From contig JAILJP010000030.1 of the NCBI GenBank assembly GCA_024694625.1, positions 1-64,000 of the forward strand: DNA of 64,000 bases, written 5' to 3'. This stretch comes from Lachnospiraceae bacterium. Its GTDB lineage: Bacteria; Bacillota; Clostridia; Lachnospirales; Lachnospiraceae. Under the pieces are notes generated by a model, which was given only the letters and a program-made list of their open reading frames with translations, searched no databases and had not been told where the DNA came from. Below are positions 1 to 64,000 of this stretch, piece by piece (the first letter of the stretch is position 1; every line of letters starts with the position of its first letter). The translations under genes were made by a program, and so were the position numbers.

Positions 1-318
1 CTCGTACCGACATCTGAAAAAGACATGCTTCTTTTTTTCTAAGCTCGCTATAAAACGCTCGGCTCACCTTGAGTTATGAGAAAGCGCATATTTTAATCTA
101 TTCAAGTCTTTGTCAGGCACACATCTTGCGGCAGAAATGTAAATTCTTGTACGAACACAAAAGAATAAAAGATGCGAGTATAGTATCTAGAGTTTCTTCA
201 TCCGCAGACAAAACAGCGGGTGGGAGGGGCAAGCCCAGGGGGATATATAGAAAGATACTGTGAATGGTAAGGATACGCATTGTAAAAATGGGCAGAAGGG
301 GAAAAGAAAAATCCCCTC
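1..318. other. Intergenic stretch upstream of ackA, no gene recognised
   Basis: No convincing coding sequence is seen on either strand. A 64-codon frame opening with TTG at 69 has no ribosome binding site and no recognisable product. A short GGGGA/TCCCC inverted repeat (about 297-302 with 312-317) lies just before the ackA promoter but lacks a T-run, so I do not call it a terminator. Confidence 0.5.
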
Positions 319-347
319 TTGTGGTTAAGCAGAAATTTTCCTATAAT
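319..347 (+). promoter_or_regulatory. Sigma-A type promoter of ackA
   Basis: A -35 box TTGTGG (319-324) is followed by a 17-bp spacer and a perfect -10 box TATAAT (342-347). It lies about 60 bp before the ackA start and is the only good candidate in the upstream region. Confidence 0.65.
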
Positions 348-405
348 AGTTAGGCAGGTTAATTTTAGACCCTAAATGAATTTATACATATATGGAGGAG
401 TACGA

Positions 406-1599
406 ATGAAAGTATTAGTTATTAACTGCGGAAGCTCATCTTTAAAGTATCAGGTGATTGATTCCGACAGCGAGAAAGTTTTAGCAAAAGGACTTTGCGA
501 AAGAATCGGAATTGACGGACGTCTTGTATACCAGAACGTAGACAAGGGATTGGATAAAGAAATCACAGAAGCTCCCATGCCTACCCATAAAGAAGCAGTT
601 CAGATGGTATTGGATGCTTTGGTAAATGATAAGACCGGTGCACTTTCTGACCTTTCTGAAATTGAAGCAGTAGGACATCGTGTGGTACATGGTGGTGAGA
701 AATTTACTTCATCTGTAGTAATCAACGAAGAAGTAATTTCTGCTGTAGAAGAGTGTAACGATTTAGCACCTCTTCACAATCCTGCAAACATCATCGGTAT
801 TCGTGCATGCCAGGCATTGATGCCTAACGTACCTATGGTTGCTGTATTTGATACTGCTTTCCATCAGACCATGCCTGCAAAGGCTTATATGTATGGTGTT
901 CCTTATGAATGCTATGAAAACTATAAAGTACGTAAATATGGTTTCCACGGTACTTCACACAGCTTTGTATCTAAGCATGTAGCTGAATTAAACGGAACCG
1001 ATTATGACAAGACAAAGACCATCGTTTGCCACCTTGGTAACGGAGCATCTATCTGTGCAGTAGAAAACGGAAAGTCTGTTGATACTTCCATGGGTCTTTC
1101 TCCTTTGGAAGGTCTTATTATGGGAACCCGTTCCGGAGATATCGATCCTTCTGCAGTAGAATTTATTGCAAAGAAGGAAAACTTGGATTTTGCCGGAGTT
1201 ATGAATCTCTTAAACAAGAAATCCGGTGTAGAAGGAATTTCAGGTGTTTCTTCTGACTTCCGTGATTTGAAGGCTGCTTCTGATGAAGGAAACGAAAAAG
1301 CTCAGCTTGCAATCGAGATGTTCTGCTATAGAGTAGCAAAATACGTTGGTTCTTACATTACTGCTATGAACGGTGTTGATGTAATCGCATTTACCGCTGG
1401 TATCGGCGAAAACACCGGATGGCTTCGTGAAAAGGTTTGTAACTACTTTGGTTACCTTGGTGTGAAGTTGGATGCTGAGGCAAATAAGGTTGCAGGAGAG
1501 GATAAGTTGATCTCTTCCGCTGATTCAAAAGTAAAGGTTTATTGCGTTCCTACCAACGAAGAATTGGCAATCGCAAGAGAAACCGTTGCATTGGTATAA
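406..1599 (+). CDS. ackA: Acetate kinase
   Basis: Acetate kinase converts acetyl phosphate and ADP to acetate and ATP, the last step of acetate fermentation in the cytoplasm. The 397-residue length is typical. Visible ASKHA-fold motifs are NCGSSSLK (7-14), HRVVHGG (91-97), Asp149 in FDTAFHQ, the KYGFHGTSH signature (177-185, with His181) and GNGASI (211-216). An in-frame ATG at 376 would add ten residues, but the GGAGG at 394-398 is correctly spaced for the ATG at 406. No phosphotransacetylase gene lies next to it in the window. A consensus promoter precedes it and a separate promoter follows it, so it is probably monocistronic. Confidence 0.97.
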
Positions 1600-1626
1600 A
1601 AAGTCTCGAAAAAGTGTATTTTTTGA

Positions 1627-1655
1627 TTGACAAGAGCTGGTTGTGTCAGTATAAT
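1627..1655 (+). promoter_or_regulatory. Consensus sigma-A promoter of the DUF177-rpmF operon
   Basis: Perfect TTGACA (1627-1632), a 17-bp spacer and perfect TATAAT (1650-1655). It ends 26 bp before the DUF177 start, which gives a very short leader. A strong constitutive promoter fits a ribosomal-protein operon. Confidence 0.85.
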
Positions 1656-1681
1656 TGGATTGTTGCGGATTGGAGACTGTT

Positions 1682-2206
1682 ATGAAGTTAGAATTATCTT
1701 TTTTATTGGAAAAAGAAAATGAGACGACGGATGTTTCGGTTTCTTACGATATGACGGAAATCTCCATTGGAGGTACGACATACAAAAGGTCTGCGTCAGA
1801 ACCTTTCAATTTAACCTTCTACAATGATGAAGGCAAAAAGTTATATGTCAGCGGTAGCACAAAGGTTTCTTATGTAAGTCCTTGTGACCGATGCTTGGAA
1901 GATGTGGAAGTATCCGTTCCGGTCAAGATTTCTGAGGAATTTGATATTTCAGATGTTACATTTTCATGTAACGAAGAGGAAGGTGTGATTTGCATTCAAG
2001 ATAACGAATTGGATGTGGATTGTTTAGTGGTAAATGAGATTCTTGTGAACTGGCCTACAAAGGTTCTTTGCAAGGAAGATTGCAAGGGGATTTGTCCTGT
2101 ATGCGGCAAGAACCGTAATCTTTATGATTGCGGATGCGATACCGTGGTATTGGATCCCAGGATGCAACAGTTTCAAGATGTTTTCAAAGATTTTAAGGAG
2201 GTGTAA
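1682..2206 (+). CDS. DUF177 (YceD-family) protein
   Basis: A 174-residue protein of the YceD/DUF177 family, which is very often encoded directly before rpmF and is linked to ribosome or 23S rRNA biogenesis; its exact activity in Firmicutes is not settled. The CxxC pair at Cys68/Cys71 and the Cys-rich C-terminal segment (Cys130, 134, 138, 141, 150, 152) could bind zinc. The frame is open from 1655, but the ATG at 1682 has a GGAG at 1672-1675 and the upstream codons overlap the promoter -10, so 1682 is preferred. rpmF follows after 5 bp, so the two are co-transcribed. Confidence 0.85.
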   Translation: MKLELSFLLEKENETTDVSVSYDMTEISIGGTTYKRSASEPFNLTFYNDEGKKLYVSGSTKVSYVSPCDRCLEDVEVSVPVKISEEFDISDVTFSCNEEEGVICIQDNELDVDCLVVNEILVNWPTKVLCKEDCKGICPVCGKNRNLYDCGCDTVVLDPRMQQFQDVFKDFKEV

Positions 2207-2211
2207 AGAAT

Positions 2212-2391
2212 ATGTCTATTTGTCCTAAGAACAAATCTTCAAAAGGAAGAAGAGATAAGAGAAGAGCAAACTGGAAAATGAGCGCTCCCACTTTGGTTAA
2301 ATGTTCTAAGTGTGGTGAACTTATGATGCCCCACAGAGTTTGCAAGAACTGTGGTTCTTACAACAAGCGTGAGATTATTGCTCAGGACTAA
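2212..2391 (+). CDS. rpmF: Ribosomal protein bL32
   Basis: A 59-residue large-subunit ribosomal protein. It begins MSICPKNKSSKGRRDKRR, the standard L32 opening, and carries a zinc ribbon with Cys31, Cys34, Cys44 and Cys47. A strong AAGGAGGTG overlapping the end of the preceding gene precedes the ATG. A strong intrinsic terminator follows the stop, closing a two-gene DUF177-rpmF operon. The four-cysteine form is the zinc-binding type of L32. Confidence 0.95.
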   Translation: MSICPKNKSSKGRRDKRRANWKMSAPTLVKCSKCGELMMPHRVCKNCGSYNKREIIAQD

Positions 2392-2418
2392 TCTTACAAC
2401 TCCTATTGATATGAAATG

Positions 2419-2452
2419 AACCCTTAAAGGCGATTGTCTTTAAGGGTTTTTT
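2419..2452 (+). terminator. Rho-independent terminator after rpmF
   Basis: An 11-bp perfect stem, AACCCTTAAAG (2419-2429) with CTTTAAGGGTT (2438-2448), an 8-nt loop and a run of T. It ends the DUF177-rpmF transcript. Confidence 0.9.
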
Positions 2453-2541
2453 GTTTCTATATTGCTTGCTTTTGACCTTAATATATAGTATATTTCATAG
2501 AGTGGCATAAGGGAAAATGTCACTGTCAGGAGGCGAAAGAT

Positions 2542-3561
2542 ATGAGTGAACGTACCAGAGTTGCAGTTGACGCCATGGGTGGAGACTACGCACCTTCTGA
2601 AATCGTTAAAGGAGCTGTCGCTGCTCTGAATCGAAATGAAAATATAGAAGTTACTTTGGTGGGGGATGAAACTTCCATTAAAGAAGAATTAAATAAGTAT
2701 GATTCTTACCCCACAGATCGGGTTCGTATTCTTCCTACTACGGAAGTAATTGAGACTGCAGAACATCCCGTAAATGCCATTAAAAAGAAAAAAGATTCTT
2801 CCATGGTAGTGGGATTGAAAGAAGTAAAACTGAAAAATGCTGATGCCTTTGTTTCCTGTGGAAATTCCGGGGCATTGCTTGTTGGCGGTCAGTTGGTTGC
2901 AGGTAGAATCAAGGGAATTAAGCGTGCACCCTTTGCACCTTTGATTCCTACAGAAAAAGGCGTATCTTTGATTTTAGACTGTGGTGCCAATGTAGATGCG
3001 AGAAGTGACCATTTGGTACAGTTTGCCCGCATGGGTTCTATTTATATGGAACATGTTATGGGAGTGAAAAATCCCAAGGTTGCCATTGTAAACATTGGAG
3101 CAGAAGAGGAAAAGGGAAATGCCCTTGTAAAAGAGACGTTTCCGCTTTTAAAAGAATGCAAAGATATTAATTTCGTTGGTTCTGTAGAAGCCAGAGATAT
3201 TCCCAAAGGCGATGTAGATGTCATTGTCTGCGAAGCCTTTGTGGGAAACGTTATTTTAAAACTGTATGAGGGCTTGGCTTCAACATTGGTTCATGTAATT
3301 AAAAAAGGTTTGATGAGTACCTTGATTTCAAAAATCGGTGCTGCTATGGCATTGCCTGCATTGAAGAAAACACTGAAAAGCTTTGATGCATCTGAATATG
3401 GCGGAGCTCCACTTTTGGGATTGAACGGTCTTGTAGTAAAGGCCCATGGTTCTGCCACCTCGAAAGAGATTGCCAATGCCATCGAACAGTGCGTGACCTT
3501 TAAAGAACAAAATATTACTGAAATGATTACAAAAAGTTTAAATACGGAAGAAGATAATTAG
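2542..3561 (+). CDS. plsX: Phosphate acyltransferase PlsX
   Basis: PlsX converts acyl-ACP and phosphate to acyl phosphate, the donor for PlsY in phosphatidic acid synthesis at the membrane surface. It is 339 residues long, normal for the family, and opens with the typical [11 protein letters not shown] segment; further conserved glycine-rich stretches include [12 protein letters not shown] and [17 protein letters not shown] ends 8 bp before the ATG. It follows a terminator and is followed 11 bp later by acpP, so plsX and acpP form one unit. No FapR-like operator was recognised upstream. Confidence 0.95.
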
Positions 3562-3572
3562 GAGGAAGAAAA

Positions 3573-3803
3573 ATGGAATTTGAAACATTGAAAAGAATTA
3601 TTGCAGAAGTATTAAACGTTGATGAGGCTGAGATTACGAAAGAGACTACTTTCATTGATGATTTGGGAGCAGATTCTTTGGACGTATTCCAGATTATTAT
3701 GGGCGTAGAAGAAGAACTTGATATTGAGGTGAATTCTGATGACGCCGAAAAGATTGTTACCGTTGGAGATGCAGTAGATTTGATTAAGAAAACGGTAGGT
3801 TAA
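3573..3803 (+). CDS. acpP: Acyl carrier protein
   Basis: A 76-residue acidic acyl carrier protein. The phosphopantetheine attachment site is Ser35 in GADSLD. It carries growing acyl chains for fatty acid synthesis and donates them to PlsX, encoded 11 bp upstream. AGGAGG precedes the ATG. Length and the four-helix composition are standard. A modest terminator-like hairpin follows, before rnc, a gene order widespread in Firmicutes. Confidence 0.96.
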
Positions 3804-3839
3804 TCGGTTTATAAAATTTTTTACTACGATTCAGAAAAG

Positions 3840-3861
3840 CCCTTTTTACAAGGGTTTTTTT
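3840..3861 (+). terminator. Short terminator-like hairpin between acpP and rnc
   Basis: A 5-bp stem CCCTT (3840-3844) with AAGGG (3850-3854) followed by seven T; flanking A/T bases can lengthen the stem. It is weak and there is little room for a new promoter before rnc, so it probably attenuates transcription without stopping it. Confidence 0.5.
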
Positions 3862-3884
3862 GAACGTTAAGAAAAGGATGAATT

Positions 3885-4589
3885 TTGACGAATTTAAATG
3901 AATTTGAGAAAAAAATAAAATATGAATTTCAAGATAAAAGTCTTTTAAAACATGCGTTGATTCATTCCTCATATGCCAACGAAAAGCATATGAAGAAGTT
4001 CTCTGACAACGAAAAACTGGAGTTTTTGGGTGATGCGGTATTGGAGCTGGTATCCAGTGAATTCTTGTATCATACCTATACAAAAATGTCAGAGGGTGAT
4101 TTATCAAAGTTGCGTGCTTCTTTGGTATGTGAGCCTACCTTGGCTTATTGTACCAAAGCCATTGATTTGGACCGTTATGTCTTCTTGGGAAAAGGAGAGG
4201 AACAAACGGGAGGACGTCAAAGAAAATCCATTCTTTCCGATGCTTTAGAAGCTGTAATTGGAGCTATTTTTTTGGATGGTGGAATTGAGCCGGCAAAGGC
4301 TTTTATCTTAGAATTTATACTTACAGACATTGAACACAAGCGTCTGTTTCATGATAGTAAAACCACGCTTCAGGAGGTTACCCAGGCTATGTTTGGAAAA
4401 GGGGTGACCTATGTGGTTGTTTCCGAGTCCGGACCCGATCATGCGAAAGAGTATGGAGTAAAAGCTCTTGTGGACGAAGAAGTGCTTGGCGAGGGAGTAG
4501 GCTCTTCTAAAAAATCTGCAGAGCAGGAAGCTGCTTATCAGGCGTTGTTAAAACTCCATATGGAAAACAAGATTAATATTGTGAATTAA
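3885..4589 (+). CDS. rnc: Ribonuclease III
   Basis: RNase III cleaves double-stranded RNA, including the rRNA precursor. The 234-residue protein has the N-terminal endonuclease domain with the signature NEKLEFLGDAVL (42-53) carrying the catalytic acidic residues, and a C-terminal dsRNA-binding domain (about 160-228). The start is TTG at 3885, with AAGG at 3874-3877; nearby ATGs at 3878 and 3898 are out of frame. smc follows after 21 bp and ftsY after it, the classical rnc-smc-ftsY order. Confidence 0.95.
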   Translation: MTNLNEFEKKIKYEFQDKSLLKHALIHSSYANEKHMKKFSDNEKLEFLGDAVLELVSSEFLYHTYTKMSEGDLSKLRASLVCEPTLAYCTKAIDLDRYVFLGKGEEQTGGRQRKSILSDALEAVIGAIFLDGGIEPAKAFILEFILTDIEHKRLFHDSKTTLQEVTQAMFGKGVTYVVVSESGPDHAKEYGVKALVDEEVLGEGVGSSKKSAEQEAAYQALLKLHMENKINIVN

Positions 4590-4610
4590 ATAATAGGGTA
4601 GAGGTAAAGA

Positions 4611-7600
4611 ATGTATCTTAAAAGTATAGAGTTGCACGGATTTAAATCCTTTGCAAATAAAATTGTGTTGGAATTCCATAACGGAATTACAGGTATTGTA
4701 GGTCCAAACGGATCCGGAAAAAGTAATATTTCCGATGCGGTTCGTTGGGTATTGGGCGAACAGTCTGCAAAGCAGCTTCGTGGTGCTTCCATGCAGGACG
4801 TTATTTTTGCCGGTACGGAAAACCGCAAACCTTTAAGCTTTTCTTATGTTGCCATTACTATGGACAACTCCGATCATTTGCTTCCCATTGATTATGATGA
4901 AGTAACGGTAGCACGTCGTGTGTATCGTTCCGGTGAATCTGAGTATTTGTTAAACGGTACACCTTGCCGTTTGAAGGACGTAAATGAACTTTTTTATGAT
5001 ACCGGTATTGGTAAAGAGGGGTATTCCATTATCGGACAGGGTCAGATTGAACGTATTTTGTCTGGTAAACCGGAAGAACGAAGAGAACTCTTTGATGAAG
5101 CCGCAGGTATTGTAAAGTTTAAAAAGAGAAAAGCCGCTGCGCAAAAGCAGTTGGATCAGGAACAGGAAAACCTGGTACGTGTAAACGATATTTTAGGTGA
5201 GTTGGAACGTCAGGTTGGACCTTTGGAACGTCAGGCGGAAACTGCCAAAGAATATTTAAAGAAAAAAGAGCAGTTAAAGACCTTAGATGTCAATATGTTT
5301 TTGATTGAGATTGAGCGTTTGACTGAGGAATTACAGGAAATCACGAAGAATGCCAACGTAGCTCAGGAACAATTGGCGGATACCAATGAGGAAAACGAAA
5401 AAATCAAAGCTAGATACGCCTCATTGGAAGAAGAAATCGAAAAGATGGATGAAAAGATTGAGTCCATCCGTAAAGAACAAAATGAGTCTACCTTGGCAAA
5501 GGGTAAATTGGAGACTCAGATTCAGTTGTTGGAAGGCCAGATTAAAATGGCAGAGTCTTCCGATGAAAACCTGGAAATGCGTCGTGGAGCCATCCTTGCA
5601 GAACAGGAAGATCATCAGGAAGAAAAAGACAAATACTTAAAAGAAAAAGAAGAACTGGAAAAGCTTTTGGAAGAAGCGGTAGGACGTTTGCAAAAAGCAA
5701 AGGATTATTTCCAGAATATTGAAGATGAAATTGCCCGCTGCAATAGCGGAATTGAAAATAATCAAAAGGAAATTATGGACCTTTTGAATAAAAAGGCAAC
5801 CATTAAATCCGAAGAACAGCGTTTCAATACCATGTTGGAACAGACCAACATCCGAAAAGCCCAGTTGAATCAGCGTTTGCTGGCCAGAAAAACAGAGGAG
5901 GATTCCTTCTCTTTGGCTGAAGCAAAGGCGAAAGAAGAATACGACGGCGTTACCAAAGAACTGGAGGATTTGAAGACAAAGGAATCCTCTATGCAGAAGG
6001 AAATCATATCCTTCCGTGGAAAGTTAAAAGACGCAAATATTTCTTCTTTAAATAAGCAAAAGGATTTGACGGGAAAACAGTCTCGTTTGGAATCTTTGAA
6101 AAACATTGCAGAACGTTATGATGGTTACGGCAATGCCATTAAAAAGGTTATGGATCAAAAGTCAAACAACAAGGGCTTACTTGGTGTTGTTGCGGATTTG
6201 ATTCATGTAGACAAAAAATATGAAACCGCCATTGAGACAGCTCTCGGCGGAAACATTCAAAATATTGTTACCGAAGATGAAGAGACGGCAAAGAAAATGA
6301 TTTCCTATTTGAAGGAGAATCATTTTGGTCGTGCTACCTTTTTACCTTTAACTTCTGTGGACGGCAGAGGAAACTTCAAAAAGCGTGAAGTGTTGGATGA
6401 AAAAGGTGTCATCGGACTTGCCAATGAATTGGTGGATTGCGATAAGAAGTACGATGGTGTTTTGGCTTACTTAATCGGTCGAGTGGTTGTGGTAGAACAT
6501 ATTGACCACGCTATTGCCTTAGCTAGAAAGAATAATTATTCCCTTCACATTGTTACCTTGGAAGGTGAATATTTAGCACCCGGTGGTTCTATGGCCGGTG
6601 GTTCCTTTAAACATAAAGGAAACCTTTTAAGCAGAAACCGTGAAATTGAGCAGTTAGAAAAAGAAATTGCTTCCATTGAAAAAGAAGTAGATGAATTAAA
6701 ACTACGTCAGGAAGAATTGGATACTGCCATTGCGTTACACACCGATGACTTAAAAGAATTACAGAGTGAGATTTCAGAGAAAGCCCTTGCACAAAACACT
6801 GCGAAGTTAAACTACGAAAGAGCGGTTGCTCAAAAAGAGGAAAGCTTAAAAGTAGCAAAGACTTTGCACGAAGAAGGGGCGGATATCGAAAAACAGATTC
6901 ATGAAATTGATGCCGGAAAGAAACAGATTGTTCTGGACATGGAAGAGGCAGAAAATCGTGAAGAAGTATTAAAGAAAGAAATACAGCAGTTCCAGGAAAA
7001 ACTGGATGAGCAGACCTATATGGAAACTTCTGCTAACCGAAACGTTGCGGAGGTTCAGGTAGAAGAAGCCCAGGCAAGACAGAACCTTTCCTTTGTGGAT
7101 GAAAATCTTTCCCGTGTGGAAAATGAATTACAAAAAGACCAAAGAGATTTGGATGATTTAGATCGTCAGTCCAAGGAAGCAAAGACCGATGCCCAGAGAA
7201 AACGAAATGATATTGAGTCAATTAAGGCTACCATTTCTGCTGCAGATGACAGCTTTAAGGCATTGGAAGATGAGTTAAAGTCTTCTTTGGAACACAAAGA
7301 AGAAATGTCCAAAACCTATAAGGGATTCTTTGATAAAAAAGAAGAGATTTCCAAGGAAATCACCAGATTGGAAAAGGAAATCTATCGTTTGGATACTCAA
7401 AGAGAAAAGGCACAGGATGCCATTGAGTATCAAAACAATTACATGTGGAATGAATACGAATTAACCCTTCATGCAGCTATGGAATTGAAGAATCCAGAGC
7501 TTACCAACGGAGATGAGATGAAAAAGACCATTTCCGGATTACGTGATGACATTCGTCGTATGGGAAATGTTAACGTTAATGCTATTGAAGAGTTTAAGGA

Positions 7601-8171
7601 GATTTCCGCCCGCTATACCTTCTTAAAGACTCAGCATGACGATTTGATTGAGTCTGCAGAACGCTTAACGGGAATCATTGATGAGTTGGATCAGGGAATG
7701 AGAGAACAGTTCTCTGCTCGATTTAAGGATATTCAAAGAGAGTTTGACAAAGCCTTTAAAGAGTTGTTTGGTGGCGGAAAGGGTACTTTGGAACTGGTAG
7801 AAGGAGAAGATATCCTTGAAACCGGTATTAAGATTGTTGCCCAGCCCCCGGGAAAGAAACTTCAAAATATGATGCAGCTTTCCGGTGGTGAGAAGTCATT
7901 GACTGCCATTGCACTTTTGTTCGCTATCCAGAATTTGAAGCCTTCACCTTTCTGTCTTTTGGACGAGATTGAGGCGGCGCTGGATGATTCCAACGTAGAT
8001 CGATTTGCAAAATACTTAAATAAACTTACAAAGAATACACAGTTTATTATTATCACCCACCGTCGTGGTACTATGACGGCTGCGGATCGTTTGTATGGTA
8101 TTACCATGCAGGAGAAGGGGATTTCCACCCTTGTTTCTGTTAACTTGATTGAAAATGATTTAGAGGACTAA
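4611..8171 (+). CDS. smc: Chromosome partition protein SMC
   Basis: The SMC ATPase of the bacterial condensin complex (partners ScpA/ScpB, not in this window), which compacts and segregates the chromosome. At 1186 residues it is full length. The N-terminal head has Walker A GPNGSGKS (31-38); two long Glu/Lys-rich coiled coils (about 170-500 and 670-1000) flank a hinge (about 515-640); the C-terminal head has the LSGGEKS signature (from 1090) and Walker B with DEIEAALDD (1118-1126). The ATG at 4611 has GAGG at 4601-4604. ftsY starts 3 bp after its stop. Confidence 0.97.
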   Translation: MYLKSIELHGFKSFANKIVLEFHNGITGIVGPNGSGKSNISDAVRWVLGEQSAKQLRGASMQDVIFAGTENRKPLSFSYVAITMDNSDHLLPIDYDEVTVARRVYRSGESEYLLNGTPCRLKDVNELFYDTGIGKEGYSIIGQGQIERILSGKPEERRELFDEAAGIVKFKKRKAAAQKQLDQEQENLVRVNDILGELERQVGPLERQAETAKEYLKKKEQLKTLDVNMFLIEIERLTEELQEITKNANVAQEQLADTNEENEKIKARYASLEEEIEKMDEKIESIRKEQNESTLAKGKLETQIQLLEGQIKMAESSDENLEMRRGAILAEQEDHQEEKDKYLKEKEELEKLLEEAVGRLQKAKDYFQNIEDEIARCNSGIENNQKEIMDLLNKKATIKSEEQRFNTMLEQTNIRKAQLNQRLLARKTEEDSFSLAEAKAKEEYDGVTKELEDLKTKESSMQKEIISFRGKLKDANISSLNKQKDLTGKQSRLESLKNIAERYDGYGNAIKKVMDQKSNNKGLLGVVADLIHVDKKYETAIETALGGNIQNIVTEDEETAKKMISYLKENHFGRATFLPLTSVDGRGNFKKREVLDEKGVIGLANELVDCDKKYDGVLAYLIGRVVVVEHIDHAIALARKNNYSLHIVTLEGEYLAPGGSMAGGSFKHKGNLLSRNREIEQLEKEIASIEKEVDELKLRQEELDTAIALHTDDLKELQSEISEKALAQNTAKLNYERAVAQKEESLKVAKTLHEEGADIEKQIHEIDAGKKQIVLDMEEAENREEVLKKEIQQFQEKLDEQTYMETSANRNVAEVQVEEAQARQNLSFVDENLSRVENELQKDQRDLDDLDRQSKEAKTDAQRKRNDIESIKATISAADDSFKALEDELKSSLEHKEEMSKTYKGFFDKKEEISKEITRLEKEIYRLDTQREKAQDAIEYQNNYMWNEYELTLHAAMELKNPELTNGDEMKKTISGLRDDIRRMGNVNVNAIEEFKEISARYTFLKTQHDDLIESAERLTGIIDELDQGMREQFSARFKDIQREFDKAFKELFGGGKGTLELVEGEDILETGIKIVAQPPGKKLQNMMQLSGGEKSLTAIALLFAIQNLKPSPFCLLDEIEAALDDSNVDRFAKYLNKLTKNTQFIIITHRRGTMTAADRLYGITMQEKGISTLVSVNLIENDLED

Positions 8172-8174
8172 CTT

Positions 8175-9113
8175 ATGGGAGAAGAAAAAAAGGGATTTTT
8201 TCAAAAGCTTATTGAAGGTCTTACAAAAACCAGAGATTCCTTTGTAAAAAACATGGATTATGTCTTCCGTGGATTTACCAATATTGACGATGAGTTTTAC
8301 GAGGAATTGGAAGAAATTTTGATCTCCGGTGATATTGGTGTTCGCACCACAGAGGAGATTTTGGAAGAACTTCAGAGCAAAGTAAAAGAACAAAAAATCA
8401 AAGAACCTGCAGACTGCAAAGAACTTCTGATTGAAAGCATTAAAGAACAGATGGATATCGGAGATGCTGCCTATGAGTTCGAAAACAAAACATCCGTTAT
8501 TTTGGTTGTTGGTGTAAATGGTGTAGGAAAAACCACCACCATTGGCAAACTGGCGTCCAAGTTTAAAAACAGCGGGAAGAAAGTGGTATTGGCTGCCGCA
8601 GATACCTTCCGTGCTGCTGCAGGGGACCAGTTGAAAGAATGGGCAAATAGAGCAGGTGTAGAAATTATCGGTGGACAGGAAGGAAGCGATCCTGCTGCGG
8701 TAGTTTATGATGCACTTCAGTCTGCCAAGGCGAAAAAAGCGGATATTCTTTTGATTGATACCGCAGGAAGATTGCACAATAAGAAAAACTTGATGGATGA
8801 ACTTGGAAAAATCAATCGTATTGTATCCAAGGAATACCCCGATGCCTATCGGGAAACATTGGTTGTAGTGGATGCCACCACAGGACAAAATGCTTTGGTT
8901 CAGGCCAAGGAGTTTTCTGAAGTTACGGATTTGTCCGGTATCGTTTTAACCAAGATGGATGGTTCCGCAAAGGGCGGAATTGCCGTTGCCATTCAGTCTG
9001 AACTTCATATTCCGGTTAAGTATATCGGAGTAGGAGAAACGGTAGATGATTTGGAAAAATTCAATGCCAACGACTTCGTTGAAGCATTGTTTTATACAAA
9101 GGAAAATGCTTAA
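8175..9113 (+). CDS. ftsY: Signal recognition particle receptor FtsY
   Basis: The SRP receptor GTPase that docks ribosome-nascent-chain complexes at the membrane for co-translational insertion. It has 312 residues: an N domain (about 1-100) and a G domain with G1 GVNGVGKT (113-120), [13 protein letters not shown] (195-199) and TKMD (259-262). The long acidic A domain of the E. coli protein is absent, as is usual in Firmicutes. It starts 3 bp after smc and is certainly co-transcribed with it. ffh is not in the window. Confidence 0.97.
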
Positions 9114-9141
9114 TTATTAAGCAGGGAAAGAAGGAAAAAAG

Positions 9142-10353
9142 ATGTTAGAGAAAAAAGATTTTGACGAGGCTTGTAGTGTCGTAGATAAGGTTCGTTTGGA
9201 AACCAAACTTATCTACAGCGAATTCATGAGTGAAAAAACGGGAGCAAATGTTTATTTGAAACCGGAAAATATGCAGTTTACCGGAGCTTATAAGCTACGT
9301 GGTGCATATTACAAAATCAGTACATTGACAGAAGAAGAAAGAAATCGTGGATTAATTACCGCATCTGCGGGAAATCATGCTCAGGGTGTGGCTTATGCAG
9401 CGAAAAAATACGGAGTAAAGGCTACGATTGTAATGCCTACCACCACACCGCTTATTAAGGTAAACCGTACCAAGAGTTACGGGGCAGAAGTGGTTTTGGT
9501 TGGAGATGTCTATGATGAGGCCTGTGAATATGCGTTAAAGCTTGCAAAAGAGAAGGGCCTTACCTTTATTCATCCCTTTGATGATTTGGCTGTAGCGACC
9601 GGTCAGGGTACCGTTGCAATGGAAATTATCAAAGAGCTTCCTTTGGTGGATTATATTTTGGTTCCCATCGGTGGCGGCGGATTGGCAACAGGTGTATCTA
9701 CTTTGGCGAAGTTGATCAATCCAAAGATTAAAGTCATTGGTGTTGAACCTACCGGAGCTGCTTGTATGAAAGCATCTTTGGAAAAGGGAGAAGTAGTTAC
9801 CTTACCTACAGCAAATACCATTGCTGACGGTACTGCCGTAAAGACCCCTGGAAAGAATATTTTCCCTTATTTGAAAAAGAACATTGATGATATTATCACC
9901 GTAGATGATGATGAATTAATCGGTGCGTTCTTGGATATGGTAGAGAATCACAAAATGATCGTGGAGAATTCCGGATTATTGACCTTTGCTGCAGCAACCA
10001 AGTTAAATGCTAAGGGCAAGAACGTAGTTTGTATTCTCTCCGGTGGAAACATGGACGTTATTACCATGTCTTCCGTTGTTCAGCAGGGATTGATTTTCAG
10101 AGACCGTATCTTTACTGTTTCTGTCTTGCTTCCTGACAAGCCGGGCCAGTTGGCAGAAGTATCTAAGACCATTGCGGAAGTACAGGGAAATGTAATCAAA
10201 TTAGAGCATAACCAGTTTGTATCCACCAACCGTAATGAGGCTGTGGAACTTCGAATTACCTTAGAAGCTTTTGGAAAGGAACACAAGGGACAGATTATGG
10301 AAGCCTTGGATAAAGGCGGATATAAGCCAAAGATTGTTCGTACAAGTTTATAA
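9142..10353 (+). CDS. ilvA: Threonine ammonia-lyase (threonine dehydratase)
   Basis: A PLP enzyme deaminating threonine to 2-oxobutanoate, either for isoleucine synthesis or threonine breakdown. The PLP lysine is probably Lys51 in GAYKLRG and the phosphate loop is GGGGLATG (177-184). A C-terminal ACT domain (about 330-403) suggests amino-acid control. The 403-residue single-ACT form is shorter than the two-domain biosynthetic IlvA of E. coli and is the common clostridial type, so anabolic or catabolic use cannot be decided from sequence. It starts 28 bp after ftsY. Confidence 0.9.
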   Translation: MLEKKDFDEACSVVDKVRLETKLIYSEFMSEKTGANVYLKPENMQFTGAYKLRGAYYKISTLTEEERNRGLITASAGNHAQGVAYAAKKYGVKATIVMPTTTPLIKVNRTKSYGAEVVLVGDVYDEACEYALKLAKEKGLTFIHPFDDLAVATGQGTVAMEIIKELPLVDYILVPIGGGGLATGVSTLAKLINPKIKVIGVEPTGAACMKASLEKGEVVTLPTANTIADGTAVKTPGKNIFPYLKKNIDDIITVDDDELIGAFLDMVENHKMIVENSGLLTFAAATKLNAKGKNVVCILSGGNMDVITMSSVVQQGLIFRDRIFTVSVLLPDKPGQLAEVSKTIAEVQGNVIKLEHNQFVSTNRNEAVELRITLEAFGKEHKGQIMEALDKGGYKPKIVRTSL

Positions 10354-10354
10354 A

Positions 10355-10723
10355 ATGAAAAAGAATGATATCATTTTAATTTTAATTTTATTATGTATAG
10401 GAGGAGCCGGATTTTTTGTGCTGAATCTCACAAAAGATTCCGGCTCTATTGTTAATGTAAGTATTGATGGAAAGTTAACCGATACCTATGATCTGTCCGT
10501 GGACGCTACCTACGAAATTACAGGTTATGACGGTGGCAAAAACACCCTTGTTATTAAGGACCATGAAGCTTATATGACGGAAGCGGACTGCCCGGATCAG
10601 GTTTGCGTGAAAACCGGAAAGATTCATAGAGTGGGGGAAAGTATTGTATGCCTACCCCATAGAGTGGTAGTGGAAATATCAAAGGAAGGAGAAGAGGCTG
10701 AAGTCGATACGGTCAGCCAATAG
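10355..10723 (+). CDS. NusG domain II-containing membrane-anchored protein
   Basis: A 122-residue protein with one N-terminal membrane segment (about 5-25) and an extracytoplasmic domain of the 'NusG domain II' type, including the characteristic CPDQVCVKTG and IVCLPHRVVVEI stretches. The frame is open from 10271 inside ilvA, but the ATG at 10355, just after the ilvA stop, gives the expected protein. It lies 2 bp before a Gx-transporter gene, a pairing common in Firmicutes. Its function is unknown; it has nothing to do with transcription factor NusG beyond the fold name. Confidence 0.8.
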   Translation: MKKNDIILILILLCIGGAGFFVLNLTKDSGSIVNVSIDGKLTDTYDLSVDATYEITGYDGGKNTLVIKDHEAYMTEADCPDQVCVKTGKIHRVGESIVCLPHRVVVEISKEGEEAEVDTVSQ

Positions 10724-10725
10724 TT

Positions 10726-11220
10726 ATGAAGTCAAAAAAGATAGCCTATTACGGGCTTTGCATCGCCCTTGCCTTTGTGCTTAGCTATGTGGAAAGCTTA
10801 TTTCCTACTTTTATAGCGGTTCCCGGAGTAAAGCTTGGTCTTACCAATTTGGTGGTTTTGATCGCTTTGGTGAAAATCGGGAAAAAAGATGCATTTTTTA
10901 TAAATATGATACGTATTTTATTGGTGGGGTTTACATTTGGAACGGCCTTTTCTTTGCTTTACAGCTTTGCCGGCGGAATCTTAAGCTTCCTTGTAATGAT
11001 GCTGTTTTATGGGAAAAATCAGTTTTCTGTAATTGGGGTTTCCGTGGCCGGTGGAGTGGCACACAATGTGGGACAGATTTTAGTGGCTATGATGGTATTG
11101 GAAAGTAAGGCTTTGGTTTACTACCTTCCGGTGTTGATTCTATCCGGAACCCTTGCGGGAGTCGTGGTAGGAATCCTTTGTGGAGAGGTAGTAAAGCGAC
11201 TGCCAAATCATACTTCGTAG
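10726..11220 (+). CDS. Gx transporter family membrane protein
   Basis: A 164-residue hydrophobic protein with about five membrane segments, resembling the COG4769 family once annotated as 'heptaprenyl diphosphate synthase component I' and now usually called Gx transporter. It is probably an integral membrane component of an uptake system, substrate unknown. The KLGLTNLVVLIAL segment near residue 35 is typical. It starts 2 bp after the NusG-II gene. Its stop codon lies one base from the stop of the convergent aroA. Confidence 0.75.
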   Translation: MKSKKIAYYGLCIALAFVLSYVESLFPTFIAVPGVKLGLTNLVVLIALVKIGKKDAFFINMIRILLVGFTFGTAFSLLYSFAGGILSFLVMMLFYGKNQFSVIGVSVAGGVAHNVGQILVAMMVLESKALVYYLPVLILSGTLAGVVVGILCGEVVKRLPNHTS

Positions 11221-11221
11221 A

Positions 11222-12529
11222 TTATAATGTGAGTTTTTCTAATGTTTCGTAAAAACTGGGATAGGAGATGTTTACGCATTCACTTTGTAATAAGGTGGTT
11301 TCACCTTGGGCGCAAAGTCCTGCAATAGCAAATGCCATGGCGATGCGATGATCCAAATGAGTATGAATGGTTGCTCCGTAAAGGGGCTCAGAACCAAATT
11401 CATTGGAATTTCCGTGAATAATCATTCCGTCATCAGTGCCTTCACAAGATACCCCCATAGCTTTTAAGTTTTCAATTACTGTATCAATTCGATTGGTTTC
11501 TTTTACTTTTAATTCCGCAGCATCTTTTATAATGGTATCTCCTTGTGCACAGGCTGCCATAACTGCAATTACCGGAATTTCATCAATCAAAGTGGGAATG
11601 ATATCCCCTTCAATTATGGTTCCCTTTAATTCAGAGGATGTAATATGTAAATCGCAGACTTCTTCGCCGGAAACTATGCGTTTGTTTAATAATTCCAAAG
11701 AAGCACCCATGGCTTGAGCTACAGATATAATGCCGGCTCTGGTGGGATTGGTATTTACGTTTTTAATAAAAAGATCTGCGTTTTTGCAGATGGCTCCTGC
11801 AACGATGAAATAGGCGGCAGAGGAAATGTCTCCGGGAATGTCTATTTTTTGTCCCTGCAGGTTGGGGTTTGGTAAGATGGTTGCCTCACAACCCTTGGAT
11901 GTTACTGTTGCTCCAAAGCCCTTTAGCATAAGCTCTGTATGATTTCTGGATAATACCGGTTCTGTTACAGATGTTTTATCGTCGGCATATAATCCGGCCA
12001 ACAAAACGCAGGATTTTACCTGTGCAGATGCAACCGGAGACTCATAAGAAATCCCGTGAAGTCCATTTGTAGCAGGGGAAATGAAAAGAGGAGCGCAGTC
12101 ATTTCCTTTTTTGGATGAAATGCTGGCGCCCATTTCTTTCAGTGGAGTCATAATGCGTTTCATGGGACGGCTTTGGATAGATTCATCTCCGTTTAGTTCG
12201 CTTTGGAACTTTTGTCCTGCCAAGATACCACTGATGAGTCGGGTGGTGGTTCCACTGTTTCCTACATCTAACACCCGGGTGGGAGCAGTAAGTCCGAAAA
12301 GACCTTTGCCGTGAATAATCACATGGTCATTTTCATGGGAAATATCAATCCCCATAGAGCGAAAACAGTTCATAGTGGAGATACAATCCGCTCCGTTTAA
12401 AAATCCGTTTAATTCCGTGATTCCACTGGAGATGGCACCAAACATCACACCACGGTGGGAAATGGATTTATCTCCGGGAACGGTAAGTTCACCTTTTAGT
12501 TGCTTTGTATTTGTAATCTTTTTTTCCAT
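11222..12529 (-). CDS. aroA: 3-phosphoshikimate 1-carboxyvinyltransferase (EPSP synthase)
   Basis: EPSP synthase joins shikimate 3-phosphate and phosphoenolpyruvate in the sixth step of the shikimate pathway. The 435-residue protein starts MEKKITNTKQLKGELTVPGDKS; the GDKSISHR motif holds the catalytic lysine (Lys21). GNSGTTTRL and the DHRIAMAFAIAGL motif near the C-terminus are further family markers. The gene lies 25 bp downstream of tyrA on the minus strand, so the two aromatic amino-acid genes form an operon running against the rest of the window. Confidence 0.96.
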   Translation of the reverse strand: MEKKITNTKQLKGELTVPGDKSISHRGVMFGAISSGITELNGFLNGADCISTMNCFRSMGIDISHENDHVIIHGKGLFGLTAPTRVLDVGNSGTTTRLISGILAGQKFQSELNGDESIQSRPMKRIMTPLKEMGASISSKKGNDCAPLFISPATNGLHGISYESPVASAQVKSCVLLAGLYADDKTSVTEPVLSRNHTELMLKGFGATVTSKGCEATILPNPNLQGQKIDIPGDISSAAYFIVAGAICKNADLFIKNVNTNPTRAGIISVAQAMGASLELLNKRIVSGEEVCDLHITSSELKGTIIEGDIIPTLIDEIPVIAVMAACAQGDTIIKDAAELKVKETNRIDTVIENLKAMGVSCEGTDDGMIIHGNSNEFGSEPLYGATIHTHLDHRIAMAFAIAGLCAQGETTLLQSECVNISYPSFYETLEKLTL

Positions 12530-12554
12530 AACAGTTCCTTTATATGTCAGTTCT

Positions 12555-13655
12555 TTAGTATGTCTCGTGAATAAAATATCCGTTTTGTTTTAAAATGGTT
12601 TTTGTTTTTTCCAAAGATTCAAAGGATTCTACCTCGATATGTAGAGCTCCTTGAATAAATTCTCGGCTGTTGATGATGCCGATGTTTTTTAAATTGATGT
12701 TTTCTGCTGCCAATAGAGTAGCAACCTTTGCAATCATACCGGTTTCATCCTTTAAGTCACAGTAAAGCTCAAAACATACCGGAAGGACGCCGGTTTTTCT
12801 CATAGGCAAAGAATCACGATAGTCTTTTGCGGATGTAAACAATTCCATTAAAGCAGTTTCATCGCTGGTAGAAATGGCATTTTTGAAACTGTCCAATTGT
12901 TTTGTGTACAAGGAAATCAGTTTCAGGATTTCCTCTTTGTTTTCAACACAAATGTTTTGCCACATAATAGGGGAGGAAGAAGAGATTCTGGTAATGTCCT
13001 TAAATCCTCCGGCAGCGATGGTTTTTAAAATACTGTCTTGGGTTTCGTTTTCCTTTACCAGATTTACCAAAGCGGCACTCATAACATGGGGGAAATGAGA
13101 AATTGCGGCAGTGGCAAAATCATGAGTCTGATATGACATGGTAATGGGAATGGACTTTAATTCTTTCACAAAGTTGGCAAATTCCGAAATCAAATCCATA
13201 TTGGTGTTTTCATCCGAAGTCAAAATATAGTAGGCATTTTCCATTAAAAGTGATGCGGAATGACTGTAGCCGATTTTTTCCGAACCGGTCATGGGATGTC
13301 CTCCTATAAATTGAGAGGATAGGCCAAGGAATTGGATTTCTTTGTGAATATCACCTTTTACGCTTCCTACGTCTGTAAGGATACAGTTTTTTTGTAAAAA
13401 AGGTTTTAGCTTTCTAACATAATCAATATTGATTTTTACAGGGGAGCATAAAAAGATTAGATCAAAAGAACCAAATTCCTCCAAAGGTAAAAAATCATTG
13501 TTTCGAATAACGCCTTCATTGTAGGCATCTATAAGAGTCTCTTTATGAAATGCATGTGCATATATTTTTACGGTGGGATCGTATTCCAAAATTGCTTTTG
13601 CAATGGAACCTCCGATGAGTCCCAATCCGATAAATCCAACAGTTTTTATTTTCAC
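12555..13655 (-). CDS. tyrA: Prephenate dehydrogenase with ACT domain
   Basis: An NAD-dependent prephenate dehydrogenase of tyrosine synthesis. The 366-residue protein has an N-terminal Rossmann motif GLGLIGGS (10-17), the substrate segment GGHPMTGSEKIG, the all-helical dehydrogenase domain and a C-terminal ACT domain (about 295-366), the probable tyrosine feedback site. The frame opens at 13670 with TTG, but that codon overlaps the GGAGG; the GTG at 13655, eight bases downstream of it, is the better start. It is first in a minus-strand operon with aroA. Confidence 0.9.
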   Translation of the reverse strand: MKIKTVGFIGLGLIGGSIAKAILEYDPTVKIYAHAFHKETLIDAYNEGVIRNNDFLPLEEFGSFDLIFLCSPVKINIDYVRKLKPFLQKNCILTDVGSVKGDIHKEIQFLGLSSQFIGGHPMTGSEKIGYSHSASLLMENAYYILTSDENTNMDLISEFANFVKELKSIPITMSYQTHDFATAAISHFPHVMSAALVNLVKENETQDSILKTIAAGGFKDITRISSSSPIMWQNICVENKEEILKLISLYTKQLDSFKNAISTSDETALMELFTSAKDYRDSLPMRKTGVLPVCFELYCDLKDETGMIAKVATLLAAENINLKNIGIINSREFIQGALHIEVESFESLEKTKTILKQNGYFIHETY

Positions 13656-13758
13656 GGTTATTTCCTCCAAATCCTTTCCTATTTTATCGTATTTATAAGG
13701 ATTTTTAAAGGTTTAGCGCTTTACAGTAATAAAATTAGAAAAAAAAGAATATTTCACG

Positions 13759-13787
13759 TTGTTTTCTGAAAGTAAGTTGTGTAAAAT
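13759..13787 (+). promoter_or_regulatory. Promoter of the EF-G-like / Cas10-like gene pair
   Basis: TTGTTT (13759-13764), a 17-bp spacer and TAAAAT (13782-13787). It lies in the 214-bp divergent region between tyrA and the EF-G-like gene and predicts a leader of about 75 nt. Confidence 0.6.
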
Positions 13788-13869
13788 TGAATTAACAGAT
13801 TAAACATACGATCGAGGCATGAATTGCGTAAAACTTTTTGCTGGAATCGTAGGAAATGGGGGACCGGAA

Positions 13870-15957
13870 ATGAAGGTATTTACAACAGACAAAATTCGTA
13901 ACATTGTGTTATTGGGACATTCCGGAGCAGGTAAGACTTCTTTGGTTGAGTCTATGGCTTTTTTATCCGGAATGACGAATCGAATCGGAAAAGTGGATGA
14001 CGGGAATACAATCAGTGATTTCGATGCACAGGAAATCAAACGGAAGCTTTCCATTCAAACTTCCCTTATTCCTATTTTGTGGGAGGATTGCAAGTTAAAT
14101 ATTTTGGATACACCTGGTTCTATTGACTTTGTGGGAGAGGTGGAAGAGGCCTTGACTGCTGCCGATGCTGCGGTGATTGTGGTCTCTGGTAAAGACGGAA
14201 TAGGAGTTGGTACCAGACTTGCTTGGGAAAAATGTGAGAAATATCATTTGCCTCGTATGTTTTATGTAACGGGTATGGATATGGATGACGTTTCCTATAA
14301 GCAGGTCATTTTAGATTTACAGGAACTTTATGGAAAACGCATTGCTCCTTTTCATTTACCTATTCGTGAAGGAGGAGAATTTGTTGGATATGTAAACGTT
14401 ATCCAGCAAAGAGCGAAGCGCTGGAAAGAAGACGGAACGGTAGAAAAGATGGACGTTCCTGATTATTCCATGGAATACTTGGAAACCTATCGAGAAGCCT
14501 TGATGGAATCAGTGGCAGAAACATCAGAAGAATTAATGGATCGCTACTTTAACGGAGAAGAATTTTCCGATGATGAAATCCGTCAGGCGTTAAGAGTAAA
14601 TGTAGCAGAAGGAAGCATTGTACCGGTATTGATGGGTTCCAACATTCTTAATCGTGGTATGTATACCTTGATGGTAGATATGGTGAAATATCTGCCTGGA
14701 CCGGATAAGCGGGAGTGTGCAGGTATTAATGCAAAATCCAATGATGTGTTTGAAGCCAATTACGATTTTGCAAAGACCAAATCTGCCTATGTATTTAAAA
14801 CCATTGTGGATCCTTTTGTAGGAAAGTATTCCTTGATTAAAGTAAACTCCGGTGTACTTAAAACTGATGACGTTTTATTTAATCATCACAAAGATACAGA
14901 AGAAAAAATCGGGAAGCTCTATGTGTTGACCGGTTCCAAAGCTGAGGAAGTAAAGGAACTTCATGCTGGTGATATTGGGGCATTAAGCAAGCTTTCCAAG
15001 GTGGCTACTACGGATTCTCTTTCCACAAAATCCAATCCGATTTTATACATTCGAACCGGAATCCCTACACCTTATACCTGTATGAGATACAAACCGGTGA
15101 ACAAAGGGGATGAAGAAAAGGCCGCTTCTGGATTGAGCAAACTGGCTCAGGAAGATTTAACCATAAAGATTAAAAATGACGGTGAGAATCATCAGACTTT
15201 GATTTATGGTATTTCCGAACAGCATTTGGAAGTAGTGGCAGATAAATTAAAAGAAAAATACAAAGTGGAGATTACACTTTCCAGACCAAAGGTTGCTTAT
15301 AAGGAAACCATTCGTGGTAAAAGCGATGTGGAATTTAAATACAAAAAGCAATCTGGTGGACATGGTCAGTACGGTCACGTAAAGATGACCTTTGAACCTT
15401 TAGGGGACAATGAGAAAGCCTTTGAATTTTCACAAACCGTTGTAGGAGGAAGCGTACCGAAAAACTATTTCCCTGCAGTGGAAAAAGGACTGGAGGAAGG
15501 TTGCAAAAAAGGACCTTTGGCGGCTTATCCTGTTGTAGGTATCAAAGCCAATTTGTACGATGGAAGTTATCACGCTGTGGATTCTTCCGAAATGGCATTT
15601 AAAACAGCGGCAATTCAATGCCTGAAAAAAGGTATCCTAGAAGCGAAACCCGTATTATTGGAGCCTGTTTCCCAATTGAAAGTGGTTATTCCTGATGACA
15701 AGACCGGTGATGTTATGGGAGATTTAAACAAGCGTCATGGAAAGGTGATAGGCATGAATCCCGTGGAAGGAAAGAAGACGGAAATTGTTGCGGAGATTCC
15801 CGATGCGGAATTGTTCGGATATGGAACCGCCCTTCGTTCCCTTACCGCAGGCGAAGGCGTTTTCTCATACGAGTTTTTGAATTATCAGCAAGCCCCCAGC
15901 GATATTCAGGAAAAAGAAATTGAACATCGAAAGAGTAAGCTTGAAGAGGAAGAATAA
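13870..15957 (+). CDS. Elongation factor G-like GTPase (EF-G paralogue)
   Basis: A 695-residue translational GTPase with the EF-G domain order, but not the canonical translocase. G1 GHSGAGKT (16-23) is intact. In G3 the usual DTPGH reads DTPGS (80-84), so the catalytic His is replaced by Ser. G4, normally NKxD, reads TGMD (134-137). The switch I region reads KRKLSIQTS instead of ERGITI. Domain IV still has the GGHGQYGHVKM stretch typical of EF-G. The ATG at 13870 has GGGGGA eight bases upstream; an ATG at 13819 is open but its GAGG is too close. The next gene, encoding a Cas10-like protein, is only 26 bp away. Probably a ribosome-associated paralogue of unknown role. Confidence 0.85.
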   Translation: MKVFTTDKIRNIVLLGHSGAGKTSLVESMAFLSGMTNRIGKVDDGNTISDFDAQEIKRKLSIQTSLIPILWEDCKLNILDTPGSIDFVGEVEEALTAADAAVIVVSGKDGIGVGTRLAWEKCEKYHLPRMFYVTGMDMDDVSYKQVILDLQELYGKRIAPFHLPIREGGEFVGYVNVIQQRAKRWKEDGTVEKMDVPDYSMEYLETYREALMESVAETSEELMDRYFNGEEFSDDEIRQALRVNVAEGSIVPVLMGSNILNRGMYTLMVDMVKYLPGPDKRECAGINAKSNDVFEANYDFAKTKSAYVFKTIVDPFVGKYSLIKVNSGVLKTDDVLFNHHKDTEEKIGKLYVLTGSKAEEVKELHAGDIGALSKLSKVATTDSLSTKSNPILYIRTGIPTPYTCMRYKPVNKGDEEKAASGLSKLAQEDLTIKIKNDGENHQTLIYGISEQHLEVVADKLKEKYKVEITLSRPKVAYKETIRGKSDVEFKYKKQSGGHGQYGHVKMTFEPLGDNEKAFEFSQTVVGGSVPKNYFPAVEKGLEEGCKKGPLAAYPVVGIKANLYDGSYHAVDSSEMAFKTAAIQCLKKGILEAKPVLLEPVSQLKVVIPDDKTGDVMGDLNKRHGKVIGMNPVEGKKTEIVAEIPDAELFGYGTALRSLTAGEGVFSYEFLNYQQAPSDIQEKEIEHRKSKLEEEE

Positions 15958-15983
15958 ATCTTTGGAAAGGCAAGCGAAGTAAC

Positions 15984-17552
15984 ATGAAAAAATACGTAGG
16001 CATAACCATAGGACCAATTGCAAATGCACTTCAGTATGCAAAAGACCCACAGTCTTTATGGTTTGCCTGCGCTATTTTTTCGGAAATATCAAGAGAAATC
16101 TGTGAGCTGATTACCGCTCCTAATTCCACCTTTGACGAAGTGGTAATCTATACTCCTTATTATTTCCACGGAATGAAAATTGACGATGGTGTTGCGAAGA
16201 CCCATGACCGTATTGTTTTTTCAGCAAATCATGTGGATACATCTGTTTTGGACCGGATTATCCGTCTGGTAAAAGCGGACGTATGTGATTTGTTCCCTGT
16301 GGAATATCAGTCCAATGAATATCGGGATTTTCTTAACCGATATTTTCAAATCAACTATATCTGTTTGGATGAAAACGAAAATCTCAACCAAAACTGTATG
16401 ATGTCTATTTATCCTTATTTGCGGGATATGGAACAGCTGCAAACAGAAGAAAAAGAAACCTTTTTAAATCCGTTTTATGATCTGTTTCAGTTGGGGGATA
16501 ACGAAAGAAGTTTTCGAATTATGACTTCTCCCATGGCCCATCTCATTAAAAAAGGCTCTGCCCAATTCTTTAATATTCGGGGAGAGTTTAAAAGTGTGTT
16601 TGAAATTGCAAATCCATCAAAACCGGAAGGAAGAAAAACGGTTCCATTTTATTGTTTGGTTCGAGCCAACGGGGATAATATCGACAATTTGTTGCGGGGA
16701 TTCTCCGAAAACAAAAAGTTGATTTCCTTTTCCATAGCCTGTTTGCAACATTCCATTACAGCATCGGAATTGATTCGTCTCTTTGGAGGTATGACGGTGT
16801 ATGCCGGAGGAGATGAAATTTTCTTCTTTGCCCCTTTGGTAGGAAATGATGGCTCTACGGTTTTTGAACTTTGTCAAAGAATTCAGCAAAAGTTTTATAC
16901 CTTTATGAAAAACCATCTTCCATGGTCAAATATTCCCACCTTATCCTTTGGGATTTCTATTCAGAGAAACAGTCACCAGGTATATGACGCCTTTGTGGAA
17001 ACTGGAAAGCTTTTAAATGTGGCAAAGCAAATCAGTGACAAAAACAATACCGCCATTCGTTTGACAAACAAAAACCGAAAGGAATGCATCGTTATAAACA
17101 ACGATGATATTGATGTGTTACTGGATTTGTTTGAAGCAGGACTGGATATTTGTGATGGCATGGTTACCATTGAAAGAAAGCGGTTACAGTTGTTGGAATC
17201 CATTGCTGTAATTGATGAATTTGAAAGCATTATTTTATCTGTGGGAGAAATGGCTAGAAGCGGAAATCTTCGTCCGGAAGAATATCTCCGTTCCTTGTCA
17301 TCAATTTTTAAAGGTGGCCCCATGGAAAGAAATCCGGAGTATCTGAAAATTATTTTGACGTTGTATTACAAGAAACTGGTGCGCAAACCAAAACAGATTT
17401 GGGTTCCGGAATTTGATGATGAAAACGGAAGGTATAAAAAAGCCAACCATTATGATGATGAGGACAGCAGTGTGAAGGTCTTTAAAGAAATCCTGAATAT
17501 GAAGGAAGATTTGTTGGAATTACAGGAGGAGAAAGCAAGTAGATTTTCTTGA
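15984..17552 (+). CDS. Orphan Cas10/Cmr2-like palm-domain protein
   Basis: This 522-residue soluble protein resembles Cas10/Cmr2, the large subunit of type III CRISPR complexes. The N-terminus has the Cmr2-type ITIGPIANAL strand/helix followed by DPQSLWFACAIFSEI, comparable with the 'tiGPVQ...ktrDLWagS..lS' pattern of Cmr2. A palm-like domain (about 220-375) has a GDN motif (230-232) in its first strand and GGDE (275-278) where Cas10 has GGDD, then LSFGISI and a helix like the Cas10 segment after the palm. A helical C-terminal part (about 380-522) follows. No N-terminal HD nuclease domain and no zinc-finger cysteine cluster are seen. No CRISPR array or other cas gene is present. It follows the EF-G-like gene by 26 bp; leuS has its own promoter at its 3' end. 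GGDE also resembles GGDEF enzymes, but the GDN strand and N-terminus favour Cas10. Activity is not known. Confidence 0.7.
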   Translation: MKKYVGITIGPIANALQYAKDPQSLWFACAIFSEISREICELITAPNSTFDEVVIYTPYYFHGMKIDDGVAKTHDRIVFSANHVDTSVLDRIIRLVKADVCDLFPVEYQSNEYRDFLNRYFQINYICLDENENLNQNCMMSIYPYLRDMEQLQTEEKETFLNPFYDLFQLGDNERSFRIMTSPMAHLIKKGSAQFFNIRGEFKSVFEIANPSKPEGRKTVPFYCLVRANGDNIDNLLRGFSENKKLISFSIACLQHSITASELIRLFGGMTVYAGGDEIFFFAPLVGNDGSTVFELCQRIQQKFYTFMKNHLPWSNIPTLSFGISIQRNSHQVYDAFVETGKLLNVAKQISDKNNTAIRLTNKNRKECIVINNDDIDVLLDLFEAGLDICDGMVTIERKRLQLLESIAVIDEFESIILSVGEMARSGNLRPEEYLRSLSSIFKGGPMERNPEYLKIILTLYYKKLVRKPKQIWVPEFDDENGRYKKANHYDDEDSSVKVFKEILNMKEDLLELQEEKASRFS

Positions 17553-17576
17553 CAAATAAGCCCCTTATGATAAAAT
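17549..17576 (+). promoter_or_regulatory. Promoter of leuS
   Basis: Perfect TTGACA (17549-17554) overlapping the stop codon of the Cas10-like gene, a 16-bp spacer and TAAAAT (17571-17576). It gives leuS a start independent of the upstream pair. The leader is too short for a T-box. Confidence 0.7.
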
Positions 17577-17619
17577 TTTTAAGATTTAGATTTTATTATT
17601 AGGAGGATTGGAAATAAAG

Positions 17620-20043
17620 ATGGCTCAGGCATATAATCATCATACTGTTGAAAAAAAATGGCAGAAATATTGGGAGGAAAACGAAACCTTTAAGACGGAC
17701 GTTTGGGATTTCTCAAAGCCCAAATACTACGCGTTGGATATGTTTCCCTATCCCTCAGGAGTAGGATTGCATGCTGGTCATCCGGAAGGTTATACAGCAA
17801 CAGATATTATGTCCCGTATGAAGAGAATGCAGGGATACAATGTACTTCATCCCATGGGATACGATTCTTTTGGTCTTCCTGCAGAGCAGTACGCAGTTAC
17901 TACAGGAAATCATCCTGCAGGATTTACTGAGAAAAACGTTGCTACCTTTTCAAAGCAGTTAAAGGAATTGGGCTTTGACTATGATTGGTCAAAGATGCTT
18001 GCAACATCCGATCCCGCTTTTTATAAATGGACACAGTGGATTTTCAAAAAGCTTTACGAAGCAGGCTATGCAAAGCATATCGACATGCCTGTAAACTGGT
18101 GTGAAGAGTTGGGAACCGTATTGTCCAACGATGAAGTTATTGACGGAAAGTCTGAACGTGGTGGATACCCTGTTGTGAAAAAGATGATGAAACAGTGGGT
18201 AATCGACCAGCAGTCTTTTGCCGAAGAATTATTGTCCGGTCTTGATGAAATTGAATGGCCGGAGTCTACAAAGGAGATTCAGAGAAACTGGATTGGAAAA
18301 TCAACCGGTGTGGAAGTTGATTTCTCTATTGAAGGTGGCGGTGAATTCTCTATCTTTACCACCTGTATTGAAACAATTTACGGTATTACCTTTATGGTAC
18401 TTGCTCCCGATGGAGAGATTACCGCAAGTTTGTTGGATCGTGTGGAAAACCGTGAAGAAGTAGAAGCTTATATTGCAGAAACTGCAAAGAAAAATGATTT
18501 GGATCGTACGGATTTGAATAAGACAAAATCCGGATGTCCTTTAAAGGGTATCTATGCCATTAACCCTGTAAACGGAAGAAAAGTTCCGGTATTTATCGGT
18601 GACTTTGTATTGGCAAGTTATGGTACCGGTGCGGTTATGGCTGTTCCTACTCATGATCAAAGAGACTTTGAATATGCACAGGCTCATGGATTGGAGTATA
18701 TTCAGGTAATCGATGGAGAAGGTGTGGATGTTTCAAATCATGCCTTTGAAAAACAGGATTACCTTGGAAAGGGATGCACCTTAATTAATTCAGAAGAGTT
18801 CAATGGTCTTACCGTTGAAGAAGCTAAGCCTGCCATTACCAAGAAATTGGTGGATATGGGTGTAGCCAGAGAAAAGGTGAATTACCATTTTCGTGAATGG
18901 ATTTTTGCAAGACAAAGATATTGGGGCGAACCTGTTCCCTGTGTTTATAAAGAAGACGGAAGCATTGCCTTTGTTCCCGATGAAGAACTTCCGGTAGAAC
19001 TTCCTGAGTTGGAAGACTATAAGGGAAAAAACGGACAGGCACCTTTGGAAAATGCCACCGAATGGAAAGCCTACGATAAAAACGGTTTAAAAGGTACCAG
19101 AGAAACTTCTACCATGCCCGGTTCAGCAGGTTCTTCTTGGTACTATATGCGATATATCGATCCTCATAATGACAAGGAATTTGCAAATCAGGAACTTTTG
19201 AAGCACTGGATGCCTGTTGATTTATATGTAGGTGGTCCGGAACACGCTGTAGGACACTTGATTTATTCCCGTATTTGGAATAGATTTTTATACAATCAGG
19301 GACTTTCTCCTGTAAAGGAACCCTTCAAGAAATTGGTTCATCAGGGTATGATTCTTGGTGAAAACGGAATCAAAATGGGTAAACGTTTCCCTGAGTTTGT
19401 TGTCAACCCCAGTGATATTGTAAGAGATTATGGTGCAGACACTCTTCGTTTGTATGAAATGTTTATGGGACCTTTGGAAGTATCAAAACCCTGGAACTCC
19501 AACAATGTTCAGGGTGCGAAGAAGTTTATCAACCGTGTATATACCTTCTTTGCAGAGCCTTCCAATATCGTAGATGAAGATGATAAAACATTGGAAAAGA
19601 TTTATCATCAGACTGTTAAGAAGGTAACCAACGACTTTGAAGAACTTGGTTATAACACAGCGATTTCTCAGATGATGATTTTTGTAAATGCAGTTTACAA
19701 AGCAGGAAGCTGCTACAGAGAATACGCTGAAAACTTTATTAAGATGTTCTCTTGTATTTGCCCTCACGTAGGTGAAGAAATTTGGGAGATTATGGGTCAT
19801 AATAACACCATCGCCTATGAAGCTTGGCCTACCTATGACGAGGCTAAATGTGTAGAAGATACGGTAGAAATCGCTGTACAGATCAATGGAAAGGTAAAAG
19901 CTACCATCGCCATTGGTAAAGATGATCCGAAGGATGACGTAATTGCCAAAGGGAAAGAAGCAATTGCCGATAAGCTGGAAGGATTGAACATTGTAAAAGA
20001 GATTTACGTACCCGGCAGAATTGTAAACATTGTAGCAAAATAA
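17620..20043 (+). CDS. leuS: Leucine--tRNA ligase
   Basis: Class I synthetase charging tRNA-Leu. The 807-residue protein has the HIGH-type motif HAGH (51-54), an editing domain in the middle, DSFGLPAEQYA, and a C-terminal anticodon-binding region. The KMSKS loop reads KMGKR (585-589). The open frame begins with TTG at 17608, only one base from the AGGAGG (17601-17606); the ATG at 17620 is the realistic start. The gene has its own promoter and is followed by a hairpin before icd. Confidence 0.96.
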   Translation: MAQAYNHHTVEKKWQKYWEENETFKTDVWDFSKPKYYALDMFPYPSGVGLHAGHPEGYTATDIMSRMKRMQGYNVLHPMGYDSFGLPAEQYAVTTGNHPAGFTEKNVATFSKQLKELGFDYDWSKMLATSDPAFYKWTQWIFKKLYEAGYAKHIDMPVNWCEELGTVLSNDEVIDGKSERGGYPVVKKMMKQWVIDQQSFAEELLSGLDEIEWPESTKEIQRNWIGKSTGVEVDFSIEGGGEFSIFTTCIETIYGITFMVLAPDGEITASLLDRVENREEVEAYIAETAKKNDLDRTDLNKTKSGCPLKGIYAINPVNGRKVPVFIGDFVLASYGTGAVMAVPTHDQRDFEYAQAHGLEYIQVIDGEGVDVSNHAFEKQDYLGKGCTLINSEEFNGLTVEEAKPAITKKLVDMGVAREKVNYHFREWIFARQRYWGEPVPCVYKEDGSIAFVPDEELPVELPELEDYKGKNGQAPLENATEWKAYDKNGLKGTRETSTMPGSAGSSWYYMRYIDPHNDKEFANQELLKHWMPVDLYVGGPEHAVGHLIYSRIWNRFLYNQGLSPVKEPFKKLVHQGMILGENGIKMGKRFPEFVVNPSDIVRDYGADTLRLYEMFMGPLEVSKPWNSNNVQGAKKFINRVYTFFAEPSNIVDEDDKTLEKIYHQTVKKVTNDFEELGYNTAISQMMIFVNAVYKAGSCYREYAENFIKMFSCICPHVGEEIWEIMGHNNTIAYEAWPTYDEAKCVEDTVEIAVQINGKVKATIAIGKDDPKDDVIAKGKEAIADKLEGLNIVKEIYVPGRIVNIVAK

Positions 20044-20052
20044 TGATACACA

Positions 20053-20087
20053 TTAAGGTGGCTGTTTTTACAACCACCTTAAATTTT
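20053..20087 (+). terminator. Hairpin between leuS and icd
   Basis: A 9-bp perfect stem TTAAGGTGG (20053-20061) with CCACCTTAA (20074-20082), then ATTTTG. The T-tail is short and the icd start lies 20 bp further on with no room for a promoter after it. A weak TTGTAA-N17-TGATAC before the hairpin (20021-20049) could drive icd, which would put the hairpin in its leader. Confidence 0.6.
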
Positions 20088-20101
20088 GAAAGGAAAAGAT
20101 T

Positions 20102-21310
20102 ATGTCAAAGATTGAAATGAAAACCCCATTGGTAGAGATGGACGGAGATGAAATGACCAGAATCCTCTGGCAGATGATCAAAGAGGAATTGATTACTCCC
20201 TTTGTGGATTTAAAAAGTGAGTATTACGATCTGGGATTGGAACACAGAAATGAAACCAACGATCAGGTAACAGTAGATTCTGCTGAAGCTACCAAAAAAT
20301 ACGGTGTTGCTGTTAAATGTGCCACCATTACTCCCAATGCGGCAAGAATGGAAGAGTATGATTTGAAAGAGATGTGGAAGTCTCCCAACGGAACCATCCG
20401 TGCGATTTTGGACGGAACTGTTTTCCGTGCTCCCATTATTGTAAAGGGAATTGAACCCTGCGTTGGAAACTGGAAGAAACCCATCACCATCGCTCGTCAT
20501 GCTTACGGTGATGTTTATAAAGCTTCTGAAATGAAGATTGATGGTCCCGGAAAGGTGGAACTTGTTTACACCAAAGAAGATGGTACAGAAGTACGTGAAT
20601 TGGTACATAATTTCACTGGTGCCGGTGTGGTACAGGGTCAGCATAACTTATGCAATTCCATTGATAGTTTTGCAAGAAGCTGCTTCAATTTTGCTTTGGA
20701 TTCCAAACAGGATTTGTGGTTTGCTACAAAGGATACCATTTCCAAAAAGTATGACCATACCTTTAAGGATATTTTCCAGGAAATCTATGATGCTGAATAC
20801 AAAGACAAGTTTGAGGCTGCTGGAATTGAATATTTCTATACCTTGATTGATGATGCCGTTGCCCGTGTAATGAAATCCGAAGGTGGATTTATCTGGGCTT
20901 GTAAGAATTACGACGGAGATGTAATGAGTGATATGCTTTCTTCCGCTTTTGGTTCACTTGCTATGATGACTTCAGTATTGGTTTCTCCTCAGGGCTATTT
21001 TGAATATGAAGCTGCTCACGGAACCGTTCAGCGTCATTATTATAAACACTTAAAGGGAGAAGAAACCTCCACCAACTCTGTTGCTACTATTTTTGCATGG
21101 AGTGGAGCCCTTAGAAAACGTGGTGAATTGGATGAACTTCCTGATCTTATGAAGTTTGCCGATCAGTTGGAAAAGGCTTGTATTGATACTATTGAATCCG
21201 GAAAAATGACCGGAGATTTAGCACGAATTACCACTTTGGAAAATCCCACTGTTTTAAACAGTAGAGATTTCATTGTTGCTATTCGTGAAACATTGGAATC
21301 TTATGTTTAA
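20102..21310 (+). CDS. icd: NADP-dependent isocitrate dehydrogenase (eukaryotic-type)
   Basis: Oxidatively decarboxylates isocitrate to 2-oxoglutarate with NADP. The 402-residue sequence belongs to the IDH subfamily that includes the human cytosolic and mitochondrial enzymes, not the E. coli Icd type: it opens [17 protein letters not shown] and has [32 protein letters not shown] and the [11 protein letters not shown] segment. In a fermenter it would feed glutamate synthesis; citrate synthase and aconitase genes are not here. A hairpin precedes it and the ABC-F gene follows after 11 bp. Confidence 0.93.
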
Positions 21311-21321
21311 GGAGTAAGATT

Positions 21322-23235
21322 ATGATTTTAACCTGTCAAAATTTAAAGGTGGCATTTGGTGACGAAGTATTGTTTGAAAATGTTTCCTTTCAAATTCGCG
21401 AGCAGGAGCATGTTGCCATAGTCGGACCAAACGGCTGTGGAAAATCCACACTTTTGAAGGTGATTACATCGGAGCTCTCCCCGTCGGAGGGCTCCGTTAC
21501 ATTTGGAAAAGATGTAACCTTTGGTTATCTTGCCCAGTATCAGGATACCTCAGTGGAAGATAAGATTTTCCAACACGTGCTTCATGCCAATGAAACAATT
21601 TTGCAAATGGAAGCGGAACTTCGCGAAATGGAAGATGCACTAAAGGATACCTCTGGTGAAGAAATGGAGGCTCTTTTAAACCGTTACCATGAAAAAGCCC
21701 ATAGTTTTGACTTGATGGGTGGTAATTCCTATCGAAGTGAAGTGGTAGGTGTATTAAAGGGGCTTGGATTTTCTGAAGAGGATTTTGACAAGACTATGAG
21801 TCAGTTGTCCGGTGGACAAAAGACTCGTGTGAATCTGGCAAGACTTTTAATGCAAAAGCCGGATTTGCTTTTGTTGGATGAGCCGATTAACCATTTGGAT
21901 TTGGCTTCCATTGAATGGTTGGAAACTTTCCTTTTGAACTATAAAGGTGCAGTTTTGATTGTAGCTCATGACCGTTATTTCTTGGATCATATCGTGGGAA
22001 CCGTTATTGATTTGGCCTTCCATACAGCAAAGAGTTACAAGGGAAATTATTCTGCCTTTTCACAGCAAAAACGTCAGATGCTTTTAACTCGTCAAAGGGA
22101 GTTTGAAAAGCAGCAAAAGGAGATTGCCCACCAGGAAGAAGTCATTGACAAGCTTCGTCAGTTTAATCGGGAAAAGTTCATTAAGCGTGCAGAAAGCCGT
22201 GTGAAACAGTTGGACAAGATGGAACGGATTGAAAATTTCCAAGCGGACAATACGGCGATGAAGATTTCTTTGAAACCGGACCGTATCAGTGGAAATGACG
22301 TTCTTAGTGTGGATGGATTAAAAAAATCCTTTGATGACCAGACATTATTTTCTGATCTTTCCTTTGAAATCCACAGAGGAGAGCATGTGGCTTTATTAGG
22401 AGACAATGGAACCGGAAAGACTACCATTTTGAAGATTCTAAACGATAAATTAGAAGCTGATGGTGGAAAAATCAAAATCGGAACCGGTGTGGAAATCGCA
22501 TATTACGATCAGGAACAGCAGGAATTAAACGATGATAATACCTTGTTTGATGAATTGAAGGATGCCTATCCCAATCTTACAGATACAAAGGTGCGAAACG
22601 TATTGGCTGCCTTTTTGTTTACCGGGGAAGATGCGTTCAAAAAGATTTCGGCGTTATCCGGTGGGGAACGAGGCCGCGTATCATTGGCAAAACTTATGCT
22701 TTCCGGAGCCAACTTTTTGATTTTGGATGAGCCTACCAACCATTTGGATATGGAATCCAAAGATATATTGGAAAGTGCGCTTAATTCTTATGATGGAACC
22801 GTTTTTTATGTATCTCATGACCGATATTTTATCAATCAGACGGCTCAGAGAATTTTAGAACTTCGGGATGAAAAAATTTATGCTTACCTTGGAAATTATG
22901 ACTATTATTTGTCGAAAAAAGATGAAGCCATTTATCAGTCAAAAAACAATGTGAATGTGCAGGCAGAAACGGAAGAAAAATCCGAAGGAAAGCTTTCATG
23001 GGAAGAGCAAAAGCGATTGGAAGCGGAAAAACGTAAGAAACAGAATCAGATTTCCAAGGTAGAAGAACGTATCGAAGAACTGGAGTTGAAAATTGCAGAA
23101 ATCGATGAACAGTTTTTGGATGAGGGCATAGCTAAAAATTCCGCTAAACTCAATGAGTTGTCTGCTACACAGGCTTCGTTAAAAGAAGAACTGGAAGCAG
23201 CTTATGAAGAATGGGAAGTGCTAAACGAGGCATAA
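21322..23235 (+). CDS. ABC-F family ATP-binding protein
   Basis: A soluble tandem-ABC ATPase of the ABC-F class, which acts on the ribosome instead of at a membrane. Of 637 residues, domain 1 has Walker A GPNGCGKST (35-43), signature LSGGQKT and a DEPINHLD Walker B; domain 2 has GDNGTGKTT (360-368), signature LSGGERG and DEPTNHLD. A charged linker with several Arg/Lys separates them, and a C-terminal coiled coil (about 560-637) is of the Uup/YdiF type. Domain 1 has Ile where most members have Thr in DEPTNHLD. Whether it is a housekeeping translation factor or a resistance factor cannot be told; it lies in a housekeeping context. Confidence 0.9.
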   Translation: MILTCQNLKVAFGDEVLFENVSFQIREQEHVAIVGPNGCGKSTLLKVITSELSPSEGSVTFGKDVTFGYLAQYQDTSVEDKIFQHVLHANETILQMEAELREMEDALKDTSGEEMEALLNRYHEKAHSFDLMGGNSYRSEVVGVLKGLGFSEEDFDKTMSQLSGGQKTRVNLARLLMQKPDLLLLDEPINHLDLASIEWLETFLLNYKGAVLIVAHDRYFLDHIVGTVIDLAFHTAKSYKGNYSAFSQQKRQMLLTRQREFEKQQKEIAHQEEVIDKLRQFNREKFIKRAESRVKQLDKMERIENFQADNTAMKISLKPDRISGNDVLSVDGLKKSFDDQTLFSDLSFEIHRGEHVALLGDNGTGKTTILKILNDKLEADGGKIKIGTGVEIAYYDQEQQELNDDNTLFDELKDAYPNLTDTKVRNVLAAFLFTGEDAFKKISALSGGERGRVSLAKLMLSGANFLILDEPTNHLDMESKDILESALNSYDGTVFYVSHDRYFINQTAQRILELRDEKIYAYLGNYDYYLSKKDEAIYQSKNNVNVQAETEEKSEGKLSWEEQKRLEAEKRKKQNQISKVEERIEELELKIAEIDEQFLDEGIAKNSAKLNELSATQASLKEELEAAYEEWEVLNEA

Positions 23236-23264
23236 TGCAAAGAATTATAATAAATGTGTATATT

Positions 23265-23282
23265 ATGTTAAATGTTTGACAA
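23265..23282 (+). promoter_or_regulatory. Probable Rex operator (autoregulatory)
   Basis: ATGTTAA (23265-23271), a 4-bp spacer and TTGACAA (23276-23282) match the clostridial Rex consensus TTGTTAA-N4-TTAACAA at 12 of 14 positions. It overlaps the -35 box of the rex promoter, so Rex bound here would block polymerase when the NADH/NAD ratio is low. Confidence 0.6.
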
Positions 23283-23305
23283 AATGGTAGGTGACATCTT
23301 ATACT
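23276..23305 (+). promoter_or_regulatory. Promoter of rex
   Basis: Perfect TTGACA (23276-23281), an 18-bp spacer and TATACT (23300-23305), or TTATAC with a 17-bp spacer. It lies 34 bp before the rex start codon. Confidence 0.75.
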
Positions 23306-23338
23306 TTTGTTAGTTATTTTAGTGAGAAGGGAATATAA

Positions 23339-23962
23339 ATGGAACGAGAAATATCACAAGCGGTCATTCGTAGAATGCCAAGATATTACAGATACCTTGG
23401 GGAACTATTAGAATCGAATGTAGAAAGAATTTCATCAAATGAGCTTTCAAAATTAATGCATGTTACAGCTTCCCAGATTCGACAGGATCTAAACAATTTT
23501 GGTGGATTCGGTCAGCAGGGCTATGGCTATAACGTGAAATTTTTACATGATGAAATTGGTAAGATATTGGGATTGAATCAGATGCACAATGTGATTTTAA
23601 TCGGAGCCGGAAACTTAGGTCAGGCCATTGCCAATTATGTAAATTTTGAAAAGCTTTCATTTCGTATGATTGGTTTATTTGATGTAAATCCGGATAAAAT
23701 TGGAAATGTATTTAGCGGCGCAGAAGTACGACACATGGATGAACTTCCTGAATTTTTAAAGGATCATCATGTGGATATTGCAGCTTTGACTTTGCCAAAG
23801 GACAATGCAGAAGCAGTTGCCGCGGAGTTGGTGAATTTAGGAATTACCGCAATTTGGAATTTTGCCCATGTAGATTTGGAAGTGCCTGAAAATGTGGTAG
23901 TTCAAAATGTTCATTTATCAGACAGCTTAATGCAGCTTTCTTATAATATTACTCAGATTTAA
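23339..23962 (+). CDS. rex: Redox-sensing transcriptional repressor Rex
   Basis: Rex senses the NADH/NAD ratio and represses fermentation and energy genes. The 207-residue protein has an N-terminal winged helix (about 1-80, with the recognition segment TASQIRQDLNNFGGFGQQGYGY) and a C-terminal Rossmann domain with GAGNLG (89-94), ending in a swapped helix. The ATG at 23339 follows GAAGGG. A near-consensus Rex box overlaps its promoter, indicating autoregulation. A coiled-coil protein gene follows 9 bp later. Confidence 0.96.
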   Translation: MEREISQAVIRRMPRYYRYLGELLESNVERISSNELSKLMHVTASQIRQDLNNFGGFGQQGYGYNVKFLHDEIGKILGLNQMHNVILIGAGNLGQAIANYVNFEKLSFRMIGLFDVNPDKIGNVFSGAEVRHMDELPEFLKDHHVDIAALTLPKDNAEAVAAELVNLGITAIWNFAHVDLEVPENVVVQNVHLSDSLMQLSYNITQI

Positions 23963-23971
23963 GGAGCGATT

Positions 23972-24682
23972 ATGGACGAAAAGCAGTTTGAAGCAGCTTT
24001 AAAAGCAAATCGGATTCCTACACTGGTGTTGGATCAGAAATGGCATAGATTGTTTGCTATTAGCGGAAAACCTGAAGATGTACGTACTTTAGAAGTGGAA
24101 GAAAAAGAAATTCTTTTACATCAGGGGAAACTAAATCAGGAAATCAAAGATTTAAAAAAGATCAAATCGGATTTGATGAAGGGGATTGTGGACAATATGG
24201 AGGGTGCCGACGCAAAGAAGGCTACCAAGGAAAGTGAAAAAAAGCTCTCCGACAATAAACGTCTTTTAGACGAAACCAATGCCAAAATTGAAGCGGATGA
24301 AGATGAGTTAATGGATATTCCGAAGCTTCTGAAAGAAAAAAATGACGAGCTTATGCTTGCCACCATGACCTATTGTTACGCGAGACTTCGTACCAATGCT
24401 TCGGAAGCAAAAGAGATTACGGACTGGATTACCAATGTCCGTATTGAGTTGAAAAAGAATATTATCAAGAAGCAAAATCGTGAAATCAACAATAAAGAGA
24501 TTTATTCCTATCTCCATGATTTGTTTGGAAAAGATGTTATGCAGCTTTTTGATGTGAAATATGAAGAGGAGTTGCCTATTGAGGCACCCAAGGAAGAGGT
24601 TTCTGCTACGGTAAAACGGAAAGAAGAAAAAGAAGCCAATAAAGAACGTAGTGAAAACTTTGATGTCAAAAACAATAAATAA
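23972..24682 (+). CDS. Coiled-coil protein of unknown function
   Basis: I do not recognise this 236-residue hydrophilic protein. The N-terminal 40 residues look globular (TLVLDQKWHRLF), followed by a Lys/Glu-rich coiled coil (about 45-125), a helical segment with conserved-looking aromatic residues (about 128-195, including YCYARLRTN) and a charged, probably disordered C-terminus. There is no signal peptide or membrane segment. It is 9 bp after rex and thus in its transcript, followed by a strong terminator. A role linked to redox control is only suggested by position. Confidence 0.6.
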   Translation: MDEKQFEAALKANRIPTLVLDQKWHRLFAISGKPEDVRTLEVEEKEILLHQGKLNQEIKDLKKIKSDLMKGIVDNMEGADAKKATKESEKKLSDNKRLLDETNAKIEADEDELMDIPKLLKEKNDELMLATMTYCYARLRTNASEAKEITDWITNVRIELKKNIIKKQNREINNKEIYSYLHDLFGKDVMQLFDVKYEEELPIEAPKEEVSATVKRKEEKEANKERSENFDVKNNK

Positions 24683-24693
24683 AATGTTATGAT

Positions 24694-24724
24694 AAAAGTG
24701 TCTTGCTTAGCAAGGCACTTTTTT
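24694..24724 (+). terminator. Rho-independent terminator after the rex operon
   Basis: A 13-bp stem with one G-T pair, 24694-24706 with 24710-24722, a TTA loop and a run of six T. It is one of the strongest in the window. The ribosome binding site of the next gene begins only a few bases after it. Confidence 0.85.
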
Positions 24725-24739
24725 AGGGAGGATGAAGTC

Positions 24740-26236
24740 ATGTTACATGTTTTAAATGGAAAAGAAATGCATGCCTGTGACCAAAAGGTAATATCCGAAT
24801 TTGGAATTCCTTCTTTGGTACTTATGGAAAAGGCGTCTCTTGGAGTTTGCTCTTACATAAAGGAACATTTCACAAAAGATAGTTCCATTGGAATTGTTTG
24901 CGGACCGGGTAACAATGGAGGCGACGGTCTTGCTGTGGGACGTTTGCTTTTTGACGAGGGATATGATGTAAAAATCTTTCTTTGCGAGGATAGCAATCAC
25001 CTTTCTGTGGATGCAAAAGCTCAATACAAATCCGCTGTTTGTTATGGCATTCCTTTTGTAATGGATTTGGAAGAGATTAGAGATTGTGATGTGATTTTAG
25101 ATGCAATTTTTGGAACCGGATTGGGAAGAAGTGTGGAAGGCGCTTATAGAGAGATTATTACCTCTTTAAATGAGTTTTCCGGAGAAAAGATTGCTGTGGA
25201 TATTCCCAGTGGAATTTGCTCCGATGATGGAAGGGTGTTGGGAGTTGCAGTGAAGTGTTCGGCGACCGTTACCTTTGCCTATTATAAAATCGGTCAGCTT
25301 TTATTCCCGGGAAGAGCGTATTGCGGAGAAGTGGTCCTTTGTGACATTGGAATCTCTGCGAAAATGCTAGAAGACAAGATGGGAAATCTTTCTTTTGAAA
25401 AGGAGGATTTGAAAGAATATTTACCTCAAAGAACCATGGATTCTCATAAAGGGACCTATGGAAAGGTATTGGTGGTTGCCGGTTCTAAAAACATGGCAGG
25501 AGCTGCATATTTTAGTGCAAAAGCTGCATATTTAATGGGGGCCGGTCTGGTACAGGTATTCACGGAGGAAGCAAATCGTATTGTGTTGCAAACACTTCTT
25601 CCGGAGGCCATTCTTACCACCTATGAGGGCAAAGTCAATGAAGATGAATTTACGAAAGCCATCCAATGGGCAGATGCCATTGTGGTAGGTCCGGGGCTGT
25701 CTACCGCCTCAACTTCCGTAAAGATTTTAAAACAGGTATTGGATTTGGCGGCTGTTCCTGTGGTGATTGATGCGGATGGGCTGAATATTCTTGCTGAGCA
25801 CAAAAATCTTTTGAAACGTCCTCATTTGGAATTGGTACTGACACCTCATTTGGGAGAAATGGCTCGTTTGACTGGACAGCCCGTATCTCATGTAAAAGAA
25901 AATCTTTTGCCTTTGGCAGAGGAATTCTCCAGAGACTACAACGTGGTTGTTGCATTAAAAGATGCTGCCAGTGTAGTGGCAATTCCATATTTGCAAAGTT
26001 ATATCAACCGTTCTGGAAACAACGGTCTATCTACCGGAGGAAGCGGAGATGTTTTGGCCGGAATTATGGGAGGCCTGATGGCACAGGGACTGGCAGGAGA
26101 AGTGGCTGCTCCTTTGGCTGTATATTTCCACGGACTTTGTGGTGAGGAAGGTTCCAAAAAGAAAGGCAAGGCTTCGCTTTTGGCTGAGGATATTTTGGGA
26201 GAGATTCCTTTTCTACTCAAAGAATATGTATTATAA
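24740..26236 (+). CDS. nnr: Bifunctional NAD(P)H-hydrate repair enzyme
   Basis: Repairs hydrated NAD(P)H: the N-terminal domain (about 1-215, with GPGNNGGDGL from 55) is the epimerase and the C-terminal domain (about 225-498) is the ADP/ATP-dependent dehydratase with the TGGSGDVL motif (432-439, probable catalytic Asp437). The open frame starts further upstream at 24689, but that portion runs through the terminator hairpin; the ATG at 24740 follows GGGAGGA and is chosen. The N-C fusion is the usual bacterial form. A CNNM-like gene follows after 32 bp. Confidence 0.94.
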   Translation: MLHVLNGKEMHACDQKVISEFGIPSLVLMEKASLGVCSYIKEHFTKDSSIGIVCGPGNNGGDGLAVGRLLFDEGYDVKIFLCEDSNHLSVDAKAQYKSAVCYGIPFVMDLEEIRDCDVILDAIFGTGLGRSVEGAYREIITSLNEFSGEKIAVDIPSGICSDDGRVLGVAVKCSATVTFAYYKIGQLLFPGRAYCGEVVLCDIGISAKMLEDKMGNLSFEKEDLKEYLPQRTMDSHKGTYGKVLVVAGSKNMAGAAYFSAKAAYLMGAGLVQVFTEEANRIVLQTLLPEAILTTYEGKVNEDEFTKAIQWADAIVVGPGLSTASTSVKILKQVLDLAAVPVVIDADGLNILAEHKNLLKRPHLELVLTPHLGEMARLTGQPVSHVKENLLPLAEEFSRDYNVVVALKDAASVVAIPYLQSYINRSGNNGLSTGGSGDVLAGIMGGLMAQGLAGEVAAPLAVYFHGLCGEEGSKKKGKASLLAEDILGEIPFLLKEYVL

Positions 26237-26268
26237 TGTAGTCTAATGAATTACTTTGGAGGAAGATT

Positions 26269-27582
26269 ATGTTGCCCGGGATATGTGGCTTAGCATTATT
26301 GTTTATATTTTTTATTCAGATTATCAGTAGTTTTTCCTATTATACCTTGGATGATTTAAATGACACGGATTTTACGGAAGACGATGATGATAAAATCTAT
26401 TATGATTTCTTTTGCGATAGGGATTTTAAAGTAAAAGGAACATTTTTGACTGTGGTGGTTTGCGCTGTTTTGATTGGCCAACTTTCCATTTATTCGTTGT
26501 TTGGTGCCATACAAACGGTGGTTTACTTACCAGCCCTTCAAAAAGGCATTTTCCTTTGCTTGTTGGAAATTCTTTTCGTTGTATTGTTTTTGGGAGTAGG
26601 GGTGTTTGTCCCTTATCATCTTTCCACCAAGAATTCCAAAAAGATATTTTCAAAATTAAAAAAATGGTTGCGACTGTTTATGGTGTTGCTTGCGCCTTTT
26701 AGGGAAATTGCCAATGGAATCTCCATATTGATTTCTCTGATTTTTGGCGTAGATCCCAGAAAACAAATCGATGATGTCACAGAAGAAGATGTTATTGATT
26801 TGATTAATGAAGGTCATGAACAGGGTGTATTTAAAGCTTCTGAAGCTGCCATGATTCAAAATATTTTTGAGTTTGATGACAAGATTGCAAAAGACATTAT
26901 GATCAATCGAAAAAATGTCTGTGCTATTAATGGAGATGATACTCTAAAAGAAGCGATTCGCTTTTTCAATGAGAATCATTATTCCAGAATCCCTGTTTAC
27001 GTGGAGGATTTAGACCATATCATTGGTATTATCCATATGAAGGAGATTTTAAAATATTCTGCCAGAACGGATTTATACGCTAAGAAGATTCGTGATATGG
27101 AGGATATTATGTATACTCCGGAGTTTGTACCGGAAACCCATGGTATTCACACCTTATTTACTCAAATGCAATTGTCAAAATCCCATTTGATTGTAGTGGT
27201 GGATGAATACGGACAGATGTCCGGAATTGTTTCCATGGAAGATATTTTGGAAGAAATCGTTGGAAATATTGAAGACGAACATGACGTAGAAGACGAAAGC
27301 GTTTTGGAACTTCCAAAAGATGAATTTATTATGCATGGTTCCACCCAAATGGATGAAGTAATTGAAAAATTACATCTGTCCATGGAGGACTGTGAATTTG
27401 AAACCTTAAACGGATTTTTAACAGATCAAATCGGAAACGTCCCAAAAGATCATACAACCTATGAAATTACTTATGACAAGTATGTATTTTCTGTTATGGA
27501 CGTGGAAAATAAAATAATTATGGATGTAAAAGTAAGACCCTTGGATGAGGGATGTGTTCTTGAACAAGCGTCTGAAAAATGA
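26269..27582 (+). CDS. CNNM/CorC (HlyC)-like membrane protein with CBS pair
   Basis: A 437-residue protein with the layout of the CNNM/CorC family: N-terminal membrane domain with hydrophobic segments (about 5-22, 58-82, 92-116 and 140-160), a CBS pair (about 190-315) and a C-terminal CorC/HlyC domain (about 345-430). Family members export Mg2+ or are involved in its homeostasis. The membrane domain is divergent: the usual FSasEtA motif is replaced by FSYYTLDDL followed by a very acidic stretch (28-41), and the usual 'gElvPK' reads GVFVPYH. The cytosolic part is well conserved. GGAGG precedes the ATG. Confidence 0.8.
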   Translation: MLPGICGLALLFIFFIQIISSFSYYTLDDLNDTDFTEDDDDKIYYDFFCDRDFKVKGTFLTVVVCAVLIGQLSIYSLFGAIQTVVYLPALQKGIFLCLLEILFVVLFLGVGVFVPYHLSTKNSKKIFSKLKKWLRLFMVLLAPFREIANGISILISLIFGVDPRKQIDDVTEEDVIDLINEGHEQGVFKASEAAMIQNIFEFDDKIAKDIMINRKNVCAINGDDTLKEAIRFFNENHYSRIPVYVEDLDHIIGIIHMKEILKYSARTDLYAKKIRDMEDIMYTPEFVPETHGIHTLFTQMQLSKSHLIVVVDEYGQMSGIVSMEDILEEIVGNIEDEHDVEDESVLELPKDEFIMHGSTQMDEVIEKLHLSMEDCEFETLNGFLTDQIGNVPKDHTTYEITYDKYVFSVMDVENKIIMDVKVRPLDEGCVLEQASEK

Positions 27583-27621
27583 TACACTTTCCATTAGAGA
27601 AATGAATAAGGAGATTTTAAA

Positions 27622-28350
27622 ATGTCAGGACATTCAAAATTTGCCAACATTAAACATAAGAAAGAAAAGAATGATGCGGCAAAAGGAAAAATTTTTACTA
27701 TTATTGGAAGAGAAATTGCAGTAGCAGTGAAAGAAGGTGGCCCCGATCCGGAGAACAACAGCCGTCTTCGTGATGTAATTGCAAAAGCAAAGTCAAATAA
27801 CATGCCCAACGATACCATTGAAAGAGGTATCAAAAAGGCTGCTGGAGATATGGGTTCTGTTAATTACGAATCCGTTACCTATGAAGGATATGGCCCCAGT
27901 GGTACAGCAATTATTGTAAAGGCACTTACGGACAACAAAAACCGTACCGCTGCCAATGTTCGTAACTGCTTTACCAAAGGACATGGTAGCATAGGAACAC
28001 AGGGGTGTGTATCTTACATGTTCGATGAAAAAGGACAGATTATCGTCGCAAAAGAAGAATGTGATTTAGATGCAGATGATTTAATGATGATGGCATTAGA
28101 TGCCGGAGCTGAAGACTTCAACGAAGAAGAGGACAGTTTTGAAATTCTTACTGCACCGGAAGATTTTTCTGTTGTACGAGAAGCCCTTGAAAAAGAAAAT
28201 ATCAAAATGGCAGATGCCGAAGTTACAATGCTTCCTCAGACCTATGTTACATTGGATGCTGAAGAAGACATTACCTGCATCAATCGTATCCTTGATTTGT
28301 TGGATGAAGATGATGATGTACAGGAAGTATTCCATAACTGGGATGAATAA
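27622..28350 (+). CDS. YebC/PmpR-family DNA-binding regulatory protein
   Basis: A 242-residue member of the universal YebC family, beginning [16 protein letters not shown]. Family members act as transcription regulators or, as shown more recently for some, help ribosomes pass proline stretches; the sequence alone does not decide which. Length and the three-domain layout are normal, with an acidic C-terminus. AAGGAG precedes the ATG. It starts 39 bp after the CNNM-like gene. Confidence 0.93.
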
Positions 28351-28374
28351 TTTATAGATGTGGAGAAGGGGATA

Positions 28375-29826
28375 ATGAGAAAGATTCTATTTGCAGCAAG
28401 TGAGTGCGTTCCTTTTGTGAAAACAGGTGGTTTGGCTGACGTTGTGGGAGCACTTCCAAAAGAATTCTTTAAAGAGGACTGGGATATTCGTGTAGTAATG
28501 CCGAATTATACATGTATTCCGCCTCAGTACCGTGATAATTTCAAATTTGTTACCAGCTTTAACTTGGGTATGGGACCTTTTATTGGTGAGAAATACTGTG
28601 GCGTTATGGAATATGAGTATCAGGGGATTACCTATTATTTCATTGATAATCTCGAGTATTTTGAATGCTTTTATCCTTACGGTGATCCGAGATACGATAT
28701 GGAAAAATTTACCTACTTTGATAAAGCGGTTTTATCCATGTTGCCCTTGGTTGGATTCAAACCGGATTTGATTCACTGTCACGATTGGCAAACAGGTTTG
28801 ATTCCTGTTTATTTAAAAACAGAGTTTCAGGCAAATCCGTTCTTCTGGAATATGAAGAGCATTATGACCATTCACAATTTGAAATTCCAAGGTGTTTGGG
28901 ATGTAAAGACTCTTCAGGGATTATCCGGTTTACCTATGGATTTGTTCACTCCCGATAAGTTGGAGTTCAACAAAACAGGAAATATGCTAAAGGGTGGTTT
29001 GGTTTATGCGGATTACATTACCACCGTTAGCGGCACCTATGCAGATGAGATTCAGACACCTTATTATGGTGAAGGGTTAGACGGTCTTTTGGGATCAAGA
29101 CATTTTGATATGCAGGGTATTATAAACGGTATTGATTATGATTCCTATGATCCGGCAAAGGACGAAAAACTTTATAAAAACTACGATTTAAAGACCTTTC
29201 GAAAGAACAAAAAAATCAATAAAGAGCGTTTGCAAGAGGATTTGGACTTATGCATTGATCCAAAGAAGTATATGATTGGTCTTGTTTCTAGATTAACAGA
29301 TCAAAAGGGCTTGGATTTAATCAATTATTGCATGGAGGGTATCGTAGATGACAATACCCAGTTGGTGGTAATCGGAACCGGTGAAAGTCGTTACGAGAAT
29401 ATGTTTCGTCATTACGCATGGAAGTATCCGGATCGGGTTTCCGCAAATATTTGTTATTCCGATGATTTGGCCAGAAAGCTCTATGCTGCGGCAGATGCAT
29501 TTTTAATGCCTTCAAGGTTTGAACCTTGTGGATTGACACAGTTGATTTCCTTCCGTTACGGAACGGTACCCATCGTTCGTGAGACTGGAGGATTAAAAGA
29601 TACAGTAGTTGCTTACAATGAATATGAACATACGGGGGACGGTTTTTCATTCCGCAACTACAATGGAGATGAACTTTTAAATACCATTAATTATTCCAAG
29701 TATATTTACTTTGTAAAGAAAGCACAGTGGAATAAAATGGTGGAAAGAGGAATGCAAAAAGACTATTCCTGGTCAGCTTCCAAATTCCAATATGAAGGTT
29801 TGTATAAGTATTTGATCGGATTTTAA
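28375..29826 (+). CDS. glgA: Glycogen synthase (GT5)
   Basis: Transfers glucose from ADP-glucose to growing alpha-1,4-glucan. The 483-residue protein starts MRKILFAASECVPFVKTGGL, with the KTGGL ADP-glucose motif (16-20), and has the C-terminal Rossmann segment FEPCGLTQLISFRYGTVP with the retaining-glucosyltransferase Glu. A GTG at 28360 is in frame but overlaps the GGAGAAGGGG ribosome site; the ATG at 28375 is chosen. No glgB, glgC or glgP lies nearby. A UUCG-capped terminator ends the transcript. Confidence 0.95.
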   Translation: MRKILFAASECVPFVKTGGLADVVGALPKEFFKEDWDIRVVMPNYTCIPPQYRDNFKFVTSFNLGMGPFIGEKYCGVMEYEYQGITYYFIDNLEYFECFYPYGDPRYDMEKFTYFDKAVLSMLPLVGFKPDLIHCHDWQTGLIPVYLKTEFQANPFFWNMKSIMTIHNLKFQGVWDVKTLQGLSGLPMDLFTPDKLEFNKTGNMLKGGLVYADYITTVSGTYADEIQTPYYGEGLDGLLGSRHFDMQGIINGIDYDSYDPAKDEKLYKNYDLKTFRKNKKINKERLQEDLDLCIDPKKYMIGLVSRLTDQKGLDLINYCMEGIVDDNTQLVVIGTGESRYENMFRHYAWKYPDRVSANICYSDDLARKLYAAADAFLMPSRFEPCGLTQLISFRYGTVPIVRETGGLKDTVVAYNEYEHTGDGFSFRNYNGDELLNTINYSKYIYFVKKAQWNKMVERGMQKDYSWSASKFQYEGLYKYLIGF

Positions 29827-29834
29827 GAATAAAG

Positions 29835-29863
29835 AAGGGGGTTACTTCGGTAACCTCCTTTTT
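29835..29863 (+). terminator. Rho-independent terminator after glgA
   Basis: A 10-bp stem with one G-T pair, AGGGGGTTAC (29836-29845) with GTAACCTCCT (29850-29859), capped by a TTCG tetraloop and followed by TTTT. A textbook intrinsic terminator. Confidence 0.92.
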
Positions 29864-29919
29864 GTGCGATATATAGTTGCTGAAACTTTTGCTTTATACA
29901 ATATTTTGTGCTTTGTCTA

Positions 29920-29948
29920 ATGACTTTTTATGTGAATTATGATATGAT
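29920..29948 (+). promoter_or_regulatory. Probable promoter of ftsK
   Basis: ATGACT (29920-29925), a 17-bp spacer and TATGAT (29943-29948), about 70 bp before ftsK and after the glgA terminator. The -35 is imperfect. An inverted repeat CTGCG/CGCAG lies in the leader. Confidence 0.45.
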
Positions 29949-30019
29949 TAGTCACGGTTAAGTCTGCGGTTTTTTCAGGAATCGCAGTGTTGAAATTAAT
30001 ATGAGAAGGATGTTATTTC

Positions 30020-32653
30020 ATGGCAACCCAATCAAAAGGGAAAAAGAGTAATACTACAAAAAAGAAAACGAATACGACAAAATCCACCAGAAGTTCTTCT
30101 AAAAAATCAAACACTTCGAAAAAGGGTGCAAAGAAAACTGCGGAACTTCAGGCTACCAACAGTGTTGTGTCCTCTGAAGTGCTTTTATGGGGAACACTGG
30201 CTGTGAGTATTTTGTTGTTTTTAGGTGATTTGGGCTTTGGAGGAGTCATTGGCGATAATGTAAGCCGATTCTTCTTTGGCCTTTTTGGCGTACTTTCTTA
30301 TGCATTTCCTTTTGGGCTTATTATTGCGGTTTTCTTTTTAGTGTCTAATAAAGAAAATCAGGTGGCGGTTGCAAAGGTGATTTCCGGTATTAGCTTGTTC
30401 TTGTTCTTAATTACCTTTGTGGATCTTTTGACCAGAGGTGCGAATGTAATTACCGCTACTATGGCATATTTATATGGCTTCGAATATAAAACCGGAGGCG
30501 GATTTTTTGGTGGCGGTATTGCTTATTTGCTTGTTCGTGGATTTGGCATCGTTGGCGCCTATGTAATTGATGTCATTGCAATGATAATTTCTCTTGTTTT
30601 AATAACAGAAAAATCTGCGTTTAAGTTTTTGGAAAACAAATCCAAGCATCAAAAAGTTCGCAATGAAATGCGAAGAAAAGAAAAGCAAAAACAGCGTGAA
30701 CTTCGCAGAGAAGAAATTCGTCAGCAAAAAGAAGCTCGTCAAAAAGAGCTGCAGGAAATGGCCAAGAAGGAAGAGAAAAAACCTCGCATTCAGTTAAAGA
30801 CTGAGGGGGTTAGCTTTGATACCAAGTTAGAAGATAAAAAGCAGACTCAGACGGATAATATGAGTGAGCTTAATATAAATATTTACGATTCCGCTTCCGA
30901 AGTGGAAGAGGTGAATCGGGTTCCTTTAACTTCAAACGTAACCACCAAAACTGAAAAGACATTCCCTAAAAAGGTGGAAGAAGAGCCGGTTACTTTTGAA
31001 CCTCCAAAAGAAATAGAGCCTGTGGTAGCAGAACCTCGACCAGTGGAAGAGGCTACTCCATCCCGTCCGAGATCCACCAAAGAAACCCGTGCACAGATGG
31101 AATCTGAAGCAGGTAAGGTTTCTGATGAAATTGAACAAAAAAAGGTTCAGGCCAAAAAGCAATATGTATATCCTACAGTGGATTTATTAAATCCTCCCAA
31201 GGGTGGCGGAGCAGGAAATACCAGAGAAGTACTGCAAGAAACTGCTGCCAAGTTAGAGGATACCCTAAAGAACTTTGGTGTAAATGTTACCGTTACCGAT
31301 GTAAGTTGCGGTCCTGCGGTAACCCGATATGAATTACAACCGGAAACAGGTGTAAAAGTATCTAGAATTACCAATTTGGCGGATGATATAAAACTGAATC
31401 TTGCTGCAACAGATATTCGAATTGAAGCACCCATTCCCGGAAAGAGTGCTGTGGGTATTGAAGTACCCAATAAAGAAGCAGTTATGGTTTCCATTCGAGA
31501 ACTTATGGAATCCAAGGAATTCAATAAAGCAAAATCCAAGATTGCCTTTGCGGCAGGTAGAGATATTGGCGGAAATGTGATTATTTCAGATATTGCAAAG
31601 ATGCCTCATCTTTTGATTGCCGGTTCTACCGGTTCCGGTAAGTCTGTATGTATCAATACCATTATTATGAGTATTTTGTTTAAGGCTTCTCCGGAAGATG
31701 TAAAGCTTATTATGATTGATCCAAAAGTTGTGGAATTGTCCGTGTATAACGGCATCCCTCATCTTTTGATTCCTGTGGTAACCGATCCGAAAAAAGCCGC
31801 CGGAGCATTGCACTGGGCAGTGAGCGAAATGACGGATCGTTATCAGAGATTTGCGGAAGCCGGTGTCCGTGATATGGCCGGTTACAATGAAAAAGTAAAA
31901 CGCAAAGAACTACCTGCCAAGGAAAAACCTGACGGAACATTGGAAGTGGCGGAAAAGATGCCGCAGATTGTGGTAATCGTCGATGAGTTGGCGGATTTGA
32001 TGATGGTTTCCTCAAAAGAAGTAGAGGAAGCAATCTGTCGTTTGGCACAGTTGGCCAGAGCGGCAGGAATCCATTTGATTATTGCTACCCAGCGACCTTC
32101 CGTAAATGTTATTACCGGTTTGATTAAAGCAAACATGCCTTCACGAGTGGCTTTTGCTGTTACTTCCGGTGTGGATTCCCGTACCATTTTGGATATGGTG
32201 GGAGCGGAAAAACTCCTTGGTAAAGGGGATATGCTTTATTATCCTCAGGGATTTACCAAACCCTTACGTGTACAGGGGGCTTTTGTATCTGATGAAGAAG
32301 TCTCCAGAGTCGTTTCATTTATAAAGGAACATATGGGAGAGTCTCAATATGATGATGAGATTCAAAACAAGATTGAGACATCAACCGGTTCCGATTCCGG
32401 TGCCACATCCATTTCCAATGATGGTGGTGATGACAAAGATGCTTATTTTGGCGAAGCCGCTAAGCTTATTATAGAAAAAGAAAAAGGATCCATTGGTATG
32501 TTGCAGAGAAACTTTAAAATTGGTTTCAACCGTGCTGCAAGAATTATGGATCAGCTGGAGGATGCTGGAATTGTTGGTCCTGAAGAGGGGACAAAACCCA
32601 GAAAGGTTTTGATTACGATGGACCAGTTAAATGATATGGTTTCAGGTATGTAA
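30020..32653 (+). CDS. ftsK: DNA translocase FtsK/SpoIIIE
   Basis: A membrane-anchored hexameric DNA pump that clears chromosomal DNA from the septum. The 877 residues comprise a Lys/Ser/Thr-rich N-terminal tail (1-45), four membrane segments (about 55-200), a charged linker (about 205-385), the alpha/beta motor domain with Walker A GSTGSGKS (535-542) and a VDELADLM Walker B, and a C-terminal winged-helix gamma domain (about 805-877) that reads polar DNA signals. Length is typical of the Firmicutes form. It starts a transcription unit after the glgA terminator. FtsK and SpoIIIE roles cannot be separated by sequence. Confidence 0.95.
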   Translation: MATQSKGKKSNTTKKKTNTTKSTRSSSKKSNTSKKGAKKTAELQATNSVVSSEVLLWGTLAVSILLFLGDLGFGGVIGDNVSRFFFGLFGVLSYAFPFGLIIAVFFLVSNKENQVAVAKVISGISLFLFLITFVDLLTRGANVITATMAYLYGFEYKTGGGFFGGGIAYLLVRGFGIVGAYVIDVIAMIISLVLITEKSAFKFLENKSKHQKVRNEMRRKEKQKQRELRREEIRQQKEARQKELQEMAKKEEKKPRIQLKTEGVSFDTKLEDKKQTQTDNMSELNINIYDSASEVEEVNRVPLTSNVTTKTEKTFPKKVEEEPVTFEPPKEIEPVVAEPRPVEEATPSRPRSTKETRAQMESEAGKVSDEIEQKKVQAKKQYVYPTVDLLNPPKGGGAGNTREVLQETAAKLEDTLKNFGVNVTVTDVSCGPAVTRYELQPETGVKVSRITNLADDIKLNLAATDIRIEAPIPGKSAVGIEVPNKEAVMVSIRELMESKEFNKAKSKIAFAAGRDIGGNVIISDIAKMPHLLIAGSTGSGKSVCINTIIMSILFKASPEDVKLIMIDPKVVELSVYNGIPHLLIPVVTDPKKAAGALHWAVSEMTDRYQRFAEAGVRDMAGYNEKVKRKELPAKEKPDGTLEVAEKMPQIVVIVDELADLMMVSSKEVEEAICRLAQLARAAGIHLIIATQRPSVNVITGLIKANMPSRVAFAVTSGVDSRTILDMVGAEKLLGKGDMLYYPQGFTKPLRVQGAFVSDEEVSRVVSFIKEHMGESQYDDEIQNKIETSTGSDSGATSISNDGGDDKDAYFGEAAKLIIEKEKGSIGMLQRNFKIGFNRAARIMDQLEDAGIVGPEEGTKPRKVLITMDQLNDMVSGM

Positions 32654-32677
32654 TGTAAAAAAGAAGGAGAAAAAAGC

Positions 32678-34348
32678 ATGAAAAGTGATATCGAAATCGC
32701 ACAGGAAGCTGTGATGCTTCCAATTACCGAGGTTGCAAAAAGCCTGGATATTGAGGCAGATGACTTGGAATTATACGGAAAGTATAAGGCAAAACTATCC
32801 GAGAACCTACTGAAAAAAACGAAGAATAACAAAGACGGAAAACTGGTCCTTGTTACAGCAATCAATCCTACCCCTGCCGGTGAAGGTAAAACCACAACTT
32901 CTGTAGGTTTGGGACAGGCCTTTGGTAAATTAAACAAAAAGGCTGTTTTGGCATTAAGAGAGCCTTCTTTGGGACCTTGTTTCGGTATTAAAGGTGGAGC
33001 AGCAGGTGGCGGATATGCTCAGGTGGTTCCTATGGAGGATTTGAATCTTCATTTTACCGGAGATTTTCATGCAATTACTTCAGCCAACAATTTATTGGCT
33101 GCATTGTTGGATAATCATATTCAGCAGGGAAATGAACTTGGCATTGACCCTAGACAGATTGTTTGGAAACGATGCGAAGATATGAATGACAGAGCCCTTC
33201 GAAATGTTGTTGTTGGCTTGGGGGCAAAAGCTGACGGAATGGTTCGGGAAGATCATTTTGTAATTACCGTTGCTTCAGAAATTATGGCAATCTTTTGCTT
33301 GGCTACGGATTTGGATGATTTAAGAGAACGTCTTGGAAAAATCATTGTAGCTTATAATTTCAAAGGGGAACCTGTTACTGCCAGTGATTTACAGGCGGTT
33401 GGTGCTATGATGGCTCTTTTGAAAGATGCCTTTTTACCCAATATTATTCAGACTTTGGAACATACCCCTGCAATTATTCACGGTGGACCTTTTGCGAATA
33501 TCGCTCATGGATGTAACTCCGTCAGAGCAACAAAGGCAGCGTTAAAGCTTGCTGATATTGTTGTTACAGAAGCTGGATTCGGTGCAGATTTGGGAGCTGA
33601 AAAGTTCTTTGATATTAAATGCCGCATGTCCGGATTAAAACCGGATGCCGTAGTTTTGGTTGCTACCATTCGTGCATTGAAATACAACGGTGGTGTTGCA
33701 AAGGATCAGTTGTCCAAAGAGAACTTGGATGCTTTGAAAAAAGGTATCGTAAACCTTGAAAAGCATATTGAAAACTTACAGAAATATCAGGTACCGATTG
33801 TGGTAACCTTGAATTCATTCGTTACAGATAGTGAAGCAGAAACTGAATATGTTCGTAGTTTCTGTGAAGAAAGAGGCTGTGAATTTGCTCTTTCCGAAGT
33901 ATGGGAAAAGGGAGGAGAAGGCGGAATTGCCTTGGCTGAAAAAGTATTGGATGTTTTGGAACATAAGACATCAGACTTTAAACCTCTTTATGATGATGCT
34001 TTGAGCTTAAAAGAAAAAATCGAAATTGTTGCAAAAGAAATCTATGGAGCAGACGGAGTAGAATATTCACCTGCCGCATTGAGAAGTCTGGAAAAACTGG
34101 AATCTCTTGGTATGGGTAGATGTCCTGTTTGTATGGCAAAAACGCAGTATTCCTTATCTGATGATGCGAAAAAACTTGGCCGTCCCAGCGGATTTAATGT
34201 AACCGTAAGAGAGGTATATCCTTCTGCAGGTGCTGGATTTGCAGTTGCGGTTTTAGGCTCAATTATGACAATGCCGGGACTTCCGAAGTCACCTGCAGCA
34301 CATCGTATTGATGTGAATTCCAAAGGAGAAATCACAGGATTATTCTAA
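32678..34348 (+). CDS. fhs: Formate--tetrahydrofolate ligase
   Basis: Makes 10-formyl-THF from formate, THF and ATP, feeding purine synthesis and, in acetogens, the methyl branch of the Wood-Ljungdahl pathway. At 556 residues it is full length; the P-loop-like [12 protein letters not shown] lies at 64-75, followed by [26 protein letters not shown] precedes the ATG. No other C1-pathway genes are adjacent, so acetogenesis cannot be inferred. It starts 24 bp after ftsK. Confidence 0.97.
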
Positions 34349-34370
34349 GAAGTATCAGGAGAGTAACTTT

Positions 34371-35465
34371 ATGAAATGTCCTTTTTGCAATACAGAAATA
34401 GAAGATGGAAGCTTATATTGTAATCACTGTGGCAGTGCTATGCAGGTTGTTCCGGATTTTAATCTGTTAGAAGATGATGTATTGCCTTCCATGTTGGACA
34501 GTACAAAAAAGCGACAGATTCCTTTAGGGGAACAAAAAGAAATCGAAAAGCATTTGAATAAAAAATGGATTCTATTCATATCTATTGCAGTACTTGTGGT
34601 ACTTGGCCTTGGTTTTGGTGTATATCATTACACCCATACCTATGATTACTTTATGGCAAAAGGAAATGAAGCCTACAAGTCAAAGGATTATACAGATGCC
34701 ATTTCCTTTTACCATAGTGCCATTAAGAAAAACGAAAGCTATGGTGCATATCTTGCTTTGGGAAAGGCACAGCAGGCCGGAGAATATTACGATGAGGCAG
34801 AGGCGACCTTTAAAAAGGCCTACGAATTGAATCCTAAAAACGAAGAAGTGATTACTCTTCTTGCCCTTTTATATGACAGTACCAATGATTTTGATGCATT
34901 GGAAGAAATGCTTTCTTGGGAATTGACAGAGGAACAGATTGCTATTGTAAATGAATATGGAATCTTTGCACCTCATTTTTCTATGAAGGGGGGCACCTAC
35001 AACGATGATGTATTGGTTGCATTGTCAGGAAAAGAGGATTGTCTCATTTACTATACCTTAGATGGTACGGAACCTTCCTCACATAACGGTACTCTTTACG
35101 AAGAGCCCATTGAGATTTCCAAACAGGGAACTACACTTTTAAGTGCAGTTTGTGTTACTAAAGACGGAAAATATGGTGTGGTGGCTTCGGAATCCTATGA
35201 GATTACCTATATTGCTCCAAATGATCCTGTGTTGAGTCCAACAGGTGGACGACTTACAAAAGAAACTTATATTACCATTACTTCCGATTGTGAAGACGGA
35301 AAGATTTATTATACCTGGGACGGTAGTGTTCCTACCTCCAATTCTTATCAGTATACGGATCCTATTTTGGTTCCGGAGGGGAATAATATATTATCCGTTA
35401 TTGTTTTGGATAAACATGGTATGAGCAGTTCTGTTGTGAAAGGAAATTATATTTATTTACCATAA
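34371..35465 (+). CDS. Zn-ribbon, membrane-anchored TPR protein with two chitobiase-like C-terminal domains
   Basis: A 364-residue protein of unknown function. From the N-terminus: a zinc ribbon (Cys3, Cys6, Cys17, Cys20), a polar linker, one membrane helix (about 65-86), TPR-like helices (about 93-165, with GNEAYKSKDYTDAISFYHSAI-like repeats) and two beta-sandwich repeats (about 195-275 and 280-362) with the IYYTLDGTEPS / IYYTWDGSVPT signature of the chitobiase/beta-hexosaminidase C-terminal fold. The topology implies a cytosolic ribbon and an outside TPR/sandwich part. It overlaps rlmH by one base, so translation is coupled. Confidence 0.75.
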   Translation: MKCPFCNTEIEDGSLYCNHCGSAMQVVPDFNLLEDDVLPSMLDSTKKRQIPLGEQKEIEKHLNKKWILFISIAVLVVLGLGFGVYHYTHTYDYFMAKGNEAYKSKDYTDAISFYHSAIKKNESYGAYLALGKAQQAGEYYDEAEATFKKAYELNPKNEEVITLLALLYDSTNDFDALEEMLSWELTEEQIAIVNEYGIFAPHFSMKGGTYNDDVLVALSGKEDCLIYYTLDGTEPSSHNGTLYEEPIEISKQGTTLLSAVCVTKDGKYGVVASESYEITYIAPNDPVLSPTGGRLTKETYITITSDCEDGKIYYTWDGSVPTSNSYQYTDPILVPEGNNILSVIVLDKHGMSSSVVKGNYIYLP

Positions 35466-35944
35466 TGAAAATCACTGTTCTTTGTGTTGGAAAAATAAAA
35501 GAAAAATTTTATCGTGAGGCAGTGACTGAATATCAAAAACGGCTTTCTAAATATGCCACCTTTTCTATCGTGGAAGTCAACGATGAAAAAACAGCGGAAA
35601 ATCTTTCTGAAGTGGAACGAAACAAAATTTTAGATGAAGAAGGAAAACGTCTTTTATCGAAAATTCCGGATTCCGCCTATGTGGTGCTGTTGGATATTTT
35701 AGGAAAGAAGTATGATTCTGTGGAGTTTTCCAGGTTTATGGAAGACAACATGAATCGTGGAAATAGTCATTTGATGTTTGTCATTGGTGGATCTTTGGGG
35801 CTAAGTGATTCTGTTAAAAAACGGGGAGATGCAGCTGTGAGTTTTTCGGATATGACATTTCCTCACCAGCTCATGCGTGTAATTCTAACAGAACAGATTT
35901 ATAGAGGATTTCGGATTATGAGAAACGAGCCTTACCATAAGTAG
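35465..35944 (+). CDS. rlmH: 23S rRNA (pseudouridine1915-N3)-methyltransferase
   Basis: A SPOUT methyltransferase that methylates pseudouridine 1915 in helix 69 of 23S rRNA on assembled ribosomes. The 159-residue length is standard. The SAM-binding FVIGGSLGLS loop and the C-terminal RIMRNEPYHK, with the near-invariant PYHK end, are clear. Its ATG shares one base with the stop of the upstream gene (TAATG), and the pyrimidine phosphorylase gene follows 13 bp later. Confidence 0.96.
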   Translation: MKITVLCVGKIKEKFYREAVTEYQKRLSKYATFSIVEVNDEKTAENLSEVERNKILDEEGKRLLSKIPDSAYVVLLDILGKKYDSVEFSRFMEDNMNRGNSHLMFVIGGSLGLSDSVKKRGDAAVSFSDMTFPHQLMRVILTEQIYRGFRIMRNEPYHK

Positions 35945-35957
35945 GGGAGGATATACT

Positions 35958-37265
35958 ATGTTTCGGATGTATGATTTAATTGAAAAGAAAAAGAATGGGG
36001 AAGAACTGACAAAGGAAGAGATTGAATTTATTGTTCAAGGCTATACCGATGGCAGTATTTACGATTATCAAATGTCCGCTTTTTTGATGGCGGTATATTT
36101 TAATGGTATGACAAAACAGGAAACCTTTGAACTTACCATGGCAATGGAAGCATCTGGTGATACCTTGGATCTATCTGAAATAAAAGGGGTTAAGGTAGAC
36201 AAACATTCCACCGGAGGTGTGGGAGATAAAACTACCTTGGTACTTGCTCCCATGATTGCAGCATTGGATGTACCTGTTGCAAAAATGTCCGGCAGAGGAT
36301 TGGGTCATACGGGAGGAACCATTGACAAATTAGAAGCCTTTCCTGGATTTTTAACCTCCCTTCCAGAGGAGACATTTATTCAAAATGTAAATGAACATAA
36401 GATTGCCGTTGCAGGACAGACCAAAAACCTTGCTCCGGCGGATAAAAAAATCTATGCCTTAAGGGATGCAACCGCTTGCGTAAATTCCATTCCTTTAATT
36501 GCCAGCTCCATAATGAGCAAAAAACTAGCATCCGGTGCAGATGGAATTTGTTTGGATGTTAAAGTGGGAAGCGGAGCCTTTATGAAAAATGAAGCGGACG
36601 CCCAATGCTTGGCAAAAACCATGGTGGATATTGGTACATTTGCAAATAAAAAGGTGGTGGCTGTATTAACCAATATGGATGAACCTTTGGGAAATGCAGT
36701 TGGAAATACCTTGGAAGTAATGGAAGCAATTGATTCTTTAAAGGGAAATGGGCCAAAAGACTTAATGGAAGTGGTGTTTGCCCTTGGTAGTCAAATGCTT
36801 TTAATGGCAGGACGGGCATCTTCGGAAGAGGAAGCAAACAAACTGTTGCAATCCACAATCGATTCCGGCGCTGCATATGATAAGTTTAAGGAATTTGTGA
36901 AAATTCAGGGTGGAAATCCCGAGGATGTAGATCATATGGAGTCACTTTTGTCTGCAAAGGTGGTTTCAGATGTGGTTGCTTTAAAGGATGGTTATGTAGC
37001 AAAAATTGAAGCGGAACAAATTGGTCATGCTTCCATGATTATGGGAGGGGGCCGTGCTTCAAAAGAAGATGATATTGATTTGTCGGTAGGAATTATTCTT
37101 CGAAAGAAGGTTGGGGATTTTGTAAAGGCAAATGAACCCATTGCCACCGTATACGCAAATGATTCGTCTTTGTGTGAAAAAGCGAAAGAGGAAATATTGG
37201 ATTCCTACCAATTTTCAGACACAAAAACCCAGGGGAAACCCATGGTGATAAAAACGATTAAATAG
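35958..37265 (+). CDS. pdp: Pyrimidine-nucleoside phosphorylase
   Basis: Phosphorolyses uridine, thymidine and deoxyuridine to base and (deoxy)ribose 1-phosphate in nucleoside salvage. The 435 residues match the family (a helical domain, then an alpha/beta domain). The KHSTGGVGDKTTLVLAP signature (about 81-97) binds phosphate, and the helical domain carries YQMSAFLMAVYF. It could be strict thymidine phosphorylase (DeoA), but the Firmicutes Pdp type is likelier. GGGGAGG precedes the ATG. Confidence 0.93.
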   Translation: MFRMYDLIEKKKNGEELTKEEIEFIVQGYTDGSIYDYQMSAFLMAVYFNGMTKQETFELTMAMEASGDTLDLSEIKGVKVDKHSTGGVGDKTTLVLAPMIAALDVPVAKMSGRGLGHTGGTIDKLEAFPGFLTSLPEETFIQNVNEHKIAVAGQTKNLAPADKKIYALRDATACVNSIPLIASSIMSKKLASGADGICLDVKVGSGAFMKNEADAQCLAKTMVDIGTFANKKVVAVLTNMDEPLGNAVGNTLEVMEAIDSLKGNGPKDLMEVVFALGSQMLLMAGRASSEEEANKLLQSTIDSGAAYDKFKEFVKIQGGNPEDVDHMESLLSAKVVSDVVALKDGYVAKIEAEQIGHASMIMGGGRASKEDDIDLSVGIILRKKVGDFVKANEPIATVYANDSSLCEKAKEEILDSYQFSDTKTQGKPMVIKTIK

Positions 37266-37275
37266 GGGAACTTCA

Positions 37276-38250
37276 TTGGAAAAAGAAATTTTATTAAATA
37301 TACCGGCAGAACATTTGGAAAACATTTTCGGCCAATTTGATCACAATGTAAAAATTATAGAAAATGGCTTGGAAGTATCTTTGGTAAATCGAGGAGATTC
37401 CGTAAAAATCATGGGTGAGGAATCATCGGTAGAAGCTGCCAAAAACATTGTAAACGAGCTCCTTCACTTGTCCAAAAGGGGAAATCAAATTACGGAGCAA
37501 AATGTTCGTTACGCCATGTCCTTAAAAGAAAACTTAGGAGATCATCCTATGGTAAAAATGGATGAGGATCTTATTTGTCATACGGTTTCCGGAAAACCGG
37601 TTAAACCCAAGACAATGGGACAAAAGAAATATGTGGATGCCATTCGAAACAAGATGATTGTGTTTGGAATGGGACCGGCTGGTACAGGAAAAACATATTT
37701 GGCTATGGCTATGGCCATTACTGCATTTCAGGCAGGAGAGGTATCAAGGATTATCCTTACAAGACCTGCCATTGAAGCAGGAGAAAAGTTGGGATTTTTG
37801 CCCGGTGATTTACAAAGTAAGGTAGATCCTTATTTAAGACCTTTGTATGATGCGCTGTATCAGATTATGGGAGCGGAGAGCTTCCAGAGAAATATGGAAA
37901 AGGGGCTAATCGAAGTGGCACCTTTGGCCTATATGAGAGGTCGAACCTTGGATAATGCCTTCATTATTTTGGATGAAGCACAGAACACCACGCCGGCTCA
38001 GATGAAAATGTTTTTAACAAGAATCGGTTTCGGGTCGAAAGCTGTCATTACCGGTGATGCGACACAAAAGGATTTGGCTCCCGGCACGGTTTCCGGTTTG
38101 GATGTGGCCTTAAAGGTCCTTGCAAAAGTAGAGGATATTGGTATTTGCACCCTTACAGGTAATGATGTGGTACGTCATCCATTGGTTCAAAAAATTGTAA
38201 ATGCCTATGAAATATACGAAAAAAATCAACATAAAGGACGCAAGAAGTAA
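37276..38250 (+). CDS. phoH: PhoH-family ATPase
   Basis: A cytosolic ATPase of the PhoH (PhoL/YbeZ) family, linked with YbeY in RNA metabolism; its precise activity is unsettled. The 324 residues have an N-terminal KH-like region (about 1-100), Walker A GPAGTGKT (133-140) and an IILDEAQNTTPAQMK Walker B (about 228-243). The start is TTG at 37276 with AGGGGA upstream. Its stop overlaps the ATG of the next gene by one base. The order phoH, HD membrane protein, ybeY is conserved in Firmicutes. Confidence 0.93.
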   Translation: MEKEILLNIPAEHLENIFGQFDHNVKIIENGLEVSLVNRGDSVKIMGEESSVEAAKNIVNELLHLSKRGNQITEQNVRYAMSLKENLGDHPMVKMDEDLICHTVSGKPVKPKTMGQKKYVDAIRNKMIVFGMGPAGTGKTYLAMAMAITAFQAGEVSRIILTRPAIEAGEKLGFLPGDLQSKVDPYLRPLYDALYQIMGAESFQRNMEKGLIEVAPLAYMRGRTLDNAFIILDEAQNTTPAQMKMFLTRIGFGSKAVITGDATQKDLAPGTVSGLDVALKVLAKVEDIGICTLTGNDVVRHPLVQKIVNAYEIYEKNQHKGRKK

Positions 38251-39437
38251 TGAATATTGAAGAAAAGAAAATTGCACCGAAAAGATTTTTTTACGTAATG
38301 GCCATGTTTGTGGTATCCGTATGCAGTGTCTTTGCTTTAAGCTATGGAAGGAAAATGCTTTTGGACCAGGCGCTTTGTTTGGTTACTTTATTTGCAGCCT
38401 ATTGGATGGTTTTAATTCTATCTTTGGTACATCAAAGAAAAATCGGGAAATTCACATATAAAGATACTACCTATCAACACTTGTTTGTGATATCGTTCAT
38501 TAGTTGGGTATTAATCATAGGCACCTCGTATTTACCGGATTATTTCGGTCCAATTCTTTTGATTGCATTTTTATATGTATCCGTTTGTGAAAGCAGCTTG
38601 TCTTTAGCAATGTGCATATTTTTGGATGTATTGCTTTGTTTTATCACAGGAAAAAACAGTTATGTGCTGTATTGCTATTGCATTTTATCTATTTTCGGAA
38701 CGTTGTTTGCTTATTACATCAAAGAGCAAAAGCATGAAAAGAGATTGGAAAATTATGTTCTGATTGGACTGGTCCAATTTTTAATTCCTTGTATTTTTTA
38801 TGATTTTACCTACGGTAAACTGGAATTAAGTGCTATGATACAATTTGGTATTGCCGCAGTGATTCATGCATTGATTATTTACTTTGGCTTCGGGATCCTT
38901 TCAAACTGGGATCATAAAGAAGAAAGTATCGCCTATGAAACCTTCAGTGATTTTGATTTTTCTCTGGCTCAGGATTTGAAACGTTTTTCTCCCGGAGAAT
39001 ACTATCACGCTACAAAGGTTTCAAAACTTGCCCGGGATTGTGCAGCAGAAATCGGGGCAGATGAGTTGTTATGTGCCTGCGGAGGACTTTATTATCACAT
39101 TGGTATTATGGAGGGCGAGCCTATCGTGGACAATGGAGTTTCCATTTCCCAAAACAGATGTCTTCCTGAACCGGTGGTGCGAATCATTAGTGAATACGGT
39201 GGTATTATGCAAAAGCCTTCGACTCCGGAATCTGCCATTGTGCAAATGGTTGATTCTTTAGTTACAAAGGTGGAAGCATTGGGAGATACCATGGAAAGCT
39301 CTTGGAATCAGGAAATGTTGATTTATCAAACACTAAACGAGTTTTCCAACGAGGGAATGTATGATGAATCCGGACTTACCATGAATCAGTTCTTAAAGAT
39401 CAGAGACTGTCTGATTATAAAGGAGAATTTGCTATGA
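38250..39437 (+). CDS. Degenerate PgpH-like HD-domain membrane protein
   Basis: By position (phoH-X-ybeY) and sequence this is the counterpart of PgpH/YqfF, the 7TM c-di-AMP phosphodiesterase. At 395 residues it is much shorter than the usual roughly 700: the large extracytoplasmic domain is absent and only the membrane helices (about 12-215) and a C-terminal HD-like domain (about 235-395) remain. In that domain SPGEYYHATKVSKLA (247-261) matches the family, but the usual YYHDIGKM reads YYHIGIM (281-287), so the metal-binding Asp of the HD pair is missing. Hydrolysis of c-di-AMP is therefore unlikely. It overlaps phoH by 1 base and ybeY by 4. Confidence 0.8.
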   Translation: MNIEEKKIAPKRFFYVMAMFVVSVCSVFALSYGRKMLLDQALCLVTLFAAYWMVLILSLVHQRKIGKFTYKDTTYQHLFVISFISWVLIIGTSYLPDYFGPILLIAFLYVSVCESSLSLAMCIFLDVLLCFITGKNSYVLYCYCILSIFGTLFAYYIKEQKHEKRLENYVLIGLVQFLIPCIFYDFTYGKLELSAMIQFGIAAVIHALIIYFGFGILSNWDHKEESIAYETFSDFDFSLAQDLKRFSPGEYYHATKVSKLARDCAAEIGADELLCACGGLYYHIGIMEGEPIVDNGVSISQNRCLPEPVVRIISEYGGIMQKPSTPESAIVQMVDSLVTKVEALGDTMESSWNQEMLIYQTLNEFSNEGMYDESGLTMNQFLKIRDCLIIKENLL

Positions 39438-39934
39438 CAATTGAAATTAACGAAGAGGTAGAAACATCTTTTGATTTTGATTTGAAGGAAGTGGCCCATC
39501 AGGTAATTAACGGGGTTTTAGATTTTGAAAAGTTTCCCTATGAAGCAGATGTTTCCTTAACACTTGTTTCTTCGGAAGATATTCAAACTATTAACAAAGA
39601 GCAAAGGGAAATGGATAAGGTAACTGATGTGCTGTCTTTTCCCATGATTCCTTGGTCATCTCCGGTTTGCTATGAAGAACTGGAAACCTTCGATGATATT
39701 TTTCATCCGGAGACAGGAGAGGCGATGCTGGGAGACATTGTACTATGTGTTCCAAAGGTCATTGCCCAGGCTCTTGAATTTGGTCATTCGAAAAAGAGAG
39801 AATATGCTTTTTTGATTGCCCATAGTATGTTACATTTATTAGGTTACGATCATGAGGATGAAGATGAACGTATCCAAATGGAAAATCGCCAAAAAGAAAT
39901 TTTAGAATACATTGGTATTACAAGGGAGGATTAA
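39434..39934 (+). CDS. ybeY: Endoribonuclease YbeY (rRNA maturation factor)
   Basis: A metal-dependent endoribonuclease involved in 16S rRNA 3'-end maturation and ribosome quality control. The zinc site HxxxHxxxxxH is HSMLHLLGYDH, with His130, His134 and His140. The 166-residue length is normal. Its ATG overlaps the stop of the HD-protein gene by four bases (ATGA), so translation is coupled with the membrane protein. Confidence 0.96.
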   Translation: MTIEINEEVETSFDFDLKEVAHQVINGVLDFEKFPYEADVSLTLVSSEDIQTINKEQREMDKVTDVLSFPMIPWSSPVCYEELETFDDIFHPETGEAMLGDIVLCVPKVIAQALEFGHSKKREYAFLIAHSMLHLLGYDHEDEDERIQMENRQKEILEYIGITRED

Positions 39935-39940
39935 TAAGAA

Positions 39941-41068
39941 ATGAAACTAGGAAAGTTGGAACTCAGTAAAAAACAACTGGGAATTATTATCGGTGTACTT
40001 GTTGCCGTAATTGTTCTTGTAGTTGTACTTGTTGTGGTTAACGGAAAGAAGCAAAAAACTGAGGAACCCAAGACAGAAACCAAGACGGAAGTTGTGGAAG
40101 AAACAACCGATACCGGTGCAAAATCTCTTTTGACAGGAGAGAGCATTAGCGAAGAAATCGCTAACAACAGACCCATTGCAGTAATGATTGAAAACACTGT
40201 GGATGCTATGCCCCAGTATGGTTTGAATTCTGCAGGTGTTGTTTATGAATGTCCTGTTGAAGGTGGATTAACCAGATTAATGGCAATCTTTGACAATTAC
40301 TATGATTTGGAACAAATCGGTAACGTTCGTAGCTGCCGTCCTTACTATGTATATTTTGCAAAAGAGTTTGATGCAATTTATGTTCATGTAGGTCAGAGTA
40401 TTCACGGACAGGTATTACTTGAAACCGGAATCGTTGATGATTTAAATGCTTTGAAGGGTGCTGCAGCAAATATCACCTTCTTTAGAACTTCTGAAAAGAA
40501 GGCGCCTCATAACTGCTACGTTTCTGCTGAATCAGTAGCAAAGGGTATTGAAGCAGAAGGATATCGTACTACTTATGAAGATGGTTACACCGGACATTAT
40601 CAGTTCGCATCTGAGGATGCTCCTAATATGTTAGAAGACGGTGAAGACTGTGCCGTTGTTTGTCCTTATTTCTTCAACAATGAACCTTATTTCATTTACA
40701 ACGAAGAGACTCAGACATATGACCGTTATCAGTTCAATAAGGCACAGACTGACATTATTGATGGAGAGCAGATTTCTGTAAAAAATATTTTGTTCCAGAC
40801 ATCTGCATCAGCAACCTCTTTGTATGAAGAAACTCAGTATTTGAACATTCCTTTGGTAGGAAGCGGTGCCGGAAAGTACTTCACCAACGGTAAGATGATT
40901 GATGTTACTTGGCAGAAAGATTCCGATACAGATATTACCCATTACTATGATGCTGCCGGAAATGAAATCCAGTTGAATGTTGGTAAGACTTGGGTTTGCT
41001 TAATTCAGTCACAGTATATGGACGAAAACAAATACTATGCAACAGAGGAAGATTTTAACAATCGATAA
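39941..41068 (+). CDS. DUF3048 (YerB-like) membrane-anchored protein
   Basis: A 375-residue protein with one N-terminal membrane segment (about 13-34) and a long extracytoplasmic region made of the DUF3048 N- and C-terminal domains (about 70-365), with RPIAVMIEN, AGVVYECPVEGGLTRLMAIF and GNVRSCRPYY as family markers. The B. subtilis relative YerB is a lipoprotein; here no lipobox cysteine is seen and the segment looks like an uncleaved anchor. Function is unknown. It starts 6 bp after ybeY. Confidence 0.8.
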   Translation: MKLGKLELSKKQLGIIIGVLVAVIVLVVVLVVVNGKKQKTEEPKTETKTEVVEETTDTGAKSLLTGESISEEIANNRPIAVMIENTVDAMPQYGLNSAGVVYECPVEGGLTRLMAIFDNYYDLEQIGNVRSCRPYYVYFAKEFDAIYVHVGQSIHGQVLLETGIVDDLNALKGAAANITFFRTSEKKAPHNCYVSAESVAKGIEAEGYRTTYEDGYTGHYQFASEDAPNMLEDGEDCAVVCPYFFNNEPYFIYNEETQTYDRYQFNKAQTDIIDGEQISVKNILFQTSASATSLYEETQYLNIPLVGSGAGKYFTNGKMIDVTWQKDSDTDITHYYDAAGNEIQLNVGKTWVCLIQSQYMDENKYYATEEDFNNR

Positions 41069-41076
41069 TCAGTTTT

Positions 41077-42729
41077 ATGAATAGCAATAAAAATAACAGT
41101 ACAAATTTTTTAGTTCAGGGATCTATCCTTGCAATAGCATCTATAATTAGCCGTATTGTGGGACTCTTATACAGAGTCCCACTTAAGGCTATTATTGGCA
41201 AAATGGGAAATAATTACTATGGTACCGCTTTTGAGATTTACAGTATCATATTGATTATTTCTTCTTACAGTTTACCTTTGGCTGTTTCCAAATTGGTTGC
41301 TACCCGTATGGAAATGGGTCAGGTGAAAAATACCATGAAGGTATTAAAAGGAGCTTTGCTTTTTGCATTTATCAGCGGCGGTATTTTTATGACCGTTGTC
41401 TTTTTTGGTGCAGATTTTTTCACCGGACTATTACAGACTCCATTGGCATCTGTTGCATTGCGAGTGTTGGCTCCAGTTATTCTTATTGTTGCAGTGTTAG
41501 GAGTATTTCGTGGATTTTTCCAGGGATTACATACTATGATGCCCAGTGCGGTCTCTCAGATTATTGAGCAGATTATTAACGCTATTGTATCCGTTGTTGC
41601 TGCCTATTTTTTGTTTGGATATGGAATGAGAATCGGTGGCGTTTTAGGGGATTCAGAGGAATATGCCGCTGCATATGGAGCTGCAGGTGGTACCTTGGGA
41701 ACAGCCTTAGGTGCGCTGGCTGCTTTATTATTTGTACTGTTTATTTATGTTATTTTTTACAAAAAGTTTAAAAGAAGAGTTATAAGAGATCATAAACCTA
41801 TGAAAGAGTCTTATGGTACTATTTTTAAGATTCTTATTATGACCATTATTCCTGTTCTTTTAAGCACCACACTTTACAATATCAGCTCCATTTTAGATCA
41901 GGGTATCTTTAAGAATATCGTTACCCTACAGGGCTATGACAAAAAGCTGATAGGTGAGTGGTGGGGCGTGTATACCGGTCAGTATAAGGTATTGATAAAT
42001 GTTCCTATTTCCATTGCCAGTGCTATGGCAGCCTCTTCCGTGCCTACCTTAACGGCAGCGTATCAGAGACAGGATAAAAAACAGATTCGATATCAGATCC
42101 ACAGTGCTACACGCTTTATTATGATTATTGCCTTCCCTTGTACCGTTGGAATGGCGGTTTTGGGCGGACCTATTATGATGTTTTTGTTTGCTGATGCGGA
42201 TCCCATATCTGCTCAGATGATGACCTATGGTGCTATCTCAATTTTGTTTTATTCTCTGTCTACCTTATCAAACGGTTTGTTACAGGGAATTAACCGGTTG
42301 CGTATTCCGGTACAAAATGCGGCAATAGCTTTGGTATTACAGGCACTGTTTTTAATCGGGGCATTGGAGCTCTTTGATTTGAATATTTTTGCCGTAGTTT
42401 ATGCCAACGCATTCTATGCATTCTGTATGTGCGTATTGAACCATATTGCTGTGGTTCGTTACAGTGGCGTTCATCAAAACATTATGACTACCTACATTCT
42501 TCCATTTACGGCTTCTGCAATTATGGGAGTGGCTGTATTTTTGGTATACCAGGGAGTTCATTTTGTTACAAAGAGTAATTCCATTTCCTGTGTATTTGGA
42601 ATAATATTTGGTGGTATCGTTTACTTTGTGGTATTGCTATTAATTCGAGGAATCGGTAAAAAAGAACTTTTGCGTTTCCCGAAAGGAGCATACTTAGTTT
42701 ATATAGCTGAAAAGTTACATTTACTGTAA
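41077..42729 (+). CDS. MOP-superfamily polysaccharide flippase (SpoVB/YtgP type)
   Basis: A 550-residue membrane protein with about fourteen hydrophobic segments, belonging to the oligosaccharidyl-lipid flippase superfamily. Its opening (FLVQGSILAIASIISRIVGL) is typical of the SpoVB/YtgP/MurJ-like branch that moves lipid-linked cell wall precursors outward. The sequence cannot decide between a lipid II flippase and an exopolysaccharide flippase. It starts 8 bp after the DUF3048 gene and its ATG lacks a strong ribosome site. Confidence 0.85.
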   Translation: MNSNKNNSTNFLVQGSILAIASIISRIVGLLYRVPLKAIIGKMGNNYYGTAFEIYSIILIISSYSLPLAVSKLVATRMEMGQVKNTMKVLKGALLFAFISGGIFMTVVFFGADFFTGLLQTPLASVALRVLAPVILIVAVLGVFRGFFQGLHTMMPSAVSQIIEQIINAIVSVVAAYFLFGYGMRIGGVLGDSEEYAAAYGAAGGTLGTALGALAALLFVLFIYVIFYKKFKRRVIRDHKPMKESYGTIFKILIMTIIPVLLSTTLYNISSILDQGIFKNIVTLQGYDKKLIGEWWGVYTGQYKVLINVPISIASAMAASSVPTLTAAYQRQDKKQIRYQIHSATRFIMIIAFPCTVGMAVLGGPIMMFLFADADPISAQMMTYGAISILFYSLSTLSNGLLQGINRLRIPVQNAAIALVLQALFLIGALELFDLNIFAVVYANAFYAFCMCVLNHIAVVRYSGVHQNIMTTYILPFTASAIMGVAVFLVYQGVHFVTKSNSISCVFGIIFGGIVYFVVLLLIRGIGKKELLRFPKGAYLVYIAEKLHLL

Positions 42730-42740
42730 GGAGTATTTGC

Positions 42741-43961
42741 ATGAAATATGATGTTGTTGTAATCGGTGGCGGTGCCTGTGGAATGATGGCAGCCTTATCC
42801 GCAAAAGAAGCCGGTGGTACTGTTTGTATTTTGGAAAAAAACAGTATGCTTGGAAAAAAAATACTTGCAACGGGAAACGGTAGATGCAATTTTACAAACG
42901 AATATCAGGATGAAAAATGCTACCGAGTTGGCAATTTCCAGGTTTTCAAAGAGGTATTATCCCGATTCAATGTGGAAAGGACCTTGGTCTTTTTTTCTAA
43001 GATTGGAATTTTATATAAATCCAGAGAGGGATATTACTATCCCAGAAGCAATCAGGCTTCTTCCATTCGTCATTGCATGGAAAAAGCCGTTATGGCAAAG
43101 GGAATTGATTTTCGTTTAAATACGGAAGTAACGGAAGTGGCGGAAAATGACGGTGGCTTTTGTGTTACCACGAAAGATGGCGATTATTTTGCAAAAAAAA
43201 TTATTGTCTGCACCGGGGGAAAAGCATCTCCCAAAAGCGGTAGTGACGGAATAGGGTATACACTTGCAAAAAGATTTGGTCATCATATTATAAAGCCGTT
43301 GCCGGCACTGGTTCAGTTGCAGTGTAAAGAAGGGTATTTTAAATCTTTAAAAGGCATTCGTTCCATGGGAAAGGTGTCTTTATATGTGGATGGAAAAGAG
43401 GTTGCATCCGACCTTGGAGAATTGCAGTTTACCAAGGAGGGAATTTCTGGTATTCCGGTGTTTAATGTAAGTAGATTTGCGGTAGTTGCTCTAAATCAAA
43501 AGAAGGGAGTATATGCTTCTTTGGATTTATTCCCTGATTTTTCTTTTGATGTTTTATGTTCCCATTTATCTAATCAGTTGTTATATCGTAGCTATCCTGT
43601 AACCGTTACAGAAGGCTTAATCGGTATGTTAAATGATAAACTGATTCCGGTGTTGTTAAAACAGTTATCTATTAAACCGGATGAATCCGTATATTCTTTG
43701 TCTAATGATGATATTGGAAGAATGGCTTCCTTTTTCAAGGATTGGCAAGTGGAAATTTCCGGATACAATGATTTTGACAGTGCGCAGGTGACCTGTGGAG
43801 GCGTGGATTTAAATGAAGTGACCAACCATTTGGAATCTCAAAAAACCCCCGGGGTATTTTTTGCCGGAGAAGTATTGGATGTGGATGGTATTTGCGGTGG
43901 ATATAACCTGCAATGGGCCTGGTCCAGCGGATATGTAGCTGGAAAAGGCGCGATGGAGTAA
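42741..43961 (+). CDS. HI0933-family NAD(P)/FAD-dependent oxidoreductase
   Basis: A flavoprotein of the HI0933/YhiN family. Of 406 residues, the N-terminal FAD-binding motif is VVIGGGACGMMAAL (5-18), followed by the family segment GRCNFTN (about 49-55); a C-terminal motif with GGVDLNEV and DVDGICGGYNLQWAWSSG completes the FAD site. The physiological substrate of the family is unknown. It starts 11 bp after the flippase gene and is followed 4 bp later by a second flavoprotein. Confidence 0.87.
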   Translation: MKYDVVVIGGGACGMMAALSAKEAGGTVCILEKNSMLGKKILATGNGRCNFTNEYQDEKCYRVGNFQVFKEVLSRFNVERTLVFFSKIGILYKSREGYYYPRSNQASSIRHCMEKAVMAKGIDFRLNTEVTEVAENDGGFCVTTKDGDYFAKKIIVCTGGKASPKSGSDGIGYTLAKRFGHHIIKPLPALVQLQCKEGYFKSLKGIRSMGKVSLYVDGKEVASDLGELQFTKEGISGIPVFNVSRFAVVALNQKKGVYASLDLFPDFSFDVLCSHLSNQLLYRSYPVTVTEGLIGMLNDKLIPVLLKQLSIKPDESVYSLSNDDIGRMASFFKDWQVEISGYNDFDSAQVTCGGVDLNEVTNHLESQKTPGVFFAGEVLDVDGICGGYNLQWAWSSGYVAGKGAME

Positions 43962-43965
43962 CGTA

Positions 43966-45555
43966 ATGATTCTTTTAAAACAAGTGAAGGTTTTGGTTAG
44001 TGACCAGCCCAAACAAGCTTTAAAAAATAAAATATTGAAAGAATTAAAGCTTCAAAATGATGAAGTTTTAAGTATGGAAATTCTGCGTCAGTCTGTGGAT
44101 GCCAGAAAGAAACAGGAGTTGTTCTATGTTTACAATGTGGCATTGCAGTTAAGGGATAAAGAGGATCTTATTTTAAAACGAAAGTACAAGTTTTCCATAG
44201 AACCCTATGAAATGATTCCCTTTGAAATTCCTTTCGTTTCAGACAAAGACCATGAGAAAATTGCTGTTATCGGTGCCGGTCCTGCCGGTTTGTTTTGTGC
44301 CTATTATTTAGCACTTGCTGGATTTAAACCTGTACTTTTGGAACGGGGCAAAAAGGTAGAAGAGCGAAAAGCAGACGTGGAAGAGTTTTGGAACAACGGA
44401 AAACTTTTATCTTCTTCCAACGTTCAGTTTGGAGAAGGTGGAGCAGGTACCTTTTCCGATGGAAAGCTTAACACTTTGGTGAAAGACAAAACCGGTAGAA
44501 ATACCTTTGTTTTGGAAACCTTTGTGAAATTTGGAGCTCCATCCAGTATTTTATATGATTTTAAACCCCACATCGGAACGGATATTCTTATTGACGTAAT
44601 TAAAAACCTTCGAGAAGAATTAATTCGTCTGGGCTGTGAGATTCGTTTTGAGACGAAGGTGGAGGATTTTGTTTTTAAGAGCGGTGGATTGGTTGGCTTG
44701 GTATTAGAATCCAAAGAAGAAATCCCCTGCTCCAAAGCAGTGTTGGCAGTGGGACACAGTGCCAGAGATACCTTTGAAACTTTATATCATAAAAACATTG
44801 AAATGACGGCGAAGGAATTTGCCGTAGGATTTCGTGTAGAGCATGAGCGGTCCTTTATTGATGAGCATCAATACGGAAGTTTTGCTGAAAAACTTGGGGC
44901 TGCGCCTTATAAACTAGCTACAAAATTGAAAAATCAACGGGGCGTATATTCCTTTTGCATGTGTCCCGGTGGTTATGTTGTAAATTCATCTTCGGAAGAA
45001 GGATTTTTGGCAGTAAACGGTATGAGTTATTCCGGCCGTGACGGATTAAACTCCAATTCTGCTATTGTGGTTTCCGTAGGAGCAAATGAATATGACTTAA
45101 ATGATCCTATGGCAGGAATTGCCTACCAAAGAAGCTTGGAAAAGAAGGCCTTCGAACTGGGAAAGGGAAAGATTCCCCAACAGTTATATGGAGACTATTT
45201 GGCAAAGCGTCCTTCCGTTAGTTACGGAGGGTTTTCTTCCATGCATAAGGGAGCTGCTTCCTTTGCAGATTTGTCAGGATTGTTCTCCGAAGATATGAGA
45301 ACTTCATTTATTGAGGGTATGAATCTCTTTGAGCATAAAATGAAAGGCTTTGCCTCCGAGGAAATGATTTTATCCGGAGTGGAAAGTCGTACCTCATCCC
45401 CGATTCGAATTCTGAGGGATGAAAACTTTATGTCCAATATGAAAGGACTATATCCTTGCGGAGAGGGTGCCGGATATGCCGGCGGAATTACCTCTGCTGC
45501 CATGGATGGAATAAAGGTGGCGCAAAGTATAGTTGCCGCTTATACAAAAGATTAG
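43966..45555 (+). CDS. FAD-dependent dehydrogenase (COG2509 family)
   Basis: A 529-residue cytosolic flavoprotein of unknown substrate. The N-terminal domain (about 1-95) is family-specific; the FAD-binding GAGPAG lies at 103-108, with LERGKKVEERKADV after it and SSNVQFGEGGAGTFSDGKL further on. The C-terminal end has GEGAGYAGGITSAAMDGI. It follows the HI0933-type gene by 4 bp, suggesting a common redox role, and runs to 10 bp before the mutS start. Confidence 0.85.
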   Translation: MILLKQVKVLVSDQPKQALKNKILKELKLQNDEVLSMEILRQSVDARKKQELFYVYNVALQLRDKEDLILKRKYKFSIEPYEMIPFEIPFVSDKDHEKIAVIGAGPAGLFCAYYLALAGFKPVLLERGKKVEERKADVEEFWNNGKLLSSSNVQFGEGGAGTFSDGKLNTLVKDKTGRNTFVLETFVKFGAPSSILYDFKPHIGTDILIDVIKNLREELIRLGCEIRFETKVEDFVFKSGGLVGLVLESKEEIPCSKAVLAVGHSARDTFETLYHKNIEMTAKEFAVGFRVEHERSFIDEHQYGSFAEKLGAAPYKLATKLKNQRGVYSFCMCPGGYVVNSSSEEGFLAVNGMSYSGRDGLNSNSAIVVSVGANEYDLNDPMAGIAYQRSLEKKAFELGKGKIPQQLYGDYLAKRPSVSYGGFSSMHKGAASFADLSGLFSEDMRTSFIEGMNLFEHKMKGFASEEMILSGVESRTSSPIRILRDENFMSNMKGLYPCGEGAGYAGGITSAAMDGIKVAQSIVAAYTKD

Positions 45556-45565
45556 GATGGAAATT

Positions 45566-48214
45566 ATGGCTGAATATACACCAATGATGCAACAATATTT
45601 AAAAACAAAATCGGAATATTCGGATTGTATCTTGTTTTACAGACTGGGTGATTTTTACGAGATGTTTTTTGATGATGCAAAAATTGTTTCAAAAGAATTG
45701 GAACTTACCTTAACGGGGAAAGCCTGTGGTATGGAAGAAAGAGCTCCTATGTGTGGAGTTCCTTTTCATGCTGTGGACAATTATCTCCCGAGACTGGTAA
45801 ACAAAGGCTACAAGGTTGCTATTTGTGAACAGGTGGAAGATCCCAAGGAAGCAAAGGGTATCGTAAAAAGAGAAGTAATTCGCGTGGTTACGCCTGGAAC
45901 CAATATTGATGCGGCTTCTTTGGATGAATCAAAAAATAACTATATTATGAGTGTGGTTTATCAAATTGATCGTTTTGGTTTGGCCTTTGCCGATGTTTCC
46001 ACCGGTGATTTTTTCCTTACGGAAGTGGATTCTCAAAGAAAGCTTTTTGATGAATTAAATAAGTTTCATCCATCTGAATTGATTTGTAATGAAGCCTTTT
46101 ATATGAGTGGCATTTCCATTGATGAACTTCGCAACCGTTATCATCTTTTGGTTTCATCTTTAGATGCAGTTTATTTCGAAGATTCCTTTGTAAAAGATGT
46201 GATTTTGCGACACTTTAAGAGTATGTCATTGGAGGCTTTGGGTATTTCTGATTTCCCTGCAGGTGTGGCTGCAGCCGGTTCTTTGTTGCAATATCTTATG
46301 GATACGCAAAAATCCGATTTACATCATATGAATCGTATTGTTCCCTATGTAAACGGAAACTATATGATGATTGATTCTTCATCAAGACGAAATCTTGAAC
46401 TTGTGGAGACTATGAGAGAAAAGGAAAAGCGGGGATCATTGCTTTGGGTTTTGGATAAGACCAAGACGGCTATGGGAGCGAGAACCCTTCGCAGTTTTAT
46501 TGAACAGCCTTTAATTCATAAAGAAGATATTATAAAACGTCAGGAAGGTGTGGCGGAGTTTAACAAGCACTTAATCTCCAGAGAAGAGTTACGGGAATAT
46601 TTAAATCCCGTTTATGATTTGGAGCGATTAATGACTAGAATTGCATATCAAACCGCCAATCCCAGAGACTTGATTGCATTTAAAAATTCCATTGGGGTAA
46701 TTCCCGGAATAAAAGCAGCCTTAGGTGATTTTCACAGTGATGTTTTGGTGGAATTAAATGATGCCATGGATGCCCTTTCGGATTTATATCAACTGATTGA
46801 TGAATCCATTAAAGAAGAACCTCCCGTATTGGTCCATGATGGAGGAATTGTTAAAGAGGGCTTCAACGAGGAAGTGGACCGACTTCGAAAAGCAAAGACA
46901 GAAGGAAAGTCCTGGCTGGCCGAATTGGAAGCAAAGGAAAAAGATAAAACAGGAATCAAGAATCTCCGTATCAAATACAATAAGGTTTTTGGTTACTTTT
47001 TAGAGGTGACAAATTCCTATTTGGATTTGGTGCCGGATTATTTTATTCGGAAACAGACTTTGACCAATGCTGAGCGATTCTACACTCCGGAATTAAAGGA
47101 GTTGGAAAACACTATTTTAGGTGCGGAAGAGCGATTGACTTCATTGGAGTATGAGCTTTACAAAAACATTTTGGATTCCATTAATTCTCAGGTGGATCGT
47201 ATCCAAAAAACAGCGAGAGCCATTGCACATTTGGATGTATTTTTGTCCCTTGCTTATGTAGCGGAAAAGAACCATTATGTAAGACCAAAGATTACAGAAG
47301 ACGGTGTGATCAAAATTGAAGGGGGACGTCATCCTGTAGTGGAAAAAATGATGGACAATGATATGTTCATCAAAAACGATACCTTCTTAGACGAAAAGAA
47401 AAATCGTGTATCTATTATCACCGGTCCGAATATGGCGGGTAAATACACCTATATGAGACAAACAGCTCTAATTGTTTTAATGGCTCAGATCGGAAGTTTT
47501 GTTCCTGCAGACAAAGCCAAGATTGGAATTGTAGATCGTATCTTTACCAGAGTAGGAGCTTCCGATGATTTGGCTTCAGGACAGTCTACTTTTATGGTTG
47601 AGATGAATGAAGTTGCTAATATTTTAAAAAATGCAACCCCCAATTCTCTTTTGATTTTGGATGAAATAGGAAGAGGAACTTCTACCTTTGATGGACTTTC
47701 CATTGCCTGGGCGGTTGTAGAACATGTTGCAGATACAAAGATTTTAGGAGCAAAGACCTTATTTGCTACTCATTATCATGAACTTACGGAGCTGGAGGGA
47801 AAACTTGATGGAGTAAATAACTATTGTATTGCCGTTAAAGAAAACGGTGACGATATTGTATTTCTTCGAAAGATTGTTCCTGGTGGTGCAGACAAGAGTT
47901 ATGGTATTCAGGTAGCCAAGCTGGCTGGCGTCCCCGATTCCGTTACGGAAAGGGCAAAAGAAATTGTCAGTGCCTTGGTGAAAAATGATATTGCCGATGT
48001 GGCGAGAAATCTTGCTGCGGAAAGCGCCGGATTAAAAGTGAAACCGGTGATTAAAACTGATGAAGTGGAATTAAATCAAATGACACTTTTTGATACGGTT
48101 TCCGATTCAGATATTATTCATGAGATTACAGAATTGGATATTAAGAATCTCACTCCCATAGATGCATTAAACATTTTAAACGAGTTACAGAGTAAGGTGA
48201 AGAATCGATGGTAG
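45566..48214 (+). CDS. mutS: DNA mismatch repair protein MutS
   Basis: Recognises mismatches and recruits MutL. At 882 residues it is full length: mismatch-binding domain I (about 1-115, with the F-x-E element as FYEMFFDDA), connector, lever and clamp domains, and a C-terminal ABC ATPase. The Walker B region DEIGRGTSTFDG (from 699) is intact, but Walker A reads GPNMAGKYTYMRQ, with Tyr627 where the Mg-coordinating Ser is expected. The open frame begins at 45533 inside the previous gene; the ATG at 45566, with AGGATGG upstream, gives the standard start. mutL overlaps its 3' end. Confidence 0.95.
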   Translation: MAEYTPMMQQYLKTKSEYSDCILFYRLGDFYEMFFDDAKIVSKELELTLTGKACGMEERAPMCGVPFHAVDNYLPRLVNKGYKVAICEQVEDPKEAKGIVKREVIRVVTPGTNIDAASLDESKNNYIMSVVYQIDRFGLAFADVSTGDFFLTEVDSQRKLFDELNKFHPSELICNEAFYMSGISIDELRNRYHLLVSSLDAVYFEDSFVKDVILRHFKSMSLEALGISDFPAGVAAAGSLLQYLMDTQKSDLHHMNRIVPYVNGNYMMIDSSSRRNLELVETMREKEKRGSLLWVLDKTKTAMGARTLRSFIEQPLIHKEDIIKRQEGVAEFNKHLISREELREYLNPVYDLERLMTRIAYQTANPRDLIAFKNSIGVIPGIKAALGDFHSDVLVELNDAMDALSDLYQLIDESIKEEPPVLVHDGGIVKEGFNEEVDRLRKAKTEGKSWLAELEAKEKDKTGIKNLRIKYNKVFGYFLEVTNSYLDLVPDYFIRKQTLTNAERFYTPELKELENTILGAEERLTSLEYELYKNILDSINSQVDRIQKTARAIAHLDVFLSLAYVAEKNHYVRPKITEDGVIKIEGGRHPVVEKMMDNDMFIKNDTFLDEKKNRVSIITGPNMAGKYTYMRQTALIVLMAQIGSFVPADKAKIGIVDRIFTRVGASDDLASGQSTFMVEMNEVANILKNATPNSLLILDEIGRGTSTFDGLSIAWAVVEHVADTKILGAKTLFATHYHELTELEGKLDGVNNYCIAVKENGDDIVFLRKIVPGGADKSYGIQVAKLAGVPDSVTERAKEIVSALVKNDIADVARNLAAESAGLKVKPVIKTDEVELNQMTLFDTVSDSDIIHEITELDIKNLTPIDALNILNELQSKVKNRW

Positions 48215-50121
48215 AAACACAAAAGATTGAACTGCTAAATCAGGAAACAATTGATAAAATCGCAGCGGGAGAAGTGGTGGAACGACCTGCTTCCGTTGTA
48301 AAAGAACTGGTGGAAAATGCCATTGATGCAAAAAGTACTGCCGTTACTGTAGAGATTAAAGATGGTGGTATTTCCATGATTCGAATTACGGATAATGGAT
48401 GTGGTATTCCAAGAGATGAAATCCAAAAAGCTTTTTTGCGCCATTCCACTAGCAAGATTCGAAAGGTGGAAGACTTGGACGGCATTCGTTCCTTGGGATT
48501 CCGTGGAGAGGCCTTGTCTTCCATTGCTGCAGTTTCCAGAGTGGAATTGCTGACAAAGACTTCTGATGAACTTACCGGAACTTCCTATCGAATTGAGGGT
48601 GGAGAGGAAAAAGAACTTTTGGAAATGGGGACTCCCGATGGAACCACCTTTTTTGTACGCCAGTTATTTTATAACACTCCCGCCAGAAAAAAGTTTTTGA
48701 AATCACCTATGACAGAGGGAAATTATATTGCCGAAGTAGTGGAAAAATTGGCGATTTCCCATCCTGAAGTTGCATTTCGTCTTTTGGTAAACGGAAATGA
48801 AAAATTTGCCACTGCGGGCAATGGAAATTTAAAGGATGTAATCTATCAGATTTACGGATTGGAGATTACAAAAGAACTGATTGAAATTCATGAGGAAACC
48901 CCTCATTTTTATATTCACGGATATATTGGAACTCCTTTGATTAATCGAGGAAACAGAGGCTATGAAAGCTTTTTTGTAAATGGAAGATATGTAAAAAGCC
49001 AAACTCTGATGTGCTCCGTGGAAGCCGGTTATGAAGGTTTTTTAATGCAACATCAGTATCCCTTTGTCATTCTGAATTTGGATTTTTCTTCTCATGAAGT
49101 GGATGTAAATGTACATCCCACAAAGCAGGAAGTAAGATTCCAAAATAATGATATTATAGCCGATGATTTGAAGCATCTGATTTCCTATAAATTAAAGGTG
49201 CGGGAAGATATTTCCACCGTTCCTTTAACAGATAAGGATACTGTTGAAGTTACCGTAGAAAAAATAAAAGGTGCGGAGCCTTTTGAAACTTCCCACTTAC
49301 AGGATTTTAAAGCAAAAATCGAAGAAAGAATCCTACAAGAAAAAGAAGAGGTTAACTTTGACTATCGAAAAGCTTATCAGCCCATTGCCATAAATGTGGG
49401 AGATACGAAATCTGTTTCTACACCGGTAGAAGAGGAGACTGTGGTTTCAGAGTCTCACACTTTTGATGCGCCTGAAGTTTCACCTTCCAAACCCCAGGTA
49501 AAACCTACTTTTGTACAACAGACGTTTTTGGATGAGGCTTCCGTAAAACAACACCGTATTATCGGTCAGGTTTTTGATACCTATTGGATGGTAGAATTTG
49601 ACGGCTGTTTGTATATCATAGATCAACATGCAGCCCATGAAAAAGTATTGTTCGAACGAACCATGAAAAGATTGAAGGAAAAGGAGATGACATCTCAGCA
49701 GATTTCTCCTCCCATTATTGTGTCTTTGTCAGAAACAGACAAAAATCTTTTGTTTGAAAATGAAGAAAGTTTTCGAAAAGTAGGATACGAATTCTCTTCT
49801 TTTGGAGGAAGTGAAGTATCTTTGACAGCCATTCCTGACAACTTGTTTGGAATAGATGCAAAAGAGTTATTTTTAAACACCATTGCTGCACTATCTGATG
49901 TGGGTCGTTCCTCCAACAGTGATTTGATTTTGGAAAAAGTGGCGTCTATGTCATGTAAGGCTGCGGTAAAGGGCCATGACCATTTATCCTTACCAGAAAT
50001 CGAAACCTTAATTTCCGATTTACTTTCTTTGGAGAACCCTTATCACTGTCCCCATGGAAGACCAACCATTATTCGAATGACACAGTACGAATTAGATAAG
50101 AAATTTAAAAGGATCGTATAA
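48208..50121 (+). CDS. mutL: DNA mismatch repair protein MutL
   Basis: The mismatch repair matchmaker and endonuclease. The 637-residue protein has an N-terminal GHKL ATPase with ELVENAIDA, DNGCGI and GFRGEALSSI, a variable linker (about 340-440), and a C-terminal domain with the metal-dependent nuclease motif DQHAAHE (472-478), as in species lacking MutH. It overlaps mutS by 7 bp and miaA by 1 bp, so the three genes are translationally coupled. Confidence 0.97.
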   Translation: MVETQKIELLNQETIDKIAAGEVVERPASVVKELVENAIDAKSTAVTVEIKDGGISMIRITDNGCGIPRDEIQKAFLRHSTSKIRKVEDLDGIRSLGFRGEALSSIAAVSRVELLTKTSDELTGTSYRIEGGEEKELLEMGTPDGTTFFVRQLFYNTPARKKFLKSPMTEGNYIAEVVEKLAISHPEVAFRLLVNGNEKFATAGNGNLKDVIYQIYGLEITKELIEIHEETPHFYIHGYIGTPLINRGNRGYESFFVNGRYVKSQTLMCSVEAGYEGFLMQHQYPFVILNLDFSSHEVDVNVHPTKQEVRFQNNDIIADDLKHLISYKLKVREDISTVPLTDKDTVEVTVEKIKGAEPFETSHLQDFKAKIEERILQEKEEVNFDYRKAYQPIAINVGDTKSVSTPVEEETVVSESHTFDAPEVSPSKPQVKPTFVQQTFLDEASVKQHRIIGQVFDTYWMVEFDGCLYIIDQHAAHEKVLFERTMKRLKEKEMTSQQISPPIIVSLSETDKNLLFENEESFRKVGYEFSSFGGSEVSLTAIPDNLFGIDAKELFLNTIAALSDVGRSSNSDLILEKVASMSCKAAVKGHDHLSLPEIETLISDLLSLENPYHCPHGRPTIIRMTQYELDKKFKRIV

Positions 50122-51068
50122 TGAAGAAACCTCTTGTGATTGTTGCCGGACCTACGGCTACTGGAAAAAGTAAATATTCCGTTTTGTTTTCAAAACGCCA
50201 TAACGGTGCCGTGATTTCTGCCGATTCCATGCAGGTGTATAAATACATGGATATTGGCTCCGCAAAAATCACCAAAGAGGAAATGCAGGGCGTTCCCCAT
50301 TATTTGGTGGATGTTTTGGAACCCAAAGAGGAGTTCCATGTTGCCAGATTTCAGTCCATGGCAAAAGATGCGCTAAGGGATATTTATGAAAAAAATCAAA
50401 TCCCTGTGGTATGCGGCGGAACCGGATTTTATATTCAGGCTTTGTTGTATGGAATTGATTTTTCTTCCGGAGAAGAAAACAATAACCTTCGACAGGAATT
50501 ACAATGTTTTGCAGATGAACATGGGGCTCATGCTTTGTTTGAACGCTTAAGAGCAGTTGACCCCAAATCCTGTGAACTCATTCATGAAAATAATGTAAAA
50601 CGGGTAATCCGTGCCATTGAATATTATGAAACCACAGGGAAACCGATTTCCTTGCATAATGCCAGAGAAAAGGAAAAAGAATCGGAATACAACTTTGCGT
50701 TTTTCGTATTAAATGATGATCGTCAAAAGTTATATGACGGGATTGACCGCCGAGTAGATGAGATGGTAGAAATGGGTCTGTTTGACGAGGTGAAACGTCT
50801 GAAAGAAATGGGATATTCCAAAGACTATGTATCCATGCAGGGCTTGGGATATAAAGAGGTTTTGGATGCCTTAAACGGTGATATTACCTTTGAAGAGGCT
50901 GTGTATCGAATCAAGCGGGATACACGACATTTTGCAAAACGCCAGATTACCTGGTTTAAAAGAGAAAAAGATGTTGTTTGGATTGATAAATCACAATTTG
51001 AATATAATGATGAAAGAATTCTTTCCTTCATTGAGGAGGAATGTAAAAAGAGGAATATTCTATGTTAG
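50121..51068 (+). CDS. miaA: tRNA dimethylallyltransferase
   Basis: Adds a dimethylallyl group to A37 of tRNAs reading codons that start with U. The 315-residue length is standard. The P-loop GPTATGKS (10-17), ISADSMQVY, VVCGGTGFY and the QITWFKRE segment near the C-terminus are all present. It follows mutL with a one-base overlap (TAATG), the usual mutL-miaA order, and overlaps the following PLP enzyme gene by 7 bp. Confidence 0.96.
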   Translation: MKKPLVIVAGPTATGKSKYSVLFSKRHNGAVISADSMQVYKYMDIGSAKITKEEMQGVPHYLVDVLEPKEEFHVARFQSMAKDALRDIYEKNQIPVVCGGTGFYIQALLYGIDFSSGEENNNLRQELQCFADEHGAHALFERLRAVDPKSCELIHENNVKRVIRAIEYYETTGKPISLHNAREKEKESEYNFAFFVLNDDRQKLYDGIDRRVDEMVEMGLFDEVKRLKEMGYSKDYVSMQGLGYKEVLDALNGDITFEEAVYRIKRDTRHFAKRQITWFKREKDVVWIDKSQFEYNDERILSFIEEECKKRNILC

Positions 51069-52354
51069 ACATGTATGAAATGTACAAAGAGATTGGTATT
51101 TCAAAAGAAGTATATGAATTTGGGGAAAAGATTTTAGAGGATTTAAAAGATCGCTTTGAAGAATTTGATCGGGTTTGTGAGTATAACCAGTTGAAGGTAC
51201 TTCAGGCAATGCGCAAAAACAAAGTCAGCGCAGAATGTCTTTTGGGAACAACGGGTTACGGCTACAATGATTTGGGTAGAGAGACCTTAGAGCGAGTGTA
51301 TGCAGATACCTTCAAAGGTGAAGATGCTTTGGTTCGTCCTCAGATTACTTGTGGTACCCATGCGTTGGCCCTAGCTTTAATGTCAAATCTTCGTCCCGGG
51401 GATGAACTTTTGTCTCCTGTGGGAAAGCCCTATGATACTTTGGAAGAAGTAATTGGTATCCGTCCTTCTCAGGGATCTTTGGCAGAATACAACATCACCT
51501 ACCGTCAGGTGGATTTACTCTCTGACGGAGGATTTGATTATGAAAATATCAAAAAGGCCATCAATGAAAAAACAAAATTGGTAACGATTCAGCGTTCCAA
51601 AGGATACGCTATGCGTCCTTCTTTTTCCGTAGAACGAATCGGAGAATTGATTTCCTTCATAAAAGAAATCAAACCTGACGTTTTGGTTATGGTGGACAAC
51701 TGCTACGGTGAGTTTGTTGAGACAAGAGAACCTTTGGAAGTGGGCGCTGACATGATTGTTGGTTCTTTGATTAAGAATCCCGGCGGCGGATTAGCGCCTA
51801 CCGGTGGTTATATTGTTGGAAAGAAAGAGTGTATTGAAAATGCAGCACATCGCCTTACTTCACCGGGCCTTGGAAAAGAAGTAGGAGCGTCTTTGGGAAT
51901 GAATCAAAGTTTGTTCCAGGGATTTTTTATGGCTCCTACGGTTACAAATTCCGCTTTGAAGTCTGCGGTATTTGCTGCAAACATTTATGAAAAATTAGGC
52001 TATCATGTGGTCCCCAATGCTACAGAATCCCGTCACGATATTATTCAGTCTGTGGAATTGAAATCCGAAGAAGCTTTGATTGCTTTTTGTAAGGGTATTC
52101 AGTCTGCGGCTCCCGTGGATTCTTATGTAACACCAGAACCTTGGGATATGCCGGGATATGATGCAAAAGTTATTATGGCTGCAGGAGCTTTTGTACAGGG
52201 CTCTTCCATAGAACTTTCTGCTGATGGACCTTTGAAACCCCCTTACGCAGTGTATTTCCAGGGTGGTTTGACCTGGTATCACGGCAAGGTTGGAATCTTA
52301 ATGTCCTTGCAAAAACTTTATGAGGCGAACCTTGTTATGGATATTTTGTTATGA
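51062..52354 (+). CDS. Methionine gamma-lyase-family PLP protein (YnbB/'aluminium resistance' type)
   Basis: A 430-residue fold-type I PLP enzyme of the COG4100 family, labelled aluminium-resistance protein or methionine gamma-lyase family. The PLP lysine is probably Lys238 in SLIKNPGGGLAPTGGY. It is cystathionine-beta-lyase-like, but the substrate of this branch is unknown. In B. subtilis its homologue is also near the miaA/hfq region. The ATG overlaps miaA by 7 bp and is preceded by AGAGG. The promoter of the shape cluster is embedded in its last codons. Confidence 0.85.
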   Translation: MLDMYEMYKEIGISKEVYEFGEKILEDLKDRFEEFDRVCEYNQLKVLQAMRKNKVSAECLLGTTGYGYNDLGRETLERVYADTFKGEDALVRPQITCGTHALALALMSNLRPGDELLSPVGKPYDTLEEVIGIRPSQGSLAEYNITYRQVDLLSDGGFDYENIKKAINEKTKLVTIQRSKGYAMRPSFSVERIGELISFIKEIKPDVLVMVDNCYGEFVETREPLEVGADMIVGSLIKNPGGGLAPTGGYIVGKKECIENAAHRLTSPGLGKEVGASLGMNQSLFQGFFMAPTVTNSALKSAVFAANIYEKLGYHVVPNATESRHDIIQSVELKSEEALIAFCKGIQSAAPVDSYVTPEPWDMPGYDAKVIMAAGAFVQGSSIELSADGPLKPPYAVYFQGGLTWYHGKVGILMSLQKLYEANLVMDILL

Positions 52355-52360
52355 TAAAAT
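52332..52360 (+). promoter_or_regulatory. Probable promoter of the mreBCD-PBP2 cluster
   Basis: TTGTTA (52332-52337), a 17-bp spacer and TAAAAT (52355-52360), overlapping the end of the PLP-enzyme gene. The leader before mreB would be about 55 nt. Confidence 0.55.
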
Positions 52361-52420
52361 ATCTTAGTTAAAATACACAAAATCCGAGCTTGAATTCGGT
52401 TTATATACTAAGGAGGAATC

Positions 52421-53434
52421 ATGAACAACGGTTACGGAATTGACCTGGGTACAGGTAATTTAAAAATATTTTCACTTACATCAGGTGAAGTTACAAATCA
52501 AAAAAATACCATTGCCATTGTGAATAAAAATGAAATGTATGCTTATGGTGATGATGCTTATTCTATGTATGAAAAGGCACCTGAAACCATTTGTGTATCA
52601 TTTCCCATTATCAATGGTGTAATTGCTGATTTTGACAATATGCAGACCATGCTTTTGGAAGTATTGGAAAACAATGTAAAAGCGAAATTAAAGGGCTCTG
52701 ATATTGTAATTGCCGTTCCTACTGACATTACAGAAGTAGAAAAGAAGGCATTTTATGATATGTTTGCAAAAACAAAGATTAAAGCAAAGAGTATTTCTCT
52801 TTGTGAAAAGCCTTTGGCGGATGCCCTTGGAATGGATTTGGATATTACCGAACCTACCGGTGTAATGGTAGTGGATGTTGGTGCTGATACCACAGAAATT
52901 TCCGTAATTTCTTTGGGTGGTTTGGTATTAAGTGAACTGTTGCCCTATGGTGGAAACAAATTGGATGAATCCATTGTTACTTACATGAAACGTAAGTTTA
53001 ATCTTTTGATTGGAAAGAAAACTGCGAAATCATTAAAAGAAGGGATTGGAGCAGCTGTTTCCGGACAAAATACTTCTATGCAGATCGTTGGTAGAGACGT
53101 AGTATCCGGTCTTCCTATTGAGATGGATGTGGCTTCGGACATTGTCTTCGAAGGAATGAAGGACGACTTAAACAATATTTGTACTTCCATAAAAATGACA
53201 TTGGAAAAGGTTCCCCCGGAATTGGCAAAGGATATTGTAAAATCCGGTATTTATTTAACCGGTGGCGGTTCTTTGATTAGGGAATTCGCATCCTATATTA
53301 CAAATGTTACCAATATCAAGGTAAACGTTGCACAAAACGGAGAAGAAACTGTTGCCCGTGGACTTGGAAAAGTCTTAAGTGACGAAAAGTATCGCCGTTT
53401 TGGTTATAGTATGAAATCACGTATTTTTAGTTAA
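52421..53434 (+). CDS. mreB: MreB/Mbl-family rod-shape actin homologue
   Basis: A bacterial actin that guides lateral wall synthesis at the membrane. The 337 residues have the phosphate-1 motif GIDLGTGNLK (5-14), phosphate-2 VVDVGADTTE and the adenosine motif YLTGGGSLI. Phosphate-1 differs from the usual GIDLGTANT, so this may be a paralogue and another mreB may exist elsewhere. It heads the operon with mreC, mreD and PBP2; AAGGAGG precedes the ATG. Confidence 0.93.
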   Translation: MNNGYGIDLGTGNLKIFSLTSGEVTNQKNTIAIVNKNEMYAYGDDAYSMYEKAPETICVSFPIINGVIADFDNMQTMLLEVLENNVKAKLKGSDIVIAVPTDITEVEKKAFYDMFAKTKIKAKSISLCEKPLADALGMDLDITEPTGVMVVDVGADTTEISVISLGGLVLSELLPYGGNKLDESIVTYMKRKFNLLIGKKTAKSLKEGIGAAVSGQNTSMQIVGRDVVSGLPIEMDVASDIVFEGMKDDLNNICTSIKMTLEKVPPELAKDIVKSGIYLTGGGSLIREFASYITNVTNIKVNVAQNGEETVARGLGKVLSDEKYRRFGYSMKSRIFS

Positions 53435-53445
53435 CAGGATGGATT

Positions 53446-54312
53446 ATGAGACAAAGAAATAAAATAACAATTCCCACAGGCGGATTGTTTCTAATTTTAA
53501 TTACGGTTTGTTTCATGCTTTTGGCATTAAGTTATGTTACTGGCTTTTCCGGAGGACCGGTTCAGACAGTAGCAAATTACATCTTTGTTCCCATGCAAAA
53601 GGGTTTGGACTTTATTGGAAACGGGATTACCGAAAGTACGGAAGATGCCAAGACAAAAGAAGAGTTGCTTGCGGAAAACGAAAGTTTAACCAAGCAGGTA
53701 GAGGAGTTAACGACTCAGCTTACCAATATGCAGCTTCAGCAGGAAGAATTGGAACGCTTGGAAAAGCTTCATGATTTGGCTACGGATTATGGCCAGTATG
53801 ATACCGTTGGAGCTCACGTTATCGCAAAGGGAACCAGTAACTGGTTCAATACCTTTACCATTGATAAAGGAACCAATGATGGGGTAAAGGTAAATATGAA
53901 TATTATTTCCGGTAGTGGACTTGTTGGTATTGTTACGGAGGTTGGTCCCAGTTATGCGGTGGTTCGTTCCGTAATTGACGACAATTCTTCCGTTAGTTCC
54001 ATGATTCTTGCTACCTCTGACAATTGTATTGTGTCCGGAGATTTGGAATTGATGACGGATAGCAATATGATTGAGCTTACGGATTTGGAAGATCCCGATA
54101 ATGAAGTGGAAGTAGGAACGGCAGTTGTTACCTCCAATATCAGTAGCAAATTTTTGCCGGGGATTTTAATTGGATATGTTAGTGAATTAAAGGAAGATGC
54201 TAACAATCTTACAAAGTCCGGAACCATTACACCTGTGGTTGACTTTAAACACTTACAGGAAGTATTGGTTATTTTGGAATTAAAAGAAACAGGAAACTCA
54301 GATGGAAATTAA
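53446..54312 (+). CDS. mreC: Rod shape-determining protein MreC
   Basis: A bitopic protein linking MreB filaments to the outside wall machinery and activating PBP2. Of 288 residues: a short cytosolic start, a membrane segment (about 12-32), a coiled coil (about 67-108) and a beta-rich extracytoplasmic domain (about 115-285) with GTSNWFNTFTIDKG and GLVGIVTEVGPSYA as family markers. It starts 11 bp after mreB and overlaps mreD by 11 bp. Confidence 0.94.
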   Translation: MRQRNKITIPTGGLFLILITVCFMLLALSYVTGFSGGPVQTVANYIFVPMQKGLDFIGNGITESTEDAKTKEELLAENESLTKQVEELTTQLTNMQLQQEELERLEKLHDLATDYGQYDTVGAHVIAKGTSNWFNTFTIDKGTNDGVKVNMNIISGSGLVGIVTEVGPSYAVVRSVIDDNSSVSSMILATSDNCIVSGDLELMTDSNMIELTDLEDPDNEVEVGTAVVTSNISSKFLPGILIGYVSELKEDANNLTKSGTITPVVDFKHLQEVLVILELKETGNSDGN

Positions 54313-54838
54313 GCCTATAATTAAAAGAATAATCGCATATGTATTGGTTACGGTAGTGTATTTTTTACTCCATACCAGTGTGTTTCCGAATTTTCAGTTA
54401 GGAGGAATCGCTCCCAATGTTATGGTGATTCTGGTTTCTGTTATTGGATTTATGAGAGGCGGAAATACCGCCTTGGTATTGGGCATGGCTTCCGGAATTC
54501 TTTTGGATATGTTTTCTGGAAGTTATTTTGGAATGTATGCCGTCATCTATCTTGTAATCGGTTTTATTAACAGTGGTTTTCATCAGTTGTTTTTTGGCGA
54601 TGATATGAAATTGCCGCTGTTTTTAATTGCCAGCAGTGATTTTGTATATGGATTGTTGGTTTACGGTTGCATTTACTTTATGCGTGCCAGATACGATTTT
54701 GGTTTTTATTTGTTCCATGTAATGATACCGGAGGTTGTATATACAGTTTTGGTATCTTTGGTGTTGTATTTCCCTATTTATTATTTGGAACAGTGGTTAA
54801 ATAAGTCAGATAAAAGGAGCGAACGGAAACTTGTTTGA
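54302..54838 (+). CDS. mreD: Rod shape-determining protein MreD
   Basis: A 178-residue integral membrane protein with about five to six hydrophobic segments, the partner of MreC in the elongasome. The conserved PNVMVILVSVIGFMRG segment matches the family. The gene overlaps mreC by 11 bp at its start and the PBP2 gene by 8 bp at its end, consistent with coupled, stoichiometric translation. Confidence 0.92.
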   Translation: MEIKPIIKRIIAYVLVTVVYFLLHTSVFPNFQLGGIAPNVMVILVSVIGFMRGGNTALVLGMASGILLDMFSGSYFGMYAVIYLVIGFINSGFHQLFFGDDMKLPLFLIASSDFVYGLLVYGCIYFMRARYDFGFYLFHVMIPEVVYTVLVSLVLYFPIYYLEQWLNKSDKRSERKLV

Positions 54839-57683
54839 GTGGCTGAATGATTTAAAAGAAAGATTTTTTTCTTCCCGTCTCACCGTGATGGTTGGGATTA
54901 TGTCTCTTTTTGCCATCATTTTACTGGGACGTCTTTTTGTGTTGCAGATTGTGAGAGGTTCTTCTTATCAGGACAACTACAACTTGCTTACAGAAAAGAC
55001 TGAGACTACTGATGCGACCAGAGGAAATATTTACGACAGAAACGGTAATCTCTTGGCTTACAGTGAGTTGGCCTATGCAGTTACCATTGAAGATAAATTT
55101 TCAAATTACAGTACCGATGATAAGAATAAACTACTAAACGAGATTCTTTATGAAATCATTACCAATTTAAATGCCAATGGGGATGAGATTGATAATGATT
55201 TTGGCATCTATTTAAATTCTGCAAAGGATTATACTTTTTCTTCTTCCGGCACGGCGTTACAGAGATTTCGTGCAGATATCTTTGGATATTCCAGTATTGA
55301 TGATTTGAAATCCAAATCAGATAGCAAATATGATATTGACGAAGCCAATGCCACTGCGGATGAAATAATGGAATTTTTATGTGGAGAGAAGAAGTATGAC
55401 ATTTCCACAGATTATGACGAAGAGATTCGCTACAAAATTGCGGTTATTCGTTATAACATGAGCTTAAACAATTATCAGAAGTATATTTCTACCACCATTG
55501 CCTCAGATATCAGTGATGAATCAGTTGCTTATATTAAAGAGCATGAGGCGGATTTCACCGGTGTTGAAGTGGAAGAGAAGTCCGTTCGTCGTTATGATGA
55601 AAGCGAATGCTTTGCCAATATTTTAGGTTATACCGGAAAGATTTCTACGGAAGAATACGAAGAGTTGTCCAAAGAATCTGATGACTACACCTTAAACGAT
55701 ATTATCGGAAAAAGTGGTATTGAACAGTATATGAACGAATACCTTTCCGGTACAAAGGGATACAAGGTCGTATACGTAGACAATGTGGGAAATGTTTTAA
55801 AAGAAGCAGAATCCAAAGATGCTGTTTCCGGTGGAGATGTTTACCTTTCCATTGACAAGGATCTTACCATTGCTACTTACAATTTGTTGGAGCAGGAAAT
55901 CGCCGGTATTGTGTATTCAAAGATTCAAAATATCAAAGAATACAATTCATCCTCTGATGATTCTTCTTCCAATATTGTAATTCCTATTTATGATGTGTAT
56001 TTTTCACTGGTGAACAACAACCTCATTGATATTTCCGCTTTGGATTCCGATGAAGCCAGTGATGTTGAAAAAAGTGTATATTCCACATACACATCTAAAT
56101 ACCAAACGGTTCAAAATACCTTAAGAGATATTTTACTTGCAGATGCACCTACTACATACAAGGATTTATCCGAAGAGTATCAGCAGTATAGTACCTATGT
56201 GGTAAAGACCCTTCGTTCCAATGACGTATTGCTTTCTGACTCTATTGATACAACGGATGAGATGTATCAAAAATGGTCTAATGAGGAGCTTTCCGTAGAA
56301 GAGTATTTGAAGTATTGCATCGAAAACGATTGGATTGATATTACGGTATTTACACAGAAGTCTTTGTATGTGGATACTGACGAAGTGTATGAAAGCCTTG
56401 TGGATTATATCGCTTCCGATATTTTGACCACTACCGACTTTGAAAAACTGGTTTATCAGTACGCCATCTTAAATGATGAAATTACAGGAAATCAGCTTTG
56501 TACCATTTTATATGATCAGGGGTATTTGGAATGGGATGAATCCACCAGAAATTCTTTGGCTTCTGGTTCTTTGTCATCTTATTCTTTCTTAAAAGAAAAG
56601 ATTCGAACCTTGGAAATTACTCCCGGTGAGTTGGCATTGGATCCTTGTTCTGGTTCCTGTGTCATCATTGATCCAAATAACGGAGATGTTTTGGCCTGTG
56701 TTTCTTATCCCGGATATGACAGTAACAAGCTTGCCAATTCCGTGGATTCCTCATATTACAGCCAGTTGGTATTTAACTTGTCAAATCCTTTGTACAACCA
56801 TGCTACCCAGCAGCGTACAGCGCCTGGTTCTACCTTTAAGATGATTTCTTCTGTGGCAGGTTTGGCAGAGAATGTTATTACAACATCTACGCAAATCCAA
56901 GATTTAGGTATATTTGATAAGGTTTCCAACCAACCAAAATGTTGGTATTACCCCAGCAATCATGGTTCCATCAATGTATCGGAAGCTTTGAGAGATTCAT
57001 GTAACTACTTCTTCTATGAAGTGGGTTATGAACTGGCTGGTGGAAGCAATTACAATGATGAAAAAGGTATTGAAAAGATTCAAAAGTATGCTTCCATGTT
57101 TGGATTGGATGAAAAAACCGGAATTGAAATTGAAGAAAGTACGCCGTCCATTGCTACAGAATACCCTGTCATGGCAGCCATTGGTCAGTCAGACAACAAC
57201 TTTACTACAATTTCTTTGGCCCGTTATGTTACGGCAATCGCCAATAGCGGTACGGTATATGATTTATCTTTGATGGATCACGTAACAGATTCTGAGGGAA
57301 ATACCATTGAAGAGTATTCCTCCACCGTAAAGAATACGGTAGATGTTTTGGATTCTTCCGAATGGTCTGCAATTCATTACGGTATGCGAATGGTAGTGGA
57401 ATCCTTAGAGTGCTTTGATGGATTTTCTGTAGAGGTTGCAGGTAAAACCGGTACAGCGCAGCAGGTTACCACAAGACCTAACCACGCCTTATTTGTAGGA
57501 TATGCTCCTTACAATAATCCGGAAGTTGCCATTGCCACCCGTATTGCCTTTGGTTATACATCTCATAATGCAGCTGAAGTTACAAAGAACATTTTAAGTG
57601 CTTACTTTGGTGTGGAAGATACAGAACAATTAATTAACGGTGAGGCTTCTGCCAATTCTTCTACAAATACGGTTACAGACTAG
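54831..57683 (+). CDS. mrdA: Penicillin-binding protein 2 (class B, elongasome transpeptidase)
   Basis: A class B penicillin-binding protein that crosslinks side-wall peptidoglycan with RodA. At 950 residues it is far longer than the 630 of E. coli PBP2. After a membrane helix (about 18-40) come the dimerisation/pedestal region and a large insertion rich in Ser, Asp and Tyr (about 365-600), then the transpeptidase: SxxK is STFK (667-670), SxN is SCN (723-725), KTG is KTGT (872-875). The start is TTG at 54831, with AGGAG 12 bp upstream, overlapping mreD. minC follows 10 bp later. Confidence 0.93.
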   Translation: MFEWLNDLKERFFSSRLTVMVGIMSLFAIILLGRLFVLQIVRGSSYQDNYNLLTEKTETTDATRGNIYDRNGNLLAYSELAYAVTIEDKFSNYSTDDKNKLLNEILYEIITNLNANGDEIDNDFGIYLNSAKDYTFSSSGTALQRFRADIFGYSSIDDLKSKSDSKYDIDEANATADEIMEFLCGEKKYDISTDYDEEIRYKIAVIRYNMSLNNYQKYISTTIASDISDESVAYIKEHEADFTGVEVEEKSVRRYDESECFANILGYTGKISTEEYEELSKESDDYTLNDIIGKSGIEQYMNEYLSGTKGYKVVYVDNVGNVLKEAESKDAVSGGDVYLSIDKDLTIATYNLLEQEIAGIVYSKIQNIKEYNSSSDDSSSNIVIPIYDVYFSLVNNNLIDISALDSDEASDVEKSVYSTYTSKYQTVQNTLRDILLADAPTTYKDLSEEYQQYSTYVVKTLRSNDVLLSDSIDTTDEMYQKWSNEELSVEEYLKYCIENDWIDITVFTQKSLYVDTDEVYESLVDYIASDILTTTDFEKLVYQYAILNDEITGNQLCTILYDQGYLEWDESTRNSLASGSLSSYSFLKEKIRTLEITPGELALDPCSGSCVIIDPNNGDVLACVSYPGYDSNKLANSVDSSYYSQLVFNLSNPLYNHATQQRTAPGSTFKMISSVAGLAENVITTSTQIQDLGIFDKVSNQPKCWYYPSNHGSINVSEALRDSCNYFFYEVGYELAGGSNYNDEKGIEKIQKYASMFGLDEKTGIEIEESTPSIATEYPVMAAIGQSDNNFTTISLARYVTAIANSGTVYDLSLMDHVTDSEGNTIEEYSSTVKNTVDVLDSSEWSAIHYGMRMVVESLECFDGFSVEVAGKTGTAQQVTTRPNHALFVGYAPYNNPEVAIATRIAFGYTSHNAAEVTKNILSAYFGVEDTEQLINGEASANSSTNTVTD

Positions 57684-57693
57684 AGGTGATAGC

Positions 57694-58362
57694 GTGTCAG
57701 AATTATGTGTCATCAAATTAAACTCCAAGGGGTTACAGTTGGTATTGGATCCTGATTGTGACTATATGGATTTGGTGAAAGACGTGTGTTTAAAATTTCT
57801 AAAGAGCAAAGACTTTTTTGGAAGTAGAGACATTGTTTTAGAAATAAAAGGAAGAGATTTATCCCCCTCTGAATTAAGAGGGGTTGTGGAAGCAATTCAG
57901 CTCAACTCCGATTTGACCATTAAGTTGATTCGAGAAGAAGAGGAGCTAAGGGAGTACTCTTACCACGAGGATGTGGATAGATTTTATTATGAAAAAGCAT
58001 TGGAAAATGCTAAAATAATAAGAGGCGATGTCTCATCCGATTTAAATGAGGAAATCTCCTTACTTGTGTTGGGAGATATAAAGAGAGAAGCCTTTGTGAA
58101 AGCCAGAGGAAGTGTCATTGTCCTTGGCAAAATCTTTGGAAAAGTGGAAGCCGGGGAAGCGGCGCATCCCGATTCCTTTATTATAGCTTCCGAATTCTTA
58201 AATACGGATATTACTCTTTGTGGAAGAACGAATGAAGAGTTGTTTGAAGAAAAAACAGGATTTTTTAAGAAAAAAGATAAGAAGGGTGAATTAAAGTGTG
58301 TTTCCATTTTCAGAGATGAAATGGTATTAGAACCTTTGGAACAGGGCATACTTTTTTCATAA
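57694..58362 (+). CDS. minC: Septum site-determining protein MinC, divergent
   Basis: MinC inhibits FtsZ ring assembly away from midcell. The 222-residue protein has an N-terminal FtsZ-binding domain (about 1-95) and a C-terminal beta-helix domain (about 118-180, VLGDIKREAFVKARGS and VEAGEAAHP being recognisable), plus a Lys-rich tail. The RSGQ motif that binds MinD, expected just before the beta-helix, is not found; the region reads IIRGD (108-112). minD and minE, which normally follow, are absent: rodA starts 6 bp after the stop. The open frame begins at 57640 inside PBP2; the GTG at 57694, after GAGGTGAT, is chosen. Confidence 0.82.
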   Translation: MSELCVIKLNSKGLQLVLDPDCDYMDLVKDVCLKFLKSKDFFGSRDIVLEIKGRDLSPSELRGVVEAIQLNSDLTIKLIREEEELREYSYHEDVDRFYYEKALENAKIIRGDVSSDLNEEISLLVLGDIKREAFVKARGSVIVLGKIFGKVEAGEAAHPDSFIIASEFLNTDITLCGRTNEELFEEKTGFFKKKDKKGELKCVSIFRDEMVLEPLEQGILFS

Positions 58363-58368
58363 TCAGTT

Positions 58369-59472
58369 ATGTTTCGAAATTACAGACTTAAAAATTTTAA
58401 CTTACCATTGGTAATTTGCATTTTTGCTATTTCCATTTTGGGAATTTTGGTTATTGGAAGTGCAAATTCCGACTATCAGAATAAGCAGATTATCGGTATG
58501 TTGATCGGTGTGATTGTAATGGTAATTGTGGCTTTGATTGATTACGATTTTGTATTGCAGTTTTACTGGTTGTTCTATATCGGTATTGTTGGAATGCTAG
58601 GTGCGGTACTTGTCTTTGGTGATAATGCCAAAGGTGCTACCAGATGGATTGATTTGGGAGTGATTCGTTTTCAGCCTTCGGAATTGGCAAAGGTGTTGCT
58701 TGTTTTGTTCTTTGCCTTTTATCTTTCCAAGTATTCAGACGAAATCAATGATATGAAACGATTGGCGATTATCGCTGTTTTAGCTGGAATACCTCTTTTA
58801 TTAATAGAAGAAGAACCGGATTTGTCCACCACCATCGTTACTTTTTTGATTATTGCATCCATGATTTTTTACAGTGGTTTGAGCTATAAAATTGTAGCAC
58901 CACTGATTATTGTAGGCTTTGTAGGCGTGATTGTAATTCTTTTGGTGTTAACTCACGGTGGAGCTTCCCTTTTGGAGGGATATCAGAATTATCGTATTCT
59001 TGCTTGGTTGTATCCTGATGATTATCCCCAGTATTCCTATCAGCAGCAAAATTCTATTATGGCCATTGGCTCCGGACAGTTTTTTGGAAAAGGCTTATAT
59101 ACGGAGAGTATTCAGTCTGTGAAAAACGGTAATTATATTTCCGAGCCTCAGACCGACTTTATCTTTGCAGTTGCAGGAGAAGAATTGGGATTTGTTGGTT
59201 CAATCCTGGTGGTGGGACTTTTGTTTGCAGTTACGGTTTTTTGTTTAAAAACCGCGAAGAAGGCAAAAGATTTGGCAGGAGAGCTGATTTGTGTTGGAAT
59301 GGCATCCATTGTTGGATTCCAGACATTTGTTAATTTATGCGTTGTTACCGGAATGTTTCCAAACACCGGTTTAACACTGCCTTTTATGAGTTATGGACTT
59401 ACATCCTTGGTTACCTTATATTTTGGTATGGGATTTGTATTAAATGTTAGTTTACAGGCTAAGAAGTATTAG
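58369..59472 (+). CDS. rodA: RodA/FtsW/SpoVE-family peptidoglycan glycosyltransferase
   Basis: An SEDS polymerase that elongates glycan strands with its partner PBP2, encoded two genes upstream. The 367-residue protein has about ten membrane segments, RWIDLGVIRFQPSELAK with the catalytic-site region, and the PQTDFIFAVAGEELGF signature. Context (mreBCD, PBP2) favours RodA over FtsW. It begins 6 bp after minC; mgsA follows after 15 bp. Confidence 0.93.
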   Translation: MFRNYRLKNFNLPLVICIFAISILGILVIGSANSDYQNKQIIGMLIGVIVMVIVALIDYDFVLQFYWLFYIGIVGMLGAVLVFGDNAKGATRWIDLGVIRFQPSELAKVLLVLFFAFYLSKYSDEINDMKRLAIIAVLAGIPLLLIEEEPDLSTTIVTFLIIASMIFYSGLSYKIVAPLIIVGFVGVIVILLVLTHGGASLLEGYQNYRILAWLYPDDYPQYSYQQQNSIMAIGSGQFFGKGLYTESIQSVKNGNYISEPQTDFIFAVAGEELGFVGSILVVGLLFAVTVFCLKTAKKAKDLAGELICVGMASIVGFQTFVNLCVVTGMFPNTGLTLPFMSYGLTSLVTLYFGMGFVLNVSLQAKKY

Positions 59473-59487
59473 CAAAAGGAGGCATAA

Positions 59488-59883
59488 ATGAATATTGGGT
59501 TGGTTGCTCATGATTCAAAGAAGAAATTAATGCAAAATTTTTGCATAGCATATCGGGGAGTTCTTTCTAGAAATGACTTGTTTGCTACTGGAACCACCGG
59601 TCGTTTGGTGGAAGAGGCTACAAATCTTACGGTACATAAGTATTTGTCCGGTCACTTAGGGGGAACTCAGCAGTTAGGGGCTCAGATTGAGCATAATCAA
59701 ATTGACTTGGTGATTTTTTTGAGAGATCCCCTTCAGGCAAAATCTCATGAACCGGATGTAAACAGTATTGTCCGTTTATGTGATGCCCACAACATTCCCC
59801 TTGCCACCAATTTGGCAACAGCGGAATTATTAATTATGTCATTAGATCGAGGAGACCTTGAGTGGCGTGAAATGTACAAATAA
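59488..59883 (+). CDS. mgsA: Methylglyoxal synthase
   Basis: Converts dihydroxyacetone phosphate to methylglyoxal, a bypass that relieves phosphorylated-sugar stress. The 131 residues match the family: VAHDSKK at the start, the phosphate-binding ATGTTGRL and the segment FLRDPLQAKSHEPDV with the catalytic Asp. AAAGGAGG precedes the ATG. The position behind rodA is conserved in Lachnospiraceae. Its last 17 bases overlap the next gene. Confidence 0.95.
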   Translation: MNIGLVAHDSKKKLMQNFCIAYRGVLSRNDLFATGTTGRLVEEATNLTVHKYLSGHLGGTQQLGAQIEHNQIDLVIFLRDPLQAKSHEPDVNSIVRLCDAHNIPLATNLATAELLIMSLDRGDLEWREMYK

Positions 59884-60847
59884 AGTTATTAGTTTTATCT
59901 TAATCGTTGCAGTGATGTTTTGTTTTAGCGGCTGCAGTGAAGTAACAGTGGAAAATGAGTATTCGGTTTACGAAGATTCTTATGCATATGGGCTAATTAA
60001 CAATGCACCTTTGTCCTCTTCCAATTTGATGGCGTCCAATCTTTGTGTAACGGACGGCACAGATTTGGGAACAGGCGATGTGGATTCCCAGGTTGCAGAG
60101 GGTGGAGGACTTTTCAATGTTGATACTGGGGAAGTTCTATATGCCCAAAATACCCTTGGAAAGTTGTATCCTGCCAGCACAACAAAGATTCTTACCGCCT
60201 ATGTTGCTGTTAAATACGGTGATTTGGAGCAGGAGATTACGATTTCAGAAGAAGCCTGTGATCAAAGCAGTGATTCCTCTGTTTGTAATTTGAATCCTGG
60301 CGATGTTTTGACTTTACGTCAGCTTTTGTATGGTCTTATGCTTCGCAGCGGAAATGACGCTGCCATAGCAATAGCAGAAGGTGTGGCTGGAAGTGTGGAT
60401 GCCTTTGTTTCCTTAATGAATGAGGAAGCATTAAAAATCGGTGCCACCCATTCTCACTTTGTAACCCCCAACGGATTACATGACGAGGACCATTACACTA
60501 CAATTTATGATATGTATTTAATTACCAATGCAGCACTTTCTTCCAATGATATTGTTGAAATCCTGCAAACGGTGAATTATGATGTATATTACAAAAATTC
60601 TGCAGGAGAAGATGTCCAGCAAGCCTGGAGTAATACTTGCGGATATTTATCCGGACACTATGAAGCTCCGGATGGAATTACCGTAATCGGCGGTAAAACC
60701 GGTACTACCAATCCGGCAGGATACTGCCTGGTTTGTTATTGTACCAATGAAAATAATGAACATTTGATATCCATTGTTTATCATGCAGATTGTAGAGGAA
60801 ATTTATATTTACTTATGAATGAGATGCTTGATAAATTTGGCAGATAG
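59867..60847 (+). CDS. D-alanyl-D-alanine carboxypeptidase (S11), probable lipoprotein
   Basis: A low-molecular-weight PBP that trims the terminal D-Ala from stem peptides. The 326 residues start with a signal peptide ending in the lipobox FSGC (Cys23), then a linker and the S11 catalytic domain: SxxK STTK (104-107), SGN (161-163), KTG (277-279). No C-terminal PBP5-like beta domain or amphipathic anchor is seen, so lipid anchoring would replace it. The start is ambiguous: GTG at 59867 is 12 bases after GAGGAG, a TTG at 59858 only three; the GTG is chosen. It overlaps mgsA. Confidence 0.87.
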   Translation: MKCTNKVISFILIVAVMFCFSGCSEVTVENEYSVYEDSYAYGLINNAPLSSSNLMASNLCVTDGTDLGTGDVDSQVAEGGGLFNVDTGEVLYAQNTLGKLYPASTTKILTAYVAVKYGDLEQEITISEEACDQSSDSSVCNLNPGDVLTLRQLLYGLMLRSGNDAAIAIAEGVAGSVDAFVSLMNEEALKIGATHSHFVTPNGLHDEDHYTTIYDMYLITNAALSSNDIVEILQTVNYDVYYKNSAGEDVQQAWSNTCGYLSGHYEAPDGITVIGGKTGTTNPAGYCLVCYCTNENNEHLISIVYHADCRGNLYLLMNEMLDKFGR

Positions 60848-60868
60848 AAAGAAAGCGAGGAAAAAGTT

Positions 60869-61885
60869 ATGGCTATTTTAGTTACTGGTGGAGCAGGATT
60901 TATCGGTTCCCATACCTGCGTGGAATTGTTAAATGCAAATTACGAAGTTGTTGTTTTGGACAACCTTCACAATGCAAGCGAAAAATCCTTGGATAGAGTG
61001 AAAGAACTCACTGGTAAAGATGTAAAATTTTATAAAGGTGATATTTTAGATCGAGATATCTTAAATAAGGTATTTGCTGAAAACAAAATTGATAGCTGTA
61101 TTCATTTCGCAGGCTTAAAGGCTGTAGGCGAATCTGTACAGAAGCCTTGGGAATACTACGAAAACAATATTGCCGGAACATTAACTTTGGTTGATGTAAT
61201 GAGAAAGAACAACTGCAAAAATATTATTTTCTCATCTTCCGCAACCGTTTACGGAAATCCCGCTGAGATTCCCATTACAGAAAAATGCCCTAAGGGACAG
61301 TGTACCAATCCTTATGGTTGGACCAAGTCTATGTTGGAGCAGATTTTATCCGATATTCAAAAGGCAGACAATGAATGGAATGTAGTTCTTCTTCGTTACT
61401 TCAATCCTATCGGAGCTCATCCTTCAGGACGTATGGGAGAAAACCCCAATGGTATCCCCAACAATTTAATGCCTTACATTACTCAGGTTGCTATCGGAAA
61501 GCTTCCGGAATTAGGAGTATTTGGTGATGACTATGATACACCGGACGGAACAGGCGTAAGAGATTACATTCATGTAGTTGATTTGGCACAGGGTCACGTA
61601 GCTGCATTAAAGAAAATCGAAGAAAATGCCGGCCTTAAGATTTACAATTTAGGAACTGGTGTTGGTTACAGCGTACTTGATATCGTTAAGAATTTTGAAG
61701 AAGCAAACGATATTAAGATTCCTTATCAGATCAAACCTCGTCGTGCCGGTGATATTGCCACATGTTATTCTGACGCTTCTTTGGCTAAAGAAGAATTGGG
61801 CTGGAGCGCTAAGTACGGTATAAAGGAAATGTGTGCCGATTCTTGGAGATGGCAGAAGAACAATCCCAACGGATATGAGGATTAA
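60869..61885 (+). CDS. galE: UDP-glucose 4-epimerase
   Basis: Interconverts UDP-glucose and UDP-galactose for galactose metabolism and surface polysaccharides. A 338-residue extended-SDR enzyme with the NAD motif [11 protein letters not shown] (7-17), the catalytic SSSATVYG and the NPYGWTKS stretch with YxxxK, and typical NP-x-GAHPSG. AAAGCGAGG precedes the ATG. It is the last gene before the tRNA-Glu unit and may be read from the wall cluster. Confidence 0.95.
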
Positions 61886-61936
61886 TTTTCGCCTTTAAAA
61901 TCAATTGGATTATTTGTTGTTTTTATAAAAAAGTGC

Positions 61937-61965
61937 TTGCAATTCATAAGCATTTATAGTAATAT
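61937..61965 (+). promoter_or_regulatory. Promoter of tRNA-Glu
   Basis: TTGCAA (61937-61942), a 17-bp spacer and TAATAT (61960-61965), ending 32 bp before the tRNA. A short inverted repeat TGCTT/AAGCA spans the spacer. Confidence 0.65.
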
Positions 61966-61997
61966 CCTATTGTTGTGTTTTAACAGCATAAGGATAT

Positions 61998-62069
61998 GGT
62001 TCCTTGGTCAAGCGGTTAAGACGTCGCCCTCTCACGGCGAAAACAGGGGTTCGATTCCCCTAGGAACTG
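61998..62069 (+). tRNA. tRNA-Glu (anticodon CTC)
   Basis: A full cloverleaf can be folded: acceptor 61998-62004 with 62062-62068 (one G-T pair), D-stem GTC/GAC, anticodon stem 62024-62028 with 62036-62040, loop with anticodon CTC (62031-62033), T-stem AGGGG/CCCCT and loop TTCGATT. The discriminator is G and CCA is not encoded. The CTC anticodon reads GAG only, so a TTC isoacceptor should exist elsewhere. A strong terminator follows, so it is a single-tRNA unit. Confidence 0.95.
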
Positions 62070-62077
62070 TTGTTAAG

Positions 62078-62111
62078 AAGACTCCCAAGTATTTACTTGG
62101 GAGTCTTTCTT
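62078..62111 (+). terminator. Rho-independent terminator after tRNA-Glu
   Basis: A 13-bp perfect stem 62078-62090 with 62095-62107, an ATTT loop and a TCTT tail. It separates the tRNA from the rimP-nusA operon. Confidence 0.9.
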
Positions 62112-62139
62112 ACATATTTATTTCTAAGAAAGGAAAGTT

Positions 62140-62604
62140 ATGTCGAAAAAAGAAGAATATGAAAAGCACACCGAAGAGTACATGCTTCCTATCGTTGAAA
62201 AGCGTGGGTTTGAACTCTATGATGTGGAATTTGTAAAAGAAGGAAACGATTATTATCTGCGTGCTTATATTGAAAAGCCCGGCGGAATCACCATTAACGA
62301 TTGTGTAGATGTCAGTCGTGAGATGAATGAGATACTGGATAAGGAAGATTACATTAAAGAGGCATATATTTTTGAAGTATCTTCACCGGGATTGGATCGA
62401 CCTTTGAAAAAAGACAAGGATTTTGAACGAAATCTTGGCAAACAGGTGGATATTAAAACCTATAAGGCATTTGATAAACAAAAAGAATTTACCGGAGTTT
62501 TATCTGCTTACGATAAAGATTCGGTGACCGTAACCTTCGAAGATGGAGATTTTACTTTTTTACGTAAAGACATTTCTCTTATTCGATTAACGATAGATTT
62601 TTAA
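62140..62604 (+). CDS. rimP: Ribosome maturation factor RimP
   Basis: A 154-residue 30S-subunit assembly factor. Two small domains are recognisable: N-terminal alpha/beta (about 1-85, with GFELYDVEFVKEG and VSSPGLDRPLKK around 80-95) and a C-terminal SH3-like barrel. AAGGAAAG precedes the ATG. It heads the standard rimP-nusA-ylxR operon, continuing past the window edge. Confidence 0.95.
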   Translation: MSKKEEYEKHTEEYMLPIVEKRGFELYDVEFVKEGNDYYLRAYIEKPGGITINDCVDVSREMNEILDKEDYIKEAYIFEVSSPGLDRPLKKDKDFERNLGKQVDIKTYKAFDKQKEFTGVLSAYDKDSVTVTFEDGDFTFLRKDISLIRLTIDF

Positions 62605-62630
62605 TTTCTTATTTATAAAGGAGGCAAACA

Positions 62631-63755
62631 ATGGATAAGGAAGAATTACTGTTAGCATTAAATACTGTGGAAAATGAAAAGAGTATTGATAAGGCATCTT
62701 TAATTGAAGCGATTAAGAGCTCTATTTTAAATGCTTGCAAGCAATACTACGGAACAGCAGAAAACATTGTTGTTGATATTGATCCTACTACAGGAGAAAA
62801 CCATGTTTATGCTGCAAAGACTGTTGTTGACGTAAAGGATTTGCAGGATGAAGCATTGGAACTTACTTTGGAAGAGGCACACGAAATCAATTCTGATTTA
62901 GAATTGGGCGATGTAGTTCAGATTGAAATTGATACAAAGAGCTTCGGCCGTATTGTAACAAACTCTTCTAAGAATATGATTATTCAGAAGATTCGTGAAG
63001 ATGAAAGAAATACCATCTTCAATGAATTCTATGAGAAAGAGCATCAGGTTGTAACCGGTATTGTTCAGAGATACAGCGGTGAAAACATTTCCATTAACCT
63101 TGGTAAAGCAGATGCAATCCTTACAAAGAATGAGCAGATTGCTGGTGAGCATTACAAGCCTACCGATCGTATCAAGGTATACATCCTTGAAGTAAGAAAT
63201 ACACAAAAGGGATTACGTATGAGAGTTTCCCGTACCCATCCGGAACTTGTGAAAAAGCTTTTTGAAGAAGAGGTTACAGAAGTTAAGGACGGAATTGTTG
63301 AAATTAAGGCAATTGCCAGAGAAGCTGGAAACAGAAGTAAGATTGCTGTTTGGTCCAACGATCCTGATGTAGATCCTGTAGGAGCTTGTGTTGGTATGAA
63401 CGGAAGCCGTGTAAATGCAATCGTTTCTGAACTTCACAACGAAAAAATCGATATTATCAACTGGGATGAGAATCCTGCTTACTTAATTCAGAATGCATTG
63501 TCACCTGCTATGGTTATTTCCGTTATTGCAGATTCTGATGAAAAGTCAGCAAAGGTTGTTGTACCGGATGATCAGTTAAGTCTTGCAATCGGTATGAAGG
63601 GACAAAATGCCCGTCTTGCTGCTAGACTTACCGGATTTAAGATTGATATCAAGTCTGAAACTCAGGCAAGAGAATCCGGAGATTTCATTGAATATGATGA
63701 AGAGTATGATGATGAATACTACGATGAAGAATACTATGGTGAAGAAGAAGAGTAA
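62631..63755 (+). CDS. nusA: Transcription termination/antitermination factor NusA
   Basis: Binds RNA polymerase and regulates pausing, termination and antitermination. The 374 residues comprise an N-terminal polymerase-binding domain (about 1-125), an S1 domain (about 133-200), KH1 and KH2 (about 230-350, with VGACVGMNGSRVNAIV and IGMKGQNARLAARLTG) and a short, strongly acidic Asp/Glu/Tyr tail. The C-terminal repeats of E. coli NusA are absent, as in other Firmicutes. AAGGAGG precedes the ATG. It overlaps ylxR by 20 bp. Confidence 0.97.
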   Translation: MDKEELLLALNTVENEKSIDKASLIEAIKSSILNACKQYYGTAENIVVDIDPTTGENHVYAAKTVVDVKDLQDEALELTLEEAHEINSDLELGDVVQIEIDTKSFGRIVTNSSKNMIIQKIREDERNTIFNEFYEKEHQVVTGIVQRYSGENISINLGKADAILTKNEQIAGEHYKPTDRIKVYILEVRNTQKGLRMRVSRTHPELVKKLFEEEVTEVKDGIVEIKAIAREAGNRSKIAVWSNDPDVDPVGACVGMNGSRVNAIVSELHNEKIDIINWDENPAYLIQNALSPAMVISVIADSDEKSAKVVVPDDQLSLAIGMKGQNARLAARLTGFKIDIKSETQARESGDFIEYDEEYDDEYYDEEYYGEEEE

Positions 63756-64000
63756 ACCCCAGAGAAAATGTGTTGGCTGCAATGAAATGAAAGATAAAAG
63801 CCAACTGATTCGAATTGCAAAAATAAGTGATGATGAATTTGTTTTTGACAAAACAGGAAAACAAAACGGTCGCGGTGCTTATATTTGTAAATCAAAGGAA
63901 TGTTTGGAAAAAGCATTTCGAAATAAGGGGTTTGAACGATCCTTTAAATGTAAAATTTCAACCGAGATTTATAATGGTTTAGAGCAGGAGATACAAGCAT
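63736..64000 (+). CDS. ylxR: YlxR (RnpM) family protein, 3' end cut by the window
   Basis: The first 88 codons of a small basic RNA-binding protein of the YlxR family (RnpM in recent B. subtilis work, an RNase P modulator). PQRKCVGCNEMKDK, with Cys12 and Cys15, and NGRGAYIC are diagnostic. The ATG at 63736 overlaps the end of nusA; a GTG at 63739 is an alternative. No stop occurs before base 64000; the family length is about 90 residues, so nearly all of it is present. Confidence 0.9.
   Translation, partial: MVKKKSKPQRKCVGCNEMKDKSQLIRIAKISDDEFVFDKTGKQNGRGAYICKSKECLEKAFRNKGFERSFKCKISTEIYNGLEQEIQA

Follow-up and report, generated by a model that had tools for sequence, protein, structure and literature searches.

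An orphan cas10 gene of Cmr2 ancestry at a housekeeping locus of Lachnospiraceae: a candidate nucleotide-binding pseudo-cyclase

In a 64,000-nucleotide stretch of Lachnospiraceae DNA (contig JAILJP010000030.1, positions 1 to 64,000; hereafter, the window), a gene for a Cas10/Cmr2-like protein of 522 residues is lodged between the genes of an EF-G-like translation factor and of leucyl-tRNA synthetase. Is this a genuine Cas10, does it still belong to a CRISPR system, and if not, what might it do in such a place? The open reading frame has the coordinates, strand, and ATG start given by the first-pass annotation, which had been made from the sequence alone (Table 1).

Table 1. Features of the orphan cas10 locus (positions in the window)
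Feature	Position	Strand	Remarks
EF-G-like translation factor gene (fusA2-type)	13867..15957	+	26 bases upstream of cas10
Orphan Cas10/Cmr2-like gene (522 aa)	15984..17552	+	Intact ORF, ATG start
N-terminal Cmr2_N-like motif, residues 4-45	15993..16118	+	Pfam Cmr2_N 0.049
Palm-2 (Cas10-Cmr2_palm2) domain, residues 223-356	16650..17051	+	Pfam PF22335 2.9e-18
Motif I codons N229-G230-D231 (D-G-D in Cmr2)	16668..16676	+	Profile alignment
S250, invariant serine	16731..16733	+	27 residues ahead of GGDD Asp
GGDE (residues 275-278) replacing GGDD	16806..16817	+	Alignment
Fast-evolving C-terminal helical region (366-522), without Cmr2 C-terminal (D4) signature	17079..17549	+	
leuS promoter-like site TTGACA-16-TAAAAT, extended -10	17549..17576	+	Aligns with the promoter of congener G034
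leuS, leucyl-tRNA synthetase	17620..20043	+	

The protein had been called Cas10/Cmr2-like at first reading, and matches in Pfam, PADLOC, NCBIfam, and a solved structure show that this call was right. The best PADLOC match was Cas10b (6e-25, residues 3 to 362), and Pfam Cas10-Cmr2_palm2 (PF22335) was hit at 2.9e-18, with 66.7 bits against a curated family cut-off of 27. The nearest solved chain was 9lq5_B, a Cmr2 (3e-17), which a profile built from the orphans and eight Cmr2 proteins aligned end to end (1e-82). The NCBIfam Cmr2 model (TIGR02577) matched at 4.6e-11, its 42.2 bits lying below the equivalog cut-off of 79.4. Palm-2 was the only domain above its Pfam cut-off. The annotated palm-like domain with GDN (residues 230 to 232) and GGDE motifs is therein confirmed, and the Cmr2-like N-terminal pattern reported with it, KYVGITIGPI...DPQSLWFACAIFSE, is also present: Cmr2_N was weak and below cut-off in Pfam (0.049), the PADLOC Cas10b match being stronger, and G6, T8, G10, P11, L25, W26, F32, and S33 were invariant among the orphans and the eight Cmr2 proteins. 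An assignment as a GGDEF diguanylate cyclase was rejected, the significant family matches being to Cas10; since GGDEF proteins apparently match PF22335 too (E. coli control), this family is poorly suited to a census. An AlphaFold2 model from two sequences (pLDDT 37, pTM 0.23) was too poor for use. By sequence, the orphan is a diverged Cas10/Cmr2 of type III-B and of the HD-less kind.

The surroundings are those of housekeeping genes, as is the codon use, both of which the first-pass annotation had noted. According to Pfam, tyrA and aroA (minus strand) and then the EF-G-like factor lie upstream, and leuS, isocitrate dehydrogenase, ABC-F, and Rex lie downstream; the GC3 of cas10 (0.383) is within the range of its neighbors (0.36 to 0.45). 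No terminator-like site was found between the EF-G-like gene and cas10, and Rfam gave no match there, whether to a T-box or to any other RNA. At its other end, cas10 runs into the leuS promoter-like site, whose -35 element (TTGACA) shares bases with the stop codon.

The same arrangement recurs in two relatives. One syntenic orthologue (76 to 77% identity) lies on a rumen-MAG Lachnospiraceae contig (L005), taken as belonging to the G202/G206 genome, and the other (67% identity) is in G203, so that the carriers are three related gut (rumen-type) species of one genus. The gene was found in 3/8 genomes of this genus, a count in which the contig of one genome (G200) ends at the EF-G-like gene; three others (G201, G204, and G205) showed other contexts and no match to the orphan. 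The congener G034 has an empty site, at which the EF-G paralogue, a terminator-like hairpin (read by eye), the same leuS promoter, and leuS are present without cas10. The LeuS proteins of the orphan-bearing genome and of G034 (L027) are only 48.5% identical; this divergence, despite an alignable promoter and a common EF-G paralogue, raises the suspicion that leuS may have been displaced here around the arrival of cas10.

Elsewhere, a profile of the three orthologues, run on the family, the class, and the phylum at about 400 genomes apiece, matched Cas10 proteins only. No relative was detected in viral contigs (searches with two alignments) or in phage records, and plasmids yielded annotated Cas10/Cmr2 proteins only. 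The top match of the phylum search after the window's own protein was a Cmr2 (L040, genome G1089) that adjoins Cmr1/Cmr3-type genes and has GGED replacing GGDD.

In a midpoint-rooted tree, where long branches may attract, the orphans formed one clade (100/100), sister to the Lachnospiraceae Cmr2 of genome G141 (97/96). The stem of this clade measured 2.27 changes per site, against 0.045 to 0.28 for the branches inside it. Among the orthologues, dN/dS was about 0.09 to 0.13 with dS saturated, which indicates purifying selection and is similar to the values for tyrA (0.13), aroA (0.10), and abcF (0.08). Identity was about 74 to 84% in the palm regions versus 51 to 64% in the C terminus. Because two syntenic orthologues show purifying selection, a chance ORF is excluded. 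The pattern fits a burst of change, read from the branch length, after the gene left CRISPR, followed by constraint. The alternative origin put forward in the first-pass annotation, an ancestral relative of Cas10, is disfavored, because the gene occurs in one subclade only, is absent at the syntenic site of G034, and groups with Lachnospiraceae Cmr2s. We also regard it as highly unlikely that the gene is a decaying, functionless remnant of a lost Cmr locus: the long stem branch and the changed catalytic residues speak for such decay, but the selection pattern contradicts it, the gene being intact in three species at 67 to 76% identity with dN/dS of about 0.1.

We found no CRISPR-like array in the window or in the rest of its contig. 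At the G141 locus, where Cmr2 occurs with a CRISPR array, the array was detected, and the scan therefore works; in the genome of the closest Cmr2 relative, this array (L021:2137-3340) has a type III-B operon nearby that looks complete. RAMP and Cas1 families had no match in the window genome (G000, 88% complete) or in G203, and Csx1-CARF had none throughout the genus. Nor were Cmr1, Cmr3, Cmr4, Cmr5, or Cmr6 found beside the orphan cas10 in these drafts, the neighbors being housekeeping genes. In the loci inspected, the other Cas10b relatives all adjoin Cmr1/Cmr3-type or other cas-type genes, as recognized by sequence and not each by profile. The first-pass statement that no array, RAMP gene, or effector lies nearby is thus upheld. 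The absence of CRISPR partners is strong but not final, because the genomes are drafts of 82 to 88% completeness, from which a Cmr locus far from the orphan could be absent.

RAMP and Cas1 families were present in G202. The III-D locus of this genome comprises its own Cas10d fragment, III-D Cas5 and Cas7, Csx19, Cas2, and RT-Cas1, and has therefore no need of the orphan as its Cas10. It is split over two contigs of G206/G202 (L018 and L019; C279 and C84) and contains a fused Cas7 and an RT-Cas1 fusion. A type III locus without a Cas10 of its own, one of the observations that the first-pass annotation had named as speaking against an orphan, was not found: the window genome has no type III locus, and that of G202 has Cas10d. 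It could still be argued that the orphan supplies the large subunit to a split CRISPR system or to a RAMP system without an array, the remaining genes of which lie elsewhere and are missing from the drafts, and both the completeness of the genomes and the presence of a III-D locus elsewhere in G202 leave some room for this. However, G000 and G203 have no RAMP match, the G202 locus is equipped with its own Cas10d fragment, Csx19, and III-D Cas5 and Cas7, and a single cmr locus would escape notice in 3/3 drafts with a chance of roughly 0.12 x 0.17 x 0.18 = 0.004 if these are independent. The C-terminal region, moreover, is no longer Cmr2-like (see below), and we consider a split system improbable. 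We give even less credence to an inhibitory or decoy Cas10 that would damp type III complexes or soak up their nucleotides. The coexistence of the orphan with a III-D system in G202 and its altered catalytic site are compatible with such a role; on the other hand, the gene is retained in G000 and G203, where no type III system was detected, and a Cmr2-type orphan and a Cas10d system are of different subtypes.

What remains of the active site bears on the function. Residue 229 was Asn in 3/3 orthologues and Asp in 14/14 distinct alignable CRISPR Cas10s of the profile alignment, a row with faulty alignment (L055) and three duplicates having been excluded from this count. By alignment and numbering offset, N229 corresponds to D600 of Pyrococcus Cmr2, in whose numbering the GGDD aspartates are D673/D674; we take this position to be a metal-binding Asp, as in palm cyclases generally. 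The last Asp of GGDD is replaced by Glu, a change fixed in 3/3 orthologues, so that all of them carry NGD and GGDE in place of the catalytic DGD and GGDD of the Cas10 family. The segments around the active site were more often invariant among the orthologues than the rest, at 33/38 positions versus 289/484 elsewhere (Fisher p 0.0008, with a motif set of our choosing), which suggests that the pocket has probably been kept for nucleotide binding. S250 is, with equivalence judged by spacing, the counterpart of S30 in mCpol, which lies 27 residues before D57 and helps select ATP (PMC12657230).

The first-pass annotation had proposed that the protein makes a cyclic nucleotide signal. With Asn at the first metal-binding position of 3/3 orthologues and GGDE instead of GGDD, this is doubtful, as is canonical two-metal catalysis by the orphan. 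The main rival to a binding protein is an active stand-alone cyclase, which would convert ATP or another NTP into a cyclic or linear nucleotide signal through NGD/GGDE, in the manner of mCpol, within a housekeeping or a new defense circuit. Such activity is consistent with the listing of GGDE among Cas10 variants that accompany known effectors at their loci and are presumed active (PMC11229360), a point that counts against a pseudo-cyclase. It is also consistent with the place of the active-site segments among the best-conserved parts of the orthologues, with the retained serine that matches the ATP-selectivity residue of mCpol, and with the finding that isolated Thermococcus Cas10 works without the complex (PMC13398931). 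Against it stand the Asn at the first metal ligand in every orthologue, where every alignable CRISPR Cas10 has Asp, and the lack of any receptor gene found nearby or, in the genus, of a Csx1-type CARF, the receptor family searched for there. On balance, we judge an active cyclase rather unlikely.

The C-terminal region has diverged further. The Cas10b profile match stopped near residue 362 in the orphans and spanned nearly all of the G141 protein. Against a Cmr2 profile, orphan C-terminal regions scored -0.4 and 4.9 bits, with no match reported for the G203 orthologue, versus 16 to 48 bits for true Cmr2 C-terminal regions (leave-one-out); a Cmr2-type C-terminal domain was thus not recognized in the orphans. 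In CRISPR complexes, the C-terminal region of Cas10 contacts other subunits, and the loss of the Cmr2 signature therefore fits a departure from the complex.

Compared with known systems, the orphan resembles the HD-less Cmr2 of type III-B (that of G141 and 9lq5_B) in the IGPI...LW..FS motif, palm-2, length, and gross layout, with 32% identity to G141 Cmr2 overall and 37% over residues 2 to 373. Unlike Cmr2, it has no Cmr1/3-6, no array found, and housekeeping neighbors, and it shows the D-to-N change at the first metal Asp, GGDE, and a lost C-terminal signature. It shares with mCpol of Panoptes a Cas10-type palm outside a CRISPR complex and a serine at equal spacing from the catalytic Asp. However, the small palm protein mCpol is paired with 2TMbeta, whereas the orphan, a Cmr2 derivative of full length (522 aa), has no such partner: no mCpol family appeared among its Pfam matches at E values up to 10, and no 2TMbeta effector gene was found among the neighbors identified by Pfam. 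Its Cmr2 layout, with N-terminal, palm-1, and palm-2 parts, and the lack of any mCpol match show that the orphan is not an mCpol, in agreement with the first-pass annotation. The inactivated Cas10s of types III-C, III-G, and III-H likewise have replaced palm catalytic residues, but they are subunits of CRISPR complexes, whose genes the orphan lacks. HRAMP and ARAMP likewise derive from type III CRISPR and have no array, but they retain Cas5/Cas7 homologues and nucleases, whereas the orphan locus has Cas10 only. The literature covers mCpol/Panoptes, the inactivated Cas10s of III-C, III-G, and III-H, HRAMP/ARAMP, and speculation on orphan Cas10 enzymes; in the open-access literature, we found no report in which a full-length Cas10 persists by vertical descent among core genes in the absence of CRISPR.

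The domesticated orphan Cas10 envisaged at first reading is supported by three syntenic orthologues at a fixed position, an empty site, the lack of detected partners, purifying selection, and a CRISPR-embedded sister Cmr2, and the sequence shows Cmr2 ancestry, two catalytic substitutions, and the loss of the C-terminal signature. With moderate confidence, we favor a Cmr2 that has parted from its CRISPR complex to become, most likely, a nucleotide-binding pseudo-cyclase. The forebear of a limited Lachnospiraceae subclade would have acquired an HD-less III-B Cmr2 gene in the chromosomal interval between the EF-G paralogue and leuS and passed it down vertically, unaccompanied by CRISPR. Presumably transcribed together with the EF-G paralogue and folded as palm-1/palm-2, the protein would still bind ATP or another nucleotide in a pocket that retains the invariant serine, the GGD aspartate, and K353, and the usual two-metal synthesis of cyclic oligoadenylate would have been lost. 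It would then act as a nucleotide-sensing adaptor whose divergent C terminus may bind a new partner. Counting against a CRISPR-free reading, G202 carries III-D too, and a role alongside CRISPR is possible there.

The presumed co-transcription with the EF-G paralogue opens the possibility of a role related to translation. That a full-length Cas10 has been domesticated as a translation-linked nucleotide-sensing or signaling protein in anaerobic gut bacteria is a tentative proposal, and one that we put forward with some doubt. If true, evolution would here have run from a CRISPR protein to a housekeeping regulator, opposite to the route proposed from a minimal Cas10-like polymerase to CRISPR effectors. 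At such a locus, the departure of a Cas protein from immunity could be traced through the empty site, the close donor lineage, and the changes in catalytic residues, and the orphan would test whether Cas10 palm domains act as nucleotide sensors outside defense. Overall, these data suggest that a defense protein has been recruited for another cellular job.
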